Below are positions 1 through 64,000 of a stretch of 64,000 bases of DNA, piece by piece; position 1 is the first letter of the stretch; each line of letters starts with the position of its first letter. Source of the stretch: Candidatus Hydrogenedentota bacterium (GTDB lineage Bacteria > Hydrogenedentota > Hydrogenedentia > Hydrogenedentales > JAGMZX01). The translations under genes and the position numbers were made by a program. The notes below the pieces were generated by a model. That model saw only the letters and a program-made list of their open reading frames with translations. It made no database searches and had not been told where the DNA came from. Location of the stretch: positions 7,131 through 71,130 of the forward strand of contig JAKQEQ010000038.1 in NCBI GenBank assembly GCA_029556545.1. Reading direction: 5' to 3'.

Positions 1-2091
1 GGCTTCGATGCGCCGCACGCCGGCGGAGATCGCCGATTCCGCGAGAATCTTGAAGTAGCCGATCACCCCGGTGCGCGGCACGTGCGTCCCGCCGCAGAGC
101 TCGAGGCTGACATCGCCCACCTCGACAACGCGGACCACGTCCTCGTATTTCTCGCCGAAAAGGGCCATCGCGCCCGCGGCGCGCGCCTCCTCGAGCCGCC
201 GCTGCGCGGTCTGCACCGGTTCGTCTCTGCGGATGTATTCGTTCACGAGCCGCTCGATATCGAGCAGGCGGTCCAGGTCGATGCCCTCGAAGTGGGTGAA
301 GTCGAATCGGAGCCGGTCCGGCGCGACAAGCGAGCCCGCCTGGTGGACGTGGTCGCCGAGCACGTTTCGGAGCGCGGCCTGGAGCAGGTGCGTGGCGGTG
401 TGGTGGTTCATGACGGCGGCGCGGCGCGGCGCATCGACAAAGGCGTCCACCTTGTCGCCCACGCACAGAACGCCCCGCAACATGCGGCCTTTGTGCACGG
501 TCATTTTGCCGACAGGCCGCCGGGTCTCGGTAATTTGCGCGTTACCGTTCACCGCGTCGAATACGCCCACGTCGCCCACCTGACCGCCGGCCTCGGCATA
601 GAACGGCGTCGCATCGAGGACAAACTCCGCCTCCTGGCCTTCCGAGGCGTGATCGACCCACTCGCCGCCGATGATAATCGCCTGGATGGTGGCCTGTCCG
701 CTCACGGCCTCGTAGCCGATGAAACGGGTCTCGCCGACCTCGTCATGCACGTGCCGGTAGACCGGCGCGATGGCGTCCTGCCCGCTGCCGGCCCAGGCAC
801 TGCGCGCTTTCTCGCGCTGGCGTTCCATGGCGGCCTCGAACCCGGCGCGGTCCAGGGTGTACCCGCGGTCATCGGCGATATCCTGCGTCAGATCGAGCGG
901 GAACCCATACGTATCGTAGAGACGGAACAACTCCTCGCCCGGTACGACCTTCGCCCCGTTCCTGTCCATCTTCTCGAAGACGTCGTCGAGGAGGTCCATG
1001 CCGCGAGCGAGCGCGCCCGCGAAGCGATCCTCCTCGATATGGATGATCTTCTCGATTTGGACGCGCCCCTCGACCAGTTCGGGATACTGCTGCCCCATAC
1101 GGTCGATGACCGTGTGGCAGACCTGGTGCAGGAACGGCTTCTCGAGCCCGAGTTCGCGCCCGAAGCGCGCGGCCCGCCGCAACAGTCGCCGCTCGACGTA
1201 GCCGCGCCCTTCGTTTGAGGGCAGGATGCCGTCGGCGATCATGAACGAGAGGGCGCGCACGTGGTCCGCAATCACGCGAAACGGCACGGGCCGCTCGTCA
1301 TAGCGCACCTTCGTAAGTGCCTGGGTCGCCTCGATAATCGGGAAGATGCCGTCTGTGTCGAAGACGGTATCCTTCTGCTGGAGCAGGGCTGCGAGGCGTT
1401 CGAGACCCATGCCCGTGTCGATGCCGCGGTTCTTGAGCGGGGGCCGCGATCCGTCGAGTTGTTGGTCGAATTGGGGGAATACGAGGTTCCAGAACTCGAG
1501 AAAACGCTCGTTCGGGTCATTTTCGAGGGTGGCGTTCGGGTCGATGGCCGCGCCCCGATCGTAGAGCAGTTCCGAGCACGGCCCGCACGCGCCGGTGTCG
1601 CCCGCGGGGCCCCAGAAATTGTCCTTGGCGCCCAAGCGTGCGATGCGCGATACCGGCACGCCGATTTCCCGCTCCCAGATGGCGTAGGCCTCGTCGTCTT
1701 GCTCGAATACGGACACCCAGATGGCGTCGGCGGGCAATTTCAGGACCTGCGTGCTGTACTCCCACGCCCACTGGATGGCCTCGCGCTTGAAGTAGTCGCC
1801 GAACGAAAAATTGCCCAGCATCTCGAAAAAGGTGAGGTGACGCGAGGTCTTGCCGACTTCATCCAGGTCGTTCGCCTTGCCGCCCGCGCGCAGGCACTTC
1901 TGCGACGTGGCCGCGCGGCGATACGGGACGGGAACCTCGCCCGAGTAATAGGGCTTGAACTGGACCATGCCCGCGCTCGTGAACAGTAGCGTCGGATCGT
2001 TGCGCGGCACGAGCGTGTCGCTGCGCTCGACCACGTGGCCGCGCTGCCGAAAGAAATCGAGGAAACCTGCCCTTATGTCGTCGCTTTTCAC
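1..2091 (-). CDS. alaS: Alanyl-tRNA synthetase, 3' end outside the window
   Basis: Charges tRNA-Ala in the cytoplasm. The minus strand reads open for 697 codons to the window edge, about 180 short of the usual 870-880. The class II aminoacylation core comes first (motif-like FTSAGMVQFKPYY near residue 40), then the editing domain with HHTATHLL and CGGTH, the zinc-ligand motifs that mark AlaRS. The start chosen is a GTG at 2091, preceded by GGGAG about nine bases upstream; it gives the usual AlaRS opening (S-x-x-I-R-x-x-F-L-x-F-F). It is divergent from pepF with a 162-bp gap. The missing part should be the C-terminal C-Ala domain. Confidence 0.95.
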   Translation of the reverse strand, partial: MKSDDIRAGFLDFFRQRGHVVERSDTLVPRNDPTLLFTSAGMVQFKPYYSGEVPVPYRRAATSQKCLRAGGKANDLDEVGKTSRHLTFFEMLGNFSFGDYFKREAIQWAWEYSTQVLKLPADAIWVSVFEQDDEAYAIWEREIGVPVSRIARLGAKDNFWGPAGDTGACGPCSELLYDRGAAIDPNATLENDPNERFLEFWNLVFPQFDQQLDGSRPPLKNRGIDTGMGLERLAALLQQKDTVFDTDGIFPIIEATQALTKVRYDERPVPFRVIADHVRALSFMIADGILPSNEGRGYVERRLLRRAARFGRELGLEKPFLHQVCHTVIDRMGQQYPELVEGRVQIEKIIHIEEDRFAGALARGMDLLDDVFEKMDRNGAKVVPGEELFRLYDTYGFPLDLTQDIADDRGYTLDRAGFEAAMERQREKARSAWAGSGQDAIAPVYRHVHDEVGETRFIGYEAVSGQATIQAIIIGGEWVDHASEGQEAEFVLDATPFYAEAGGQVGDVGVFDAVNGNAQITETRRPVGKMTVHKGRMLRGVLCVGDKVDAFVDAPRRAAVMNHHTATHLLQAALRNVLGDHVHQAGSLVAPDRLRFDFTHFEGIDLDRLLDIERLVNEYIRRDEPVQTAQRRLEEARAAGAMALFGEKYEDVVRVVEVGDVSLELCGGTHVPRTGVIGYFKILAESAISAGVRRIEA

Positions 2092-2193
2092 CGTAATCTG
2101 CTCCCGCTTCGACTCGAAGAAATGGGGAATACGCCAGTTTATCAAATCTATGCGCATCCGCGCACTTCGCGAACACTCACGGACGATGGGGGC

Positions 2194-2222
2194 GTGCATA
2201 AGCGGCGCGCGTTCGCTACAAT
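2194..2222 (+). promoter_or_regulatory. Possible sigma-70 promoter for pepF
   Basis: GTGCAT, a 17-bp spacer, then TACAAT, ending 31 bp before the pepF ATG in the divergent alaS-pepF gap. The -10 is good and the -35 weak; the latter resembles the TTGC/GTGC-type -35 boxes at several other genes in this window. Confidence 0.35.
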
Positions 2223-2253
2223 CCTTCGACAACAACGGAAGGACACGCGCTGC

Positions 2254-4059
2254 ATGGCCAAGACGAAACGCATCCCGGATCGCGGCGAACTGCGCCTGGC
2301 GGATACCTGGGACCTCAAGAAGTTGTTCCGCTCGGACGCGGCTTGGGAGAATGGGTATGCCAAACTAGCGGACATGATCCCCCTGTTCGCGAGGTTTAAG
2401 GGGAGGCTCGGGCAGTCGGCGAAGATGTTGCGCGACTGCTGCGATTTTGATGTCGCGTTCAACCGGCTCGGGGAGAATCTCGGCGTTTACGCCTACCTGA
2501 AGTCCACGGAAGACGTGACGGACGACCGCTACCAGGGCATGCTCGCGCGATTCACCTATCTGGCCACGCAGGCGAGCGAGGCGGCGAGTTTCATCGCGCC
2601 CGAGATTCGCGCCATCCCGAGGAAGAAGATGGACGCTTTCCTGAAGCATCCGTTGATCAAGCCCCACCGTTTTCAATTAGAGAAATTGCTCCGCTACCGC
2701 CCGCACATCCTGTCTGAGAAAGAAGAGCGGGTACTGGCGATGCAGGGCGAGGTCGCGGGCACGGCGGGCAAGGTCTTCGGGCAGTTGAACGACGCGGACC
2801 TGAGGTTCGGGTTCGTGACCAACGAGAGGGGCGAGCGGATCGAACTGACACAGGGCACGTTCCGCAGCCTGCTCGAATCGCCGAAGCGCTCCGTGCGCAA
2901 GAAGGCCTTCGGCCTGTTCTACGCCCAGTATGACACACACAAGAACACGCTCGCGGCGACCTTAAGCGGCGCCGTCCTGCAGGACGTCTATCACGCCCGC
3001 GTGCGGAACCATCCTTCCGCGATCGAAGCGGCGCTCTTCGGCGACAAAGTCCCCGCGGCGGTCTATGAGAGCCTGATCCAGGCGGTGCGCGCGAACCTCG
3101 AGACCGTGTACCGGTACCTGGAACTGCGCCGCCGCGTATTGCGCCTCCCCGATATCCACATGTACGACACCTATGTACCCCTCGTGCGCGCGGGGAGAAC
3201 GCGCATGCCCTACGCCAAGGCCGTGGAGCATATCTGCGCCGCGCTGGCGCCGCTCGGCGAGAACTACGTGAAGACGCTGCGGCAGGGACTCTTGACCGGG
3301 CGCTGGGTGGACCGTTACGAGAATCGCAACAAGCGCAGCGGCGCGTTTTCCTACGGGACCTACGATTCGCCCCCCTACATCATGATGAATTACAAGGATG
3401 ACGTGCTCGACAGCATGTTCACACTCGCGCACGAGGCCGGCCACTCGATGCACTCGTATTACAGCCGGAAACACCAACCCTACCAGGATTCGCATTACAG
3501 CATCTTCGTGGCGGAGGTCGCCTCGACGTTCAATGAGCAGTTGCTGAGCGGCCACCTGCTTGAACGCGCGCGGGAACGGCGCGCCCGGGCGCGCCTGATC
3601 AGCCGCGAGATTGACGAGATTCGGGGCACCATCGTGCGCCAGACCATGTTCGCGGAGTACGAGAAGATACTCCACGCCGCAGCGGAGGCCGGCGAACCGC
3701 TTACGGTCGAGCGCCTGCGCCAGGAGTACGGCAAGTTGCTGCGCGACTACTTCGGGCCGGATTTTGCGCTCGACCCGGCGCTTGAACTCGAGGGGCTGCG
3801 TATCCCCCATTTCTACAGCGCTTTTTATGTCTACAAGTACGCGACGGGCCTCTCCGCCGCAATTGCCCTGTCCCGGGCCGTGCTCGAAGAGGGAGTGCGG
3901 GCGCGCGACCGTTACCTCACGTTTCTCTCGAGCGGCGGCTCAGCCTATCCCCTCGACCAATTGCGGGCGGCGGGCGTCGACCTGGAGAAGCCGGACGCCG
4001 TCGCCGCGGCTATGACGCGTTTCCGCGAACTGGTCGAGGAACTGGAGACCTTGCTATAA
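2254..4059 (+). CDS. pepF: Oligoendopeptidase F-type zinc peptidase (M3B)
   Basis: Cytoplasmic metallopeptidase that cleaves short peptides. The 601-aa protein matches the family length. The zinc motif HEAGH lies at residues 393-397, followed by the M3-type downstream Glu region (EVASTFNEQLL). The N-terminal half is the helical PepF domain. The reading frame is open further upstream, but the ATG at 2254 is chosen because GGAAGGA lies 11 bases before it and family members start with this length. It is divergent from alaS and is followed 65 bp later by the GH172 gene. Nothing odd was seen. Confidence in the family is high; the physiological substrate is unknown. Confidence 0.93.
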   Translation: MAKTKRIPDRGELRLADTWDLKKLFRSDAAWENGYAKLADMIPLFARFKGRLGQSAKMLRDCCDFDVAFNRLGENLGVYAYLKSTEDVTDDRYQGMLARFTYLATQASEAASFIAPEIRAIPRKKMDAFLKHPLIKPHRFQLEKLLRYRPHILSEKEERVLAMQGEVAGTAGKVFGQLNDADLRFGFVTNERGERIELTQGTFRSLLESPKRSVRKKAFGLFYAQYDTHKNTLAATLSGAVLQDVYHARVRNHPSAIEAALFGDKVPAAVYESLIQAVRANLETVYRYLELRRRVLRLPDIHMYDTYVPLVRAGRTRMPYAKAVEHICAALAPLGENYVKTLRQGLLTGRWVDRYENRNKRSGAFSYGTYDSPPYIMMNYKDDVLDSMFTLAHEAGHSMHSYYSRKHQPYQDSHYSIFVAEVASTFNEQLLSGHLLERARERRARARLISREIDEIRGTIVRQTMFAEYEKILHAAAEAGEPLTVERLRQEYGKLLRDYFGPDFALDPALELEGLRIPHFYSAFYVYKYATGLSAAIALSRAVLEEGVRARDRYLTFLSSGGSAYPLDQLRAAGVDLEKPDAVAAAMTRFRELVEELETLL

Positions 4060-4124
4060 CGTGGACCGGGGGAACGGCGCATACGCGGAGCGCGCGTTCC
4101 ATTTTTCCAGGAAGGAGACCAGAA

Positions 4125-5657
4125 ATGCGCATGATTTGTCTTACCCTGACCCCGCTGGCCTTCACCGCGTTGGCGGTGAACGCGCAACCGCTTGCGGCGG
4201 ACTCCTTGGACGCGCTGACGCGCCAACAGGACTACGAGGCGCGGCGCGCCAGCAGTTCGCACGAGGACATCACGCGCAACGGCGACGCGCGCGGCATCGA
4301 CAAGGGCGAGACGCTGGTCCTCATGGAGGAAGAAGGGCCGGGCGTCGTCACGCACATCTGGCACACCATCGGCTCGTATGACCTGTTTCATGGCCGCTCG
4401 CTGGTGTTGCGCGTCTATTACGATGGCAACGAACTCCCGAGCGTCCAGTCGCCCCTCGGCGATTTTTTCGGGATCGGACATGCCGCGTGGCGCAACCTGA
4501 CCTCGCTCCCCGTCACGGTAACCTCCCACGGGCGCAGCCGTTCCTGTTACTGGCGCATGCCGTTCCGCGATTCCATCAAAATTACCGTGACGAACGACTC
4601 CGAGATGCACGACGTGGACTCCTTCTACTATTACGTGGACTGGCAGAAACATGAACGCCTGCCGGAGGACACGGCGTACTTCCACGCCCGCTACCGCCAG
4701 GAGTTTCCGGCAAGACCCGGCAATTACACGATCCTCGATACCCGGGGCCGCGGCCACTACGTCGGAACGGTCTATTCGGCGCATCAGATGGAGTCGGGCT
4801 GGTTCGGCGAAGGCGACGATTTCTTCTATATTGACGGGGCGGAAGCACCGCAACTGCGCGGCACGGGCACGGAAGACTATTTCAACGACGCCTGGGGCTT
4901 CCGCGAGTTCTGCGCGCCCTATTTCGGCGTGCCGATTTACGAGGGCGTCTTGACCGGCGACCGCGTCACGGCCTATCGCTGGCACATCCCGGACCCGGTA
5001 CCGTTCAGGGAGTCCCTGCGCGTGGTCATCGAACACCGGGGCAGCGTCTTCAACGATCGCGCCAGCCTCGCCAATTTCGAACTCGGCAACTTCGAGGAAC
5101 GCTCGGATTGGCTTAGCTCGGTTGCGTTCTGGTACCAGTACCCCCCGGCGCACGTTGACGAGCCGCTGCCGCCCGCGGCGGAACGTGTCGCCCCCTATCG
5201 CATGATCAAGGGCTCCGACCTGACCTACCGCGCCGACCCGCCGTTCCTGGTCATGGCCATGGACCCGTTCCTGGCTTACATTCCGGGCGTGGCCGACGCG
5301 AAGATCGAATTCGACCTCGAAATCCCGGAGGATGGGCGCTACCAGATCAGCGGCGTATTCCTGTATGGCATTCCGTGCGGCGTGTATCAGCCGTACCTCG
5401 ATGACAAACCCGTCGGCGGCCCGCGCGATTTCGTCATGGGGCAATACGACCCTTATTGGACCTCCCTCGATACGCATGATCTCAAGGCTGGCACGCACAC
5501 GCTCCGTTTCGAGGGAACCGGCAAGCCGTCGCCGAACGCCCGCGTGCTCCTGCCGAACATGAACGGACTGGGCGTCGCGGCGCTGGTGCTGCTGCGCTTG
5601 GACGACATGGAAGGCTATGTGGCGGTTCGCGACCGACTGCTGGAAGAGAAGAAGTAG
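4125..5657 (+). CDS. DUF2961 / GH172-type protein, secreted
   Basis: 510 aa. A short hydrophobic N-terminus (LTLTPLAFTALAVNAQPLAA) looks like a Sec signal peptide, so the protein is probably exported. The body has the DUF2961 signature: an N-terminal jelly-roll strand set with EEEGPGVVTHIWHTI, then GDFFGIGH and GTGTEDYFNDAWGF. This family is now classed as glycoside hydrolase 172; characterised members act on difructose dianhydride or arabinofuranosides, so a furanoside-cleaving role is plausible but not shown. AAGGAGA sits seven bases before the ATG. The genes downstream (isomerase, two Gfo/Idh oxidoreductases) fit a sugar-use neighbourhood. Confidence 0.85.
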   Translation: MRMICLTLTPLAFTALAVNAQPLAADSLDALTRQQDYEARRASSSHEDITRNGDARGIDKGETLVLMEEEGPGVVTHIWHTIGSYDLFHGRSLVLRVYYDGNELPSVQSPLGDFFGIGHAAWRNLTSLPVTVTSHGRSRSCYWRMPFRDSIKITVTNDSEMHDVDSFYYYVDWQKHERLPEDTAYFHARYRQEFPARPGNYTILDTRGRGHYVGTVYSAHQMESGWFGEGDDFFYIDGAEAPQLRGTGTEDYFNDAWGFREFCAPYFGVPIYEGVLTGDRVTAYRWHIPDPVPFRESLRVVIEHRGSVFNDRASLANFELGNFEERSDWLSSVAFWYQYPPAHVDEPLPPAAERVAPYRMIKGSDLTYRADPPFLVMAMDPFLAYIPGVADAKIEFDLEIPEDGRYQISGVFLYGIPCGVYQPYLDDKPVGGPRDFVMGQYDPYWTSLDTHDLKAGTHTLRFEGTGKPSPNARVLLPNMNGLGVAALVLLRLDDMEGYVAVRDRLLEEKK

Positions 5658-5683
5658 GCGGCCAGTGGTGAGCGGTGATGGAT

Positions 5684-5716
5684 CGAGTACGAGTGCGAGT
5701 GCGAGGACGAGTACGA
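5684..5716. repeat. Short imperfect 6-nt tandem tract
   Basis: Units of the form GAGTAC/GAGTGC/GAGGAC repeat about five times in the intergenic gap after the GH172 gene. It reads open in one frame but has no ribosome site. It is a simple-sequence tract like those seen at 33.6, 34.1 and 44.6 kb. Confidence 0.5.
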
Positions 5717-5727
5717 AACGGGGCGCC

Positions 5728-5756
5728 GTGCAACGGTTCGTGTGGTCCACTATAAT
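5728..5756 (+). promoter_or_regulatory. Possible promoter of the sugar isomerase/oxidoreductase genes
   Basis: Perfect -10 TATAAT at 5751-5756, 17 bp after GTGCAA. It lies 38 bp before the ATG of the TIM-barrel isomerase gene and could drive that gene and the oxidoreductases after it. Confidence 0.45.
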
Positions 5757-5794
5757 AATCGCCGGTTGAACCGGGGAGCGGGTGAGGAGAGGCC

Positions 5795-6610
5795 ATGCTG
5801 AAGAGCATCAACCAGTGGGTGTTTCCGGCGGGCATGCCGCCGGAGAAGGCGCTGAGCCTGGCGGCGGAGGCGGGATTCCAGGCTTTCGAGGTGTGCCTGG
5901 GCGAGGACGGCCCGACATCGATTACGGCCTCCGAGGAAGACCTCGACGGCCTGCGGCGGCACGCGGACCGGTTCGGGCTCGAACTGAGCAGCGTCGCCAC
6001 GGGCCTTGGCTGGCAGTACCCGTTGACCTCCCCGGACCCGCGGGTGCGCGACAAGGGCAAGGAATGCATCGAGCGCACGGCCCGGGCCGCGCATGTGCTC
6101 GGGGCGGACGCGGCGCTCGTCGTGCCGGGCGTGGTCGACGCCGGGACCTCGTATGACGAGGCCATCGAGCGGGCGATCGACGCCATTCAGGACCTGCTTC
6201 CCCTGGCGGAACAACTGCAGGTGTGCCTCGCCATCGAGAACGTCTGGAACAAGTTCCTGCTGAGTCCCGTCGATATGCGCGATTTCATCGATCAGTTCGA
6301 GAGCCCTTGTATCGGGGCCTACGCGGACGTCGGCAACCTGCTGGTCCAGGGCTACCCCGAGCAATGGCTGCGCATCCTGGGCCGGCGCGTGCGAAAGGTC
6401 CACATGAAGGACTTCAAGCTGTCGATCGGCAATATCAACGGCTTTGTCATGCTGCTCGAAGGCGATGTAGACTGGCCGGCGGTCATGGCGGCGCTGCGGG
6501 CCATCGGGTATCAGGGACCGCTGACCGCCGAGTATGGGCCGTATGCCCACGGAGTCGAGACGACCTTGCGGCATCTTAGCGCCGCCTTGGACGCGATCCT
6601 GGCGCTGTAG
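5795..6610 (+). CDS. Sugar phosphate isomerase/epimerase (xylose isomerase-like TIM barrel)
   Basis: 271 aa, the usual size of the AP-endonuclease-2/xylose-isomerase-like superfamily. Visible family features are the N-terminal barrel strand with FEVCLGEDG, the metal-site Glu in LAIENVWN (about residue 149), the Asp in YADVGNLL, the HMKDFK motif and the late Glu in TAEYGPY. Members isomerise or epimerise sugars and inositols, or act as keto-sugar lyases. GAGGAGAGG precedes the ATG. Two Gfo/Idh/MocA oxidoreductases follow on the same strand. This pairing is common in inositol or amino-sugar catabolism, so a joint catabolic role is inferred. The substrate cannot be read from sequence. Confidence 0.88.
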   Translation: MLKSINQWVFPAGMPPEKALSLAAEAGFQAFEVCLGEDGPTSITASEEDLDGLRRHADRFGLELSSVATGLGWQYPLTSPDPRVRDKGKECIERTARAAHVLGADAALVVPGVVDAGTSYDEAIERAIDAIQDLLPLAEQLQVCLAIENVWNKFLLSPVDMRDFIDQFESPCIGAYADVGNLLVQGYPEQWLRILGRRVRKVHMKDFKLSIGNINGFVMLLEGDVDWPAVMAALRAIGYQGPLTAEYGPYAHGVETTLRHLSAALDAILAL

Positions 6611-6641
6611 TGCGCGTGGGCCTCTGGCCGCGCTTGACCGA

Positions 6642-6690
6642 GGAGACCTTCGGTCCGTGCGGGTGGCTCGGTCGGGAGACCGGCCACAGC
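6642..6690 (+). repeat. Dispersed repeat, copy A
   Basis: A unit of about 50 bp opening with GGAGACCTTCGGTC and closing with GGGAGACCGGCCAC. Close relatives occur at 15559-15635 (opposite orientation) and as an inverted pair at 35464-35512 and 35539-35587. This copy lies between two co-directional genes, just before the next ribosome site. Confidence 0.75.
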
Positions 6691-6722
6691 ACAGGCTGTT
6701 TGCGACTGGAAGGGAGGACGTA

Positions 6723-7700
6723 ATGAATCTGGCAATCATCGGCTGCGGCGGCATCGGCCGAATGCACGCGGAAATGGCCGCGCGCTGCGGTCTCAAGATC
6801 GTCGCCTGTGCGGACAAGGACCCCGACGCCGCGAAGGCGCTCGCCCGGCGGTACAACGCCTTGGCTACGACGGACGCCGACGGGGCGATTCGCCGGCCCG
6901 ACGTCGATATCGTGCTCGTGACGACGCCCACGCCGCGCCACGCGGGCGTGGTAATAGACGCGGCAAAGGCGGGCAAGCACATCTTCTGCGAAAAGCCGTT
7001 CGCGAGCACGGTCCAGCAGGGGCGCACGGCCATCGCGGCGGTGAAGAAGGCGCGCGTCAAGCTTTTCGTCGGCCACGTGGTCCGCTATTTCCACGAGTTC
7101 GAGACCCTCCGCGCCCAGATACAGGCGGGCAAGATTGGCGAGCCCGGCTACGTGAAGATGTACCGGGGCGGCATTTACCCGGGCGGCCCCTCGAGTTGGT
7201 TCCGCGACTACGCCCAGAGCGGCGGCGTAACCTTCGACTGCATGATCCACGATCTGGACTGGCTGCGCTACATGTTCGGCGAGCCCGATCGCATCTTCTG
7301 CCAAGCGCTGCGCCGGTCCGAGCCGGAAAAACTCGACTACTCGCAGGTCACGCTGAAAATGAGGAACGGTATGCTCGCGCTGGTCATCGGCACGTGGGCG
7401 CATCCCGCGGGATTCCAGGTGAAGGTCGAGGTCTGCGGCAGCGCGGGCATGCTGCAATTCGACAGCAACATCTCATCGCTGAGCGCCATGAAACGCGAGG
7501 TCAAAGGCGCCGGTCCGACCATGATCGTGCCTTCGAGCGCGGAAGACGTCAGCCCTTACGAACTCGAGTGGCGCGACTTCATCGGGTGGATCGAGGGCAA
7601 ACACGAACCGCGCGTAACCCCCGAGGACGCGCTGCGGGCGGTTGAAATAGCCTTGGCGGCCTTGAAGTCCGCCGACACCGGAAGGCCGGTCGAGTTGTGA
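6723..7700 (+). CDS. Gfo/Idh/MocA family NAD(P)-dependent oxidoreductase
   Basis: 325 aa. N-terminal Rossmann fold with GCGGIGRMH (residues 7-15) and the family's CEKPFA motif, where the Lys takes part in catalysis; then the C-terminal alpha/beta domain with D-C-M-I-H-D-L-D, the usual substrate-site His/Asp. The family oxidises or reduces sugars, sugar nucleotides and inositols. The open frame extends upstream, but the ATG at 6723 is preceded by GGGAGG seven bases away and begins exactly at the Rossmann strand. It probably belongs with the isomerase upstream and the second oxidoreductase downstream. Confidence 0.9.
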   Translation: MNLAIIGCGGIGRMHAEMAARCGLKIVACADKDPDAAKALARRYNALATTDADGAIRRPDVDIVLVTTPTPRHAGVVIDAAKAGKHIFCEKPFASTVQQGRTAIAAVKKARVKLFVGHVVRYFHEFETLRAQIQAGKIGEPGYVKMYRGGIYPGGPSSWFRDYAQSGGVTFDCMIHDLDWLRYMFGEPDRIFCQALRRSEPEKLDYSQVTLKMRNGMLALVIGTWAHPAGFQVKVEVCGSAGMLQFDSNISSLSAMKREVKGAGPTMIVPSSAEDVSPYELEWRDFIGWIEGKHEPRVTPEDALRAVEIALAALKSADTGRPVEL

Positions 7701-7805
7701 GGATAAATGGGTCTCATATGACCTATATGACAGGCACGCCGGGGCGTTGGCCTTCGCGGCGCCGAGTTTTGCGCGTTGCCGGCGCACGTTGAGGAGACTA
7801 CGTTC

Positions 7806-8795
7806 ATGCCGAAAATCGGAATCATGAGTTTCGCCCACATGCACGCCTACAGCTACGGCGCGTGCCTGAATGCGTTGCCCGAGGCGGAATTCGTCGCCGT
7901 TTGGGACGACAAGCCCCGGCGCGGCAGAGCCGCGGCGCGGCAATTCGGGGCGACCTTCGTCTCGAAACTCGAGAAATTCCTCGATTTGGACCTCGACGGC
8001 GTGATCATCTGTTCGGAAAACGTCAAGCACCGCGAAATGACCACGTTGGCGGCGCAGGCGGGCAAGTGGGTCCTTTGCGAGAAACCGCTGGCCACCAACG
8101 TGGCTGACGCGCACGCCATGATCAAGGCGTGCGAAAAGGCCAAGGTCGGCCTGGGCACGGCGTTCCCCTGCCGCTTCGCCGCTCCCCTGCGCGTCGCGCG
8201 GGATCGCATCGTTTCGGGCGAGTTCGGCGCGGTCTATGCCGCCGCCTGCACCAACAACGGTTCGAACCCCGGCGGCTGGTTCGCCGAGGACATGTTGTCG
8301 GGCGGCGGCGCCACCATGGATCACACGGTCCACGTGGTGGACGTGCTGCGCTGGATCACCGGCAAGGAGTTCCGCAAGGTGTACTGCGAGGCCGGGAACG
8401 TGCTCCACCGGGACACCCTCGAGACGGACGACGTGGGGCTGCTTCAGCTCGAGATGGAGGGCGGCGCGCAGGTTTCGCACGTGGCGAGTTGGAGCCGGCC
8501 CAAGAGTTTCCCGACCTGGGGCGACGTGACCATCGAGTTCATCTGCGAGAAGGGCGTGCTGAACGTGGACGCCTTCAATCAGCGGGTGGACGTATACAGC
8601 GACGCCGCCATGAAGGCGGAATGGGTATCCTGGGGCGGAAACCCGGACTTGGGCCTCGTGCGGGACTTCGTCCGGGCCATCATGGAGAAACGGCCACCCT
8701 GCGCCACGGGACTGGATGGACTCCGCGCGACGGAAGTCACCGTTGCCGCCTACGAATCGCTGAAATCGGGCAACGTGGTCAAGATTCGGGCGTGA
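7806..8795 (+). CDS. Second Gfo/Idh/MocA family oxidoreductase
   Basis: 329 aa. The first Rossmann strand (KIGIMSFAHMHAYSYG) lacks the classical GxGxxG and has a His-rich variant, seen in one subclade of this family. The catalytic CEKPLATN motif is intact (about residue 97) and G-A-T-M-D-H-T-V-H-V-V-D supplies the C-domain His/Asp pair. The ATG at 7806 has GAGGAG 12 bases upstream; the upstream in-frame ATG at 7776 lacks one. It follows the first oxidoreductase after 105 bp. Related in family but clearly diverged from its neighbour, so probably a different step on the same substrate. Confidence 0.88.
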   Translation: MPKIGIMSFAHMHAYSYGACLNALPEAEFVAVWDDKPRRGRAAARQFGATFVSKLEKFLDLDLDGVIICSENVKHREMTTLAAQAGKWVLCEKPLATNVADAHAMIKACEKAKVGLGTAFPCRFAAPLRVARDRIVSGEFGAVYAAACTNNGSNPGGWFAEDMLSGGGATMDHTVHVVDVLRWITGKEFRKVYCEAGNVLHRDTLETDDVGLLQLEMEGGAQVSHVASWSRPKSFPTWGDVTIEFICEKGVLNVDAFNQRVDVYSDAAMKAEWVSWGGNPDLGLVRDFVRAIMEKRPPCATGLDGLRATEVTVAAYESLKSGNVVKIRA

Positions 8796-8806
8796 TTAAC
8801 GCCCGA
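8786..8806 (+). terminator. Hairpin over the stop codon of the second oxidoreductase
   Basis: TCGGGCG and CGCCCGA pair around a 7-base loop that includes the TGA stop. No U-tract follows, so it may slow RNA decay rather than terminate transcription. Confidence 0.35.
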
Positions 8807-8928
8807 TCAGGCGCGTGCGTCTCGATACCCTCAAGCCCAACCGGAGCTTTAGATACACTCCAGGCCGCTTGGCGCACGTCACGCGCGGGCTCTACGGCCA
8901 AGTCCCACGGAATGAGGAACAACGAGTG

Positions 8929-10722
8929 ATGGTTTCTCCGCCATTGGCCAAGGACGACGATGCCGTGCCTTCACGTTGGGCACATTGGGTACAGGGCCGA
9001 CGGGGCTACGCGCTGGTAGTCGCATTGGGGACGCTATTGGCGCTGCCAACACTCGCCACCGGATTCTTCCTCGACGACTACGCGCACTTGATGGCGATAG
9101 ACGGGCGCAATCCCGTTGCCGGACCATGGAACCTGTACGTGTTCGCGCCGGGCGACGCCGCGGAAACAACGCGCCTCATAGACGAAGGCCCGTTTCCCTG
9201 GTTCACCGACCCGAACCTCCGGGTCGAGTTCTTTCGTCCGTTGGCATCGGCGACGATGCGTCTGGACCGCGCGCTTTTCGGCGACGCGGCATGGGCCTAT
9301 CACCTGCATTGTGTGCTGTGGCGTGTGGCGCTGCTCTTGGCGGTGGGCGGCGTTGTTCGTCGGGTGCTGCCGGGCGGTCTGGGTCTGCTGACGTTCCTGC
9401 TCTTCACGGTGGACGAAGCGCATTGGTTTACGGCGTTGTGGTGGTCGCACAGACACACGTATGTCGCGGCCACGTTCGGGTTCGCGGGACTGCTGGCGCA
9501 TCTGCACTGGCGTGACACCGGCTGGCGGCCCGGTCGGGCGCTCGCCCTGCTCGGCATAACCCTTGGCCTGCTCAGCGGCGAAATCGCCCTGACCATTCTT
9601 GGCTACTTCTGCGCCTATGAACTGTGCGCCGGGACGGGTCGCCCCCGGGATCGGATGCGCGCAATCGCGCCATTGCTCCTCTTGGGCGCAGTGTACGTGG
9701 TCGGCTACACGGGAAGCGGTTTTGGCGCGCGCGCCGGGGACTGCTACGTCAGCCCTATCGCGACCCCGCTGGCGTTCTTGGCGAAGGTTCCCGAGCGTTT
9801 CCTTATTCTGGCGGCCACGCAGTTCTTCTCGTGGCCCGCGGAACTCGCGGCGTTCGCGCGCGCCGCCGTGCTGCCCTCGGCCGCGGTGGGCGCGATTGCG
9901 CTGGGACTGGTCGCGCGCGCGTTACGGCGCATCTGGCCACACATCGAGCCAGCCGAGCGCAAAGGGGTCGCGTGGCTGGCGCTCGGAGGCTTGCTCGCCC
10001 TGCCGCCGTTTCTGTCGCCGTTCACCTCCGGGCGTCTACTGCTGGTGTCGTCGCTGGGCGGCGCGGCGGTCATCGCGGTCATCGCGCGCGCGGCGTGGCG
10101 TCAACGACGCTTCCGCTCGCTCGGCGGAGCCTTTATCGCGCTGCATGTGATGGGCGCGGCCCTGGCGTGGCTGGCGCTTTCGCCGGGCTTTGCGCTTGTA
10201 AACCGACACTTCGAGCAGGCCGCCGAAAACGCTCCTTTGGACGATACGCTGATCGCGGACCAGCAGGTCATGGTGATCAATCCGCAGGACCCCGTGCTTG
10301 CGATCTATACCCTGGCCATGCGCATTCACAAAGGCCACCCGGAACCAGCCGCATGGCGGCCCCTGTCGCTGGCCCCGCACGACCACGCGATCACACGCAC
10401 GGCGGCCAACACGTTCAACCTCGAGGTGCTGGACGGTGAAATGCTCGCGACCTTGGCCGAGTCCATCGCACGCGGCGCGGACAATCCCCTCACGGTCGGC
10501 GAAACCCTGCGCTTCGAGGACTTCGAGGTTGCCATTCTCGAGAAAGGCGCGCGCGGCCCAAAGAAGGTGGCATTCCGCTTCCGCGCGCCCCTCGAAGACC
10601 CGCGCTATGTCTGGCTCGCGTGGGAAAACGGCCTGTTGCGGCGATTTGAACTCCCCGCCGTCGGCGAGACGCGGATACTACGCCGCACCCTGCACGTCGC
10701 CGCGTTGCTCGGCGGGGCGTGA
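8929..10722 (+). CDS. Large polytopic membrane protein, glycosyltransferase C-like
   Basis: About 597 aa with roughly ten hydrophobic segments between residues 25 and 440, then a soluble C-terminal part of about 150 residues. The first extracytoplasmic loop has FFLDDYAHL, resembling the acidic DDY/DE loop motif of GT-C glycosyltransferases (PMT/ArnT-like), which use lipid-linked sugars; this similarity is my inference. The ATG at 8929 is chosen because GAGGAA lies nine bases upstream; the frame is open to 8815. No partner genes suggest a substrate. The downstream 200 bp are gene-free and lead to the toxin-antitoxin unit on the other strand. Confidence 0.6.
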   Translation: MVSPPLAKDDDAVPSRWAHWVQGRRGYALVVALGTLLALPTLATGFFLDDYAHLMAIDGRNPVAGPWNLYVFAPGDAAETTRLIDEGPFPWFTDPNLRVEFFRPLASATMRLDRALFGDAAWAYHLHCVLWRVALLLAVGGVVRRVLPGGLGLLTFLLFTVDEAHWFTALWWSHRHTYVAATFGFAGLLAHLHWRDTGWRPGRALALLGITLGLLSGEIALTILGYFCAYELCAGTGRPRDRMRAIAPLLLLGAVYVVGYTGSGFGARAGDCYVSPIATPLAFLAKVPERFLILAATQFFSWPAELAAFARAAVLPSAAVGAIALGLVARALRRIWPHIEPAERKGVAWLALGGLLALPPFLSPFTSGRLLLVSSLGGAAVIAVIARAAWRQRRFRSLGGAFIALHVMGAALAWLALSPGFALVNRHFEQAAENAPLDDTLIADQQVMVINPQDPVLAIYTLAMRIHKGHPEPAAWRPLSLAPHDHAITRTAANTFNLEVLDGEMLATLAESIARGADNPLTVGETLRFEDFEVAILEKGARGPKKVAFRFRAPLEDPRYVWLAWENGLLRRFELPAVGETRILRRTLHVAALLGGA

Positions 10723-10897
10723 TTCCGCCGCGAAATCGACGGATAACTTGTCGAAATCACAGGAGCAAGTGGTTTGACGCCGGTCTTGGCGGAAGTGTTT
10801 GGAAGACAGCCGCAAGAAACTTGCGTTATCCGCCAAACCTTCAGCGAAGCTTCGGCACCCTCCGGATTGCGAATAGGAGAGTGTTGACCCTTGGCAC

Positions 10898-10920
10898 GGG
10901 GCCACCTAATGGGTGTCCCC
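10898..10920 (-). terminator. Hairpin just past the toxin gene
   Basis: GGGG/CCCC plus CACC/GGTG form an imperfect stem with a short loop, 13 bp beyond the toxin stop on the minus strand. There is no run of T, so it is a weak terminator candidate. The rest of 10723-10897 holds nothing I can support. Confidence 0.3.
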
Positions 10921-10932
10921 GACAGTCGCAGG

Positions 10933-11202
10933 TCAGAGCGAGTTTAGAAGCCTCTCATATTCCCCATGCTTGCCTATCCAGAACCACACTATCATATCAC
11001 CTTCGAGAATCCCTACGGCCCGGTAGTTCAGGGACACACGTATTGAATAGGCGGCGCTCTTCGCGCTGACCTGTTTGAACCGCAGGCCGGGATGACTCGG
11101 GTCTTTCGTGAAGCGCTTGAACGCGTTCACGGCCTGCTTCTTCACCCCCGGCGGAAGGGCGGCGCACAGTTCTCGAAAGCGCCGCGTGGTATGCGAATTC
11201 AT
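10933..11202 (-). CDS. RelE/ParE-type toxin (type II toxin-antitoxin)
   Basis: 89 aa, typical for the RelE/ParE fold. The pattern F-x-x-L...V-K-K-x-A-x-x-A-F-x-x-F-x-x-D-P...L-x-F-K...Y-S-I-R-V-x-x-x-Y-R-A-V-G...W-F-W-I-G-x-H-x-x-Y-x-x-L is the classic helix-helix-sheet layout, ending in the W-I-G-x-H-x-x-Y signature. Such toxins are ribosome-dependent mRNA nucleases or gyrase poisons; which one cannot be told here. Its ATG overlaps the stop of the upstream gene in an ATGA junction, the usual coupling of antitoxin then toxin. It belongs to a minus-strand accessory island. Confidence 0.8.
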   Translation of the reverse strand: MNSHTTRRFRELCAALPPGVKKQAVNAFKRFTKDPSHPGLRFKQVSAKSAAYSIRVSLNYRAVGILEGDMIVWFWIGKHGEYERLLNSL

Positions 11203-11417
11203 AGGGCGTCCGGGTTCAGCGGCAACGTATCTCCATCCCGGTATTCCGCGCGGGCTTCGCGCGCCATCTCAGCCAGAAGTCCCTCCGATTCCTCAAAGAG
11301 TTGCCGCCACCGTTCCTCCGAGGCCACATCCTCGAGAAGCCATCGTCCCAGCGCGTCCTGTTCCGCCTCCGGCAGAGATTCCGCTTTCTCGAATGCTTGT
11401 CGCAAAAGATGCGTCAT
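11199..11417 (-). CDS. Antitoxin-like partner of the RelE/ParE toxin
   Basis: 72 aa from the ATG at 11417, which has AAGGAAA five bases upstream; an ATG at 11435 is in frame but has no ribosome site. It is acidic and helical (repeated E-E/A-E-x-E blocks), with no DNA-binding motif that I recognise. It resembles the small helical proteins that precede ParE/RelE toxins in many bacteria. The ATGA overlap with the toxin, and its position first in the pair, support an antitoxin role. Direct family assignment is not possible by eye. Confidence 0.65.
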   Translation of the reverse strand: MTHLLRQAFEKAESLPEAEQDALGRWLLEDVASEERWRQLFEESEGLLAEMAREARAEYRDGDTLPLNPDAL

Positions 11418-11543
11418 CGCCGTTTCCTTCATCATGCAGCATATCCGCGCTCACTTTAACATGGGGTATCCAACTGGGACAAGCCGCGTCCCGAGACAAC
11501 TTTGTGCAAAGCGCGATTATCACGATTCCTTGTTGTCCTCTGA

Positions 11544-11921
11544 TCAGCGCTGATTCCAGTTACGGAAGTCGGCGTCCATTCTCCGTCGCTCGGCTTCCGT
11601 TGTCGCAGCGTAATGGCAGGTATGACAGTGAAACAAATCGCCGTTTCCGGCCATTCGCATCAGCTTTCGGTGATTGTCCCAACAAGGAACGCAGTAAGGT
11701 CCCTCGCCAGAGCTTCGCCAGTACATATTGTCCCGAAACGCCAAGTCCTCCTGGATCTCCCATTTCTTTTCCAGATTGGCCACCTGTTCTCGCAGGCGCA
11801 AGTTCTCCTGCTCAAGATTCACCGCGTCAGCTTGAAGATCAACAATTCTCTTATAGAGATCGATGTTACCGATCTGCTGAACAAGCGTTACAATTTCTCT
11901 GATGTTGTCGACTAGAGGCAC
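11544..11921 (-). CDS. Coiled-coil protein with C-terminal zinc ribbon
   Basis: 125 aa. Residues 1-60 form a leucine-rich heptad coiled coil (DNIREIV...DLYKRIVDLQADAV...LEQENLRLREQV). A C-terminal four-Cys ribbon follows, with C-V-P-C and C-H-T-C about 28 residues apart. I recognise the layout as a widespread uncharacterised family of small accessory proteins in which the ribbon reads G-P-x-C-x-x-C-W-D...C-x-x-C. The GTG at 11921 is chosen: GGGAGAG lies six bases upstream, and it gives the family's usual beginning; an ATG at 11963 has no site. It lies downstream of two tiny membrane-peptide genes and upstream of the toxin-antitoxin pair, all on one strand. Confidence 0.7.
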   Translation of the reverse strand: MPLVDNIREIVTLVQQIGNIDLYKRIVDLQADAVNLEQENLRLREQVANLEKKWEIQEDLAFRDNMYWRSSGEGPYCVPCWDNHRKLMRMAGNGDLFHCHTCHYAATTEAERRRMDADFRNWNQR

Positions 11922-12068
11922 GGTCAACTCTCCCAAAGTGCCGGTCATTGCTACGAAAGGCATGCTCTGAAGTCGGCCTGATGGCTTGTAACAAGGTGTC
12001 GCATTTCGCGACCAATCGTGACCTTGCTTTCTCTGGAATCACGCACATCCCCTGGGTACTTATCAGCG

Positions 12069-12206
12069 CTACCCCTCAGGACCAACAAAAAGCCCCATGA
12101 TTATGTAAATTGGTGCTATAAGCCAAGTGAACAGGCTTAATATGAGATATAGTATTGGGTTTTGGGCTATTGTGTAAGCCATCCAACTATATTTTGTGTC
12201 ACTCAT
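12069..12206 (-). CDS. Tiny single-span membrane peptide (45 aa), second of a pair
   Basis: A 45-codon reading frame from ATG (12206) to TAG (12069). The start is preceded by GGGGAAAAGG with good spacing. A polar N-terminus (MSDTKYSW) leads to one long hydrophobic segment, about residues 18-43, rich in Leu/Ile/Trp, ending G-P-E-G. I recognise no family. Codon and base use is AT-richer than the flanking genes. It lies 113 bp after a second 45-aa membrane peptide gene and 147 bp before the coiled-coil zinc protein, all probably read from the promoter at 12602-12630. The role could be a toxin, holin-like peptide or small regulator of a membrane complex; this is inference. Confidence 0.6.
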   Translation of the reverse strand: MSDTKYSWMAYTIAQNPILYLILSLFTWLIAPIYIIMGLFVGPEG

Positions 12207-12237
12207 CGCCTTTTCCCCTGGATACACAAATCACTCC

Positions 12238-12354
12238 CTACCACACCATGATAAACTGCCATATCACGATCACCACGAACAACGCGCACGCAACGAGTTT
12301 ACAACCAGATAGGCCTTTTTCAGTTGAAATCGAAGGTAATTCCCAGAGCCGCAA
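12238..12354 (-). CDS. Possible third tiny membrane ORF, weak
   Basis: From a TTG at 12354 a 38-codon frame runs to TAG at 12238. The C-terminal half is a hydrophobic stretch (C-A-L-F-V-V-I-V-I-W-Q-F-I). It overlaps the end of the first tiny gene in another frame and fills the gap to the second. No ribosome site precedes any start codon, so it could only be expressed by coupling. Listed because the hydrophobic segment fits the neighbours. Confidence 0.2.
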   Translation of the reverse strand: MRLWELPSISTEKGLSGCKLVACALFVVIVIWQFIMVW

Positions 12355-12457
12355 GCAAGATCCATAGAGGGGTCAACAAAGCACTGAGAACCATCTTGAC
12401 AGCCCATAGGAAGAAACTGTCATCGTATACTACAAATACATGCTGTTGCTTATCCAT
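12320..12457 (-). CDS. Tiny single-span membrane peptide (45 aa), first of a pair
   Basis: A 45-codon frame from ATG (12457) to TGA (12320), preceded by a very strong AAAAGGAGG site about ten bases upstream. A polar, acidic N-terminus (MDKQQHVFVVYDD) is followed by one hydrophobic helix at about residues 15-41 with paired Trp and Pro. No family recognised. It is exactly as long as the second peptide downstream but is not similar in sequence. Located about 140 bp downstream of a near-consensus promoter. Together with the second peptide and the coiled-coil zinc protein it looks like a small accessory operon. Confidence 0.62.
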   Translation of the reverse strand: MDKQQHVFVVYDDSFFLWAVKMVLSALLTPLWILLAALGITFDFN

Positions 12458-12601
12458 TGCCTCTAAATCCTCCTTTTACCGCTTCGCGCGATCAAACACC
12501 CCGAGGATCAACTGGAGCTCTCCAGCCACTTCGCCGGACGAGGAAGCCCGCAGTAACGCGCCCACAGGATGAACAGGCTCAACTTCCTCCGCTGTAAAAT
12601 T

Positions 12602-12630
12602 CTTATAGCATGTCCGCTCGGAGAAGTCAA
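12602..12630 (-). promoter_or_regulatory. Near-consensus sigma-70 promoter for the tiny-peptide island
   Basis: On the minus strand TTGACT (12630-12625), a 17-bp spacer, then TATAAG (12607-12602). It points at the two 45-aa membrane peptides. The leader between 12595 and 12457 has no supported gene. Confidence 0.65.
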
Positions 12631-12647
12631 GCTTTTTCCATTAGGCG

Positions 12648-14123
12648 CTACGCGGCGGAAGCGTCTGCTCTGTCCCCATTTTTTAGAAATCCTTTCGGCG
12701 GATTCTCCGGCGTCACGTAGGTGTATGGCGTGGTTTCGGGTACGACGCGCACGGGCGTCGTGAACACGTGGGAGAAGCCGTCCGCCGCGCTGAACGTCAG
12801 CTCGACCATGTAGGCGGTCCAGCCTTTCTCCGGCGTCTCGACGTGACCGACGTACACACCCGGTTCGGCGGGCGCAAGTTCCGCGCCGCTCCAGACGGCG
12901 CCGACCTTGTAGGTGCGATATTCGCGCGCTTCGGGATTGGTCGCCCACCAGAGCTTGACCGACACGGGCTTGTCGCGGGTCTCGGCGCGAACCGTATTGG
13001 CGTCGGGAAAACTCCAGGCGTACTCGGGCAACCGCGCGCCGGAGATGACGGCCTGATGGAAGGCCAGCAGGCCGAGGGGCGCGTCGCTCGGCATCAGGGC
13101 ATGGCCCACGTTCGGTACGTACCGCAAATACGTGGGACCCTTCAGGTCGTCGATATAGAACAACGACGAATCAGGCAGAAAGAACTCATCCTGCGTGCCG
13201 TTCATGATCAACTTCGGCATGGTCAGGCGGTCGCGGTACTCGTAAGGCTCGACGAGTCTCATGAGGGCCGCGAATTCCGGCGTATCGAGCCACTCCATGA
13301 TTCGCATCTCGACATAGTCGTCGATGGCGGGCGCCCACTCGCCGTAAGCGGCCCAATGATGCCGGAACGACGGCACGAGGTTGAGCAGATCGATTACGGC
13401 GGGCGCGATGGCCACGACGCGCTTGTCCACAACGGCGGTGGTCCAAGTCGTCCAGCCGCGCTTCGATCCGCCCGCGACGACAAAACCCGCGATGTTGATG
13501 CTGCCGCGCTCGGGATCCGCGCAGAACGCCTGGATAACGTCCATTGCGCGCACGGCGCTCTTGGTCATGGGCAGACGCAGCGGCCACGTCTCATCGCCGG
13601 TAAGCATGTACTTTTCCCATGTATAGGCGATGGTGGCATCCTCCGAGCGGGAGCGCGTTTCGTCGGCGAATCGGAGCGGCTGACTCGGCACCTGGTTCAG
13701 CGCGGCGGCCACCGACCGGGTCTGGCGCGCAATCTGCACGACCATCGGGTCCGGCGCCTTCGGCGGGTCCGCGCCGTTTCTGCCGCCGCTGATATACAGC
13801 AGCGCGGAGTTATGGGCGACCTCGCGCGGCATGATAATGGTCAGCCAGTGTTTCCAGACCGGGCGGTCCACCTCCTCGGGAGTGCGCCACGCCTGCGAGG
13901 TCAACTCGATGATGTAAGCGGTCCATTCCGTCGTCTCCCGGGTGTCGACGAGGCGATACGCGAAATGTGGGTCGGGCGCATACACGTAGCGGTCCAGGGC
14001 CGTCGGCGCTAGCGTTTCCCGGGCCGTCGAGGCGGCGGGCGGCTGTGCGACCACGACGGACGGCAGGACGAAGAAGGCAAGAACAAGTAACGTGGTACAC
14101 AGAAGACGCGAGCGCAAGTGCAT
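12648..14123 (-). CDS. PhoPQ-activated pathogenicity-related protein (AprA-like), exported
   Basis: 491 aa from the ATG at 14123, which has GAGGAG six bases upstream (the frame is open to 14171). A signal peptide is clear (LLCTTLLVLAFFVLPSVVVAQP). The body is an alpha/beta-hydrolase-like domain with the nucleophile-elbow variant AGGSKRGWTTW and the late LIMNGTQDEFFLPD and VGHAL segments that would bear the Asp and His. This is the PF10142 family, found in Salmonella PhoPQ regulons and common in planctomycete-like genomes. Its enzymatic role is unproven; esterase or peptidase activity is inferred from the fold. A transporter gene lies 66 bp upstream on the same strand. Confidence 0.88.
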   Translation of the reverse strand: MHLRSRLLCTTLLVLAFFVLPSVVVAQPPAASTARETLAPTALDRYVYAPDPHFAYRLVDTRETTEWTAYIIELTSQAWRTPEEVDRPVWKHWLTIIMPREVAHNSALLYISGGRNGADPPKAPDPMVVQIARQTRSVAAALNQVPSQPLRFADETRSRSEDATIAYTWEKYMLTGDETWPLRLPMTKSAVRAMDVIQAFCADPERGSINIAGFVVAGGSKRGWTTWTTAVVDKRVVAIAPAVIDLLNLVPSFRHHWAAYGEWAPAIDDYVEMRIMEWLDTPEFAALMRLVEPYEYRDRLTMPKLIMNGTQDEFFLPDSSLFYIDDLKGPTYLRYVPNVGHALMPSDAPLGLLAFHQAVISGARLPEYAWSFPDANTVRAETRDKPVSVKLWWATNPEAREYRTYKVGAVWSGAELAPAEPGVYVGHVETPEKGWTAYMVELTFSAADGFSHVFTTPVRVVPETTPYTYVTPENPPKGFLKNGDRADASAA

Positions 14124-14189
14124 GACGAACTCCTCGAACCTGACGCGATTGCGGTTTCCGACTTTGACCATGCGGCGCCGCGCGCCGTT

Positions 14190-15458
14190 TCAGGCAAGAA
14201 TTCCCGCGACGCAGGCGGTGGCGAAGCAGGCGAGGGTCCCGGCGACGAATGCGCGCAGGCTGAGCGCGGCGATCTCGGCGTGCCGTTCGGGCACGAGGGC
14301 GGCCAGCGCCCCAATCATGATCCCCAGGCTGCCGGGGTTCGCGAAGCCGCACAGGGCGTATGTCGCAATCGTGATCGAGCGCGGACTGATGGCCTCCTCC
14401 CGGATCAGCGGCTGCAACTGCTGGTACGCGAGAAACTCGTTGAATACGGACTTCACGGCGAGCAGTTCGCTGACGGCGGGCACGTCGCGCGGCACGACGC
14501 CCATGAGCAGCGCGAAGGGCCGGAAAACCCAGCCGAGCAGTTGCGTCGTGGTCCGGCCCGTAACGCCCGTGACCGCGTAATCGAGCAGGTAGATCATGCC
14601 CACGAACACAATGAGCATCGCGCCCACGTTCAGCGCCATATTCAGCCCGAGCGCGCCGCCGCGGGACGCCGCATCGAATACGCTGTGGCTCTCGACGGGT
14701 ATCCGTATGCGCACGCGCCCCGCAGTCTCGGGGTTGCCCGTCTCGGGCACGAGCAGTTTCGCCATGACGAGGGCGGCGGGCGCGCTCATGATCGACGCCG
14801 CCAGCAGGTGCCCCGGCGACGCGCCGAAGCCCGCGTACGCCACCATGACACTCGCGGCGATGGTCGCCAGGAACGCCGTCATGAGAGTGAATATCTCCGA
14901 GCGCGTCATCGTCTTCAGGTAGCCGCCGAGGGCGCTCACGGACTCGATGCCCAGGAACACCAGCAGCGCCGCGCCGAAGGTCTCCGCGCCGGAGGTCTTG
15001 AGCGTGCGCCGCATCAGCCACGCCATGCCGCGCACCACCGCCTGGATAATGCCGAAGTGCTGGAGAATCGCCGCAAGCGCCGAAACGAAGATGATCACCG
15101 GGAGCACGTGGAACGCCAGGACCGCCGCCACGGGGAAATTATCCGCCGCCTCGGGCCCCTCCGCGCCGATGACCGTGACGCGCTCGATGATGAATACGCG
15201 GTACAGGTTCCCGAAGACGAACTGCGCGCCGGCGTCGCTGGCCTCGGTGATCACGTCGAACGCCCGTTTCACGCCCGCGAAAAAGACCAGCCCGAACCGC
15301 GTGCGCAGGATCAGCAGCGCAAACAGGACCTGCAAGCCCACGCCCCACGCCGCGATCCGCCAGGAAACGCGCGACCGATGCTCGGACAGCAGCCACGCCA
15401 GGCCCACCATCGCCGCCAACCCGCCCAGACTCACCAAACGCGGCAACAACTCTGCCAT
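14190..15458 (-). CDS. Concentrative nucleoside transporter (CNT/NupC family)
   Basis: 422 aa with about ten hydrophobic segments. Family features are F-V-F-G-N-L near residue 80, the gate-domain G-x-E-x-x-x-A-L-x-x-x segment (FLGIESVSALGGYL), the N-x-x-S-like MSAPAALVMAKLL, the K-S-V-F-N-E-F motif and the final YALCGFANPGSLGI, which closely fit CNT proteins. These import nucleosides with Na+ or H+. GAAGGAGG precedes the ATG. It is followed by the PhoPQ-related gene on the same strand, possibly co-transcribed; no functional link is obvious. Confidence 0.9.
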   Translation of the reverse strand: MAELLPRLVSLGGLAAMVGLAWLLSEHRSRVSWRIAAWGVGLQVLFALLILRTRFGLVFFAGVKRAFDVITEASDAGAQFVFGNLYRVFIIERVTVIGAEGPEAADNFPVAAVLAFHVLPVIIFVSALAAILQHFGIIQAVVRGMAWLMRRTLKTSGAETFGAALLVFLGIESVSALGGYLKTMTRSEIFTLMTAFLATIAASVMVAYAGFGASPGHLLAASIMSAPAALVMAKLLVPETGNPETAGRVRIRIPVESHSVFDAASRGGALGLNMALNVGAMLIVFVGMIYLLDYAVTGVTGRTTTQLLGWVFRPFALLMGVVPRDVPAVSELLAVKSVFNEFLAYQQLQPLIREEAISPRSITIATYALCGFANPGSLGIMIGALAALVPERHAEIAALSLRAFVAGTLACFATACVAGILA

Positions 15459-15480
15459 AGAACCTCCTTCACCTCGTTAC

Positions 15481-15553
15481 GGCCGGTCTCCCGGTCTCCG
15501 TGGCACGGGCGTCCCGCCCGTGACTCCGGACATGGGCAAGATGCCCATGCCAC
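15481..15553. repeat. Twin-hairpin intergenic palindromic repeat
   Basis: Two perfect inverted repeats sit side by side: CACGGGCG/CGCCCGTG with a 3-base loop (15504-15522), and CATGGGCA/TGCCCATG with a 3-base loop (15531-15549). The tract begins with GGCCGGTCTCC, which is shared with the dispersed repeat next to it. This resembles mobile REP-like palindromes in large environmental genomes. Confidence 0.6.
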
Positions 15554-15558
15554 GCTTG

Positions 15559-15635
15559 CTGTGGCCGGTCTCCTGCGTGCCCACCGTAGCTTCAGCGAAG
15601 GCGGGACCGAGCCACCGGCCCGACCGAAGGTCTCC
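15559..15635 (-). repeat. Dispersed repeat, copy B (longer, with an internal insertion)
   Basis: Read on the minus strand this opens GGAGACCTTCGGTCGG and closes CAGGAGACCGGCCACAG, as in the copy at 6642-6690, with about 28 bases more in the middle. It fills the gap between the nucleoside transporter and the phospholipase D-like gene. Confidence 0.7.
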
Positions 15636-15677
15636 GATAAACCAACCCTCACCCTCTCCCTCGGGAAGAGGGAATGA

Positions 15678-16778
15678 TTACGGCGCGATGAGTGCTTCAA
15701 ACTCGTCGGTGTAGCGTCGGGCAATGTCGGGACAATGCAAAATCAATACGTTCTCGTCGTTCTGGTTCTCGGCGTTCCTGCTGAAATTGTAGCTGCCCGT
15801 GACGACCGTGGCCACATCAATGATGATGACTTTGTGGTGCATGTTGTACGAATTGCGGTCCAGGTGGATTTCCGCGCCGCGCGCGGCCAGGAAATCGTCG
15901 CGACTGTAACGGTCCGCCGCGTTACGCGTCTCGAAGAGGCCGCGCACGCGCACCCCGGCCCCGATCCGCGCCGCCATCGCCTTCGCAATCGGTTCGCTCG
16001 TGAATGAGAACGCCATGAAATCAATGGTGGAACGCGCCACCGCAATCTCCGCGAGGATTTCCTTCTCGACGCCGTCCTCCGGCGCGAAATAGCACTCGAC
16101 GACGACGGGCCCGAGCGTGAACATGGGTGTCGGGGTATTCCGGGGCGACCGCGCGCCGAAACGCCGGTCGCGGTGCATCTCGAGGAATTCCGCCGTGTAG
16201 TTCTCCGCCAACGGCTTCGCGGCTATCAACACCGCGTTGTTGTTGTTGCGGTACATGCAGTTGTACGTCGCGTTTGTTGAACCCGTCCACACCCAGAGAT
16301 TATCCACGACGCAGAATTTGTTGTGCATGAACGCGCTGCGTTTATCGAAGACGACCGGAATGCCCGCGCGCACGCACGCCTGCACCGCGTCGCGGTTCTC
16401 GTAATGACTGTCCGAGACGATCCCCACCTTGACGCCCATCCGATGGCGATCAATCAGCGCAGCCGCGATGCTTTCGAGTTCCAGGTCGTAGAACGCGGCG
16501 TGGATCGATTCTCGCGCGCCACGAATCAGCGCGATCAGGTGATCGTCGATGCCGCTCGGATTTGCGGGTGATGTCGGCGCGAAGAATACCCGGATTTCGC
16601 CGTCCGTCGGCGGGCCGTCGACAAAGGCGTGCCGCGAGGCGTCTTGCGCACCGACCACCAACCACGACCATGACCCGCCTTGGGCCGCATACAGCCCGGC
16701 AAACGCGACGCATAACAGCGCCACGAGGGCGAATACAAGCCGCGCGCGACCCCGTTTCTTCTTCGACCGCCGTTTCAT
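15678..16778 (-). CDS. Phospholipase D-like protein with N-terminal membrane anchor
   Basis: 366 aa. A basic N-terminus and one hydrophobic segment (residues 13-31) suggest a signal anchor, so the enzyme faces the periplasm. Two complete HKD motifs, H-x-K-x4-D, start at residue 152 (HNKFCVVD, then GSTN) and residue 314 (HHKVIIID, then GSYN). Two HKD repeats make one active site in PLD enzymes, which cleave phosphodiesters of lipids or nucleic acid, or build cardiolipin. The compact size and tail resemble the Nuc/minimal-cardiolipin-synthase clade. No clear ribosome site precedes the ATG. The substrate is unknown. Confidence 0.85.
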   Translation of the reverse strand: MKRRSKKKRGRARLVFALVALLCVAFAGLYAAQGGSWSWLVVGAQDASRHAFVDGPPTDGEIRVFFAPTSPANPSGIDDHLIALIRGARESIHAAFYDLELESIAAALIDRHRMGVKVGIVSDSHYENRDAVQACVRAGIPVVFDKRSAFMHNKFCVVDNLWVWTGSTNATYNCMYRNNNNAVLIAAKPLAENYTAEFLEMHRDRRFGARSPRNTPTPMFTLGPVVVECYFAPEDGVEKEILAEIAVARSTIDFMAFSFTSEPIAKAMAARIGAGVRVRGLFETRNAADRYSRDDFLAARGAEIHLDRNSYNMHHKVIIIDVATVVTGSYNFSRNAENQNDENVLILHCPDIARRYTDEFEALIAP

Positions 16779-16884
16779 GGACGCGAATGTATCACACCAC
16801 CGCGCGGAGGGGAAGCGCGGCGAACCGTTGCGGTTCCGGCATTAGGTCTAGGGACGAAGTGGATGGGATGGACGGATGACGGCG

Positions 16885-17982
16885 CTAACGATGCGCCGCC
16901 GCGTCCAGTTCCTCGAACGCGGCCTTCATCAGCAGCGGCCAGACAAGCGTCGCGTCCGCGTGGATTTCCGCGTAGCGGCCGCCGTCTTCCGGCGCGACGA
17001 ACTTGCCCCAACTCACCCCCTCCGAGTACGTGCAGCCGGACAGGCCGCCCCAGTGTACCGGCTCCGGGCAAATGCGGACGCCGTACTGAAAACGCGGCTC
17101 TTTGATTGCGATGCCGAGGCGCGCCGCCGTGATGTCGTAGTACGGGGCCACTTGCTGCGCCCAGTTCCGCGGCACGCCGCCGCCCACGGTGACGATGCCC
17201 AGCCGCGCGGCGCGCCCGATCAGCCGGGCGAACTCCTGCAAGTCCAGGAACGGGTTAAACGACGGAACCGCCTCGAACACCTCATCCGGCTCCAGGGTCT
17301 GGCCCGCGTCCGTCTTCCCGCGCGCGCGGAGGGCGGCGTGCATGGCGTGGGTCGAGAAATCGAGCCCCATCTCGCTGTCCGTGAACGCGGGGATAAAGAC
17401 CGGCACGCCTTTGCGCCACGCGCTACGCAGTATGCCCGGTCCCTGGTCCATCGCATCGAGCCGCTTGCCTACGGCGCGGCAGAACCGCGCCGACGACCAC
17501 ACGCCGCCCTCGGGCGCGTCGCGGTCGAGCACGTCGGCCACGAGCCGCGCCACGTCGTTGAGGTTGGCTTCCATCTCGAGGGTGTCGTAGATGCGGTTGT
17601 AGCCCTTCTCGAAGAGTTCCGCGTCGTCCGCGAGCGGATCCACGGCGTAGTGCGTCAGACCGATGGACTCGGTGAGGCCGTGCGCCATGAGCGCGCCCGT
17701 GGCGACGACCGCCTGCACCATGCCGCGGTCGATCATCTCGCACATGATGCGGCCCTGCTTCGCCACGGTCATCGCGCCCGAAACCGTGAGCACGACGGCG
17801 CACTCGGGGTCGCGAGCCATCGCGAGCAGGATGTCGAGCGCGTCGCCAAGCTGCCGCCCGCCGAAGGCGGTCCTGCCCATGGCGCGCAACAGCCCGGCGA
17901 AAGAATCGACGGCGTCGAGGTCGAGGCTTTCGAGCGGGCGCAACCCATCCTCGCGCCCGTCATGCAACCGGCGTGTGATCAT
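16885..17982 (-). CDS. Deoxyhypusine synthase-like protein (polyamine aminopropyl/aminobutyl transfer)
   Basis: 365 aa from the ATG at 17982; the open frame continues upstream but that part is out of family. Deoxyhypusine synthase hallmarks are the NAD-site T-x-S-G-A-M (VLTVSGAMTVA), V-A-T-G-A and the catalytic Lys in SEGVSWGKF, residue 327, matching the E-A-V-S-W-G-K motif of the eukaryotic enzyme. Bacteria lack eIF5A, so bacterial homologs are expected to make free polyamines such as homospermidine from spermidine or putrescine. It starts 26 bp after speD on the same strand, so the two form an operon. That pairing implies a polyamine pathway; the exact product is inference. Confidence 0.87.
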   Translation of the reverse strand: MITRRLHDGREDGLRPLESLDLDAVDSFAGLLRAMGRTAFGGRQLGDALDILLAMARDPECAVVLTVSGAMTVAKQGRIMCEMIDRGMVQAVVATGALMAHGLTESIGLTHYAVDPLADDAELFEKGYNRIYDTLEMEANLNDVARLVADVLDRDAPEGGVWSSARFCRAVGKRLDAMDQGPGILRSAWRKGVPVFIPAFTDSEMGLDFSTHAMHAALRARGKTDAGQTLEPDEVFEAVPSFNPFLDLQEFARLIGRAARLGIVTVGGGVPRNWAQQVAPYYDITAARLGIAIKEPRFQYGVRICPEPVHWGGLSGCTYSEGVSWGKFVAPEDGGRYAEIHADATLVWPLLMKAAFEELDAAAHR

Positions 17983-18008
17983 GCGAAGGACACCCCGCGG
18001 AAATTGTC

Positions 18009-18410
18009 TTAACAGGCGGCGAGGGCCGCGTCTCGCTCCGGCGCTTCCTCCGCGCGTGCCGGCAGATGGAACCGGGACATCTCGGTGATCGTGACGTCGC
18101 CGAGGTCCAATTCCTCCCGGATGTAGCGGAGCACATCCCGGGGCTCCGTATTGCCGCACGTGAACACGTCCATGGCAATCAGGCCCAGATCCGCGTAGGT
18201 ATGCGCCGAACAATGGCTCTCATCGAGCATAATGACGGCTGCAAAACCAGGGGGGGAGTCGCTACCGAATTTGTAGCGAATTTGCGACACGACCGTGGAA
18301 CCGGCGCGTTCCGCCGCTCGTGCCATCACGGAGAGCACGAGCTTATCGTTCAGACAAAGTTCCCGCGAGACGTTGCGACAATCGATGAGAAGATGCTTAC
18401 CCTTGTGCAA
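18009..18410 (-). CDS. speD: S-adenosylmethionine decarboxylase proenzyme (SpeD/SpeH type)
   Basis: 133 aa. Decarboxylates AdoMet to supply aminopropyl groups; the proenzyme self-cleaves to make a pyruvoyl group. The cleavage motif L-D-E-S-H is at residues 62-66 with Ser65 as pyruvoyl precursor, followed by S-A-H-T-Y and the catalytic FTCG Cys (residue 85). The start is a TTG at 18410, preceded by AGGAGGG eight bases away; it yields K-H-L-L-I-D, the family's opening strand. The longer frame to 18575 has no family similarity. It is the first gene of an operon with the deoxyhypusine synthase-like gene. No spermidine synthase (speE) is nearby. Confidence 0.88.
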   Translation of the reverse strand: MHKGKHLLIDCRNVSRELCLNDKLVLSVMARAAERAGSTVVSQIRYKFGSDSPPGFAAVIMLDESHCSAHTYADLGLIAMDVFTCGNTEPRDVLRYIREELDLGDVTITEMSRFHLPARAEEAPERDAALAAC

Positions 18411-18489
18411 CTCATAAACCCTCCTCTTGAGTTTCCGGACTCCTGGCGCCGCCTTACGCTTGGGTCTCCTTACTGAAGGAAGGCTTGGG

Positions 18490-18526
18490 GTCGGCTCGAA
18501 TGTCTGTTGTCCTAACAACAACCGAC
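18490..18526 (-). promoter_or_regulatory. Structured leader upstream of speD
   Basis: GTCGG/CCGAC and GTTGT/ACAAC pair into a stem with bulges in the untranslated leader, about 80 bases before the TTG start. It could be a regulatory hairpin; no known polyamine riboswitch is recognised. The rest of 18572-18820 holds only short GCCTCGC-type simple repeats (about 18750-18775). Confidence 0.3.
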
Positions 18527-18541
18527 TGTTAAGAGCGACAT

Positions 18542-18571
18542 ATAGTAAACATGCAGGCAGCAAGAAATCAA
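18542..18571 (-). promoter_or_regulatory. Possible promoter of speD
   Basis: Minus strand TTGATT, 18-bp spacer, TACTAT, giving a leader of about 130 nt before the speD start codon. Confidence 0.4.
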
Positions 18572-18840
18572 GCATTTTTTTCGCGCCGATTCTTGCCGTC
18601 TCGTTCGCGCCTTCGACGACGGTCCCGCGCGGTTCGCCGCGCCACGCCCGCCATCCTCATCCTTTCCACCCCTATACACCGCCCGGCGCCGTTTTATTCG
18701 CCTCGAAGCCAATCCCGGCCGCTACTGCCTTCCTGTTCGTTCTCGTTCTCGCGCCTCGCGCCTCGCGCCTCGAATTTCCCGTCCCGACGCGCTATCCTAG
18801 CGCCGCTGCCACAAAAATCACCGCCGGAGGGAACGATACG

Positions 18841-20505
18841 ATGCGCCTGAAGAGTCGCCTTATCCAAGTCGCCTATGCTTTATTGCCGTACCTTCTCCTG
18901 AGCGTGTCGCTCAACGCCTGCGCGCAGCCGAAACCCGATCTCGTCATGCTGCCCATGTCGGACGGCGTGCGCCTCGCCACCGATGTCTATCGCCCGGCGG
19001 GCGAGGACCCGTCGCCGGTGATCCTCATGCGCAGCACCTACGGCCGCGGAGGCGGGGGTGTCGAGGACCTTCTCGCCCGCGGCTACGCCCTCGTCGTTCA
19101 GGACGTGCGCGGCAGGGGCGACAGCGAGGGCGAGGCCTATGTCTTCAACGCGGACGGCTGGCGGCCCGGCCTCACGGACGGCGCGGACACGGTCGCCTGG
19201 ATCAAGGCGCAACCGTGGTGCAACGGGAAGATCGGCACCCAGGGCGGCTCGGCCCTCGCGATTACGCAGATGCTGCTGGCCCCCGCGACGACGGACCTGC
19301 TGGCCCAATGCCTCGAAGTCGGCCCCGCGAGCCTGTATCACGACGTCGTGTACACCGGGGCCGTGTTCCGCAAATGCCTCATCGAGGGCTGGCTCAAGGC
19401 CATCCAGGAGCCGCATCTCATCGATGTTTACAAGGCCCATCCGACATATGACGACTTCTGGGCGTTCTACAACGTCGTGCCCAAGGCCGGGCAGGTCACC
19501 GCGCCGGGGTTGTTCATCGGCGGCTGGTACGACATTTTCGACCAGGGCACCATCGACGCCTTCCTCGCCCGCGAGCGCGATGGCGGCGAAGGCGCGCGCG
19601 GCCGAAATTACCTAGTCATGAAGTGGTCCGGTCACGGGCCCGACAACAAGGAATCGGAATACCGCTACAACGAGAACCGGTTCGATCTGAAGATCGGCGA
19701 CCTGCGCCGCGCCTTCTTCGATTATCACCTGAAAGGGGACGAACTCTCGTTAGACGGCTGGCGTAAGGTCCACTACTACACGATGGGCGATGACACGACC
19801 CCCAACGCGCCCGGCAACGAGTGGCGCACCGCAGACGCCTGGCCCCCGTTCGAGACTGTGCCGACTTCGTTCTATCTACACCGTGACGGCGGCCTCGAAA
19901 CCGCGCCGCCCGCGAGCGACGACGCGTTGAGCTTCACGTTCGACCCGGCAAATCCGTTTCCGACCCTCGGCGGACCGAACCTGCTCATCCCCTTCGGCCC
20001 CTTCGACCAGCGCAAAATCCGCGCGGGCCGCGACGACCTGCTGATATTCGCGACCGCGCCGTTCGAAGCGCCCATCGAGGCCACCGGGCGCGTCTCGATT
20101 ATGCTTTACGTTTCCTCGGACGCGCCCGACACGGACTTCACAGCCAAGCTGCTCGATATCTACCCCGAAGGCGACGCCCGCGAAATCAACATCCTCGACG
20201 GCGTAATCCGGGTCAAGCACCGCGACAGCCTCGAATCCGCCGCGCCGCTCCTGACCGGCCCCGAGGAGGTCGTGCGCGTGACCATCGACCTCTGGAGCAC
20301 AAGCTGGGTCTTCAACACGGGTCACCGCATCGGCCTCCACGTGTCGAGCAGCAACTACCCGCGCTTCGAGGTCAACCCCAACACCGGCGACGACTTCCCC
20401 CGCGACGGCGTCCCCATGCGCCCCGCCCGCAACACCGTCCACATGGCCCCCGGATACCCCAGCGCGCTCGTGCTGCCCGTCCGGCCGCAGACAAGTTCCG
20501 GATAA
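18841..20505 (+). CDS. CocE/NonD-family alpha/beta hydrolase (S15-like), probable lipoprotein
   Basis: 554 aa from the ATG at 18841, with GGAGGG ten bases upstream (frame open to 18427). The N-terminus is a hydrophobic signal ending L-N-A-C, a plausible lipobox. The catalytic S15 domain has DVRGRGDSEG, the nucleophile elbow region GTQGGSALAITQ, the Asp region GGWYDIFDQG and the His region KWSGHGPD. A C-terminal jelly-roll domain follows (about residue 340 on: DAPDTDFTAKLLDIYPEG), as in cocaine esterase and X-Pro dipeptidyl-peptidase. The elbow reads G-G-S-A-L-A rather than the common G-x-S-Y-x-G. Acts on esters, amides or dipeptides; substrate unknown. Confidence 0.87.
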   Translation: MRLKSRLIQVAYALLPYLLLSVSLNACAQPKPDLVMLPMSDGVRLATDVYRPAGEDPSPVILMRSTYGRGGGGVEDLLARGYALVVQDVRGRGDSEGEAYVFNADGWRPGLTDGADTVAWIKAQPWCNGKIGTQGGSALAITQMLLAPATTDLLAQCLEVGPASLYHDVVYTGAVFRKCLIEGWLKAIQEPHLIDVYKAHPTYDDFWAFYNVVPKAGQVTAPGLFIGGWYDIFDQGTIDAFLARERDGGEGARGRNYLVMKWSGHGPDNKESEYRYNENRFDLKIGDLRRAFFDYHLKGDELSLDGWRKVHYYTMGDDTTPNAPGNEWRTADAWPPFETVPTSFYLHRDGGLETAPPASDDALSFTFDPANPFPTLGGPNLLIPFGPFDQRKIRAGRDDLLIFATAPFEAPIEATGRVSIMLYVSSDAPDTDFTAKLLDIYPEGDAREINILDGVIRVKHRDSLESAAPLLTGPEEVVRVTIDLWSTSWVFNTGHRIGLHVSSSNYPRFEVNPNTGDDFPRDGVPMRPARNTVHMAPGYPSALVLPVRPQTSSG

Positions 20506-20578
20506 CAAATGCTCGGCCGAATCCCCCCGTACTCATTGCCTCGCTGCCGCACTTGCCGTGGCCTCGCGACCGCCCCGC

Positions 20579-22951
20579 CTACTCCCGCTCTTTGAGGACC
20601 TCGACGAGGTCGAGGCGGCGGACTTTGACGTTGACGGCGAGGTTGGCGATGAGGATGAAGGCGATGGTGAGGATGGTGGTGACGATGAGCGTGCGTGGTT
20701 CGATGTGGAAAGGCAGGCGGTAGAGGTCGGAGTCGTACGCGCGGATCAGGAGCCTGCACAAAGCGAAGCCGCAGGGGAACCCCGCGATCAGGCCGAGGCC
20801 GCCGAGGACGAAGTTTTCGACGTACAAGATGCGGCCCACCTCGGAGATGGTCAAGCCCATGACGCGCAGCGACGCCAGTTCGCGCTGCCGTTCGGCGAGC
20901 GAGACCGAGGTAACGTTGTAGATTACGGCGAAGGCAATGACGCCGGCAAACAACACGAGCATGACGTTCATCACCTTCATGCTCTGCGCGATGGTGTCGA
21001 GCACGGCCTGGTAGGCCCGATCGCGCGAGACGATGGAGGCGATGGCGGCCACGTCGCGCAGGACGACGTCCGCGTCCGCGTTCCGGCCCTTTTCGGTGCG
21101 CAGGAGCGCGGCGTTCATGGCGAACGGTTCGTCGAGCAGCCGACTCAGCGCGTCGATGTTCATGTAGGCGCCAATCCCAAGATACTGCCGGTAGACGCGG
21201 CGCACGACGACCTCGCGCTCCTTCTTGATACGGCCCATGAGCGGCTTGAGCGTTACGCGGTCGCCGACGGCGACGCCGAGGGTCCGCGCGACGTGTTCGT
21301 CGAGGCTCAGGCCGTCCTCACCAACGTCAACGTGCGCGCCCTCCGCGTCGAGCAGGCGTTGCAGCCGCGCGTCGCGGGGCAGGCCGGTCACGATGATGTC
21401 CTTCTTGCGCCAGCCGTTGCGCATCTCGAAGGGGTATTCGAGGACCGGCTCGGCTTCGCGCACGTGGGCGAAGCGCAACACGTCGTAGTAGGTGGGCTTG
21501 CCCTGTTCGAGTTGGAAGCTGACCTTCAGGTCGTGGCGCTGCATTTCGTAGAACTGCATGTGCAGCCCGTAGCGAAAGGCGTCCACGGTGAAGAAGCCCA
21601 CGATGAGGATGGCGGCGGAGACCATGACGCCGAAGGCGCTGATGCCGGCGCGAAAAGCGTTGCGCGAGATGTTGCGGCAGATCATCTTGCCCGCGAAGCC
21701 GAGCCGCCGCCAGACGCGCGTAAAGCGTTCGAGCCAGACCCGGTGCGCGTGACGGGGCGCCGCGGGGCGCATGGATTCGGCGGGGTGGATGCGGGCGGCG
21801 CGCAAGGCCGCGCTGAGCGCGCCGAGCACGGCGAACCCGAGCGCGATGCCGACTGAGCGCGTGAGCACGTCCGGGTAGACGCGCGCTTCGAGTAGCGGGA
21901 ACTGATAGAACTGGACGTATATCTGGACCATCTCGTACGCGAGCCACTGGCCGACGCCGAACGCGCCGACCGTGCCGAGCGCGGCGAGGATCAGGGCGAA
22001 TTGCAGGTAGTGTACGGCCACCTGGAGATTGGTGTAGCCGTAGGCCTTGAGCAGGCCGATCTGGGTGCGCTCGGTGCGGACCATGCGGTTGAGGAGCACG
22101 AGCAGGATCAGCGCGGCGATGCCCTGGAAGATGGCCGGCACAATCCGCGCGGACACGCCAAGCCCCTTGATCTCGTCGGAAAGGAACCGGTTGGAAATCT
22201 GGTCTTCGCGTTTCGTCTTCGCGAATACGCCGTAAGACTCGAGCGTCTGCTCCGCCCGATCGAGGACGCCGTCCAGCACGGCGATCTCATCCACGACGCC
22301 GATGATGTTGTTGCAGGCCTCGCGCATGTCGAGGGCCGTCTCGGCGAACGGCTCGGGCACCCACAGAATGCCGAAACGCTCGAAGCTGGGCACGAGTTCC
22401 TGGACGTTGCGGATCATGTACACGTACTCGGGCGAAAGCGCAAGACCGACGATCCGCAGCGGATAGCGCCGGCTCTCGATCGAGACATCGATCCGGTCGC
22501 CGAGGGCGAGGCCGTTGTGCAGGGCAAACCGCTCGTTGACAATCACCTCGTTCTGCGCGCCCTCCGAGAAGTAACGACCCCGACGCAGGCAAATATCGTT
22601 GAGCACGGGCTCGGGCGTCTCCGGCATCGAGATGAGGCGTCCGATACGCGACTCGCGCTCGCCGGGAACGTCGACCTTCACGTCCTTCACAATGCGGCCA
22701 CGCACACGGCGCGCGCCCGGAATCGCGGACAACCGCGCGGCGACCGTACGCGGCGCGCGCTCGAGATATATCTCGAAATCGGCGAAGCGGTACTGCGCGT
22801 AGTAGGTGTCGCGCGTCAGCACGAGGTTCCGATAGGCGGAGGCGATGCAGATGTAGCAGGCCGTGCCGCACAGCACGACCATGATGACGGCCAACGACTG
22901 CCCCGGCGTCTTCAGCAGTGCGCGGAGCAGTTTCTTGTGCAGGACGCGCAT
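20579..22951 (-). CDS. ABC transporter permease, FtsX/MacB-like with two permease repeats
   Basis: 790 aa. One N-terminal transmembrane segment is followed by a large extracytoplasmic domain, three membrane helices near residues 265-385, a further single helix near 435 with a second extracytoplasmic domain, and three C-terminal helices (VMLVLFAGVIAFAVIYNVTSVSLAER...). This doubled FtsX layout is typical of the YtrF/LolE-like 'DUF214' exporters. The ATG at 22951 overlaps the stop of the ATPase gene (TGATG). Likely exports lipids, lipoproteins or antimicrobial compounds; no adaptor gene is adjacent. Ends 73 bp from the convergent CocE-like gene. Confidence 0.88.
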   Translation of the reverse strand: MRVLHKKLLRALLKTPGQSLAVIMVVLCGTACYICIASAYRNLVLTRDTYYAQYRFADFEIYLERAPRTVAARLSAIPGARRVRGRIVKDVKVDVPGERESRIGRLISMPETPEPVLNDICLRRGRYFSEGAQNEVIVNERFALHNGLALGDRIDVSIESRRYPLRIVGLALSPEYVYMIRNVQELVPSFERFGILWVPEPFAETALDMREACNNIIGVVDEIAVLDGVLDRAEQTLESYGVFAKTKREDQISNRFLSDEIKGLGVSARIVPAIFQGIAALILLVLLNRMVRTERTQIGLLKAYGYTNLQVAVHYLQFALILAALGTVGAFGVGQWLAYEMVQIYVQFYQFPLLEARVYPDVLTRSVGIALGFAVLGALSAALRAARIHPAESMRPAAPRHAHRVWLERFTRVWRRLGFAGKMICRNISRNAFRAGISAFGVMVSAAILIVGFFTVDAFRYGLHMQFYEMQRHDLKVSFQLEQGKPTYYDVLRFAHVREAEPVLEYPFEMRNGWRKKDIIVTGLPRDARLQRLLDAEGAHVDVGEDGLSLDEHVARTLGVAVGDRVTLKPLMGRIKKEREVVVRRVYRQYLGIGAYMNIDALSRLLDEPFAMNAALLRTEKGRNADADVVLRDVAAIASIVSRDRAYQAVLDTIAQSMKVMNVMLVLFAGVIAFAVIYNVTSVSLAERQRELASLRVMGLTISEVGRILYVENFVLGGLGLIAGFPCGFALCRLLIRAYDSDLYRLPFHIEPRTLIVTTILTIAFILIANLAVNVKVRRLDLVEVLKERE

Positions 22952-23679
22952 CACCACTCCAGTTCGTCGGTCGTCAAGCGCCGCGCGTTCACGACGATAT
23001 CGCGCGCGTGGCCGTCCGACATGCGCACGACCCGGTCCCCCATGCCGCCGATGGCCGCGTTGTGCGTGATGACGACCAGCGTCGTGCCGAGGCGGACGTT
23101 GATGTCGCTGAGCACTTCGAGCACCACCTTGCCCGTCGAGAAGTCCAACGCACCCGTCGGCTCGTCGCAGAGCAGGATTTCAGGCCGCTTCGCCACAGCC
23201 CGCGCGATGGCGACGCGCTGCTGCTCGCCGCCCGACATCTGCGACGGGAAATGCGCGCGGCGCGCCTCGAGGCCGACCAGACGCAATGCCTCGATGGGCG
23301 CTATCGGGTCGTCGGCAATCTCCGTGGCCAGCGCGACGTTCTCCTCCGCCGTGAGGTTCGGCATGAGGTTGTAGAACTGGAACACGAAACCGATGCGCGA
23401 ACGGCGATAGCGCGTGCGCTGTGCGTCCGTGTAATTCGTCAGCACTTCGTCGCGGAAGTACACCTCGCCGGCGGTCGGCGCATCAAGCCCGCCGATGATG
23501 TTGAGGAGCGTGCTCTTGCCCGATCCGCTCGGGCCGAGGATCACGAGGAACTCCCCCGCCGCCACGTCGAGCGTCACCCCGCGCAGCGCCGAAACCGTGA
23601 CCTCGCCCATGCGATAGTCCTTGCAGAGGTCGCGCACGCGAAACACGATGTCCCGGCCGTTTCCCGCGTCCTCCGACAT
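22951..23679 (-). CDS. ABC transporter ATP-binding protein, LolD/MacB type
   Basis: 242 aa from the ATG at 23679, with GGGAG ten bases upstream; an in-frame ATG at 23703 has no site. Walker [11 protein letters not shown]-loop in GFVFQFYNL, signature MSGGEQQR, Walker [10 protein letters not shown], and the H-loop VITHN are all intact. The length and the S-A-L-R-G-V...LNIIGGLD pattern place it with the LolD/MacB/FtsE-like group that powers FtsX permeases. It is translationally coupled to the permease gene downstream by a TGATG overlap. A two-gene exporter without a membrane-fusion protein nearby. Confidence 0.93.
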
Positions 23680-23736
23680 GATTTCATGGCTCCCTTCCGG
23701 CATCCGCCGCTATTGTACGGGCAAACGGCGGCTGCT

Positions 23737-26568
23737 TCACGCGCGGGGCGCTTCGGGATCGATCGCCGCCGCCAGCAGTTCCGCCATGTGGATCGGGGTG
23801 CGCGGCGTCAAGTGCGCGATCTGGTGGCGGCAACTCGTGCCCGAGGCCACGACGCGCGCCGTCTCCGGAAGCGCGTTTAACATCGCCACCAGCGGCTCGG
23901 CAACCTTGACCGATACGTCGTACTTGCCGACTTGCGCACCGAACGCGCCGGCCATGCCGCAACAGCCCGTATCCAGGAGCGTCACGTCGTTGCCGGGGAT
24001 GCGCCTCGCGACCCGCGCCTGCACGGCGGCATCCGTAAGCGCCTTCGCGTGGCAGTGCGCGTGGATGGCCGTCACGCGCGGCGCCTCGCCAAACCGGAGC
24101 GCGTCCGGCGTTTCCACGAGCAGATTCTCGACGAATTGCTCGAAAAGGAAGCAGCGTTGCGCGACGGACTCCGCACCATCGAGGCGCAGTTCCCGGTAGT
24201 CCTCGATGAACATGCTGAAACACGACGCTTCGAGGAACACGATGGGGTCGCCCGATTCCCGCAGGCGCGTGAGATTCTCCCGCCCGAAGGACGCGGCAAG
24301 ATCGACGCGGCCCATGCTGAACGCCGGGCGGCCGCAGCAGGCGTGCCCGAGCGGCACGACGACCTCGAAGCCCGCCGCCTCGAGCACGCGCACCGCCGCG
24401 ATGCCGATGTTCGGCTCGTGGTAGTTGCAGAAGCAGTCGTTCCACAGGATCACCCGGCCCCGCCGACCCGCCGAGGGGATGGGCCGCGCGACGAACCAGC
24501 GGTCGAACGATTCGTCCGCATACGGCGGCAGGGGACGTCGCGCGTCAATGCCGATTGTCGTTTCCATGAGCCAGCGCAGCCAGCGCCACTCGAGCGAGGC
24601 GTTCGCCAGACGCGGCAGCGTCGCGCCGACGCGGCCCAATCGGTCCACGCGGCTGAACAGCCGCTCGGCGATGCTCAGGCCATTCTTCCGCTGACGCGCG
24701 TGCAGCAGTTCCGCTTTGAGCAGCGGCAAGTTCACGTTCGACGGGCATTCCGCGGTACAGGCCCTGCACGACAGGCAGTAGGCCAGCGCCTGTTCGAGTC
24801 CTTCGGAATCGAGCGGGTGCGCGTGCGCGTCGAGCCGGCGTTCGAGCACGGCGCGAATCGCATTCGCGCGCCCGCGCGTGGACATGATCTCCTCCCCCGT
24901 GGCGGCGAAGGTCGGGCACATGGTCGGCGTGTCTTTCCGGCAGCCGCCGCAGCCGTTGCATTGTTCGAGGTTTCCGACGAAGCTCTTGTCCTTCGCCGCA
25001 AACGCGAGCGCGGGCGCGAAGGGCAGGTCGATGCGCGCGCCCGCGCCCTGGCGCAGGTCGCCGTCGATCCGCGCGCCGTCCGGGAAGATTTTCCCCGGGT
25101 TCATGATCCCCGTCGGGTCGAATATTGCCTTGATCCGCCGCATCAGGTCGATCAGTCCCGGTCCGATCTGTTCTTCCAGGAACTCCGCGCGCGCGATGCC
25201 GACGCCGTGCTCCGCCGCAAGCGAACCGTTGAACTCGCGCGTCAGTCGCGATATGCCCTCCGCCACGCGCCGGAACTTCGCGATATCTTCCGCCTTGTGC
25301 AGGTCCACCACGGGCCGGACGTGCAGCAGCCCCGAGGCCGCGTGGCCGTAGTAGGACGCCTCGAGGTCCAACGGCACGAGCAAATCGCGCACGCTCGCCA
25401 CAAACTCCGGGAGTCGCTCCGGCGGCACAGCCACGTCCTCGACGCCCGCCGCCGGCTTCGCGGGACCCGCGCACCCCGACAAGAGAGACAGCCCCGCCTT
25501 GCGCAGGTTCCACACGTGCGCCATCTCCGCCGCGTTCTTGCAGACATACGACCGCAGCCCGAGGTTCATGCGCGTGAGCGCTTCGAGCTTGTCCCGGTCG
25601 TCCTCGTAGAACTCGACCAGCAGGATCGCCTTGCACGGTTTGCTGTCGAGTCCGAGCAGGTCGCGCGCCGCCTTGAACGGAAGCTGGCCGCGCGTCTGGT
25701 CGAAGAGCACGTCGTCGATGTGCTCGATGCCGACCGGATCGAGTTCAAGCAGGCGCACCGTGGCCTGCATGGCCTCCTCGACCGACGCGAAAAAGAGAAT
25801 GCCGAGGCCCTTTTGCTTCGGGATCGGCACAAGACTCAGTTCCGCGGAGCAAATGGTCGCCAGCGTGCCTTCGCTGCCGCCGAGCAACTTGCTCACATCG
25901 CGCGGATGGCGCAGATACCGGTCCACCGCGTAGCCCGGCCAGCGTTTCACGATCCGCTCGTGAAACCGCGCGCGAATCTCGTCCGAGAACGGCGCGATCA
26001 GGCGATCGATCTCGTCGACCCGTTCGGCAAGACCATTCTTCTCGACACCCACCTCGACGACACACCCGTCCGCCAACGCCACCTCGAGGCTGCGCACGTG
26101 GTCGATGGTCACCCCATAGATTGGCGCGCGCGCGCCGCTCGAGTTGTTCGCGATCATGCCGCCGACCGTCGCGCGCGAACTCGTGGCCACGTCCGGGCCG
26201 AAGCACAACCCATGCGGCTGGAGGTAGGCGTTCAACTGGTCAAGCACGACGCCTGCGTCCACGCGAACCGTGCGCGCCTCCTTGTTGAAGTCAAGGATGC
26301 GCCGGTTGTGACGGCTCAAGTCAATCACCAGCCCCGGACCAATGGCCGCACCGGCCAGGCCCGTGCCCGCGCCGCGCGGCGTCGCCGTAAGACCCGCGTC
26401 CGCCGCCGCCCGCACCACTGCAGCCGTCTCGCGTGCCGACTTCGGGAACGCTACAGCTTCCGGCACAATCTGGTAAAGTGACGCGTCCGTGGCGTATAAC
26501 TGCCGCGTCAAATCGTCCGTGCGGACCTCGCACACCGCCGCGAGGGCTCTTTCTTGCGTTGAATGCAT
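23737..26568 (-). CDS. FAD- and Fe-S-binding oxidoreductase, YdiJ/Dld-like fusion
   Basis: 943 aa. Residues 1-480 are a GlcD/D-lactate dehydrogenase-type FAD domain (PRGAGTGLAGAA, ANNSSGA, YGHAASGLLHVRP, EHGVGIAR). Near residues 537-600 lie two ferredoxin-like clusters, C-N-G-C-G-G-C...C-P and C-L-S-C-R-A-C...C-P. The C-terminal third carries two CCG modules (ACCGRP near 741 and GCCGMAG near 868) as in heterodisulfide reductase and GlpC. Such fusions oxidise D-lactate or D-2-hydroxyacids such as 2-hydroxyglutarate and pass electrons to the quinone pool or another carrier. AAAGGAGTC precedes the ATG. Substrate is inferred from family only. Confidence 0.9.
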   Translation of the reverse strand: MHSTQERALAAVCEVRTDDLTRQLYATDASLYQIVPEAVAFPKSARETAAVVRAAADAGLTATPRGAGTGLAGAAIGPGLVIDLSRHNRRILDFNKEARTVRVDAGVVLDQLNAYLQPHGLCFGPDVATSSRATVGGMIANNSSGARAPIYGVTIDHVRSLEVALADGCVVEVGVEKNGLAERVDEIDRLIAPFSDEIRARFHERIVKRWPGYAVDRYLRHPRDVSKLLGGSEGTLATICSAELSLVPIPKQKGLGILFFASVEEAMQATVRLLELDPVGIEHIDDVLFDQTRGQLPFKAARDLLGLDSKPCKAILLVEFYEDDRDKLEALTRMNLGLRSYVCKNAAEMAHVWNLRKAGLSLLSGCAGPAKPAAGVEDVAVPPERLPEFVASVRDLLVPLDLEASYYGHAASGLLHVRPVVDLHKAEDIAKFRRVAEGISRLTREFNGSLAAEHGVGIARAEFLEEQIGPGLIDLMRRIKAIFDPTGIMNPGKIFPDGARIDGDLRQGAGARIDLPFAPALAFAAKDKSFVGNLEQCNGCGGCRKDTPTMCPTFAATGEEIMSTRGRANAIRAVLERRLDAHAHPLDSEGLEQALAYCLSCRACTAECPSNVNLPLLKAELLHARQRKNGLSIAERLFSRVDRLGRVGATLPRLANASLEWRWLRWLMETTIGIDARRPLPPYADESFDRWFVARPIPSAGRRGRVILWNDCFCNYHEPNIGIAAVRVLEAAGFEVVVPLGHACCGRPAFSMGRVDLAASFGRENLTRLRESGDPIVFLEASCFSMFIEDYRELRLDGAESVAQRCFLFEQFVENLLVETPDALRFGEAPRVTAIHAHCHAKALTDAAVQARVARRIPGNDVTLLDTGCCGMAGAFGAQVGKYDVSVKVAEPLVAMLNALPETARVVASGTSCRHQIAHLTPRTPIHMAELLAAAIDPEAPRA

Positions 26569-26706
26569 GGGACTCCTTTGGAACGGGAATATCGCCTCAC
26601 GCGTGCCGGGATTCTACCCGAATCGCGCGGAGACTCCCAACAGGCGGACGGGGCGGACGGCACACGACCCGCCCGCCTGGTCCAACGCGGCGCCGTTGGG
26701 CGCCTA

Positions 26707-26735
26707 TTGCAGTTTTCGGGACCGGTGGGTAGAAT
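26707..26735 (+). promoter_or_regulatory. Probable promoter of the 83-aa membrane protein
   Basis: TTGCAG, 17-bp spacer, TAGAAT, about 80 bp before the ATG. The -35 is of the TTGC type seen repeatedly in this window. Confidence 0.5.
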
Positions 26736-26817
26736 AGACATAGCGCGGAGAAAGGACTCTAGACGCGTCCCGGACCGCGCGTGTCGTGAAGCATGTCAGA
26801 TATAAGGAGACGCGCTT

Positions 26818-27069
26818 ATGGACAGGAACACCGTGCTGGCCTTGTGCGCGTTGTGCGTCGCCGTTGCGTTTTGCCTGATTCTCCTGGACGAGACCGCTTA
26901 CGCGGCGCGGGAGGACGGATTAACCGGCGACAAGGCGCTTGCCACGAAGAAAGGGCTGGATGCCCTCGAGACGAAGGAATTCGACAAGAACAAGTTGCCC
27001 GGCAAGCTGGAAATCGGCATTGCCGTCGGGTCGCTGTTCGCGATGATCGCCGTCGTCAAGTGGCTATAA
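26818..27069 (+). CDS. Small membrane protein of unknown function (83 aa)
   Basis: An AAGGAG site eight bases upstream supports the ATG. Residues 5-24 are hydrophobic and could be a signal or anchor (ALCALCVAVAFCLILL); a charged Lys/Glu/Asp-rich middle follows, then a second hydrophobic helix (residues 66-82) reaching the C-terminus. No family recognised. It lies 63 bp upstream of the response-regulator diguanylate cyclase on the same strand and may be co-transcribed with it; a sensory link would be inference. Confidence 0.7.
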   Translation: MDRNTVLALCALCVAVAFCLILLDETAYAAREDGLTGDKALATKKGLDALETKEFDKNKLPGKLEIGIAVGSLFAMIAVVKWL

Positions 27070-27132
27070 CCACACAGTGAGACGGGGGCCAGTTGCCCCC
27101 TGGCGCAGGACGCTCTTCACGAGGAACGTGCC

Positions 27133-28470
27133 GTGACCGAACGCATTCTGGTGCTGGACGATGAGGTCAGTATCACCGAAATGATCGGCCAGCACCTCAC
27201 CGACGAAGGGTACGTCTGCGAAACCTTCACCTCGCCGCGCAAAGCCCTGAAACGCCTCGCCGAAGGCGAGTTCGCACTCCTGATCACCGACCTGAAGATG
27301 CCGGAAATCAACGGTATGGAGGTGGTCGCGCGCGCGCGAAAGCTCGATGACACCCTCGCGATCATCGTCGTGACCGCCCTGCTCGAGGTGACGAACGCCA
27401 TCGACGCGATGCGCGCGGGCGCCGACGACTATCTCCTGAAACCCTTCAATCTCGGCGAGATTTCGATGGCGGTCCAGAAGGCGCTCGAGAAGCGGCGGCT
27501 CGTCCTCGATAACCGCCGCTACCAGCACGAACTCGAAGAGCGCGTGCGCGCGGCCACCGCCGATCTCGCCCGCACCAACGAGGAACTGCGACATACCAAG
27601 GAATACCTCGAGGACCTGCTCGACAGCACGGTGGACGCCATCCTCACGGTGGACCCGAAAACACGCGTTTCTTACGTGAGCGCGGGCGCGCGGGCCATGC
27701 TCGGGTATCGCGACGCGGACCTGGTCGGCGAGCCCATCGTGCGCCTGCTCGCGGGTGGGACACAGGAACTGCGCTACATCCGCCGCATGTTGCGCGACGA
27801 ACAACGCCTGCAAAACTACGAGTCCGAGTTGCGCCACGCCGACGGGCATATCGTGCCCGTGAGCATGTCCATATCCCAGGTGCGCGACGAAACAGGTCGG
27901 CCATTCTCGACCCTCGCCATCTGCAAAGACATCACCGAGCAGAAGCGGCTCGAATCCGAGCTGAAGGAAATGTCCATCCGCGACGGGCTCACGGGGCTGT
28001 TCAACCAGCGGTACTTCTATGACCGGCTCGAGGCGGAAATCGAGCGCGCACGCCGCCAAGGCCACCCGTTGTCGCTGCTGCTGTTCGACATCGACCAGTT
28101 CAAGCATTACAACGATTGTCACGGCCACCTCGAGGGCGACCGGGTCCTGAAGGCCATCGGCGAGGTCGTGTTGGAATGCACCCGTGAACACGTCGATATC
28201 GCGTGCCGCTACGGCGGCGACGAATTCACGGTCATCCTGCCCGAGGCCGACAAGGAGCAGGCGCTTAGCATCGCCGAACGTATCCGCGCCACGTTCGAGG
28301 CCCGCCACTTCGACAAGCTGACCCTCAGCATCGGCCTCATGTCCTACCGCGGCGGTTCGCTCCGTTCCTTCATCCGCTCCACGGACGCCATGATGTACGA
28401 CGCGAAACGTTCCGGCGGCAACCGCGTGTACGTCTACGACTACAACGCCGACGAAACCGCCGACGCATAA
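27133..28470 (+). CDS. Response regulator-PAS-GGDEF diguanylate cyclase
   Basis: 445 aa, soluble. The receiver domain (1-125) has the acidic pair D9-D10, phospho-acceptor D53 and the Lys in LLKPF. A coiled coil (about 125-165) links to a PAS domain (about 165-275), then a GGDEF domain with the active motif GGDEF at 361-365 intact, so c-di-GMP synthesis is expected upon phosphorylation. The residue that would form the inhibitory RxxD site is Glu (E-H-V-D), so product feedback may be lost. The GTG at 27133 is preceded by GAGGAA. No histidine kinase is adjacent; the kinase must act in trans. Confidence 0.92.
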   Translation: MTERILVLDDEVSITEMIGQHLTDEGYVCETFTSPRKALKRLAEGEFALLITDLKMPEINGMEVVARARKLDDTLAIIVVTALLEVTNAIDAMRAGADDYLLKPFNLGEISMAVQKALEKRRLVLDNRRYQHELEERVRAATADLARTNEELRHTKEYLEDLLDSTVDAILTVDPKTRVSYVSAGARAMLGYRDADLVGEPIVRLLAGGTQELRYIRRMLRDEQRLQNYESELRHADGHIVPVSMSISQVRDETGRPFSTLAICKDITEQKRLESELKEMSIRDGLTGLFNQRYFYDRLEAEIERARRQGHPLSLLLFDIDQFKHYNDCHGHLEGDRVLKAIGEVVLECTREHVDIACRYGGDEFTVILPEADKEQALSIAERIRATFEARHFDKLTLSIGLMSYRGGSLRSFIRSTDAMMYDAKRSGGNRVYVYDYNADETADA

Positions 28471-28581
28471 GCCGGGCCCCAAAGCTCCCTTCCCGCGCAA
28501 TCCCGCGAAGAAGCCTTGCTCCTCCGTCGCGAAAGAATCGAAATTGATTGCGGTTGCCGCTTGCGCGAGAATGGGGACGCC

Positions 28582-29514
28582 ATGTCGGCGATCGAGATAC
28601 TCTTATTCGTGAACTACCTCAAGACCGAGCGCGGGTTCTCGAGGCACACGCTGCGCGCGTACATGAACGACCTCGATCAGTTCTGTGATTTCGTGCAGCG
28701 AGGCGCGGCCGCGTTCGCGCACCCCGTCGGCGAGCCGAGGCCCAAGGCGTCGATCGAGGCCTTGCGCCAGGCAACCCGCACGGAGGTACGCGCGTTCCTC
28801 GCCCACGTGCAGACGACCGGCGGCACGGCGCGCACGGCGGCGCGGAAGCTGGCCTCCCTGCGCGCCGCCTACAAATTCCTGGTCCGGCGCGGCTTGCTCG
28901 AAGACAACCCGGCCCAGAGCGTCAAGTCGCCCAAGCTCAGCCGCGAACTGCCCGAGGTGCTGTCAATCCCCGAGGTCACGGCACTCCTCGAAGCGCCGGA
29001 CACGGCCACGCCGCTGGGCGCACGCGACCGGGCGCTGCTCGAAACCCTTTACAGCGGCGGCATCCGCGCGGCGGAATGCGCGGGGCTCCGTATCGGCGAT
29101 CTCGACCTGGGCCGGGGCGTGATGCGCGTGCTGGGCAAGCGGAACAAAGAGCGCATCGCACAATTAGGCTCGTTTGCGGCGAAGGCCATCGAAACGTATC
29201 TCGCCGCGCGGGGCCAACTCGGGAACCCCGATCACGACCTCCTTTTCGTAAACCACCGAGGCGGGCCGCTCACGACGCGGAGCATCCAGCGCGTGGTCGA
29301 GCGGTACGCGCGCGCGACACTGCCCGGGCGGCGGGAGGTGTCGCCCCACACGCTGCGCCACACGTTTGCGACGCACATGCTGAACGGGGGCGCGGACCTG
29401 CGCGTGGTGCAGGAACTGCTAGGCCACGAGAGCCTCTCGAGCACGCAAATCTACACGCACGTGAGCATTGACCGGCTCAAGCAGGTTTACCACGACGCGC
29501 ACCCCCACGCATAA
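28582..29514 (+). CDS. Tyrosine recombinase, XerC/XerD type
   Basis: 310 aa from the ATG at 28582, the usual Xer length. The N-terminal SAM-like core-binding domain (FVNYLKTERGFSRHTLRAYMNDLDQF) precedes the catalytic domain with the Arg in YSGGIRAAE (about 162), H-T-L-R-H (about 256-260), the GHESLSSTQIYTH motif and the Tyr nucleophile (about 291). Such enzymes resolve chromosome dimers at dif with FtsK; with only one Xer in the window, the C or D role cannot be told. It ends seven bases from the convergent HNH gene. No mobile-element context, so housekeeping is likely. Confidence 0.92.
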   Translation: MSAIEILLFVNYLKTERGFSRHTLRAYMNDLDQFCDFVQRGAAAFAHPVGEPRPKASIEALRQATRTEVRAFLAHVQTTGGTARTAARKLASLRAAYKFLVRRGLLEDNPAQSVKSPKLSRELPEVLSIPEVTALLEAPDTATPLGARDRALLETLYSGGIRAAECAGLRIGDLDLGRGVMRVLGKRNKERIAQLGSFAAKAIETYLAARGQLGNPDHDLLFVNHRGGPLTTRSIQRVVERYARATLPGRREVSPHTLRHTFATHMLNGGADLRVVQELLGHESLSSTQIYTHVSIDRLKQVYHDAHPHA

Positions 29515-29521
29515 CACCCGG

Positions 29522-30139
29522 TCAGCCGACTGCGCTTTCCTCGACGGGTTCGTGGGCCCAGTAGGTAGTGTCGACAAAGCGCTGCCAACTCATGAGTTCG
29601 TGGCGGGGGATGCGCGTGCCGAGCCGGGGCAGCCACTGCGGCCGCGCCGGACGCCGGATCAGCGGCATGTTCGCTTCCTCGGGCGTGCGGCTGCCCTTCT
29701 TCAGGTTGCAGCGCACGCACGCCAGCACCAGGTTGTCCCACGAGTCGCCGCCGCCGCGCGAACGGGGGATCACGTGGTCCACCGTCAGGTCCTGCTTCGC
29801 GAAACGCCGCCCGCAGTACTGGCACTGGTGATTGTCCCGGGTAAAGATATTGCGCCGCGTGAACGGGACCTCGCGATGAACGAAGCTGTTGAACGCGCTG
29901 AGGATGATCACTTCCGGCAACCGAACGCGAATCCGAGGCGTGTGGAGGAATCTCCCATCCTCGTCGCTGTCTTCGTCGGCCGAGAGGTCGCACCAGGCCT
30001 CGAAGCTGTACAGCGAGTAGTCGGCGGGATGGACGGCGCGCGCATGGCCTTGATAGAGCAGCGTGATCGCGCGCCGGGCGGAAGCCACATTGACCGCCAC
30101 CCAGGACTTGTTAAGCACGAGCACATGTCCGTCTACCAT
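29522..30139 (-). CDS. HNH endonuclease family protein
   Basis: 205 aa from the ATG at 30139 (GAGGTG upstream). Residues about 15-100 form the conserved helical N-part (VLVLNKSWVAVNVASARRAITLLYQGHARAV) common in this stand-alone HNH group. The HNH domain has zinc pair C-Q-Y-C, catalytic D-H-V-I-P, the Asn in W-D-N-L-V and zinc pair C-V-R-C-N. This group is widespread and chromosomal in Planctomycetota, Chloroflexota and Cyanobacteria, with unproven function. It is convergent with the Xer gene and divergent from the dockerin-type secreted protein. Confidence 0.88.
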   Translation of the reverse strand: MVDGHVLVLNKSWVAVNVASARRAITLLYQGHARAVHPADYSLYSFEAWCDLSADEDSDEDGRFLHTPRIRVRLPEVIILSAFNSFVHREVPFTRRNIFTRDNHQCQYCGRRFAKQDLTVDHVIPRSRGGGDSWDNLVLACVRCNLKKGSRTPEEANMPLIRRPARPQWLPRLGTRIPRHELMSWQRFVDTTYWAHEPVEESAVG

Positions 30140-30298
30140 GCCGCACCTCATGCTTCCCCAAGGGAACCGGGTGAATTTGATGCCCAAGTATAGTGACCCT
30201 CCGCCCTCAAGTCAACGCAAACGCCCCACGCAAGCGCCCCACGGCCCCACGGAACCGATACGGAGCGCCGGAGGGGCCGACGCCGGAGAAGAAAACCA

Positions 30299-30327
30299 TT
30301 GCGGAAAAACACCAAATGGCGTATGCT
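30299..30327 (+). promoter_or_regulatory. Probable promoter of the large secreted protein
   Basis: TTGCGG, 17-bp spacer, TATGCT, 52 bp before the ATG at 30380, in the gap divergent to the HNH gene. Confidence 0.45.
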
Positions 30328-30379
30328 GGATACGGAACGAAGAGCAACTAACGTGCGCTCAAGAAAGGGGTATGCGACC

Positions 30380-33300
30380 ATGAAAGCCATCGGTGCATCC
30401 AAAGGGGAAGTGTCAACCAAGCGTTTCCACAACATCCTGCTTGCCAACCCCATTGCCGTCTCCCTCCTATGGGGACTGGCGGGGGCCGTCGCCGTCATGC
30501 CGGGTATCGCATACGCCGACAGCCCGCCGGCCGCGCCGTGCGAGAACAACATCGTGCTCGACGGGGGTTTTGAACTCGGCCATCCGAACCCCCACTGGGC
30601 GGAATTCTTTGATCCCGGCTTTACGGAACAATTGATCACAAATGACTCGCTGCTGGCACATTCGGGGGACTGGTTCGCGAACCTCGGCGGATCGGCCGAG
30701 GGTGACGACCTGATGTTGCAGCAGGAGGGCTTGATCCTACCCTACGGCGCGTCCGCGACGCTGCGGTTCCAGTTGCGGGTATTCCCGGACTGGTTCTCGG
30801 CGCCGCTGGTCGTGAAATTGGACGATTCCGTCGTGTACACATTGAATCCGGCGGACTCGGAGCCGTACTGGGCGGGTTATGCGCCGGTTGTTGTAGACCT
30901 GTCGTACCTTGCGGACGGCGTGTCTCGGGCCTTGTCCTTCTCGACGTGGGCGGCTGGCGGGTATACGCCGGCCGTGTACATTGACGACGTGTGCCTCGAC
31001 GTGATCGGGCCGGAGACCTGCCCGCTGAACAGCCTGTGGTCGCAACCCCCGATGGGCGCGCTTCCGTGGACGAGTGACGCCCAGTCGGACCGGGCGCTCG
31101 CGGACAACTTCTTCAGCCTGAACGGCCCGATCTATGACGTGCACTGGTGGGGCTACTACACGGGCGACGCGCCGGCGCCGTGTGTGCGGAACCCGAACGA
31201 GTATCGGATCGTATTCTACGAAAACAACGCAGGGGAGCCGGGTGCGCAGGTGGCGGAATACACGGTGACGCCGACGGTGACGGACACCGGCATGGTCTTG
31301 CCGGAACTGGGCTTGTCCCTGATGCGCCATGACACGGTGCTCGATCCGCCCCTGGCGCTTGAAAACGGCTGGGTGTCGATCAGCGGCATCGGCGATGCCT
31401 CGGGCTGTGAGTTCCTTCCCGCATCGTCGAACATGGACGGCGTCCTGCGCTATATCACATCGGAAGGCGTGGAGATGGAGCCGGATATTGACGCGGCATG
31501 GTGCCTGACGTGGGACGCCGCGGAGGGCGAAGGCGAGGGAGAAGGAGAAGGAGAAGGAGAAGGAGAAGGGGAAGGCGAAGGCGAAGGGGAGAGCATGTGC
31601 GCAGACTTCGACGACCTTGTCCTGATGACCGAGTACCACGTCGGCGACACCTTCACTACGCAGGGCTATACCTTTGAATGCAAGGAGTTCTTCTGGCTCC
31701 CGAGCGGCAGCACGACCACCGGCTTCGCTATCGTCGAGGCGACTAACCTTGCCGGCGGGTCCGGTTATGAGATGATGATCAATAACATCAACGTGGAGAT
31801 TGCGTTTTTCGGTCCCGCCCCCGCGCCGTGCGTCCGCTTCCGGTATGGCGAGTATGGCGGCAACCTCAACCTCGAGGTCAACGGCGATTTCAGAAACTTC
31901 GACAACTTCGCCGACATCCACGGGACCATCGTCGGCGACGTGGCCGTCGTGGTTATCCCCACGGGTGACAGCACCGGCATCGTCGAACTCCGCGGCTGGG
32001 TGTCTACACTCAAGCTCGGCGGCCAGGAATTTTACATCGACGACCTGTGCCCCTTCTGCGAGGGCGGCGAAGGCGAGGGCGAAGGCGAGTGCGCCACCTT
32101 CGACGACCTCGTGCTGATGACCGAGTACCACGTAAGCGACATGTTCGCAACGCAAGGGTACACCTTCGTGTGCAAGGAGTTCTTCTGGCTCCCGACCGGC
32201 AGCACGACCAGCGGAACCGCCATCGTCGAGGCGGCGGGGCTTTCGGGTGGCTCGGGCTACGAAATGATGCTCGGCAACATCAACGTGGAAATCAGCTTTG
32301 TCGGCGCGCCCACGCCGGAGTGCCTCAGCTTCCGATATGGCGAGTACGGCGGCAACATCAACCTCGAAGTTAACGGCGATTTCAAGAACTTCGAGGACTT
32401 TGCCGACATCCACGGAACCGACATCGGCGGCGTGCCCGTCGTGGTCATCTCGACAGGCGAGAACACCGGCATCGTCGAACTCCGCGGGCCGGTCTGGCAA
32501 ATGAAAGTCGGCGGCCAGGAGTTCTATATCGACGATGTCTGCCCCTTCTGCGAGGGCGGCGAGGGCGAAGGTGAAGGGGAGGGAGAAGGCGAAGGGGAAG
32601 GCGAGGGCGAGGGGGAAGGCGAGGGTGAGGGCGAGATCCCGAACTGCGCGGGGAACCTCGTCCGTGACCCAGGGTTCGAGTTAGGAACTCCCAATCCCTA
32701 TTGGGTCGAGGAAATCAGCCCCGATTTCGGCGAACCCATCATTCGTTCCTCGTGCGGGAACAGCGGCAACTACTGCGCCTGGCTGGGGCTGTCGGGCGCA
32801 ATCGAGAGCATTCCCGCCGGCATCTATCAGCAGATCACGATTCCCGCCTCGTCCGCGGCCACGCTGCGTTTCCTGCTCAAGATAAGCGGCGGGAATCCGG
32901 GTTCGGAAGGGGAGGTTCCGCCGGACCTCATCAATTTCAAGGTGCGCATCGACAGCACCATCGTGTTCGCCCTGGACGAGGTGATGGAGCCGTATGCGTC
33001 CGGCTACGCGCCGGTCACGGTCGACATCTCCGCGTTTGCGGACGGCGGGTCGCACGTGCTGCGGTTCTCAACAGTACAACTCGCGGACTACGACGCCGAC
33101 CCGAGCATTGACGAGGTCTGCGTGCAGGTCCTGGGGGCCGGCGGATTCAACGCGGACCAGAACAAAGACTGGAAGATCAATCTGGTCGAGTTGCTGCGGG
33201 TGATCCAGTTCTATAACTCGGACGGCTTCCATTGCCTCCCCGGCACGGAAGACGACTACGCCCCCGGCCCAGGTGACCGCACCTGCGGGTTCCACGCCAG

Positions 33301-33433
33301 CGACTACAATCCCCCGGACTGGCGCATCGGCCTCACCGAGTTGCTGCGCTTGATCCAGTTCTACAACTCCGGCGGGTTCCGTTGGTGCCCCGATCAGGGC
33401 ACGGAAGACGGCTTCTGCCCCGGCCCGGCGTAA
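30380..33433 (+). CDS. Large secreted modular protein with Glu-Gly linkers and dockerin-like C-terminus
   Basis: 1017 aa from the ATG at 30380 (AAAGGGG upstream). Order of parts: signal peptide (about 1-47); a jelly-roll-like module opening N-I-V-L-D-G-G-F-E-L-G; a middle domain; a Glu-Gly linker; module A1; a short Glu-Gly linker; module A2 (near-identical to A1, each about 155 aa, starting F-D-D-L-V-L-M-T-E-Y-H-V); a long Glu-Gly linker; a second jelly-roll-like module (N-L-V-R-D-P-G-F-E-L-G); and a duplicated dockerin-like tail with two copies of E-L-L-R-x-I-Q-F-Y-N-S-x-G-F, each preceded by Asp/Asn-rich loops. It is exported, probably surface-attached or carbohydrate-binding. Partners are unknown. 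Confidence 0.8.
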   Translation: MKAIGASKGEVSTKRFHNILLANPIAVSLLWGLAGAVAVMPGIAYADSPPAAPCENNIVLDGGFELGHPNPHWAEFFDPGFTEQLITNDSLLAHSGDWFANLGGSAEGDDLMLQQEGLILPYGASATLRFQLRVFPDWFSAPLVVKLDDSVVYTLNPADSEPYWAGYAPVVVDLSYLADGVSRALSFSTWAAGGYTPAVYIDDVCLDVIGPETCPLNSLWSQPPMGALPWTSDAQSDRALADNFFSLNGPIYDVHWWGYYTGDAPAPCVRNPNEYRIVFYENNAGEPGAQVAEYTVTPTVTDTGMVLPELGLSLMRHDTVLDPPLALENGWVSISGIGDASGCEFLPASSNMDGVLRYITSEGVEMEPDIDAAWCLTWDAAEGEGEGEGEGEGEGEGEGEGEGESMCADFDDLVLMTEYHVGDTFTTQGYTFECKEFFWLPSGSTTTGFAIVEATNLAGGSGYEMMINNINVEIAFFGPAPAPCVRFRYGEYGGNLNLEVNGDFRNFDNFADIHGTIVGDVAVVVIPTGDSTGIVELRGWVSTLKLGGQEFYIDDLCPFCEGGEGEGEGECATFDDLVLMTEYHVSDMFATQGYTFVCKEFFWLPTGSTTSGTAIVEAAGLSGGSGYEMMLGNINVEISFVGAPTPECLSFRYGEYGGNINLEVNGDFKNFEDFADIHGTDIGGVPVVVISTGENTGIVELRGPVWQMKVGGQEFYIDDVCPFCEGGEGEGEGEGEGEGEGEGEGEGEGEGEIPNCAGNLVRDPGFELGTPNPYWVEEISPDFGEPIIRSSCGNSGNYCAWLGLSGAIESIPAGIYQQITIPASSAATLRFLLKISGGNPGSEGEVPPDLINFKVRIDSTIVFALDEVMEPYASGYAPVTVDISAFADGGSHVLRFSTVQLADYDADPSIDEVCVQVLGAGGFNADQNKDWKINLVELLRVIQFYNSDGFHCLPGTEDDYAPGPGDRTCGFHASDYNPPDWRIGLTELLRLIQFYNSGGFRWCPDQGTEDGFCPGPA

Positions 33434-33452
33434 GGAAAGCCGGAGAATTGGC

Positions 33453-34105
33453 CTACTCGCCGTTTCTCCGCTGGCGGCGCTTGTGGTAGAGGCGCTCGGT
33501 GAAGCCGCCTTCCCGTTCGAAGGCGGCGGCGAGCGACTGTATCTGGCGGTCCAGCAAGGCGGCCGCGACGCCGATCAGGACCAGCGCGGCGTTCGCGGTG
33601 ATCTCGGGGTAGGTGACTTGATGGACGGTATGGACGACATGGACCTTATGGACGGTCCGCCTTGCCTGCTCTGTCCGTCTCGTCCATAGCGATCATGCGC
33701 TTCCTTCACCCAGGCCGCCACTTCGTCGGCTGTGGCGCAGCGCCAGGCCACCAGCGCCTTCCGCCGCGGGTCCTCCGCGTCCCATAGCGGCAATCCGCGC
33801 TGCCGCAGGAAATCCTCATAGTCCCTCCGCAGTTCCTCGAGACTGGCTCGCGCCACGTCCGTCAACTTCAATTCCGTCTTCTTCGACGTACCCGAAACCT
33901 GGCTCCCCTCCGCGATATTCTGCACCCCCGAGCGCGCCGCCTGCACCATCTGGTCCCGCGTGCGGCTCCATCGGTCGATGTAGCGGTCACAGAACCGCAC
34001 CGTGACGTCATAGACCAGTTCCGCCAACTGAAAACTCTTCAACTTGCGGTAGCCCCCGTGCTTCCGTATCAGCGGTTCCTCGTCTCTTCCTTCTCTCCCG
34101 TCCAT
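33453..34105 (-). pseudogene. Four-helix-bundle suffix protein, frameshifted at a minisatellite
   Basis: From the ATG at 34105 (AGGAGGG upstream) the frame gives the family core L-I-R-K-H-G-G-Y-R-K-L...VQNIAEGSQ...KKTELKL...RASLEELRRDYEDFL, as in small four-helix-bundle proteins related to 23S rRNA intervening-sequence proteins. After about residue 160 it runs into GTCCAT repeats and ends out of family at 33575. The family's conserved C-terminus (T-Y-P-E-I-T-A-N-A-A-L-V-L-I...GGFTERLYHKRRQRR) is present at 33453-33615 but in another frame. Either the gene is broken or a programmed shift or assembly error occurs at the repeat. Function of the family is unknown. Confidence 0.75.
33621..33655. 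repeat. ATGGAC minisatellite at the frameshift
   Basis: ATGGAC recurs four times at 9-10 base spacing inside the linker of the four-helix-bundle gene, exactly where the reading frame changes. Confidence 0.7.
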
Positions 34106-34184
34106 CTTCTCCCTCCTGTTCATCTTCTCCCTGCCGTCTCTCCCGTCCCTCCCGTCCATATCGTCCATCCCGTCCATCCTACCC
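34089..34184. repeat. GTCCAT/TCTCCC minisatellite over the start of the four-helix-bundle gene
   Basis: Imperfect 9-nt units (CCCGTCCAT, ATCGTCCAT) mixed with TCTCCC-type units. On the minus strand they encode the Met/Asp/Gly/Arg-rich stretch before the conserved core and supply several alternative start codons with purine-rich ribosome sites. Confidence 0.65.
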
Positions 34185-34287
34185 CCTGCCCACTCCACGC
34201 GCCAATCCGCACCGCACTTGGCAATCCGCCCCGGAATCGGTATTATCGACCCTCACGCGGACGACACAACCCAGGGAGCCCACAATC

Positions 34288-35451
34288 ATGACGAATCACG
34301 ACGAACAGACCGGGCAAAAGAAACGGGACCTGTCCCGCCCCATACTTCTCGCCGTCTTGGTGTTTCTGCTGGCGGCGAACGTAGCCGGCTACGTGGTGTA
34401 CAAGGCCCGCCTCGACGAGGCGATGGCGGCCGTCGCCCAAGTGTCCGACGAGGCGCAACCCGCGGTCGCCGCACCGCCCGCCGCGGCCACGGAAGCGGAC
34501 CCCGCGCTCGCGTCCTACCGCATCGTGAACGCGCACGACCACCTCTACATGCAGAAACACCTCGATAAATACTTCGCGGCGGCGGACCGCCTCGGGATCG
34601 TGCGCACCGTGTTCGTGGCGAGTTCCGACTTCACGATGAAGGGCGCCGGGAACGACCCGCGCAAAGGCAACGCCTGGAACACCCGGGAAATCCTCACCTG
34701 CGAGCGCGCGCACCCCGACAAGATCGTCACCTACTGCACGCTGCACCCCGACGACGAGAACAAGGTGGAACTCCTGCGACAGTACATGGCCGAAGGCGCG
34801 CATGGACTGAAACTCTACACTGGCCACAGCAACTTCTACGACCGCCCCCTCGACGATGAATCCATGATCCCGGCGTACCAGTTCTGCGAAGAAAACAACT
34901 ACCCCATCTGCTGGCACGTCAACCTGAGCCAGCCGAACTACATGAACCAATTCATCCAGGTCATGGCGAAATTCCCCAAGCTCAAGATGATCATCCCCCA
35001 CTTCGGCGTCACCTTCTACCGGCCCGGCGGCGAAGCCTGGAAGAAGTTCTGGCAACTCGTCGATCAATACCCCGGCATCTACACCGATTGCAGTTGGGGC
35101 ACCCGCAACATCCTTGTCCACGGCCTCGAAGTCGTCACCGCGAACGTGCCGACGTTCCGCGAAGCGTTCATCAAATACCAGGACCGCATCCTCTGGGGCA
35201 CCGACATGGTCGTCACCGGAAACGCCGAGAAAACCGAGGCGTGGATCGAGTCCGTCCTGCGCGCCTGCCGCGAAATGCTCGAAAAAGACGTCTACTACTT
35301 CTGGATGGCCGCCGACGGCTGCGCCCACGCCTACGCCGGCAACAAGAACCCCTATGGCCGACTCCGCGGCCTCGCACTCGACCCCGAAGTCCTCCGCAAA
35401 ATCTACGAGACCAATTACGATGCCTTCGCCGCGCTCAAGGTCGGGTCATAG
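34288..35451 (+). CDS. Amidohydrolase 2-family metal-dependent hydrolase, membrane-anchored
   Basis: 387 aa. Residues 17-37 are one transmembrane segment, followed by an Ala/Pro-rich linker to about 75, so the enzyme is probably tethered outside the cytoplasm. The barrel opens with N-A-H-D-H, the H-x-H metal motif, continues with KLYTGHSNF, C-W-H-V-N, P-H-F-G, and ends with the Asp in LWGTDM. This is the PF04909 layout; members hydrolyse or decarboxylate small rings and lactones. GGGAGCCC lies before the ATG. No operon partner: the next gene downstream is on the other strand, separated by the inverted repeat pair. Confidence 0.83.
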   Translation: MTNHDEQTGQKKRDLSRPILLAVLVFLLAANVAGYVVYKARLDEAMAAVAQVSDEAQPAVAAPPAAATEADPALASYRIVNAHDHLYMQKHLDKYFAAADRLGIVRTVFVASSDFTMKGAGNDPRKGNAWNTREILTCERAHPDKIVTYCTLHPDDENKVELLRQYMAEGAHGLKLYTGHSNFYDRPLDDESMIPAYQFCEENNYPICWHVNLSQPNYMNQFIQVMAKFPKLKMIIPHFGVTFYRPGGEAWKKFWQLVDQYPGIYTDCSWGTRNILVHGLEVVTANVPTFREAFIKYQDRILWGTDMVVTGNAEKTEAWIESVLRACREMLEKDVYYFWMAADGCAHAYAGNKNPYGRLRGLALDPEVLRKIYETNYDAFAALKVGS

Positions 35452-35463
35452 CGCGGCGTCTTG

Positions 35464-35512
35464 TTGTGGCCGGTCTCCTGACCGCGCCACCGGTCCGACC
35501 ACGAAGGTCTCC
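35464..35512 (-). repeat. Dispersed repeat, copy C1
   Basis: Minus-strand copy opening GGAGACCTTCGTGG and closing CAGGAGACCGGCCACAAC. It forms an inverted pair with C2, 26 bp away; the pair could fold into one long hairpin in RNA. Confidence 0.75.
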
Positions 35513-35538
35513 AATGCGAACGGGCGTCGCGGGGTGAT

Positions 35539-35587
35539 GGAGACCTTACGGTCGCGGGACTGGCTCGGTCAGGAGACCGGCCAGAAC
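35539..35587 (+). repeat. Dispersed repeat, copy C2
   Basis: Plus-strand copy opening GGAGACCTTACGGTCG and closing CAGGAGACCGGCCAG. Its last 42 bases are used, on the minus strand, as the final codons of the HicB-like gene. Confidence 0.75.
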
Positions 35588-35791
35588 AGAGACCGTGCCC
35601 GCCTCGATGGTCGGCTTCGGGACCGCATCGCCGCGCAGGCGCAAGCCCTCGATATGACACTCGATGGCTTCCCGAATCCGCTGCTCGACCTGCTCGCGCG
35701 TCTTGCCGGTGGCGATACAGCCGGGAAGATCAGGCACGTAAGCCGACCAGTTCCGCGCGCCGCATTCGTAGATCACCGTGTATTCAGTCAT
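35546..35791 (-). CDS. HicB-family protein without an adjacent HicA
   Basis: 81 aa with the HicB core: Y-T-V-I-Y-E...N-W-S-A-Y-V-P-D-L-P-G-C-I-A-T-G-x-T-R-E-Q-V-E-x-x-I-R-E-A-I-E-x-H-I-E-G-L. HicB normally neutralises the HicA mRNA nuclease, but no HicA-like gene (a 60-aa double-stranded-RNA-binding-like protein) lies on either side. Stand-alone HicB-like proteins are common. The last 14 residues (S-V-L-A-G-L-L-T-E-P...) come from dispersed repeat C2, so the natural C-terminus may have been replaced. No clear ribosome site before the ATG. Confidence 0.8.
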   Translation of the reverse strand: MTEYTVIYECGARNWSAYVPDLPGCIATGKTREQVEQRIREAIECHIEGLRLRGDAVPKPTIEAGTVSVLAGLLTEPVPRP

Positions 35792-35812
35792 GGTTGATCA
35801 TCCAATCGGCTG

Positions 35813-36655
35813 TCATGCCTCGGCGCGCAGCGCCGCGCCCACTTTCTCCGCCATTCTGTCCATTTCCTCGCGCCAGTCGGCGCAGAGTTCGAGGGCGGCT
35901 TCGAGGTGTTTGCGCGCGGCGGCCGCGTCGCATTCGAGGTGGCGGGCGAGCAGCGGCGCGCCGAGGCGGAGCATGTACTCGCGGTCCTGCATCAGTTGGA
36001 CGGCGAACGCCTGCATGAGCGCCTTGTGCGCGCGGAAGGCCCAGCGCAGCGCGCTCTCGGCGTCTTCCGCGGAGAGTTCGGGGACCCGTTCCGCGAGGGG
36101 CGCGGCGAAGGCGTCCACGATGGCCTGTTCCTCTTTCGGGCCGACGCTGCGCGCGGCGTCGCGGATCAATCGTCCCAATTCCGGCCCGCATTCGAGCCCG
36201 ACCCGCATGTCCATCGCCGCTTCGAACACGTCTTCGGCCAGGTTCAGGGAGAGCCCCGTCCGCGCGCTCAGCGCCTTGATCTTCCGCGTCGCGTAGTATG
36301 TCGCATCGACGTCGTTGGGGTAATGATGGGCGTAATGGTCCGCGCCCCAGACGCCGTTATGGGTCGCGAAACCGGTCGCGAACGACGACGGGGCCAGGCG
36401 CTCGAATTCGTAGTGGGTCAGGCGCTTGATGGCCGCGTCGACGGTCGGGCGGAGGCGCGCCGCGCCGTTGAAGTCCGGCAAGGTAGCCCCGAAGACGGCT
36501 TCGAGCGCCTCGGGCCCCAGGACGCGCGCGACGACGTAGGCGTGCATGGCGGGTCCCCAGGCGACGGCCGGCGCCGCCGCGATCAGCAGCACCACCGTGA
36601 GCGCCGCGATACCCGCGCGCGCCGGGTATGTCCCGGCTACGCCACGTGCCGCCAC
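35813..36655 (-). CDS. Zinc-dependent phospholipase C-like protein, exported
   Basis: 280 aa from the GTG at 36655, with GAGGAG five bases upstream. A signal peptide (IAALTVVLLIAAAPAVA) ends just before W-G-P-A-M-H, where the N-terminal Trp and His would be zinc ligands once the peptide is removed, as in bacterial PLC/S1-P1-type enzymes. Further His/Asp residues follow in LPDFNG, LTHYEF, FATHNGVWGADHYAHHYPND. The helical remainder fits. Cleaves phospholipid head groups or phosphodiesters by inference. Its 5' end, including the ribosome site, abuts the truncated ORF6N copy, so its original promoter may have been lost. Confidence 0.72.
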   Translation of the reverse strand: MAARGVAGTYPARAGIAALTVVLLIAAAPAVAWGPAMHAYVVARVLGPEALEAVFGATLPDFNGAARLRPTVDAAIKRLTHYEFERLAPSSFATGFATHNGVWGADHYAHHYPNDVDATYYATRKIKALSARTGLSLNLAEDVFEAAMDMRVGLECGPELGRLIRDAARSVGPKEEQAIVDAFAAPLAERVPELSAEDAESALRWAFRAHKALMQAFAVQLMQDREYMLRLGAPLLARHLECDAAAARKHLEAALELCADWREEMDRMAEKVGAALRAEA

Positions 36656-36834
36656 TGGGTCTCCTCGACGACGGCACGCCTGCTGCGCAAGACGCTCGAC
36701 AGCATGGCCACACCCTGTTCCGTGAAGGCGTAGGGCAGGTGCTTCCGATGCTGTCCGCGACCTGTCTTTAAGGTCACAATTTGTGACCTTAAAGCCTCGG
36801 CCTCCTCTTCCGTCAGTCGGAACGTGAAATCCAC
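36637..36834 (-). pseudogene. Truncated ORF6N-domain gene copy
   Basis: 65 codons open from a GTG. The first 53 align with the central part of the complete ORF6N protein just upstream (TFRLTEEEAEALRSQIVTL...[19 protein letters not shown]), then similarity ends abruptly at R-R-A-V. The first 40 or so residues of the domain and the entire C-terminal coiled coil are missing. It lies six bases after the stop of the complete copy, so it is a tandem partial duplication. Its 27-nt palindrome is kept. Confidence 0.8.
36767..36793. repeat. 27-nt perfect palindrome in the truncated ORF6N copy
   Basis: TTTAAGGTCACAA, a central T, then its exact complement. Core TCACA-ATT-TGTGA. On the coding strand it specifies L-R-S-Q-I-V-T-L. 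Confidence 0.9.
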
Positions 36835-36840
36835 ACATCT

Positions 36841-37374
36841 TCACCGTTCCTTGCTTGCGGCGAAGCCGATGGCGCTTCGGCTCTTGGGCGCGGGCGGGCT
36901 CATGAGTTGCCGGATGGCGTCGAAGACGGCTTTGAACTGGGCGTCGTACTTCTTTTCGAGATTGGCGAGTTTTTCGGCCAGGTCGGCGTGAGATGTGAGT
37001 AATTGGCGCAGTCGGACAAAGGCGCGCATGATTTCGACGTTGACCAGCACGGCGCGCTTGCTGCGTAGAACGCTCGACAGCATGGCCACACCCTGTTCCG
37101 TGAAGGCGTAGGGCAGATAGCGCCGACCGCCGCGCCGCGCCGCGTTTGAGGTCACAATTTGTGACCTCAAAGACTCGGCCTCCTCTTCCGTCAGTTGGAA
37201 CATGAAGTCTTCCGGAAACCGCTCGATATTCCGTTTGACCGCCTGGTTAAGCGTCTTCACCGCAACCTGATACAGCGCCGCCAAGTCCGAGTCCAGCATC
37301 ACCTTCTGGCCTCGGATGAAGACTATCCGCGACTCGATCCGCTCCAGGGGAACAGGGGACTTGTCATTCGCCAT
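36841..37374 (-). CDS. ORF6N (KilA-N-like) DNA-binding domain protein
   Basis: 177 aa. Residues 8-100 are the ORF6N domain: [20 protein letters not shown]-x-L-Y, V-K-x-L-N-Q-A-V-K-R-N, R-F-P-x-D-F-M-F-Q-L-T, then [19 protein letters not shown]-terminal coiled coil follows ([16 protein letters not shown]). Such proteins come from phages and mobile islands and probably bind DNA; targets are unknown. AAGGAAT lies before the ATG. A 27-nt palindrome inside the gene and a similar one 30 bp upstream share the core TCACA-ATN-TGTGA, suggesting self-regulation. It lies directly behind an ABC transporter unit that lacks its permease. Confidence 0.87.
37145..37171. repeat. 27-nt perfect palindrome inside the complete ORF6N gene
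   Basis: TTTGAGGTCACAA, a central T, then its exact complement. It differs from the truncated copy by one base in each arm, and the two changes compensate, keeping the palindrome. Core TCACA-ATT-TGTGA. Confidence 0.9.
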
Positions 37375-37404
37375 AGCCGAATTCCTTCAGATTCGCCCAA
37401 CTTA

Positions 37405-37423
37405 AAATCACAATCTGTGATTT
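37405..37423. promoter_or_regulatory. Palindromic operator candidate upstream of the ORF6N gene
   Basis: AAATCACA-ATC-TGTGATTT, 30 bp before the ATG. It shares the core and 3-base spacing of the palindromes inside both ORF6N copies, so one dimeric protein could bind all three. Confidence 0.6.
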
Positions 37424-37477
37424 CATCATCCAGGCCATCCTGCAAGACAGTCGCCATCAGCAACCCCGCGCGGTCGT

Positions 37478-38215
37478 TCATGGCGCGGCCTCGATGCGCC
37501 GCTGGCGTTCGAGGAAGCTCTCGACGAACGGGGTCGCGGGCCGGCGGAGCACCTCGTCCGGCGTTCCGACTTGATGGACCTCGCCGACTTTCATGACGGC
37601 GATGCGGTCCGCGAGCGCCAGGGCCTCTTCCTGGTCGTGGGTGACGTAGACCGCGGTGATCTTGAGGCGGTGCTGGAGGTCGGCGAGTTGCGCGCGCGTG
37701 GCGTGGCGCAATTCCGCGTCGAGGTTGCTCAGCGGCTCGTCGAGCAGCAGGATGGCCGGGCGCACCGCGAGCGCGCGCGCGAGGGCGACGCGCTGCTGCT
37801 GCCCGCCGCTCAACTCGGTGACGCGCCGCTTCTCCATGCCGTCGAGTTGCACGTAGCCGAGGGCCTCGGCGACGCGCTTGGGAATCTCGCGCTTCGGCAT
37901 GCGGCGCGCGCGCAGGCCGAACGCCACGTTCTCGAAGACGTTCATGTGGGGAAACAGCGCGTAGCTCTGGAAGACCATCGCCGCGTTGCGCGTCTCGGGC
38001 GGCGTATGGGTCACGTCGCGGTCATCGAAGAAAACCGCGCCGCTGTCGGGCGTTTCGAGGCCCGCAATCAGCCGGAGCGTCGTCGTCTTGCCGCAGCCGC
38101 TCGGCCCGAGCAGCGCGAAGAACTCGCCCTGCGCGATGGCGCAGCTCAACCCGCGCACGCCGCCCTGATTGCCGGGGTACAGTTTCGTGATCGCTTCGCA
38201 TCGGACGCTGCTCAT
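37478..38215 (-). CDS. ABC transporter ATP-binding protein (PotA/FbpC-like importer)
   Basis: 245 aa from the ATG at 38215. Walker A GPSGCGKTT, Q-loop MVFQSYALFPHMN, signature LSGGQQQR, Walker B ILLLDEPLSNLD and H-loop VTHDQEEA are intact; this is the spermidine/iron/molybdate-importer ATPase group. It stops right after the start of the regulatory region, shorter than MalK. The ATG overlaps the binding-protein stop (ATGA). An ATGA at its own stop (37481) opens a 52-codon frame that may be the beginning of the lost permease gene, running into the ORF6N upstream region. Confidence 0.92.
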   Translation of the reverse strand: MSSVRCEAITKLYPGNQGGVRGLSCAIAQGEFFALLGPSGCGKTTTLRLIAGLETPDSGAVFFDDRDVTHTPPETRNAAMVFQSYALFPHMNVFENVAFGLRARRMPKREIPKRVAEALGYVQLDGMEKRRVTELSGGQQQRVALARALAVRPAILLLDEPLSNLDAELRHATRAQLADLQHRLKITAVYVTHDQEEALALADRIAVMKVGEVHQVGTPDEVLRRPATPFVESFLERQRRIEAAP

Positions 38216-39210
38216 GGCGCGCGGAACACCTCGCGCTCCCAGCGGTCGCACCACGCGGCCTCCTTCGCCGCAAAGACGCTCCAGTCGATGGGCATCGGCT
38301 CGATGACGTCCGTCGTCATCCACGCGGGGAGTTGCGCGGGGTCGATATCCGTCCGCGCGGGCAACTTCGCGTAGGCGTGCGCCTGGTGCGCCAGCGCCTC
38401 GCGCGTCGTCACGAACTCGTAGAACGTGCGCGCGCCCTCGGGGTGCGGCGCGTTGTTCACGATCGCGATGCCGTCCAGCAGCACGGGCGTCTCCCGCGGC
38501 ACGACGCAGTCGAAGGGAAACCCATTGCGCTCGCGCTGCATCACCACGTCGGGCTGGAGCCACACGCTGATCGCGCGCGGGTTGCGCTTCACGTGGTCGT
38601 AGAGCAGGTTCGGGCTCTCAGCGAAATGGGCGACCGCCTCCTGGAACCGTTTCAGCCACGCGATGCCCGCGTCCTCGTCCGCCGCGCGGGCGATCATGGC
38701 GCAAAGGAACGTGCGCATCGTGCCCGAGGCGAGCGGCTTGCGCAGCACGATTCGCCCGCGCCATTCCGGGTCGAGCAAGTCGTCCCAGGCGCGCGGGGCC
38801 GCGTCGCGGCTGAGACCGTTCGTGTTGAACAGGATGGCCAGCGGCGAGCGGTACGTGGCGTACCAGCGGTCCGCCGGGTCGTGCGCGTCCGCCGGGACCG
38901 CGTCCGCCCACGTCGGCCGGTACGCCGCAAGCAGCCCCGCCTCGGCGGCTTGCATGAACAGCGTCGACGGCGCGCCCCACCACACGTCGCACGCGGGCCG
39001 GTTCCGCTCATTCGCGATGCGCCCGTGGACCTCTTTCGCGCCCGCCGCAATCCACTGCAGGTCGATGCCGGGATTCGCCTCCTCAAACAGCCTCTCGTAG
39101 TCCCGCAGCACGTCCGCGCCGTGGGGGCTGTACACCACCACAACCTCGCGCGACGAACACGCCGCGGCCAGCGCCGCCGCGCAGAGAAGAAGTATGCTTT
39201 GCCGGATCAT
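38212..39210 (-). CDS. Extracellular solute-binding protein of an ABC importer (FbpA-like)
   Basis: 332 aa from the ATG at 39210 (39222 is possible; no strong ribosome site for either). The signal ends A-A-A-C-S-S, so it is a probable lipoprotein. The fold pattern is the Fe3+/thiamine/2-aminoethylphosphonate-type periplasmic binding group: VVVYSPHGADVLRDYERLFEEANPGI, DVWWGAPSTLFMQA, SPLAILFNTNGL, W-D-D-L-L-D-P-E-W-R-G-R-I. It overlaps the ATPase by four bases. The ligand (metal, polyamine or phosphonate) is not decided. No permease is encoded next to it. Confidence 0.87.
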   Translation of the reverse strand: MIRQSILLLCAAALAAACSSREVVVVYSPHGADVLRDYERLFEEANPGIDLQWIAAGAKEVHGRIANERNRPACDVWWGAPSTLFMQAAEAGLLAAYRPTWADAVPADAHDPADRWYATYRSPLAILFNTNGLSRDAAPRAWDDLLDPEWRGRIVLRKPLASGTMRTFLCAMIARAADEDAGIAWLKRFQEAVAHFAESPNLLYDHVKRNPRAISVWLQPDVVMQRERNGFPFDCVVPRETPVLLDGIAIVNNAPHPEGARTFYEFVTTREALAHQAHAYAKLPARTDIDPAQLPAWMTTDVIEPMPIDWSVFAAKEAAWCDRWEREVFRAP

Positions 39211-39299
39211 GGGCGCAAGCATAGCCGATGCGGCAGCGGCCCGCCAAGCATAAGGCGGCGGGGTGAATGCGACACGGCCTTCGGAGCAGCGCCCTGCGA

Positions 39300-41015
39300 C
39301 TACGAGCGGGGATCGGCGGGGCGCAGCACGACGTAGGTCGGCAATCCCATCGCGCCGAAATACTCCATGACTTCCGCAGCGGGCATGGCGGAGGGGTTCT
39401 CCGCCTGATACTTGATCTTCACGTACCCTTCGAGGCGCTCGAGGACCCGCGCGTCTTTCAAGGTCGAGGTGTTCATGGCGAGGCAGTTCTTGCACCACGT
39501 GGCCCAGAAATCGATCAACACCGGCTTGTTCTCGGCGCGCGCCTCGGCCAACCCTGCTTCCAGCGACGATAGCCAGCCGTCTTCGTCCGCCGCACGGACG
39601 CTCGCGGCCACGGCGTCGCGGTCCACGAAGTACCGGTCGTTGAAGCCCAGTGCCGCGTGGTAGCCGTAGTACGCGGCGAACGCGAGAATGAAGACCCCGA
39701 AGGCCTGCTTCACCCGCTCCATCCATGCGCCGGGCTTGGGCAGAAACGACAGCCCCGCGCCCGCGAAGGGCCACGGCAGCGCCATGCCCACGCCGAGCAG
39801 GAACGGCAGCAGCAGCGCCGCCGTCATGCCGGTGTTGTAGAGGTCCTGCGCGTAAACGATGGTGTAGATCACGACCGGCGCGACACACGCCCCCGCCAGC
39901 AGCGCCGAGACACCGCCCATGAAGAAGGCGATGCCAAAACTGCGTTTCTCGTTGCGCCGCACACCGACGTGCGCCTGATACTTCGAGAAATCGATGTAAA
40001 TAACATCGAACATGGCCAGCCCGAGCACGACGAAGAGGACCGCAATGCCGCCATTGAACCACGGGCTCGCGTTGATCGCGCCGAACACGGCGGACAACCC
40101 GAGCACCACGGCCAGCCCGAGCAACCCGTAGACGAAGGCGATGGCGAGGCCGTATGTGCCGCCGAGCGCGAAGCCGCGCAGCTTCGACCCGGCCCGCGCG
40201 CCCGCGCCGATGATCGCGAGGTTGATCGGGATCAAGGGCAGCACGCACGGCGTGAGGTTGAGCATCAGCCCGCCGCCGAGAACGAGCAACACGATCATCA
40301 ACCCGCTTCTGCCGGCGAATCCGCCTGCGGCGGGCTTGCCCGCCGCCGCGCGGTCCAGAAACGCGAGAAACGAGTCCACCGCATGGTAGCCGATCTCGCT
40401 GCCGCTGATGACGAACGCGTCGGCCAGGGGCCGCCACGCCGCCGCGGACGGCGCGACGGGCGACGCTTCCGCCGCATCGGGCGCGGGCGCGTCCGGGGGC
40501 ATTGCAACGGCGCTTTCGCCGCCCGCGCCGACCTGTACGGGGATGCGCACCGCGAGTTCGGCGGGAAACGCGCAGACCTTGTCCGTGCACGCTTGGTACT
40601 TCAACGCGCCCGTGACCGCATACGCGCCCTCGGGCAGCGAGTCCGCGAGTTCGAGCACCGCCTCGATAACGAATTCCTCGCCGTAGACCTCGAGCGGCGT
40701 CGGTTGAAACTGCGGCTGAAACATCTCCGATTTCGGGTAGACCACCTCCGCGATGCTTATGCCCTCCGGCGCTTCGAGGGAAATATCGGTCGGGTAGGCG
40801 TCCGGGTCCTTCGGCGCGTGCGCGTTCACGTGCCAGCCTTTCTCGAGCCGGAACGTGATCAGCGCGCGCGCCTGGCCGCCCGGTGCGACGGCTGCGGGCT
40901 CGATCTTCACCGAGTATTCGATCTTCGGGCCGCGCTGCGCCGATGCCGCGCCCGCGCACAGCGCCATCGCCAAGCCAAATAGAAGAGCGTATTTCGCGCG
41001 CTCGATGTTGAACAT
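39300..41015 (-). CDS. dsbD: Thiol:disulfide interchange protein DsbD
   Basis: 571 aa. Passes electrons from cytoplasmic thioredoxin to periplasmic disulfide reductases. Signal peptide, then the N-terminal immunoglobulin-like domain with its Cys pair (Y-Q-A-C-T-D-K-V-C, about residue 145); a linker; eight membrane helices with the two membrane Cys (NLTPCVLPL and GACVAPVV); and a C-terminal thioredoxin domain with W-C-K-N-C. All three redox pairs are present. GAGGAGTGG precedes the ATG. Stands alone between the ABC binding protein and the BASS transporter. Confidence 0.94.
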   Translation of the reverse strand: MFNIERAKYALLFGLAMALCAGAASAQRGPKIEYSVKIEPAAVAPGGQARALITFRLEKGWHVNAHAPKDPDAYPTDISLEAPEGISIAEVVYPKSEMFQPQFQPTPLEVYGEEFVIEAVLELADSLPEGAYAVTGALKYQACTDKVCAFPAELAVRIPVQVGAGGESAVAMPPDAPAPDAAEASPVAPSAAAWRPLADAFVISGSEIGYHAVDSFLAFLDRAAAGKPAAGGFAGRSGLMIVLLVLGGGLMLNLTPCVLPLIPINLAIIGAGARAGSKLRGFALGGTYGLAIAFVYGLLGLAVVLGLSAVFGAINASPWFNGGIAVLFVVLGLAMFDVIYIDFSKYQAHVGVRRNEKRSFGIAFFMGGVSALLAGACVAPVVIYTIVYAQDLYNTGMTAALLLPFLLGVGMALPWPFAGAGLSFLPKPGAWMERVKQAFGVFILAFAAYYGYHAALGFNDRYFVDRDAVAASVRAADEDGWLSSLEAGLAEARAENKPVLIDFWATWCKNCLAMNTSTLKDARVLERLEGYVKIKYQAENPSAMPAAEVMEYFGAMGLPTYVVLRPADPRS

Positions 41016-41163
41016 GGGACCACTCCTCGGCGGTTCGAGAAATACACTGCCTCGGGATTATGACGCACCGGAAACGGAAACGCCACAGCGCCGCGCGCGG
41101 GTGACAGGCGGCGCGCGGCTTATCCGAATAGAACAGACGCACCGGCCCGCTTCATTCCGGGGA

Positions 41164-42168
41164 TCACGCGGCGCCGTCGGGGGCGGCATCGCGACGCCGC
41201 CAGTACGTCGTGAGCAGGCTCGCGGTGATAATACACAGGAACACGAAGAAGACCGCGGGCAGCGTGGCCTTCTTGTCGAAGTGCTCCTTCGCAATCACCA
41301 CGCCGAGTCCGGCGTTCTGCATCCCGATCTCGATGGCCAGCGTGCGACGCCGCGCGACCGCCATCCGGAACAGCGCGCCGACGCCGTAGCCCGCCGCCAT
41401 GCCATACAGGTTCAGCAGCACGTCCGCGCAGAGCAGCGTAAGCACGATGATCGGAAACACGACCGCCGCCTCGATCACCCCCTCGCCGTTGACATCGCCG
41501 ATTGCGGCGGTGATCGACGGCAGCGAGTCGCGGTTTATGGCGATGACCACGCTGCAAATGAACACGATGAACGTGGCCGAGATGGCGGGGAACACGTCGA
41601 TGACGGCCTCGATGCGCGCGCGGGCGACGTAGCGCAGGCCGAACCCCGCCAGCAGCGGGACCACCACCGTGAGCATGAGATCGACGAACATGCCCGTGAA
41701 CGGCACGTCCATCGCCGCGCCGGCCAGCAGGTACGTGACGCCCGGCGTCATGATCGGGCACAGCAGCGTGGACGCCGTGGTCAGCGACACCGAATACGCG
41801 GCGTCCGCCTTCGCGAGGTAACTCATGACGTTGCTCGTCATCGCGCCCGGCGCGGCCCCCGTCAGGATCAGCCCGACGGCGTATTCCGGCGGGAGTCGGA
41901 ACGCCTTGCCCAGCAGAAACGCGCCCAGCGGCATGATCGTGTATTGCGCGCAACAGCCCACCACGACCAGCCAGGGTTTCCGCCCGAAAACGCGGAAATC
42001 CTGCGGCTTCAACACCACGCCGATGCCGAACATCGTCAAGGCGAAGAACCACTTCATCCCCTTGCCGATATACTGGAACGCCTCCGGCCAGCAATACGCC
42101 GCCACGCCCCCCAGCACCACCCAAATCACCAGATTCCGCGTATAGTATTGCAGCGCCCGATTGAACAT
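41164..42168 (-). CDS. Bile acid:sodium symporter family (BASS) transporter
   Basis: 334 aa from the ATG at 42168 with GGAAGGG upstream; the frame is open to 42309. About ten hydrophobic segments. Family motifs include MFGIGVVL, the GLILTGAAPGAMTSNVMSYLAKAD crossover region and the second crossover EIGMQNAGLGVVIA, with the Gly/Asn residues that form the sodium sites. Bacterial members carry bile acids, pantoate or other organic anions; the substrate is unknown. Divergent from ileS with a 176-bp gap. Confidence 0.92.
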   Translation of the reverse strand: MFNRALQYYTRNLVIWVVLGGVAAYCWPEAFQYIGKGMKWFFALTMFGIGVVLKPQDFRVFGRKPWLVVVGCCAQYTIMPLGAFLLGKAFRLPPEYAVGLILTGAAPGAMTSNVMSYLAKADAAYSVSLTTASTLLCPIMTPGVTYLLAGAAMDVPFTGMFVDLMLTVVVPLLAGFGLRYVARARIEAVIDVFPAISATFIVFICSVVIAINRDSLPSITAAIGDVNGEGVIEAAVVFPIIVLTLLCADVLLNLYGMAAGYGVGALFRMAVARRRTLAIEIGMQNAGLGVVIAKEHFDKKATLPAVFFVFLCIITASLLTTYWRRRDAAPDGAA

Positions 42169-42344
42169 GGCCGCCCTTCCGCCTCCAAGACCTCGCGTGT
42201 ACCGACCGCAACGCATCGTATCACATCGCCGCTGATTTGCAATCCGCGACGCCGGAAGGGCATCATGAGGCTCTCCCCGCGCGCATGTTCCACAAGGTCT
42301 GCGCGGCATCCGTGCAAGTAAATAATGGTCGAGGACGGCTTTTC

Positions 42345-45300
42345 ATGAGCAAACAGGTATTCGATCCGGCGCCGACGCCGTTCAACTTCTCGAAGGCGGA
42401 GGAGAACGTGATCCGGTTCTGGAAAGAGCGCGGCATCTATCATAAGAGTCTCGAACAACGAAAAGACACGCCGAAATTCGTATTTTACGAAGGCCCGCCC
42501 ACGGCGAACGGCCTGCCCCATCCCGGCCATTGCCTCACGCGCACGATCAAGGACATCTTCCCGCGCTACAAAACGATGACCGGCCATTATTGCGAGCGCA
42601 AGGCCGGTTGGGACACCCACGGCCTGCCGGTCGAGATCGAGGTCTGCAAGGAACTCGGGATTCTCGAGGGCGGCAAGGCCGCCATCGAGGAATACGGCGT
42701 CGAGCGCTTCAACCGCGCGTGCGTCGAGTCCGTCTTTCGCTACCAGCGGGAATGGGAGGAACTCACGGACCGGATCGGTTTCTGGGTGGACCTCGAAGAA
42801 GCCTATGTCACGTATCATCAGAGTTACGTCGAGAGCGTCTGGTGGGCGCTGAAACAACTTTTCGATCGCGGCCTGCTTTACCAGGGCCACAAGGTGGTCT
42901 GGTGGTGGGCCCAGGGCGGCACCGCCCTGTCCGCGGGCGAGGTCGGCGAAGGCTACCGCGACACGGACGACCCGGCGATCACCGTCGCGCTCACGCTCAC
43001 GCCGGAAAGCACGGAGCGCCTCGGCCTGAGTCCCGCGAAGGCCCACCTGCTCATCTGGACCACGACGCCGTGGACGCTGATCAGCAATTGCGCGGCCTGC
43101 GTCGGCGCGGACATCGAGTACGCCATTGCAAAGATCGAACAGAAGGACGGTTCCCACGAATTCGTGCTGCTCGCGGCCCCGCTGGTCGAGAAGTATTTCG
43201 CAAAAGGCGCGGAAGTGGTGCGCGGCGTGCGCGGCGCGGACCTCGTCGGGCTGCACTATGAGCCACTCTTCAATTACGGCCCCCCCGAGCGCATCGCGGG
43301 CGAGGACGCGCCCCATGACATCTGGTGCGTCATCGCGGGCGATTTCGTGGACCTCGAAACCGGCACGGGCATCGTGCACATCGCGCCGGCCTTCGGCGAG
43401 GACGACTACCGCGTCTGCAAGGACCGGGGCATCGGCTTCCTCTGCTACGTGAAACCGGACGGCACGTTTGACGAGCGTGTGACGGACGTGGACCCCACGG
43501 ATCAGCAGCCGTTGGCGGGCAAGTTCTGCAAGGACGCGGACAAGGGCGTCATCCGCCTCCTGAAAAACCGCCACCTGGTCCTCAAGCAGGAAACGTACCG
43601 CCACCCGTACCCGTTCTGTCCCCGCGCCGAGGACGAACCGCTCATCCAGTACGCGCGGAAAAGCTGGTTCATCCGCACATCACAGTTCGTCGCGGACTTC
43701 CTCGCGAACAACAAGGCGATCAACTGGCTGCCCGAGCATATCCGCGACGGCCGCTTCGGAAATTTCCTCGAAAGCAACGTGGACTGGTCCCTCTCGCGGG
43801 AGCGCTACTGGGGCACGCCGCTCCCCGTCTGGGTCTGCGAAAAAACGGGCCATATGGAGGCCGTGGGCTCGTATGCCGAGTTGCTCGCGAAGCCGGACGT
43901 GCAAGGCACCGAGGTCTGGGAGCAGGCCAAGGCCGCGCATCCCGAGTTCAGCGACCACCTGAAGGTCCACAAGCCGTACATCGACGCGGTGACGTACCGA
44001 AGCCCGAAGGACCCGACGGCCCGCATGCGGCGCGTGCCCGAGGTCATCGACTGCTGGTTCGACGCGGGCTGCATGCCCTTCGCGCAATGGGGCTACCCCC
44101 ACGCGCCCGGCTCGGACCGGCGGTTCAAGGAATCGTTCCCCGCCGACTTCATCAGCGAGGCCATTGACCAGACGCGCGGGTGGTTCTACGCACTGCTCGC
44201 CATCAGCACGGTCGTCCACGGCAAGGACGCGCCGTGGCCGCACCCGTTCAGGACGTGCATCTGCCTCGGCCACATCATGGGCGAAGACGGCACGAAACTG
44301 TCGAAGCGGCTGAAGAATTACGCCGAGCCGAAGGTGCTCTTCGAAAAATTCAGCGCGGACGCGCTGCGGTGGAGCTTCATCGCGAAGAACCCGCCCACGA
44401 GCACGGGCCGCCTCTCCGAGCACAACGTCGAAGAATCTCAGCGCGAAGTGCTCATCCGCTGGTTCAACGTCTTCAGCTTCTTCACCATCTACGCGAACCT
44501 CGACGGCTTCGACCCGGCGGACGCGCCCCCCGACGTGCTCGCGCGCGTGCTCGCGGGATCACCCGATCGGTCCGATCGGTCCGATCCGTCCGATCCGTCC
44601 GATCCGTCCGATCCGTCCGATCAGTCCGGCGTCGCGCCCTACGCGCCCGTCGCGCAACGCGCCGAACTCGACCGCTGGATTCTCCACGAACTCGCCCGCA
44701 CGACCCTCGAAGTGCGTCGCGCCATGGACGCCTACGAGTGCCATCCCGCCGCGCGCCTGATCTCCGAGTTCATCGACAGCCTCTCGAACTGGTACGTGCG
44801 CCGCAGCCGCGCCCGGTTCTGGGCCTCCGAATGGACCCAGGACAAGGCGGACGCCTACTGGACCCTCTACGAGTGCCTGCTCACGCTGTCGCGCCTGGCC
44901 GCGCCGTTCCTGCCCTTCTTCAGCGAGACCGCGTGGCGCACGCTCGTCAAGCCCGTCGAAGGCGCGGTCGAGAGCGTCCACCTGGCCCCCTATCCCGACG
45001 CGGACCCCGCCGCCATCGACCACGCGCTCCTCGACGACATGGCCGTGACCCGCGAAGCGGTCAGCCTCGGCCTCAGCGCGCGGCGATCGCGCAACATCAA
45101 AGTGCGCCAGCCCCTCGGCCTGTGCGAACTCGTCCTGGCCGATGAAAGCCGGAAAGAGGGCCTGACAAAGCACCTCGACCTCATCATGGAGGAATTGAAC
45201 GTCAAACAGGTCGAATTCACCGACGCCCCGGAACAGTACGTCGCCTACGAGGTCAAGCCGAACTTCAAGGCGCTCGGCCCGAAATTCGGCAAGAAGATGA

Positions 45301-45764
45301 AGGCCGTCGCGACGGCCTTGGCCGAAGGCGACAGCGCGTCCTTCTACGCGCAACTCCAGTCCGGGCCGGTCCGCCTCGACGTGGACGGCGATCGCCTCGA
45401 ACTCACCGGCGACGACCTCGAAGTCCGGCTCACCGCGAAGGAAGGCTTCGCCGCGGCCCAGGGCAGGGGCCTTGTCGTCGTCCTCGCCACCGAAATCACC
45501 GAGGAACTCCGCCGCGAAGGCTGGACCCGCGAATTCATCCACACCATCCAGAACATCCGCAAAGACCAGGGCCTCCCCTACGACGCCCGCATCGACGTCG
45601 CCGTCCAGACCGCGGACCCGGACCTCGCCGGGCTCATCGAGCAATTCCGCAGCACCATCAGCCATGAAGTGCTCGCATCGAGCCTCGTCATCGCCCCCGG
45701 CGACGACGCCCCCCGCGTCCAAGTCGAGGACGACGAGATCGGCCTGCGCGTGACAGCGAAGTGA
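42345..45764 (+). CDS. ileS: Isoleucyl-tRNA synthetase with an in-frame minisatellite
   Basis: 1139 aa; large, like the eukaryote/archaea-like type 2 IleRS (type assignment inferred). The HIGH motif is H-P-G-H near residue 59, the CP1 editing domain spans about 190-400, and the KMSKS motif reads K-L-S-K-R near 651. At about residues 740-762, between the catalytic core and the anticodon-binding domain, lies a Ser-Asp-Pro/Arg tandem run encoded by a 9-nt repeat, absent from ordinary IleRS. The ATG at 42345 has GAGGACGG eight bases upstream; the frame is open to 42237. Essential enzyme, so the repeat must be tolerated. Confidence 0.95.
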   Translation: MSKQVFDPAPTPFNFSKAEENVIRFWKERGIYHKSLEQRKDTPKFVFYEGPPTANGLPHPGHCLTRTIKDIFPRYKTMTGHYCERKAGWDTHGLPVEIEVCKELGILEGGKAAIEEYGVERFNRACVESVFRYQREWEELTDRIGFWVDLEEAYVTYHQSYVESVWWALKQLFDRGLLYQGHKVVWWWAQGGTALSAGEVGEGYRDTDDPAITVALTLTPESTERLGLSPAKAHLLIWTTTPWTLISNCAACVGADIEYAIAKIEQKDGSHEFVLLAAPLVEKYFAKGAEVVRGVRGADLVGLHYEPLFNYGPPERIAGEDAPHDIWCVIAGDFVDLETGTGIVHIAPAFGEDDYRVCKDRGIGFLCYVKPDGTFDERVTDVDPTDQQPLAGKFCKDADKGVIRLLKNRHLVLKQETYRHPYPFCPRAEDEPLIQYARKSWFIRTSQFVADFLANNKAINWLPEHIRDGRFGNFLESNVDWSLSRERYWGTPLPVWVCEKTGHMEAVGSYAELLAKPDVQGTEVWEQAKAAHPEFSDHLKVHKPYIDAVTYRSPKDPTARMRRVPEVIDCWFDAGCMPFAQWGYPHAPGSDRRFKESFPADFISEAIDQTRGWFYALLAISTVVHGKDAPWPHPFRTCICLGHIMGEDGTKLSKRLKNYAEPKVLFEKFSADALRWSFIAKNPPTSTGRLSEHNVEESQREVLIRWFNVFSFFTIYANLDGFDPADAPPDVLARVLAGSPDRSDRSDPSDPSDPSDPSDQSGVAPYAPVAQRAELDRWILHELARTTLEVRRAMDAYECHPAARLISEFIDSLSNWYVRRSRARFWASEWTQDKADAYWTLYECLLTLSRLAAPFLPFFSETAWRTLVKPVEGAVESVHLAPYPDADPAAIDHALLDDMAVTREAVSLGLSARRSRNIKVRQPLGLCELVLADESRKEGLTKHLDLIMEELNVKQVEFTDAPEQYVAYEVKPNFKALGPKFGKKMKAVATALAEGDSASFYAQLQSGPVRLDVDGDRLELTGDDLEVRLTAKEGFAAAQGRGLVVVLATEITEELRREGWTREFIHTIQNIRKDQGLPYDARIDVAVQTADPDLAGLIEQFRSTISHEVLASSLVIAPGDDAPRVQVEDDEIGLRVTAK
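44562..44629. repeat. 9-nt minisatellite inside ileS
   Basis: Seven or so tandem units of TCCGATCCG or TCCGATCGG/CAG, in frame, giving Ser-Asp-Pro/Arg/Gln repeats. Similar 9-nt GTCCAT-type repeats are in the four-helix-bundle gene at 33.6-34.2 kb. Confidence 0.9.
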
Positions 45765-45864
45765 TCGCAACCTGCGGGCCGCGAATCGGGGAAGGAAGTA
45801 AAGAACTGCTCGCGCACCCACCCTCGAACGCTTGCCCAGAACGGTGTGCGGCGTCGCCGGCTCG

Positions 45865-45962
45865 GGCCAGGCGCTCCTACAGCACACGAACCAATCCGAC
45901 TACGGCTGCTTCCGTCAGGACCTGACCGGGTTTGCCGGCGGCCCGTTGAGTAGGACCCAGCC
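45865..45962 (-). ncRNA. ffs: Signal recognition particle RNA, small bacterial type
   Basis: On the minus strand the SRP54-binding core GGTCAGGTCC-TGAC-GGAAGCAGCC is present, identical to the E. coli 4.5S core except for the tetraloop, UGAC instead of GGAA (a URRC loop, known in some SRP RNAs). The ends pair (TCCTAC with GTAGGA, flanked by GGCTGGG and CTGGCC), giving a hairpin of about 98 nt with no Alu domain. TATAGG lies about 20 bases upstream. The remaining sequence of 45963-46224 has no supported gene. Confidence 0.88.
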
Positions 45963-46224
45963 GTCAACGCCACGTGCGCCGCGCCTATAAAGAGCAAGAC
46001 GCCCTCAAGTGGGAATTCAACCTCGCTGAAGCGGATTGCGAGTTACAGGACACCGCTAGTTTCCCGTCTAGCGCGAGCAAAATCGGCGTCGAATTCACAC
46101 TATTCGGCAACGAGCGACTCTAACAGACGCCCCCGCGGACTGTCAAACGCAACCCGCCCGCGCCATGCCGTCCCTCTTGCGCCGTGATGCGCACGCCGCG
46201 TGTTCGGCGCGCGTCCTGAAACGG

Positions 46225-46500
46225 TCAGGCCTGCTGGTCCGCCGCCTTGAGTTCCTCGACGAATTCGATGTACTGCGTCATCGCGTCGTCCTGCGACGTG
46301 CCCTCGAGAGCCTTCCAGGCGTCGTACTTGAACCGGCCCGCCGGGTTCAGCATGCCGGGGCGTTCCCCCGTGCAATCGCCGGCGCTCGCCTGCTTGTACA
46401 GCGCGTACAGGCGCAGCTTCGCCATGTTGTCCGGCGCCTGGGACAACTGCGTGACTTCCTGGCTGGCTTGCTCGAAGCGGGCTTTCAAATCGTCGGACAT
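46225..46500 (-). CDS. Acyl-CoA-binding protein
   Basis: 91 aa from the ATG at 46500, preceded by AAGGGGAA. It shows the four-helix acyl-CoA-binding protein pattern: D-L-K-A-R-F-E-Q-A, L-Y-A-L-Y-K-Q-A-S-x-G-D-C, R-P-G-M-L-N-P-A-G-R-F-K-Y-D-A-W and M-x-x-Y-I-E-F-V-E-x-L. The Tyr, Lys and Trp that hold the CoA are present. It binds long-chain acyl-CoA in the cytoplasm. The family is mainly eukaryotic and patchy in bacteria. Transcribed divergently from the aminotransferase; both have TTGCAT-N18 promoters. Confidence 0.92.
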   Translation of the reverse strand: MSDDLKARFEQASQEVTQLSQAPDNMAKLRLYALYKQASAGDCTGERPGMLNPAGRFKYDAWKALEGTSQDDAMTQYIEFVEELKAADQQA

Positions 46501-46560
46501 GGCGGCGTTCCCCTTCTCAGTTGGGTCAATGAAAACACTAAAGACACGAATTTCAAGAGA

Positions 46561-46590
46561 CTTATACCCGATTTCATGCCCGGAATGCAA
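46561..46590 (-). promoter_or_regulatory. Promoter of the acyl-CoA-binding protein gene
   Basis: Minus strand TTGCAT (46590-46585), 18-bp spacer, TATAAG (46566-46561), 60 bp before the ATG. Confidence 0.55.
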
Positions 46591-46614
46591 GCGCCGACCG
46601 ACACCCGCCAAGTA

Positions 46615-46644
46615 TTGCATGCGGCCCGGCTGGACGCCTAGAAT
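46615..46644 (+). promoter_or_regulatory. Promoter of the aminotransferase gene
   Basis: TTGCAT, 18-bp spacer, TAGAAT, 38 bp before the ATG at 46683. Same -35 and spacing as the divergent promoter next to it. Confidence 0.5.
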
Positions 46645-46682
46645 GGAAACGCCAGTTGTATTGGACGAGTTGGAACGTCGAA

Positions 46683-48041
46683 ATGACCCTGCGACTCTCG
46701 GCATACGGGCGGGCGTCCGCGGTACCGTCGCCGGTGAACCGGATGATGGCGGAGTTCGCCACGGATTTTCGGGACGGGGTGGACATCAACCTCGGCGTCG
46801 GTTACGTCAACGAGAAGACGATCCCGGACCGGCGGCTGGTCGAGGCGCTTGCCGAGGTGGCGGCCCACCCCGAGCGCTACCGCCAAGCCTTCAACTACGG
46901 CGGGCCGCACGGCTCGCCGAATCTGGTCCGCGCGTTGCGGCGGTACTACCTGGAACACCGCATCGGCGGGATCGACGAGGCGCTCTTGGCCCGCAAGGAA
47001 ATCGTCATCGGCCCGAGCGGCGCCACGAGCATCCTCGACGCGCTGGCGGACGCGTTCGAGCCGGGGCTGGTCGTCACCGCCGACCCGATGTATTACATCT
47101 ACTGCAATTACCTGGAGCGCAAGGGCTTCCGCGTGGTCACCGTGCCGGAGGACCACGAAGGCATCGACCCGGACGCCGTCGATGCCCGCCTCACGGCGCT
47201 GGGCGACGCGGTCCGCGACCTCGCGTTCTTCTACATCGTCACCATCAACAACCCGAGCTGCGCCATCCTCTCGAACGCGCGCCGCCGGCGTCTCGTGGAA
47301 CTCGCCGCCGACTGGTCGCGCAGGCTGGGCCGCACCGTGCCGCTTTTCTTTGATCAAGCCTACGAGTGGCTCCTGCACGACCCGGAAGCGGAACGGCCCG
47401 TCTCCGGCCTGTGTTTCGACGATGCGGACGTGGTCCACGAGATCGGCACGCTCTCGAAGGTGCTCGCGCCGGCCCTGCGCATCGGCTTCATGATCGGCCC
47501 GCCGGGGCCGCTGATGGACGCCGTGGTGCAGAAGACGAGCGACGTCGGCTTCAGCGCGCCCTTGGCCAACCAGGAAGTCGCCGCGTACATGCTCGAACAC
47601 CACATTGCCGAGCAGCTTGCGCACGTGAACGCGGGCTATCGCGCGAAGGCGCGGGCGGTCCGCGAGGGCATCGACGAAATGCTCGGGCCGTTCCTCGAAG
47701 ACCGCGGCGGCGGCAGCGCGGGTTTCTACTTCTATCTCACCTTCCGCGACGTGGCCACGGACACGGGCTCCCCCTTCTTCCGCTACCTGACCCGCACCAC
47801 CGGCGACCCCGAAATCGACGGTCCCGCCGCGCAACGCAACCCGCGCGTCATCTACATCCCCGGCGAGTACTGCGTACACCCGGCGGGCGCATCGGTCGCG
47901 AAGGGCCGCCGCCAACTGCGCCTGTCCTACGGATTCGAGGAAGTCCCGGCAATACTGCGGGCCGTCGCCATCATGCGCGAGGCCGCGGACTACGCCCGCG
48001 CGCGCCGGGACTCCGAACGCCCCGCTTGCCCGGCATCCTGA
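46683..48041 (+). CDS. PLP-dependent aminotransferase, class I/II
   Basis: 452 aa from the ATG at 46683 (weak site; ORF open to 46656). Fold-type I aminotransferase features: INLGVGYV near the start, NYGGPHGSPNLVRALRRYY, the PLP phosphate-site GPSGATSILDALA, NNPSCA with the PLP-contacting Asn, DQAYEW with the Asp, and the Schiff-base Lys in GTLSKVLAPALRIG. The C-terminal Arg for the substrate carboxylate is likely in R-L-S-Y-G-F. The amino donor is unknown; the layout resembles the MocR-less aspartate/aminoadipate-type enzymes. Convergent with queG. Confidence 0.9.
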   Translation: MTLRLSAYGRASAVPSPVNRMMAEFATDFRDGVDINLGVGYVNEKTIPDRRLVEALAEVAAHPERYRQAFNYGGPHGSPNLVRALRRYYLEHRIGGIDEALLARKEIVIGPSGATSILDALADAFEPGLVVTADPMYYIYCNYLERKGFRVVTVPEDHEGIDPDAVDARLTALGDAVRDLAFFYIVTINNPSCAILSNARRRRLVELAADWSRRLGRTVPLFFDQAYEWLLHDPEAERPVSGLCFDDADVVHEIGTLSKVLAPALRIGFMIGPPGPLMDAVVQKTSDVGFSAPLANQEVAAYMLEHHIAEQLAHVNAGYRAKARAVREGIDEMLGPFLEDRGGGSAGFYFYLTFRDVATDTGSPFFRYLTRTTGDPEIDGPAAQRNPRVIYIPGEYCVHPAGASVAKGRRQLRLSYGFEEVPAILRAVAIMREAADYARARRDSERPACPAS

Positions 48042-48066
48042 TCTTGCGGGCGCCCCGGCGCGACGG

Positions 48067-49017
48067 TCACCGCTTTGCGTTGCCAAGCGCGATCCGCGCG
48101 TTGCGCAGCATGCCGCCGTGCTTCGCGCGCCGGACGGGCGTCCCAGCGAACCGCGCGTTGAAGGCGTCCTCATCCTGTTCCGCGAGTTCGGCAAGCGCGG
48201 GGTGGGCGACGCCGGGGCGCGGATGAAACGCCGCCTCGTCCGTCGTCTTCGCGAATCGGTTCCAGGGGCAGACCTCCTGGCAGATGTCGCACCCGAAGAC
48301 CCAATCGCGGAAGGCCGCGTGCAGCGCTTCCGGGATTTCGCCCCGGTTTTCGATCGTGTGATACGAGATGCACAGCCGCGAATCGACAACGCCCGGCGCG
48401 ACAATGGCCCGGGTCGGGCAGGCGTCGATGCACGCGCGGCACGATCCGCAGCAGTCCTCGACGGGACGGTCCGGCGCGAGTTCCACCGTCGTCAGAATGA
48501 CGCCGAGAAAGAACCACGAACCGAGATCGCGCCGTAATACCAGGCTGTTCCTGCCGATCCAGCCCACCCCCGCGCGCGCCGCCCAGGCCCGTTCGAGGAC
48601 CGGCCCGCTGTCGATGCGACAATACGTCCGCGCGCCCGGCTCGAATCCCTCGACTGTCGCCGCCAGCGCCCGCAGCGGACGCCGCAGCACCTTGTGGTAG
48701 TCGCGGCCCCACGCATACGCCGCCACCTTCCCGGAGCCCGGCGGCTGCTCGGGCCGCGGATGATGATAGTTGCGCGCCACGACGATCACGGACTTCGCGC
48801 CTGGCAAGAGCAGTTGCGGGTCCTGCCGCGCGGCGCGTGTCCGCGCCATCCACGCCATGTCCGCGTGATACCCCCGTTCGAGCCACGCGCCAAGCCGGTC
48901 CTCCGGGTCCGGCGCCTCGGCCCGCGCGATGCCGCAGGCATCGAAACCGAGTTCGCGCGCCGCCCGCTTCATTTGATCAGCGCGCGCGGCAACAGAATCG
49001 ACCGCATGATCGCTCAT
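48067..49017 (-). CDS. queG: Epoxyqueuosine reductase
   Basis: 316 aa. Performs the last step of queuosine synthesis in tRNA, using cobalamin and two 4Fe-4S clusters. The catalytic Asp is in R-I-D-S-G-P-V-L-E-R; the clusters are bound by C-G-S-C-R-A-C-x-x-A-C-P and C-D-I-C-Q-E-V-C-P-W-N; the N-terminal cobalamin domain has the LGFDACGIARAE pattern. The C-terminal half-HEAT part is short (G-T-P-V-R-R-A-K-H-G-G-M-L-R-N). The ATG overlaps the stop of the upstream PAS protein gene (ATGA). Other que genes are not in the window. Confidence 0.93.
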   Translation of the reverse strand: MSDHAVDSVAARADQMKRAARELGFDACGIARAEAPDPEDRLGAWLERGYHADMAWMARTRAARQDPQLLLPGAKSVIVVARNYHHPRPEQPPGSGKVAAYAWGRDYHKVLRRPLRALAATVEGFEPGARTYCRIDSGPVLERAWAARAGVGWIGRNSLVLRRDLGSWFFLGVILTTVELAPDRPVEDCCGSCRACIDACPTRAIVAPGVVDSRLCISYHTIENRGEIPEALHAAFRDWVFGCDICQEVCPWNRFAKTTDEAAFHPRPGVAHPALAELAEQDEDAFNARFAGTPVRRAKHGGMLRNARIALGNAKR

Positions 49018-50333
49018 GCCTCGGGCGGGTCCGGGCGCACGTCGGCGGGAGCGGGCGTCTCGACCGGGGTCGGCGCGCTTGCCGCCGCACGACGTCCATT
49101 ATCGCCGGACTGTTCGATGCTGAACAGTTCGTCCACAAGCCCGAAAATGCGCGAGACGGCGCGGCGGCTGCTCTGCAGCGCCTGGCGTTGTTCGAGGGTG
49201 ACCGGCCCGAGTTCCTCGTTCAGCAGGAGTTCGATAAACCCGAGCACGGCGGACAGGGGCGAGCGCAGCCGCCGCGACACATTCGCGAGGAACATGGACT
49301 TGAGCGCGTTGACCCGCTGCAGTTCCTCGTTGATCCGTTCGAGTTGCAGTTGCGCGAGCCGCGTCGCCTCCTGCATCTCCTTCTGCTCCGTAATGTCCCG
49401 CCACATCGACACGAAAAACCGCTTGTCGCCATGGATAAACGCGCGGATGCGCATGTCGATGACGCGCTCGTCGCCCGAGGGCTTTAACACCACCGCTTCG
49501 CCGTGATATTCGCCGCGCGCGCGCAACGTCGCCAGTTTGTTCGGCAGGGTCCCGTCATCAAAGAGATAGGCGCGGATGCGCTGCCCGATAAGCTGCTCGC
49601 GCCCGACGCCGAGGAACGCGCAGGCTGTGTCATTCGCGTCCGTGATGAATTCGTTCTCGTTGTGCGTCAGGATGGGCTCGCCGGCGCTGTCGAGGATCAT
49701 CCGCAGCGTCGCCTCGGACGAGGCCAGCGCCTGCGCGCGGCCTTCGGCGGCGATCTCGGTCTCCATGAGAAACTCGCTAAGCGAACCCATGACCCAGCCG
49801 CCCATCACGATGGCGAGGAACTTCGCGGCCACGATGGACGCGGGCGTCTCGACGGCGAGGAAGTACTGCTCAAACAAAATGAGGCCGCCGTAACACACAC
49901 AGCATAGGAACGTGACCAGCAGGCCGCCGCGGGCCAGCCGCGAGTACGTGTTGAAACCAATGATGAACAACAGGTACAGCACGAACAGGGGGCTGTCCCC
50001 CGCGCCGACCAACCCCACGATCATCGTAATCTCGGCCAGGTGCAACAGGAAGTTGAGCGGCGAGATAAACCACTCGTGGCGAGCCGTGGCCAGCACCCAG
50101 TGCACAAACAGATTGTGCAGCAGGACGTACACGCCCAAGCCGAGGTGAAAACTCAGGCGATCGGGCCGATACCCGAGCAACAGCAGGCCAATGAGCGTCA
50201 GATACGCGAGATACCGCGCCGCAAGCACGGTCCGCTCGATGTTCAACACGAGCGTCATGCGCGGGTCGGCCGATCCCGGCCCTTCCCCGCGCTTTGCCGC
50301 CGCGATAAACGCTCGGATGCCGTCCGTGTTCAC
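49014..50333 (-). CDS. Membrane PAS protein with degenerate histidine-kinase dimer domain
   Basis: 439 aa. About six membrane helices (residues 38-190), a PAS domain (about 205-325) and a coiled coil leading to a HisKA-like two-helix region. There the expected S-H-E-L-R-T-P-L box reads S-R-R-L-R-S-P-L, so the phospho-acceptor His is Arg354, and the ATP-binding (HATPase) domain is wholly absent: the protein ends about 50 residues later with a Pro/Ala-rich tail. It cannot act as a normal kinase; a scaffold, dimerisation partner or pseudo-sensor role is inferred. GTG start at 50333. Coupled to queG by an ATGA overlap. Confidence 0.8.
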
Positions 50334-50407
50334 GTTAAGATTCCGCCATTCCCAGGCCGACGCGCCCCCGCGTCCCCAGGCAGTTCATCATAGCACAGCC
50401 GCGCCTA

Positions 50408-50444
50408 TTCTTCTCTTTCCCTGTTTCCCTCTTTCCCTCTTTCC
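50408..50444. repeat. Pyrimidine tract (TTTCCCTC units)
   Basis: CTTTCCCT-type units repeat four times in the divergent gap between the PAS protein gene and proS. All-pyrimidine on this strand; could melt easily or act as a regulatory spacer. Confidence 0.5.
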
Positions 50445-50565
50445 ATATTCAATCATCCTCATCCCCCCGCGCCGATTCTTCACGTGCGCAAGCCCGCGCC
50501 CGTGTGCTATTCTCTGGATTCTTTCCCGAAAAAACGCTATCACGGAACACACGCCGGGAGGTCTC

Positions 50566-51993
50566 ATGGCGAAGGGAATTACAAAACGAGCGGACGACTA
50601 CGCGCAGTGGTATATCGACATTGTACTGAAGGCGGATATGGCCGACTACTCGCCGGTCAAAGGCTGCATGGTCATCAAGCCGAACGGCTACGGCATCTGG
50701 GAACGCATCCAGCAGCATCTTGACCGCATGTTCAAGGAGACAGGGCACGTCAACGCCTACTTCCCGGTGTTCATCCCCGAGAGCTTCCTGAAGAAAGAGG
50801 CCGAACACGTGAAGGGCTTCGCGCCGGAATGCGCCGTGGTCACCCACGGCGGCGGCAAGCTCCTCGAGGAACCGCTGGTCATCCGCCCCACCTCCGAAAC
50901 GATCATCTGGTCCACCTACAAGAACTGGATCAGTTCGTACCGGGACCTGCCCATCCTCATCAATCAATGGGCCAACGTGTGCCGCTGGGAAATGCGGACG
51001 CGCCTCTTCCTGCGCACGACCGAGTTCCTCTGGCAAGAGGGCCATACGGCCCACGCCACCCACGAGGAAGCCGAAGAAGAAACCGTTCGCATGGTACACG
51101 TCTATCGCAGGTTCGCCGAGGAATACATGGCCATGCCGGTTGTGGTCGGGCGCAAGACGGAGCAGGAAAAGTTCGCGGGCGCGGAGCACACCTACTGCAT
51201 CGAGGCGCTGATGCAGGACGGCAAGGCGCTCCAGGCCGGCACCTCGCACCACCTCGGCCAGAACTTCGCCAAGGCCTTCGACGTAAAGTTTCAGGACCGC
51301 GACAAAGAATTGAAATACGTGTATGCCACGAGTTGGGGCGTGTCGACGCGGCTCATTGGCGGCATCGTCATGACGCACAGCGACGACAACGGCCTCGTCA
51401 TTCCGCCGCGTCTCGCGCCGCTGCCCGTCGTCTTCGTGCCCATTTGGAAGAGCGACGCCGAGCGCGACGTGGTCTGTGAAAAGGCCCGCGAGATCACCCG
51501 GGACTGGGACCCGCTCTTCTACCGCATCGACGATCGCGACCAGTACAAGCCCGGCTACAAGTTCAACGATTGGGAGTTGAAGGGCGTGCCGATCCGCGTC
51601 GAGATCGGCCCCCGCGACGTCCAGAACAACACCGTAGTCGCCGTGCGCCGCGACACCGGCGAGAAGCAAGCCCTGTCCATGGACGGCCTCCGCGAGCACC
51701 TCACGCGTCTGCTCGACGATATTCAGAACAACCTTTTCGCGCGGGCCGAGCAGCGCACGCGCGACAACACGCACACCGTCGATGATTACGAGGAATACAA
51801 GGCGCGCATCGATCAGGGCGGCTTCTTCCGCGTGTTCCTGGACCACGCCAACCCGGAAGTCGAGGCGAAACTTCAGGAGGACACGCGCTCGACCGTGCGC
51901 TGCATCCCCTTCGACGCGCCGGACGAGGAAGGGCCGTGCATGATCACCGGCAAGCTGTGCAAGGGCCGCGTCATCGCCGCGCAGGCCTACTGA
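50566..51993 (+). CDS. proS: Prolyl-tRNA synthetase, archaeal/eukaryotic-like short type
   Basis: 475 aa from the ATG at 50566 (GGGAGG five bases upstream; ORF open to 50191). Class II motifs are present: motif 2 region [31 protein letters not shown] and motif 3 [21 protein letters not shown]. The proline-site signature T-S-H-H-L-G-Q-N-F and the C-terminal zinc-like domain ending [11 protein letters not shown] with a final Tyr are typical of the archaeal-type enzyme, which lacks the bacterial INS editing insert. This type is found in scattered bacterial phyla. Confidence 0.95.
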
Positions 51994-52040
51994 AGTCGCC
52001 GCGGAACCCTCGCCAATTCGCGCAATCCGCTCCGCGTCTC

Positions 52041-52070
52041 TTGTGGGCAATCGGGCATTGTTGCTATAAA
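52041..52070 (+). promoter_or_regulatory. Possible promoter of the DUF1080-like gene
   Basis: TTGTGG, 18-bp spacer, TATAAA, about 95 bp before the ATG at 52166. Confidence 0.4.
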
Positions 52071-52165
52071 TGCTGGCAAGGTCCGTATCGTGTTTCGGGG
52101 CGGGGCGCGCCTCTCCCCGCGGCCTGAGACGGCGCGACACGCCGTGCAACAGGAAGGGAACAACC

Positions 52166-52861
52166 ATGAAGCACCTATCGGCGATACTGGCAACGGCTCT
52201 TATGCTCACGTCGGGCGCGTGGGCGGCCCCCGAGGAGGCCGCCTCGGCCGCACCGGAGGGCTATGCCCTGGTCTTCGAGGATGATTTCGGCAAAGGACTC
52301 GACCGCTGGGAATTCACCGATCCGAAGGCATGGAAAATCGTCGAGGAAGAAGGAAATTCCGTCCTGGCCCTCGTGCGGCCCAGCAGGTACGAGCCATCCG
52401 TCCGCTCGCCGAAAAGCATCGCATGGATCAAGGGGCTGGACGTCGGCGACTTCGTCCTCGAAGTCGACGCGAAACAGACGGGCCGTGAATACGGCCACCG
52501 CGACCTCTGCTTCTTCTTCTGCAAGCAGGACGAGTCCCACTTCTACTATGTCCATCTCGCCACCGCCGCCGACGACTACGCCAACTCGGTCTTCCTCGTC
52601 AACGGCGCGCCCCGCGTCTCCATCGCGAAGGAACGCACCTCGGGCACCGACTGGGGCTCCAACGTCTGGCGAAAAATCCGCATCCGCCGCACCGTCGCCG
52701 ACGGACACATCGAGGTCTTCTTCGACGATATGGACACGCCCGTCATGATCGCCGAAGACACCACCTTCACCTCCGGTCCCATCGGCCTCGGCTCCTTCGA
52801 CGACATCGGCCGCTTCGACAACCTCCGCATCTGGGCACGACCGGCGAAGCCGCAACAATAG
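52166..52861 (+). CDS. Exported concanavalin-like (DUF1080/LamG-type) protein
   Basis: 231 aa from the ATG at 52166 (AGGAAGGG upstream). A signal peptide is evident (LSAILATALMLTSGAWAAP). The rest is a beta-sandwich pattern: LVFEDDFGKGLDRWEF, FVLEVDAKQTG, RDLCFFFCKQDESHFYYVHLA, W-R-K-I-R-I-R-R, I-E-V-F-F-D-D, G-P-I-G-L-G-S-F-D-D-I-G-R-F-D-N-L-R-I-W. This resembles the 3-keto-disaccharide hydrolase (DUF1080) and LamG-like secreted proteins common in planctomycete-like bacteria. Binding or hydrolysis of sugars is inferred. Confidence 0.75.
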   Translation: MKHLSAILATALMLTSGAWAAPEEAASAAPEGYALVFEDDFGKGLDRWEFTDPKAWKIVEEEGNSVLALVRPSRYEPSVRSPKSIAWIKGLDVGDFVLEVDAKQTGREYGHRDLCFFFCKQDESHFYYVHLATAADDYANSVFLVNGAPRVSIAKERTSGTDWGSNVWRKIRIRRTVADGHIEVFFDDMDTPVMIAEDTTFTSGPIGLGSFDDIGRFDNLRIWARPAKPQQ

Positions 52862-52893
52862 TTCCCTCTCCCCGAAGAAGAGAGTTGGAGTTT

Positions 52894-52960
52894 GTAGTTC
52901 ACGCTTTAGCGTGTCTTCGCCAGACCCGCCGCTTCAGGAGCAAGCTGAAGCTTGAACTAC
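52894..52960. repeat. Inverted-repeat element (GTAGTTCA...TGAACTAC)
   Basis: 67 bp with terminal 8-bp inverted repeats and two internal hairpins, CACGC/GCGTG and the palindrome CAAGCT-GA-AGCTTG. Follows the DUF1080-like gene and may also act as its terminator. Layout matches small non-autonomous or REP-like elements of this kind of genome. Confidence 0.6.
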
Positions 52961-52995
52961 GAACCCATGCGCCGCCCGCAACCAAGAACTGGTAG

Positions 52996-53139
52996 GAAGC
53001 GGACGTCCTCTACATCAACTTCCGCAAACCCGCTTGCGCCACCGACAGCGAACTCACCGATGACGACATCATCATCCGTTACGACGGCGAAGAAGTCACC
53101 GGCCTGACAGTGTTGCACGCCAGCCGCCGCGCGCGCTAG
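52996..53139 (+). pseudogene. DUF2283 gene remnant
   Basis: 47 codons read E-A-D-V-L-Y-I-N-F...L-T-D-D-D-I-I-I-R-Y-D-G-E-E-V-T-G-L-T-V-L-H-A-S-R-R, the DUF2283 core. An in-frame TAG stands where the family has the Tyr before E-A-D, and no start codon precedes it, so the gene has lost its first ten or so codons, next to the inverted-repeat element. Confidence 0.65.
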
Positions 53140-53167
53140 GCTGACGCGCCTGGGCGCTTGGCATTCG

Positions 53168-53196
53168 TGGACACGTTCGCGGGACGGCTGTACGAT
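53168..53196 (+). promoter_or_regulatory. Probable promoter of the 785-aa protein gene
   Basis: TGGACA, 17-bp spacer, TACGAT, 50 bp before the ATG at 53247. Confidence 0.45.
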
Positions 53197-53246
53197 GGGT
53201 ATCAAGAGTCCGCGATTTGTGTCACTGCCGCGGAGGGAACGCACCA

Positions 53247-55604
53247 ATGGACCGTACACCGCCGACGTGGGGCGAAATCTCGCCCGAGCGCCCGCTGATC
53301 ATTCTGCAGACGAACAATCGCTTCGGGGATTCGGACGAAGACTTCGGCGACCGGAACGATCCGCTGGCCGAGGCGACGAGGCATGGCCGCGAGGCCGTGC
53401 GCGCGTTCCGGGAAGCCGTGCCGGACGAACTCAAACCCTTCTGCCAGCTTCAGCTCGAGGTGCGCGTGCGCGATCATCAGGCGCGGTACGATCGCTTCCG
53501 CCGCGTGTTCGACGAATTGCAGGCGGCGCACGTCCCCGCGAACCTGCAATTCGCCGACCCACACGACATGTACGTGTTCGACCCGGAATACGTGGACCGA
53601 CTCGCGCGCGAGTACCCGTGTATTCAGAGTTACACGATCACGGAGATCAACTTCGAGCATTACCGCGCATTCAACGTGCCGCGCTACGCGCTGTCGCCCG
53701 AGGCGCGGTACGCGATGGACATCATCGACCTCGCGGCGGCGCGCGGCAAACACTTGAGCATCTCGTTGCAGGGGCTCAAGTGGATGCACATCGGCGCGGA
53801 CGTGCTGAATCAGCCGCTACTCGACAAGATCGCCGCCCACCCGGAGTACGTGCTGGCCGTAAACGAGCACATCGGCCCGCAGCACCTCCCGCGCCAGACT
53901 TCCGTGCTGGGCATGTGGATCGCCGGATGCGTCAACCATTGGGGCGTCGAGCCGCAGTCGTGGTGGTTCGAGAACGGGCGCATGATCGCGCCGGGCGTCT
54001 TCGGCCAGTTTCAGCCGGACAACACCCGCATCATGCCGCCGCCCCTGTACCGCGCCATGATCCTGCAAGGAGCGCTCCTCGGGGCGACGGTCTACCAGTT
54101 CGAGCCGTTCTGGGACCTCTTCGATTACGACAACGCGCGCTGCTGGCGCGACGTCATCGCGCCGACCCTCGCCGAAGTCATTCGCGAACGATTGATCCCG
54201 ACGCGCGACCAGGTCGTAGAGCGAATGCAGGTCGCCTACCAATACAAGCTCGCGCGCGATATCAACGAGTTTCACGAGAACCTGCGCGACGTGGACTTCA
54301 CACATGACGAGGGTTTCCTCGCGCGCGCGGCCTACGGTGTCTGGGAACGATTTCTCGAACACGAACTCATCCCGAACAAGCGCCGCTATTTCTTCATCCC
54401 GCTGCTCCCGCCACGCGCGCCGCGGGCCGTGCTCGACCGCTTCGCCCACGTGATCCAACCCGGCGAATGCGATTCCGAGGCCGAGTACACGACGTTATTG
54501 AATCGGTATTACCCGAAGCCCACGCACGACGGCGCGGCGTGGACCGCGAGCATGAACGGCCACTTCTACGTCATGCAAACGCACGAGAACCTGTATGAGC
54601 GCCAGACGTGGGCGGCGGACTTGCCGAAGCCCGTGCGCGGCGCTGCCGCGACCCGGACCGACGCGGGCCTCGAACTGCGCTGGGACCCGGACCCCGGCGC
54701 GGCGCGCTATTTCGTCTGCCGCGCCGACGCACCGGGAACGTGGGCGCGGATCGGGGAGACGCGGGAGACGGTGTTCGTGGTGCCGGAAGAGGCCGCCGGA
54801 ACTCGGGAGCGCGGCGCACTCTATGCAGTCCTCGCGGAAACGACAAGCAAGGAGCGCGCCGAGGGCGCGGTCAACTACCTCGACTTTCCACGGTTCAGCG
54901 AAACCGTCAGCCGCGTCGTCGAGGAGGTGCGCGTCGTGGCGGACGGCGCCATCGAGACGCGCCCGGTAATCGATCCGGAAGACACACGGCCCGCGTCGCA
55001 GGTGTGGTATCCGACCTTCGACGGCGCGGAGCGCGCGCATATCGAGACCGCGCGGCAGATAGTCACGCGCATCGACCAGTTCAAACAACATTACGACAAA
55101 GGCGACTGGCGCGCGCTGTCCGAACTGTATTCCGCGCGGTATCAGGACGCGAACGGCTACCATCGCGAGTACGCGGCGCGCGCTTGGAAGTGGTGGTGCT
55201 TCCGCATGAACACGCTCGTGTTCCTGCGCCAGATTCGCTGGTGGGATTTCAGCGAGTATGACGCCGGCGGCGTGGTGCGCGTGCGCCTGTTCGCGCTGTG
55301 CCGCGGCCTGCGCCGCGACGACATGCCCTTCGGCGCGGGCTACGACGGCACGTGCCGCATCCCCCGCACCCGCGACGAGGAGGTCACGTTCACTTGGCTC
55401 CGCGAGGAGGATGATGCCTGGCGCGTCATCGCCACCGACCCCGCCCTGCCCAACTTCGAGGAAATCCTCTGGAACAGCCGCGGCGCGGACAAGTGGAACG
55501 TGAAACTCGTCCCCGGCAAGGACGGCAACCCCGAATACTACACCCGCCCCGGTCAGACCAATCTGATTCCCATCGAGACCGACTGGTTGAATCCGCTGCA
55601 ATAG
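53247..55604 (+). CDS. Large cytoplasmic protein of unknown function, possibly glycosidase-like
   Basis: 785 aa from the ATG at 53247 with GGAGGG eleven bases upstream. No signal peptide or membrane segment. Residues 15-400 look like a TIM barrel (strand patterns RPLIILQTNN, PCIQSYTITEINFEHY, KHLSISLQG, YVLAVNEHIGPQH, ATVYQFEPFWDLF) with several acidic residues at strand ends, which would suit a glycoside hydrolase; a distant GH98-like relation is possible but unproven. A fibronectin-like segment (LELRWDPDPGAARYFVCRA) follows near 475, and the last 170 residues are Trp/Arg-rich. I do not recognise the family. Convergent with the FadR-type regulator. Confidence 0.6.
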   Translation: MDRTPPTWGEISPERPLIILQTNNRFGDSDEDFGDRNDPLAEATRHGREAVRAFREAVPDELKPFCQLQLEVRVRDHQARYDRFRRVFDELQAAHVPANLQFADPHDMYVFDPEYVDRLAREYPCIQSYTITEINFEHYRAFNVPRYALSPEARYAMDIIDLAAARGKHLSISLQGLKWMHIGADVLNQPLLDKIAAHPEYVLAVNEHIGPQHLPRQTSVLGMWIAGCVNHWGVEPQSWWFENGRMIAPGVFGQFQPDNTRIMPPPLYRAMILQGALLGATVYQFEPFWDLFDYDNARCWRDVIAPTLAEVIRERLIPTRDQVVERMQVAYQYKLARDINEFHENLRDVDFTHDEGFLARAAYGVWERFLEHELIPNKRRYFFIPLLPPRAPRAVLDRFAHVIQPGECDSEAEYTTLLNRYYPKPTHDGAAWTASMNGHFYVMQTHENLYERQTWAADLPKPVRGAAATRTDAGLELRWDPDPGAARYFVCRADAPGTWARIGETRETVFVVPEEAAGTRERGALYAVLAETTSKERAEGAVNYLDFPRFSETVSRVVEEVRVVADGAIETRPVIDPEDTRPASQVWYPTFDGAERAHIETARQIVTRIDQFKQHYDKGDWRALSELYSARYQDANGYHREYAARAWKWWCFRMNTLVFLRQIRWWDFSEYDAGGVVRVRLFALCRGLRRDDMPFGAGYDGTCRIPRTRDEEVTFTWLREEDDAWRVIATDPALPNFEEILWNSRGADKWNVKLVPGKDGNPEYYTRPGQTNLIPIETDWLNPLQ

Positions 55605-55641
55605 CCTCGCACAGCCGACACACGGACGGGGGCGCGGCCGC

Positions 55642-56412
55642 TTATCCCTCGTGGGCCGGCGTAAGCAACTCGCTGCCGGATTGCAGCAGGAACTGGACGA
55701 ACGACGCCACGCTCGCGCGCGCGCGCTCGGTGAGGCGTTGGGCCAGCAGGGCCGCGAGTTCCTCATCCTGCTGTTCGATGGCCGCGACGAGATGGGCGAG
55801 TTCCTCCTGGGTGATGATCGGGCTGAATCGCGCGAGCGGAACTGCCGCCCGCAGCCGCGCCATGACGCGCCCCGCGTTGTTGAAAATGAGCTGGTAGACC
55901 GTGTTGTGCGCGGCCTGGGCGACCGTGCGCAACATCCGCAAATGCACCTGCGTCAAGCACGGCAAGTCCTCGAGCGCGGCCGCCCGTTCCCGCAACGCCT
56001 CGCGCAGGTCCTGTACCTGTTCCCGGGTGCGGTGCCGGGCCGCCAAACGCAACACGTCCGGCACAAACAGCGCCCAGAACGCAAGAAACTCATCGAGAAT
56101 CCGCTGGTTCACGTCGTTACGTTCGCCGAACAGCAGGTATTCAAAAAGTTCCAGACCACCCGTCAGCAGCACGTCCTGCGCGTAAACGCCCGACCCTTGC
56201 ACGATGCGCACCAATCCCAAGGCTTCGAGTCGCTTGAGCGCCTCGCGCACCACGTGGCGCGACACGTTGAACTGTTCCGCAAGTTCCCGCTCCGTCGGGA
56301 GCCGTGACCCCGCGCCGTAGACCCCCTCGAGAATATTGCGCACAAGCCGAGCGGTAACCGCGCGTGACGCAGTCGGCGTGCTGTGGCTGTCTTTCGGCGC
56401 TTGGCGTGACAT
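55642..56412 (-). CDS. FadR-subfamily GntR transcriptional regulator
   Basis: 256 aa. The N-terminal winged helix-turn-helix has the GntR signature G-S-R-L-P-T-E-R-E-L-A-E-Q-F-N-V-S-R-H-V-V-R-E-A-L-K-R-L-E-A-L-G-L-V. An all-helical FCD effector domain follows; its metal/ligand residues (D-E-F near 107, H near 155) are partly recognisable. It is divergent from the RND efflux operon. A perfect TGGT-N3-ACCA site, the FadR-subfamily operator, lies at the operon's start, and its own promoter overlaps the efflux promoter. Thus it likely represses both. Inducer unknown. Confidence 0.9.
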   Translation of the reverse strand: MSRQAPKDSHSTPTASRAVTARLVRNILEGVYGAGSRLPTERELAEQFNVSRHVVREALKRLEALGLVRIVQGSGVYAQDVLLTGGLELFEYLLFGERNDVNQRILDEFLAFWALFVPDVLRLAARHRTREQVQDLREALRERAAALEDLPCLTQVHLRMLRTVAQAAHNTVYQLIFNNAGRVMARLRAAVPLARFSPIITQEELAHLVAAIEQQDEELAALLAQRLTERARASVASFVQFLLQSGSELLTPAHEG

Positions 56413-56451
56413 ACGGCCCCCGTGCCCACGTTATTGAACCAATGCGACATT

Positions 56452-56480
56452 ATTATGGCATCTCGTTGACATTTCGTCAA
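56452..56480 (-). promoter_or_regulatory. Promoter of the FadR-type regulator gene
   Basis: Minus strand TTGACG (56480-56475), 17-bp spacer, CATAAT (56457-56452). It overlaps the efflux promoter face to face. Confidence 0.55.
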
Positions 56481-56494
56481 GTCAACGGTATATT
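56466..56494 (+). promoter_or_regulatory. Near-perfect sigma-70 promoter of the RND efflux operon
   Basis: TTGACA (56466-56471), 17-bp spacer, TATATT (56489-56494). The leader runs about 140 bp to the first ATG. Confidence 0.75.
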
Positions 56495-56504
56495 GGTACA
56501 ACCA
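56494..56504. promoter_or_regulatory. FadR-type operator
   Basis: TGGT-ACA-ACCA, a perfect FadR-subfamily palindrome, starting on the last base of the efflux -10 box and covering the likely transcription start. Binding would block RNA polymerase. Confidence 0.7.
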
Positions 56505-56638
56505 TCGCGCGGCCCGGCCCGTGTGAACAAGGTGATTGTACCGCAAAATATCGGGTACACTAGCGCCTTCTCCGCCCGGTGGTGGGGGAGAGCGCCACAC
56601 AAGCCAGGGCGTGGTCGCCCTGATGAGAAAGACATTAC

Positions 56639-58006
56639 ATGACCAAAGGCGACATTAGGCGCCGTCGCAGGCTGGTCCTGCGCGTCCTGCTGTGTTCCTT
56701 TTTCCTGCTCATGGGCGTGAGCATCAAGTTCGCCCTGGGCGCGCTGCGCGAGCCGCCGCGCCCGGCGGAAATCCGCGAGCCGCACTTGCGCGTCGAGGTG
56801 GCGCGCATTCAGCCCGAGGACGTGCAGGTTGAGATCGCCGGATACGGTGAGGCACGCGCACTGGACGTGGTGACCATCTCGCCGAAGGTAGCCGGCGAAA
56901 TCATCGACGTGCATGCGCGTCTTGAAGTGGGCGAGGTCGTCGCGGAAGGCGACCTGCTGTTCCGGATCGATTCGCGGGACTACGAAGCCGCGCGTGCCCA
57001 GGCCCAAGCGCAGGTGGACCGGATCACGAGCATGCTCACGTTGCTGCGGCAACAGTTCGAGATAGATCGGGAGCGCCTCGAGACCTATCGGCGCACGCGC
57101 GACATCGCGCTCGAGGAGTTCGAGCGCGATAAGCGCCTGTACGAGGAGGAAGACGTCGGCTCCCAGAGCATCGTCAATCTCTCCGAGATCAATTACCGGA
57201 AGGCACTGGACGCCTTCGAACAGGTCGACCAGGCCATCACGTTGTACCCCTTGCGCATCCGCGAGGCCGAGCACGGCCTCGAAGCGGCCACGGCCGCCCT
57301 CGAGTTAGCGCAACTCAGCTTCGAGCGCACGGAAGTGCGCGCGCCTTTTACCGGCCGCGTCAAGCAGGTGCAGCTCAAAGTGGGCCAGAACGTCGCCCCG
57401 GGCGCGCCCGTCCTGACCCTCGCGAACGATACCGTCCTCGAGATTTCCGTGCCGCTCGACAGCCGCGACGCGCGTAGTTGGCTCATGTTCCAGGACCCCG
57501 CGCCGGCGAGCGGCGACACGGCGAATTGGTTCGGGGCGCTTGAGCCCGTGTCGTGTCGTATTCGATGGACCGAAGACCCCGACGACCACGTCTGGACGGG
57601 CGTGCTCGACCGGGTCGAGCGCTTCGATCCCATGACCCGCACCGTGTCGGTGGCGGTCCGCGTCGCCGCGGACACCCGGCGCGCCGAGGGAGACGGTCTC
57701 CCGCTGGTCGAGGGCATGTTCTGCGAGGTCGCCATTCCCGGCAACACGCTCCGGCAGGTGTATCGCCTGCCGCGGTGGGCGGTGACTTTTTCCGGGCACG
57801 CCTATGTCGCCGAAAACGGCTTGCTGCGGCGGCGCGATGTGGTCGTGGCGCGGAATCAAGGCGAGGAAGCTCTGGTGTCGGAAGGGTTGCGGCCGGGAGA
57901 ACTGGTGATTGTCACGCGGCTGCTGAATCCGATTCCCGGCATGCGCCTTGAATATGAAGCGCCCGACGGCGAGACGCCGCCGCGCGAGACGGAAGCGGCT
58001 TCATGA
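56639..58006 (+). CDS. RND efflux periplasmic adaptor (membrane fusion protein)
   Basis: 455 aa. An N-terminal basic stretch and hydrophobic anchor (residues 12-35) are followed by the split lipoyl/barrel-sandwich halves (VVTISPKVAGEIIDVHARLEVGEVVAEGDLLFRID and FERTEVRAPFTGRVKQVQLKVGQNVAPGAPVLTLAN), a long coiled-coil hairpin between them (about 120-230) and beta-barrel/membrane-proximal domains. It bridges the pump and the outer-membrane channel. First gene of a three-gene operon; its TGA overlaps the pump's ATG. The ribosome site is weak. Confidence 0.92.
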   Translation: MTKGDIRRRRRLVLRVLLCSFFLLMGVSIKFALGALREPPRPAEIREPHLRVEVARIQPEDVQVEIAGYGEARALDVVTISPKVAGEIIDVHARLEVGEVVAEGDLLFRIDSRDYEAARAQAQAQVDRITSMLTLLRQQFEIDRERLETYRRTRDIALEEFERDKRLYEEEDVGSQSIVNLSEINYRKALDAFEQVDQAITLYPLRIREAEHGLEAATAALELAQLSFERTEVRAPFTGRVKQVQLKVGQNVAPGAPVLTLANDTVLEISVPLDSRDARSWLMFQDPAPASGDTANWFGALEPVSCRIRWTEDPDDHVWTGVLDRVERFDPMTRTVSVAVRVAADTRRAEGDGLPLVEGMFCEVAIPGNTLRQVYRLPRWAVTFSGHAYVAENGLLRRRDVVVARNQGEEALVSEGLRPGELVIVTRLLNPIPGMRLEYEAPDGETPPRETEAAS

Positions 58007-61000
58007 GGGGGCTCGTCACGGCGTTCACGCGCAATCGCGTGTTTGCGAACATCGTGTTGGCGTTCGTGTTCACGGCGGGATACATGGCCGTGACCAACCT
58101 CCCGCGCGAAACGTTCCCGGACCTGCACCTGGACATGATCCACGTGCTCGTGACATGGCCCGGAGCGGACCCCGAGGAAATCGAGGAAGGCGTCAGCCGC
58201 AAGATCGAGGACGCCATCGACGGCCTCGTCGGCATCAAGCGGTACAACACCATTTCAAATGAGAATTACTGCCTGACCATCATCGAGATCGCGGAAAATG
58301 AGGACCTCAACATCGTTAAGGACCGCGTGCGTAACGCGGTGGACGCCATCATGACGTTTCCGCCCGACGCCGAGCGTCCCGTGATCGAGGAATTCGTGTT
58401 GCGCGTCCAGGTGCTCTTCCTCGCTTTGACGGGCGATAACGCCTCCGAGAAAGACCTGAAGGAATACGCCGAACAGATTAAGCGCGACCTACGCACCATA
58501 CCCACGCTCTCGCAGGTACAAGTAATCGGCACGCGGGACTACGAAATCAGCATCGAAGTCTCGGAGGAACGGCTGCGCCGCTTCGGCATCACCTTTGATC
58601 AAGTCGCCCAGGCCGTCCGCGCCAACAGCCTCAACCTGCCCGGCGGGCTCATGCGCACCGAGGGCGAGGAAATCCGCCTGCGCACTATCGGGCGCAACTA
58701 CACCGCAGAGGACTTCGCCGGCATCATCGTCCTTGCCCGGCCCAGCGGCGACCATATCACCCTCGGCCACATCGCCGACATCCGCGACGGGTTCGTCGAG
58801 GACCACGTCATTTCCCGGTTCAACGGCAAACCCGCGGCCCTCGTCTCGATCCGTAAGACGGAGGACGAGGATACCTTGGCGATTGACCAGGAGGTCCGCG
58901 AATATGTCGAGCGAAAGCGGGCCGACTTGCCCGAGGGCATGAGCCTCGACATCTGGGGCCGCATGGCGCCCGTGCTCGAGGCGCGGATCCGGCTGCTTAC
59001 GCGCAATGGCCTGCAGGGGCTCTGCCTGGTCTTTATTCTTCTCTGGCTGTTCCTGGACATCCGGCTCAGCTTCTGGGTCAGTCTGGGCATGCCCGTCAGC
59101 ATCATGGGCGCCACCGCGGCCATGTGGTTCGGCGACGCCACCATCAACATGATCACGCTGTTCGGCATGGTCGCCGTCTTGGGCATCATTGTGGACGACG
59201 CCACCGTGGTCGGCGAAGCCATTTTCGTGGCGCGCAAGAAAGGCGCACCGCCGCTCAAGGCCGCCGTCGACGGCGTCATGGAGGTAGGCACACCGGTCTT
59301 CGCCGCGGTGGCCACGAACATGGTGGCGTTCCTGCCGTTGGCCTTCGTAAGCGGGTTCATGGGCAAAGTCGTGGCGCCGCTTCCCTTGGTCGTTATCGCC
59401 GCATTCGTCGTTTCTTTGATCGAGTGCATGCTGGTGTTTCCCGCGCACATGAGCCACCTGCCGCCCCCAAGCGCCAAGCCGGAAGGTCGTCACATCCTGA
59501 TTCGCATCGGGCTGCGGTTTCATCGGTTGACGAATGAAGGCCTCGAATGGTTCGCCGCCCACGTGTACGAACGCATCGTCACCCTCGCGTTGCGTTGGCG
59601 TTACGTCAGTCTCTCCATCGCCCTCATGGTGGCGATGGCCACCTGGGGCATGGTGGATGCCGGCTTCGTTAAGTTCGTCATGTTCCCGAGGCTTGACGGC
59701 AACGCCACCACCGCAACCATCGAGTTCCCGAACGGGACGCCGGTCGAGGTAACCGCCCAAGCGGTCGAGCGCGTCGAGCGCGCGATCCACGAGGTGGCCG
59801 AGCAGCGCCCCACAGCATCGAGAAAGCCCCTCATTCGCAACACATTCTCGCTCGCCGGCGCACGGATTGACGAAATCGGCGGGAAGGAAGTGGGCACACA
59901 TTTGGGTTCCGTGCGCCTCGAACTGCTCGATTCGGCCGAGCGCGGCATTCACACCGAGGATCTTATCGCCGCGTGGGAGCGGCAGATCGGGCCATTGCCC
60001 GGGATTCTAGCGCTTACTTTCCGCGGCGACGAACTCGCGCCGCCCGGCCGTCCCATCGAGGTGTGGCTCCAGGGCGACAGTCTCGACCGCCTCATGGCCG
60101 CCGCGGGCGAACTCAAGGATCAACTGGCGACTTACGACGGGGTCTATCAGATTCAGGACGACTTCCGCACCGGCAAGGACGAAATACGCCTGCGCCTCAA
60201 ACCCGAGGCCCGCGCGCTGGGCATCACCGTCGCCGACCTTGCCCGCCAGATTCACGCGGGCTATTTCGGCCAGGAAGCCGTACGCGTCCAACGCGGCCGG
60301 GACGACGTCCGCGTGCGTGTGCGGTATCCCGTGGACGAGCGGCGCCGCTACGCGGAACTCGAGAGACTACGCATTCGCACTTCGGGCGCGCCGGGCGGCA
60401 CCATGCCGACGATGGTCCCGGGCGCGGGCACAAACCCGTTGGCGGCGCTCATGAGCGGCGGCGCGGCAGGCATGACGGCGCCGCCCAGCATGGGCCGCGT
60501 ATACGAAGTGCCGCTTTTTTCGGTGGCCGACATCGAGTTCACTTCCGGTTACGCCTCGATCAACCGCACCGACGGCCAGCGACGGATCAAGGTGACGGCG
60601 GAGGTCGATAACGCACGCGCCAACGCGACCCAACTGGTGGCGGAACTGGAACGCGAATTCCTGCCGCAACTGCAGAACAAGTACCGCGATCTGAAAATGT
60701 CGTTACAGGGGGAACAACAAGACCTGCGCGAATCGCTCGACAGCCTGTTCTACGGTTTCCCGCTGGCGGTTGTCGCCATATTCGTCATCGTCGCGACGAT
60801 TCTGCGTTCGTATCTCCAGCCTTTCGCTATCATGTTCACCGTGCCGTTCGGGATGATCGGCGCCGTGTTCGGGCACCTGCTCCTTGGCTATGACCTCTCG
60901 ATGATGAGCATCTTCGGGCTGGTGGCGCTGGCCGGCGTTGTCGTCAACGACGCCATTGTGCTGGTCGACTGTCTGAACACGAATCTCTCCCGCGGCGAGC

Positions 61001-61353
61001 CGTTTTTCGATGCGCTGCGCCGCGCTGGGATGCGCCGTTTCCGCGCCATCTTCCTCACGACCATAACGACCGTCGGCGGCCTGTTACCCATCATAACGGA
61101 GCGGGACTACCAAGCGCAGATTCTCATCCCGATGGCCATCGCGCTGGCCGCCGGTGTGGCGTTTGCCTCGATGTTGACATTGCTGCTGCTGCCGTCGCTG
61201 CTAATGATCTTCAACGACCTGCGCCGCGCAACGGTGTGGTTGGTAAAGGGCGTCATGCCCACCTCCGAGGAGGTCGAGCCGGCCACGCGGCGGTATCTCG
61301 ATGAAGAAATCGTGGAAACCCCGCAATTGGCGGAGAACAAACCTACGGAATAA
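58003..61353 (+). CDS. RND-family efflux transporter, inner-membrane pump
   Basis: 1116 aa, with twelve expected membrane helices in two halves, each with a large periplasmic loop. The proton-relay pair is present in the fourth helix (IIVDDATVVGEAIF), together with the family's N-terminal F-A-N-I-V...PRETFPDLHLDMIHVLVTWPGADPEEIE and the second-half GVVVNDAIVLVD. Sequence style is closer to the MMPL/CusA-less 'HAE1-like' pumps of environmental bacteria than to AcrB. Substrate unknown; drugs, bile-like compounds or lipids are possible. ATGA overlap with the adaptor gene; the TolC-like gene starts 12 bp after it. Confidence 0.94.
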   Translation: MRGLVTAFTRNRVFANIVLAFVFTAGYMAVTNLPRETFPDLHLDMIHVLVTWPGADPEEIEEGVSRKIEDAIDGLVGIKRYNTISNENYCLTIIEIAENEDLNIVKDRVRNAVDAIMTFPPDAERPVIEEFVLRVQVLFLALTGDNASEKDLKEYAEQIKRDLRTIPTLSQVQVIGTRDYEISIEVSEERLRRFGITFDQVAQAVRANSLNLPGGLMRTEGEEIRLRTIGRNYTAEDFAGIIVLARPSGDHITLGHIADIRDGFVEDHVISRFNGKPAALVSIRKTEDEDTLAIDQEVREYVERKRADLPEGMSLDIWGRMAPVLEARIRLLTRNGLQGLCLVFILLWLFLDIRLSFWVSLGMPVSIMGATAAMWFGDATINMITLFGMVAVLGIIVDDATVVGEAIFVARKKGAPPLKAAVDGVMEVGTPVFAAVATNMVAFLPLAFVSGFMGKVVAPLPLVVIAAFVVSLIECMLVFPAHMSHLPPPSAKPEGRHILIRIGLRFHRLTNEGLEWFAAHVYERIVTLALRWRYVSLSIALMVAMATWGMVDAGFVKFVMFPRLDGNATTATIEFPNGTPVEVTAQAVERVERAIHEVAEQRPTASRKPLIRNTFSLAGARIDEIGGKEVGTHLGSVRLELLDSAERGIHTEDLIAAWERQIGPLPGILALTFRGDELAPPGRPIEVWLQGDSLDRLMAAAGELKDQLATYDGVYQIQDDFRTGKDEIRLRLKPEARALGITVADLARQIHAGYFGQEAVRVQRGRDDVRVRVRYPVDERRRYAELERLRIRTSGAPGGTMPTMVPGAGTNPLAALMSGGAAGMTAPPSMGRVYEVPLFSVADIEFTSGYASINRTDGQRRIKVTAEVDNARANATQLVAELEREFLPQLQNKYRDLKMSLQGEQQDLRESLDSLFYGFPLAVVAIFVIVATILRSYLQPFAIMFTVPFGMIGAVFGHLLLGYDLSMMSIFGLVALAGVVVNDAIVLVDCLNTNLSRGEPFFDALRRAGMRRFRAIFLTTITTVGGLLPIITERDYQAQILIPMAIALAAGVAFASMLTLLLLPSLLMIFNDLRRATVWLVKGVMPTSEEVEPATRRYLDEEIVETPQLAENKPTE

Positions 61354-61365
61354 TCCGGGTATACG

Positions 61366-62988
61366 ATGCGAAGAATGGATACATATCTCGGCGTCCTGCT
61401 TACAGCGCTGTGCATGACCGCGATCATGACAGGCGCGGCGAGCCCGGAAGATACGCCTACCGACCTCGCGCCGGTCGAAGAGGCAATGGACGCCCCTCCC
61501 GAAGGCAGCCTCAAAGTTGATGTGCAAGCGGGCGACAACAGCCTGAAGGCCGAACTGCAATCGTTGGACCTTGCGACGGCCCAGCGGCGCGCGCTGGCGG
61601 ACAACCCCTCGCTGCAGGCAGCCGCCGAGCGGGTCGAACAGACGCGGCAACTCGTGTGGCAGGCACGCTCGCTCTATTGGCCCCAAATCGACCTGACGTA
61701 CACGTGGACGTACACCTGGCTGCCGGACGCCTACACGGACCCGATCAACGAATACCTGGACCAAGGCGAAGACCTGATTCAGGAACTGAAAAAAGCGCTG
61801 ACGCGCGCCGCAGCGACGCGCCTGCCCACAGCCAGCCAGCGCCACACCGTCCGCACTTGGGCGCAGACGTCGGAAGACCTCATCGACGAAGCGCGCGAGT
61901 TGATCAACGATCCGCTCGAGAGCGCCACGCTCACCATGACCGCGGGGTATCTCGTTTTCGACGGCTTCTCCCGCAAGTTCACAAACGCCATGGCGAAACA
62001 CGGATATAAGGAGGCGCAGGCGGCGGAACGCGAGGGACGCCGGATCCTCCTGGACGCGGTGGCGCAGGCCTATTTCGGCGTACAACTTGCCCGGGAGCAG
62101 GTCGCCATCGCCGAGGCCGACATCGCATTCAATGAGCGGCTATTGCGCGAGGCCGCGGTGCGGCGCAAAGCGGGCCGCGCCGCCACCAGCGACGTCCTCA
62201 ATTTCGAGGTGCTGCTCCGTGCCGCGCGCGGCAGTCTGCTGAAAGCGCGACGCGACTATGAGACCGCGCGCATCGCGCTCGCCCTGCTCATGGGTATGCC
62301 CGGCGGGGTTCTGCCGGAAGATATCGCCGTCGCCGATCTAAGGAATGAAACCCCCGCCGACATGGACGCGCCCAACGCTGACGCCATGATTGCCCAAGCG
62401 CTGGCGCACCGGCCCGACCTCGAACAACGCGAGTTCGGGTTGAAACGGGCGGAAGCGGCGGTCCGCGAGCGGTACTCCGATTTCGGGCCGCAGGTCGCCG
62501 CCGTCGCGTCGGCGCGCACGCAAAGCATCAATGAAACCGCCATTCGCGAAGACGAAATCATTACGACGGTGGGCGTAAACGTGGCGCTGAACCTGTTCTC
62601 CGGCGGGCGGCGCATCGCGCGCGTGCTCGAAGCCAAACACGCGCGCCGCGAGGCCGAATATCGCATCACCGAAACGGAACTCAAGATCGTGGGCGAGGTG
62701 CGGCAAGCTCTCCTCGACCTGCAGACCGCGCAACAGGTCCTTATCCTGCAGCGCGGCGCGGCGGAGTTTGTCGAGAAAAACCGTGACCTCGTCGTGAAAG
62801 AGTACGACGCGGGCCGCGCCATGCTGGTGCGCCTCAACCAGGCGCAGCGCGATCTCGTTCAGGCGCAGGGCCAGTTGGCGCAGGCGCGCGTCGCGCTCCA
62901 GCGCTCGTGGGCGGCGCTGCGCGCGGCCACGGGAGTGAATCTGACGGAACTTAATGAGGCTCCCGAGAATGAATCAACGATGGAGTAA
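61366..62988 (+). CDS. TolC-like outer membrane efflux protein
   Basis: 540 aa. The signal region (YLGVLLTALCMTAIMTGAAS) is followed by the repeated helical-barrel pattern of outer membrane efflux proteins: ATAQRRALADNPSLQAAAERVEQTRQLVWQARSLYWPQIDLTYTW, and the second half with HRPDLEQREFGLKRAEAAVRERYSDFGPQVA and a late helix NQAQRDLVQAQGQLAQARVALQRSWAALRAATG. The channel completes the tripartite pump. The ATG at 61366 or 61375 is possible; neither has a strong site, so coupling to the pump gene is likely. Confidence 0.92.
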   Translation: MRRMDTYLGVLLTALCMTAIMTGAASPEDTPTDLAPVEEAMDAPPEGSLKVDVQAGDNSLKAELQSLDLATAQRRALADNPSLQAAAERVEQTRQLVWQARSLYWPQIDLTYTWTYTWLPDAYTDPINEYLDQGEDLIQELKKALTRAAATRLPTASQRHTVRTWAQTSEDLIDEARELINDPLESATLTMTAGYLVFDGFSRKFTNAMAKHGYKEAQAAEREGRRILLDAVAQAYFGVQLAREQVAIAEADIAFNERLLREAAVRRKAGRAATSDVLNFEVLLRAARGSLLKARRDYETARIALALLMGMPGGVLPEDIAVADLRNETPADMDAPNADAMIAQALAHRPDLEQREFGLKRAEAAVRERYSDFGPQVAAVASARTQSINETAIREDEIITTVGVNVALNLFSGGRRIARVLEAKHARREAEYRITETELKIVGEVRQALLDLQTAQQVLILQRGAAEFVEKNRDLVVKEYDAGRAMLVRLNQAQRDLVQAQGQLAQARVALQRSWAALRAATGVNLTELNEAPENESTME

Positions 62989-63116
62989 CGCGGGCAGCGA
63001 GCGTCAACACAGTCCGCTACCGACTACGAGTATGATCTCGAGAACGCGTGTGGCGGGATTGTTTCGAGTGAGCGAGCCGGGGATGGCCTGGGCTCGCGGA
63101 AAGCGAGGTTAGGGTC

Positions 63117-63248
63117 ATGAAGTCCGATGTGCATGCCAAGAGTTCTTGGCTCGATGATTTGATCGACTTCTTGTTCGAGTTGTTCGATCTGATCAATGTG
63201 TTTATTGACATGCTGCGGAACCTGGGCGAACTACTTAGCGGCAACTGA
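63117..63248 (+). CDS. Small amphipathic peptide (43 aa)
   Basis: A short reading frame from ATG (63117) to TGA (63246-63248) after the efflux operon, with GCGAGG about ten bases upstream. Residues 11-39 alternate Leu/Ile/Phe with Asp/Glu in a helical pattern (LDDLIDFLFELFDLINVFIDML), so it should form a negatively charged amphipathic helix. No family recognised. Located between the TolC-like gene and a lipoprotein gene on the same strand; the rest of 62989-63372 shows no other gene. Confidence 0.45.
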   Translation: MKSDVHAKSSWLDDLIDFLFELFDLINVFIDMLRNLGELLSGN

Positions 63249-63372
63249 ACCCGGCGACGGCGGATCAACGCGATATCGCGGAGCACCCGCCGTACACCGT
63301 CGGCCGTGAACGGCGCATCCGTATCCCGCGCCCGGCAGCGGCGGCAGGACGCGCCCCGAGGAGGACATCGAG

Positions 63373-64000
63373 ATGAACTGGAAGATGATTGCGGTCATGG
63401 TGGCGCTTGTTACAGGCGCCGCGGCGTTGTCGGGGTGCCCCCCGAACGCCATACATTCCCTCACGCTCATCGTTTCACCGGCGGGAACCGGGCAAATTAT
63501 CGCCAGCCCGGAGCGCGCCGGCTACCCCGCCGGAACGATAATCACCCTCGAAGCCGTGCCCGCCGAAGGTTATCAGTTTCGCAACTGGGTGGGCACCGGC
63601 ATCAACAATAGCATCAACCCGACCTATTTGCGCATCTACGCGGACAATACCATCACGGCCGTGTTTGTGCGCGAAGGCGGGGCCGAGGGCGAGGGCGAAG
63701 GCGAGACACCGCCAGGTGTGGTGCGGGATGGCGGCTTCGAAGCCGGCTCGGCGTCCCCGGCCTGGACACAGGTCTCCACCGCCTTCGAGTACCTCATATG
63801 TGACGCGGCACACTGCGGGACGCTGGACGGCCTCGGGCCGCGATCAGGGCAGTACTGGGCTTACTTCGGTAACGCGCCCGACGGCGAAAGCGAGGCTTCG
63901 TCGCTGAGCCAGACCATCAACATGCCGCGCACCGGCCAGGCCAACCTCGGCTTTCATTTGGCCGTGCCGCGCGCGGAGGCGCCCTTCGTCTTCTCCGTGT
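63373..64000 (+). CDS. Lipoprotein with InlB-type repeat and Glu-Gly linker, 3' end outside the window
   Basis: 209 codons visible. The ATG at 63373 has GAGG nine bases upstream. The signal peptide ends in L-S-G-C, a strong lipobox. Residues 25-95 form an InlB B-repeat-like (flg_new) domain: LTLIVSPAGTGQIIASP...G-T-I-I-T-L-E-A-V-P-A-E-G-Y-Q-F-R-N-W...T-I-T-A-V-F. A short Glu-Gly linker follows, then a module opening V-V-R-D-G-G-F-E-A-G-S-A-S-P-A-W, related to the jelly-roll-like modules of the large secreted protein at 30380-33433. Probably a surface protein; a dockerin-like tail may follow beyond the window. Confidence 0.78.
   Translation, partial: MNWKMIAVMVALVTGAAALSGCPPNAIHSLTLIVSPAGTGQIIASPERAGYPAGTIITLEAVPAEGYQFRNWVGTGINNSINPTYLRIYADNTITAVFVREGGAEGEGEGETPPGVVRDGGFEAGSASPAWTQVSTAFEYLICDAAHCGTLDGLGPRSGQYWAYFGNAPDGESEASSLSQTINMPRTGQANLGFHLAVPRAEAPFVFSV

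Follow-up and report, generated by a model that had tools for sequence, protein, structure and literature searches.

A palindrome conserved inside ORF6N genes, a predicted cognate operator of the encoded protein

Palindromic DNA that is translated in frame is represented by the Rickettsia palindromic elements, which are dispersed in unrelated genes. Repressor sites may also lie within transcribed regions: those of PurR at purB, GalR and ArsR are downstream of the start and can stop elongating RNA polymerase (cited in PMC10310618). For MerR, Rex and NrtR, the bases of the operator are correlated with recognition-helix residues 1, 2 and 6 (PMC5045206).

The ORF6N family (PF10543) is assigned to the KilA-N/Bro-N group of phage antirepressors; the proteins are ORF6N by their profile match and have a predicted helix-turn-helix DNA-binding N-terminal domain. 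The genes analysed here differ in being mostly stand-alone chromosomal genes rather than phage antirepressors. They are patchy and spread across phyla, being present in 117 of 395 sampled genomes of Bacteroidota (about 30%) and in about 25% of the sampled Desulfobacterota genomes. A phage context was not characteristic, since five phage records were matched, compared with the 117/395 Bacteroidota genomes; two scans of viral contigs with distant ORF6N queries yielded 0 and 2 loci. On plasmid pTS1 of Treponema saccharophilum (L282), an ORF6N gene is located between methyltransferase and specificity-subunit genes, in an apparent type I restriction-modification locus, and is adjoined by another winged helix-turn-helix gene.

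ORF6N genes and palindromes of the window

The window, i.e., the whole stretch of DNA analysed (64,000 nt), carries a complete ORF6N gene and a truncated tandem copy (Table 1). The complete gene scores 128.3 bits against PF10543 (gathering score 27.8), and its product is predicted to bind DNA by a winged helix-turn-helix and to have a coiled coil at the C-terminus; the recognition helix is missing from the truncated copy. The first-pass annotation had reported a perfect 27-nt palindrome in both copies. Both palindromes are indeed perfect, but that of the truncated copy extends over 29 nt. They differ, as had been described, by one compensated base per arm (TTTGAGG/CCTCAAA in one and TTTAAGG/CCTTAAA in the other; pair 10 from the centre), and the third palindrome with the same core, noted upstream of the gene, is present. 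The palindrome of the complete gene is the predicted cognate operator of the protein that this gene encodes.

Table 1. Coordinates of ORF6N-related features in the window
Feature	Position	Strand	Details
Complete ORF6N gene	36841-37374	-	177 aa; Pfam PF10543, E 1.4e-37
Truncated tandem ORF6N copy	36637-36834	-	65-aa ORF; PF10543 positions 42-86, E 3.9e-13
Intragenic palindrome TTTGAGGTCACAA-T-TTGTGACCTCAAA	37145-37171	.	27 nt, perfect; centre 37158; codons 69-77 of the complete ORF6N gene
Palindrome CTTTAAGGTCACAA-T-TTGTGACCTTAAAG in the truncated ORF6N copy	36766-36794	.	29 nt, perfect
Predicted recognition helix	37231-37260	-	Codons 39-48 of the complete ORF6N gene; covariation and AlphaFold2 model
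Upstream palindrome AAATCACA-ATC-TGTGATTT	37405-37423	.	19 nt; shares the core; 31 nt from its edge to the start codon

The motif TCACANNNTGTGA (TCACA-N3-TGTGA) occurs three times in the window, against 0.02 expected. A pattern search of the whole 6.1-Mb genome identified it exactly four times, three times inside ORF6N genes and once upstream of an ORF6N gene. The fourth occurrence is inside the only other ORF6N gene of this genome, whose palindrome is perfectly compensated but different (AGGTGGTCACAA/TTGTGACCACCT).

Relative to a genome of the same genus, the window ORF6N copies constitute a 0.8-0.9-kb insertion between ordinary genes: the locus corresponding to 36569-37500 of the window in genome G040 (L278) is devoid of both copies and of the upstream palindrome. 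Neither an integrase nor a clear border repeat, fixed border or target-site duplication was found for this insertion, and promoter, terminator and tRNA scans of the ORF6N locus found none. Elsewhere in the window, a 1044-aa ORF (30299-33433, strand +) contains runs of Gly-Glu repeats between domains.

In the AlphaFold2 model of the complete ORF6N protein (mean pLDDT 78.6), helices 28-35 and 39-48 form a helix-turn-helix in which 39-48 is the second helix, and strands 58-60 and 89-92 flank a loop. Residues 69-77 run into this low-confidence loop between the two strands, at the place of the wing. By prediction, the protein has a helix-turn-helix fold with a recognition helix. The best Foldseek matches were weak (the Ski/Dachshund DNA-binding fold, E 0.07, followed by MarR/MerR), and a search for a solved ORF6N structure found none. 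The palindromic site, together with a predicted coiled coil (residues 106-142), suggests that the protein is a dimer. Neither the profile search nor the model revealed a visible nuclease or recombinase domain in the small ORF6N proteins.

Conservation of the intragenic palindrome and its recognition code

ORF6N genes were gathered from the phylum of the window, 80 loci from very many phyla, viral contigs, multi-copy genomes, Bacteroidota and Desulfobacterota. A palindrome with compensated arms was present in 211 of the 211 genes analysed, from many phyla, but the discovery part of this set was restricted to genes scoring at least 9 pairs (2 of 165 were thereby left out) and regions too broken for the placing of flanking protein anchors were left unscored. 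All 11 pairs were formed in 116 genes, 10 in 78, 9 in 16 and 8 in one. The arms vary widely yet stay complementary (GGTCACAA, GGTCGCAA, GATCACAA, AGTCGCAA, GGTGCCAA, GGTTCCAA and others), and the centre is located 87 nt from codon 44 in 177/209 genes.

Of 125 related genes, 116 have a best centre around which 10 or 11 of the 11 positions are paired, a level reached in 0.33% of draws by synonymous recoding; 104 of the 125 genes outscore all 200 of their synonymous recodings. Most genes translate the palindrome as LRSQIVTS, and 15 translate it one frame over, as VVTNCDHL, with the same recognition code; in the latter, an indel in the protein leaves the DNA palindrome in place. It is also found in members that are 31-50% identical (plasmids of Legionella, Segatella, Treponema, Butyrivibrio and Sulfuricurvum). 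The synonymous recoding and the second reading frame rule out codon or protein constraint alone as the cause. Comparison of the genes shows that the palindrome is maintained by selection at the DNA level, in agreement with the earlier proposal that its symmetry exceeds the need of the protein. When checked against the codon expectation over many ORF6N genes, the two arms compensate each other and do not vary independently.

Several genes depart from the common arrangement. Two tandem palindromes or palindrome-like repeats occur within the wing loop of L101/L149, L063, L098, L119, L052, L025 and L268; those of L101/L149 have unlike arms, as if the operator had been duplicated inside the coding sequence. 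Broken ORF6N copies can retain the palindrome, and the ORF6N gene of L239, with a stop codon at residue 44, still has a perfect palindrome of the Gln type.

Mutual information was computed between palindrome pairs and protein columns. Outside the stretch encoded by the palindrome, covariation with pairs 4, 5 and 7 was strongest at helix positions 40, 41, 44 and 45, which fall in the modelled helix 39-48. Residue 44 lies in what is predicted to be the recognition helix, outside the codons covered by the palindrome, and its identity predicts pair 4 as follows: (i) Gln, A:T (101/101); (ii) Glu, G:C (47/48); (iii) Lys, C:G (19/19); (iv) Arg, C:G (34/39, the looser case; 53/58 when Lys and Arg are pooled); and (v) Leu, T:A (1/1). 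One distant Lys44 gene (L290) violates this rule. The rule was fixed before the genes of Bacteroidota and Desulfobacterota were looked at, and it was correct in 48 of 49 of these held-out genes, the 50th having a stop at codon 44. Both the covariation and the held-out genes indicate that helix residues specify operator bases. Contacts of glutamine with adenine, glutamate with cytosine, and arginine or lysine with guanine are textbook ones, and the rules for pair 4 match them.

Other positions follow similar rules. Lys40 is accompanied by G:C at pair 7 in 125/125 genes, and other residues at position 40 mostly by A:T. Arg48 occurs with C:G at pair 3 in 206/206, whereas four cases of Asn or Ser48 differ; Asn, Ser or His at this position (Asn or His in distant members) is found with A at pair 3. 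Pair 5 is T:A with Lys44 and mostly G:C with Arg44, while pair 10 is G:C with Gly-Arg at residues 83/85 and A:T with Lys85, and the wing may read the outer arm of the palindrome. The window gene obeys the code (Gln44 with A:T at pair 4, Lys40 with G:C at pair 7, Arg48 with C:G at pair 3), and its Lys40, Thr41, Gln44 and Arg48 are predicted to read pairs 7, 5, 4 and 3. Wing residue 74 follows helix residue 44 (Q44-V74 in 88/89, E44-A74 in 46/47, K/R44-G74 in 50/57), and wing residue 75 follows helix residue 40 (K40-T75 in 112/116; mostly I75 with other residues at 40). We regard this wing-helix covariation as a by-product that arises via the palindrome DNA.

As to INDEPENDENCE and cis-pairing, a tree from which the helix and palindrome columns had been excluded shows 67 changes in the class of residue 44 and 67 in pair 4, and the supported independent pairs were all in step (7/7, 5/5 and 4/4). 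Several specificities coexist in 17 genomes; of the 62 genes there, 59 matched the palindrome of their own ORF, compared with a mean of 27 and a maximum of 44 matches when palindromes were shuffled among paralogs within these genomes, so each paralog has a private site. With a palindrome in 211/211 genes, and one of the gene's own type in 59/62 genes of the mixed genomes, the cognate site is placed inside the ORF of its reader.

ORF6N-type sites outside the reading frames

A search of 21 genomes (77 Mb) with a 25-nt consensus, allowing up to 3 mismatches, identified 42 sites, and a control pattern 0. These comprise (i) 27 sites inside ORF6N genes, (ii) 12 within 135 nt upstream, (iii) 2 downstream, and (iv) 1 intergenic site without ORF6N, so that 41 of 42 are in, or at most 270 bp from, an ORF6N gene. 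With the exception of the intergenic site, no wider regulon was found in the 21 genomes. A near-perfect intergenic palindrome of the ORF6N type was observed at L264:2753-2777, in a 6-kb stretch from which an ORF6N gene is absent.

Upstream palindromes, non-coding where present, accompany 30 of 206 ORF6N genes (15%) and are absent from the other 85%; they occur in 2/503 control windows and are thus enriched. The earlier expectation of a shared core upstream of other ORF6N genes therefore holds in part, but the sites are not specific to the adjacent gene: at pair 4, 17 of 44 match its specificity, with 15.0 expected, and their role as self-operators is not supported. Nor do they match resident paralogs better than at random, which speaks against these as their readers. 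An exception is found in genome G084, where the upstream site of L180 is identical over 25 positions to the internal palindrome of its paralog L158, which points to cross-regulation or to copying of the site. The idea that upstream palindromes are left over from ORF6N genes that decayed was rejected, the flanks being not ORF6N-like in nearly all cases; one real remnant is located at -331 of L102. The upstream site of the window has A:T at pair 7, which breaks the Lys40 to G:C rule, and so it is probably distinct from the internal operator; it belongs to the same class of site but is predicted to be non-cognate to the neighbouring gene.

In L177, L009, L027, L152 and L237, a single gene is preceded by an array of ORF6N-type palindromes, two to four in number and differing from one another, the four of L177 being located at -120, -96, -69 and -36. 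The predicted specificities in these arrays mostly differ from that of the gene itself. Cross-control by other ORF6N proteins is a possible role of upstream sites.

Proposed role of the palindrome and comparison with known systems

We consider it probable that the product of every ORF6N gene is a dimeric protein of the winged helix-turn-helix type and that the gene itself contains the operator of this protein, likely serving negative autoregulation. Judging by the covariation of the arms and the residue-to-base code, it is almost certain that the coding sequence of ORF6N includes a cognate operator and that the encoded protein binds to this operator as double-stranded DNA. This operator would be the 25-27-bp palindrome over codons 69-77, which encode the flexible wing loop; helix residues 40, 41, 44 and 48 would read pairs 7, 5, 4 and 3 in both half-sites of the duplex, and wing residues near 81-85 appear to read outer pairs 10-13. 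Upon a change of a helix residue both arms would follow, even forcing an amino acid change in the wing (V/A/G at 74, T/I at 75). From the sequence comparisons we infer that a dimer bound about 200 bp inside its own gene would block elongating RNA polymerase, and repression by such a roadblock is the likely use of the operator. With the operator inside the gene, site and reader cannot be parted by transfer to another host, and this linkage fits the patchy spread of ORF6N and the empty site in the same-genus genome. A counterpoint is that upstream sites, the ordinary place for an autoregulator, are lacking in 85% of genes and are not self-specific. Moreover, if the only sites of the protein are in its own gene, the benefit to the cell or the element is left unexplained.

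The intragenic palindrome could be bound by ORF6N protein for another purpose. A selfish gene might mark itself in this way, so as to control its copy number, exclude copies of the same type or compete with other ORF6N elements, or the site might serve for loading in recombination or homing. The near confinement of sites to ORF6N genes, the patchy distribution with the window copy as an insertion missing in the same-genus genome, the upstream arrays with sites of foreign specificity (the four different palindromes of L177) and the retention of palindromes by broken copies are all consistent with this. However, the proteins are small and without a visible nuclease or recombinase domain, neither a target-site duplication nor a fixed border was found, and upstream sites match resident paralogs only at the random level, and we regard this alternative as unlikely. 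Somewhat less doubtful, but still tentative, is the view that ORF6N genes are self-addressed elements, the only genomic target of each protein being its own gene and sites flanking other ORF6N genes. If so, very many mutually orthogonal protein-operator pairs would be controlling, excluding or competing with one another, with reader and address moving between phyla in one indivisible ORF.

The first-pass annotation had proposed an operator or an RNA hairpin built into the coding sequence. Perfect arms in a transcribed region, with compensated changes, would also be given by an RNA stem controlling translation or mRNA decay. Against such a hairpin, mismatches on the coding strand in the 211-gene set are not biased towards G.T (37) over A.C (53), the symmetry of many arms extends up to a single central nucleotide and leaves too little room for an RNA loop, the base pairs are set by residues 40, 44 and 48 in classic major-groove pairings, and an Rfam search gave no match above chance. 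The operator is the part of that proposal strongly supported by the covariation and the code, and an mRNA hairpin has a negligible probability. Hardly more credible is a DNA hairpin or cruciform recognised by its structure, or a mobile palindromic repeat (of the REP or Rickettsia palindromic element type) that landed in ORF6N. Complementarity is kept while the arms vary at several pairs, and extra copies do occur near the genes, some of which contain two (L101, L063, L098 and L119); but the protein dictates base identity, copies are not scattered over unrelated genes (41/42 sites in the 21 genomes are at ORF6N genes, and 4/4 in the genome of the window), and the position is fixed at 87 nt from codon 44.

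Under the cognate operator reading, a domain that is very common but uncharacterised acquires a function that can be tested, and its code (Gln-A, Glu-C, Arg/Lys-G) is an unusually clean natural DNA-recognition code. Since reader and site are in the same sequence, the gene alone suffices to tell the specificity of a member, and the family provides a large natural collection of orthogonal regulator-operator pairs. Here the DNA site of a protein would determine amino acids in a loop of that protein, and contact-prediction methods would misread such DNA-driven residue covariation as physical contact.

No description of an intragenic cognate operator or recognition code of ORF6N was found in the literature searched, nor any text with GTCACAATTTGTGAC or GTCACAAATTGTGAC. 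The palindrome shares translation in frame with the Rickettsia palindromic elements, but stays at one position in one family. With the roadblock repressors PurR, GalR and ArsR (PMC10310618) it shares a repressor site in a transcribed or coding region; these are single cases, whereas in ORF6N, a large family, practically all members would have the operator within the ORF of the regulator itself, where it coevolves base by base with the recognition helix. As in MerR, Rex and NrtR, helix residues 2 (K40) and 6 (Q44) correlate with bases, but the operators of those regulators are separate, while the ORF6N reader and its site occupy one ORF, with an agreement of 87-100% depending on the residue.
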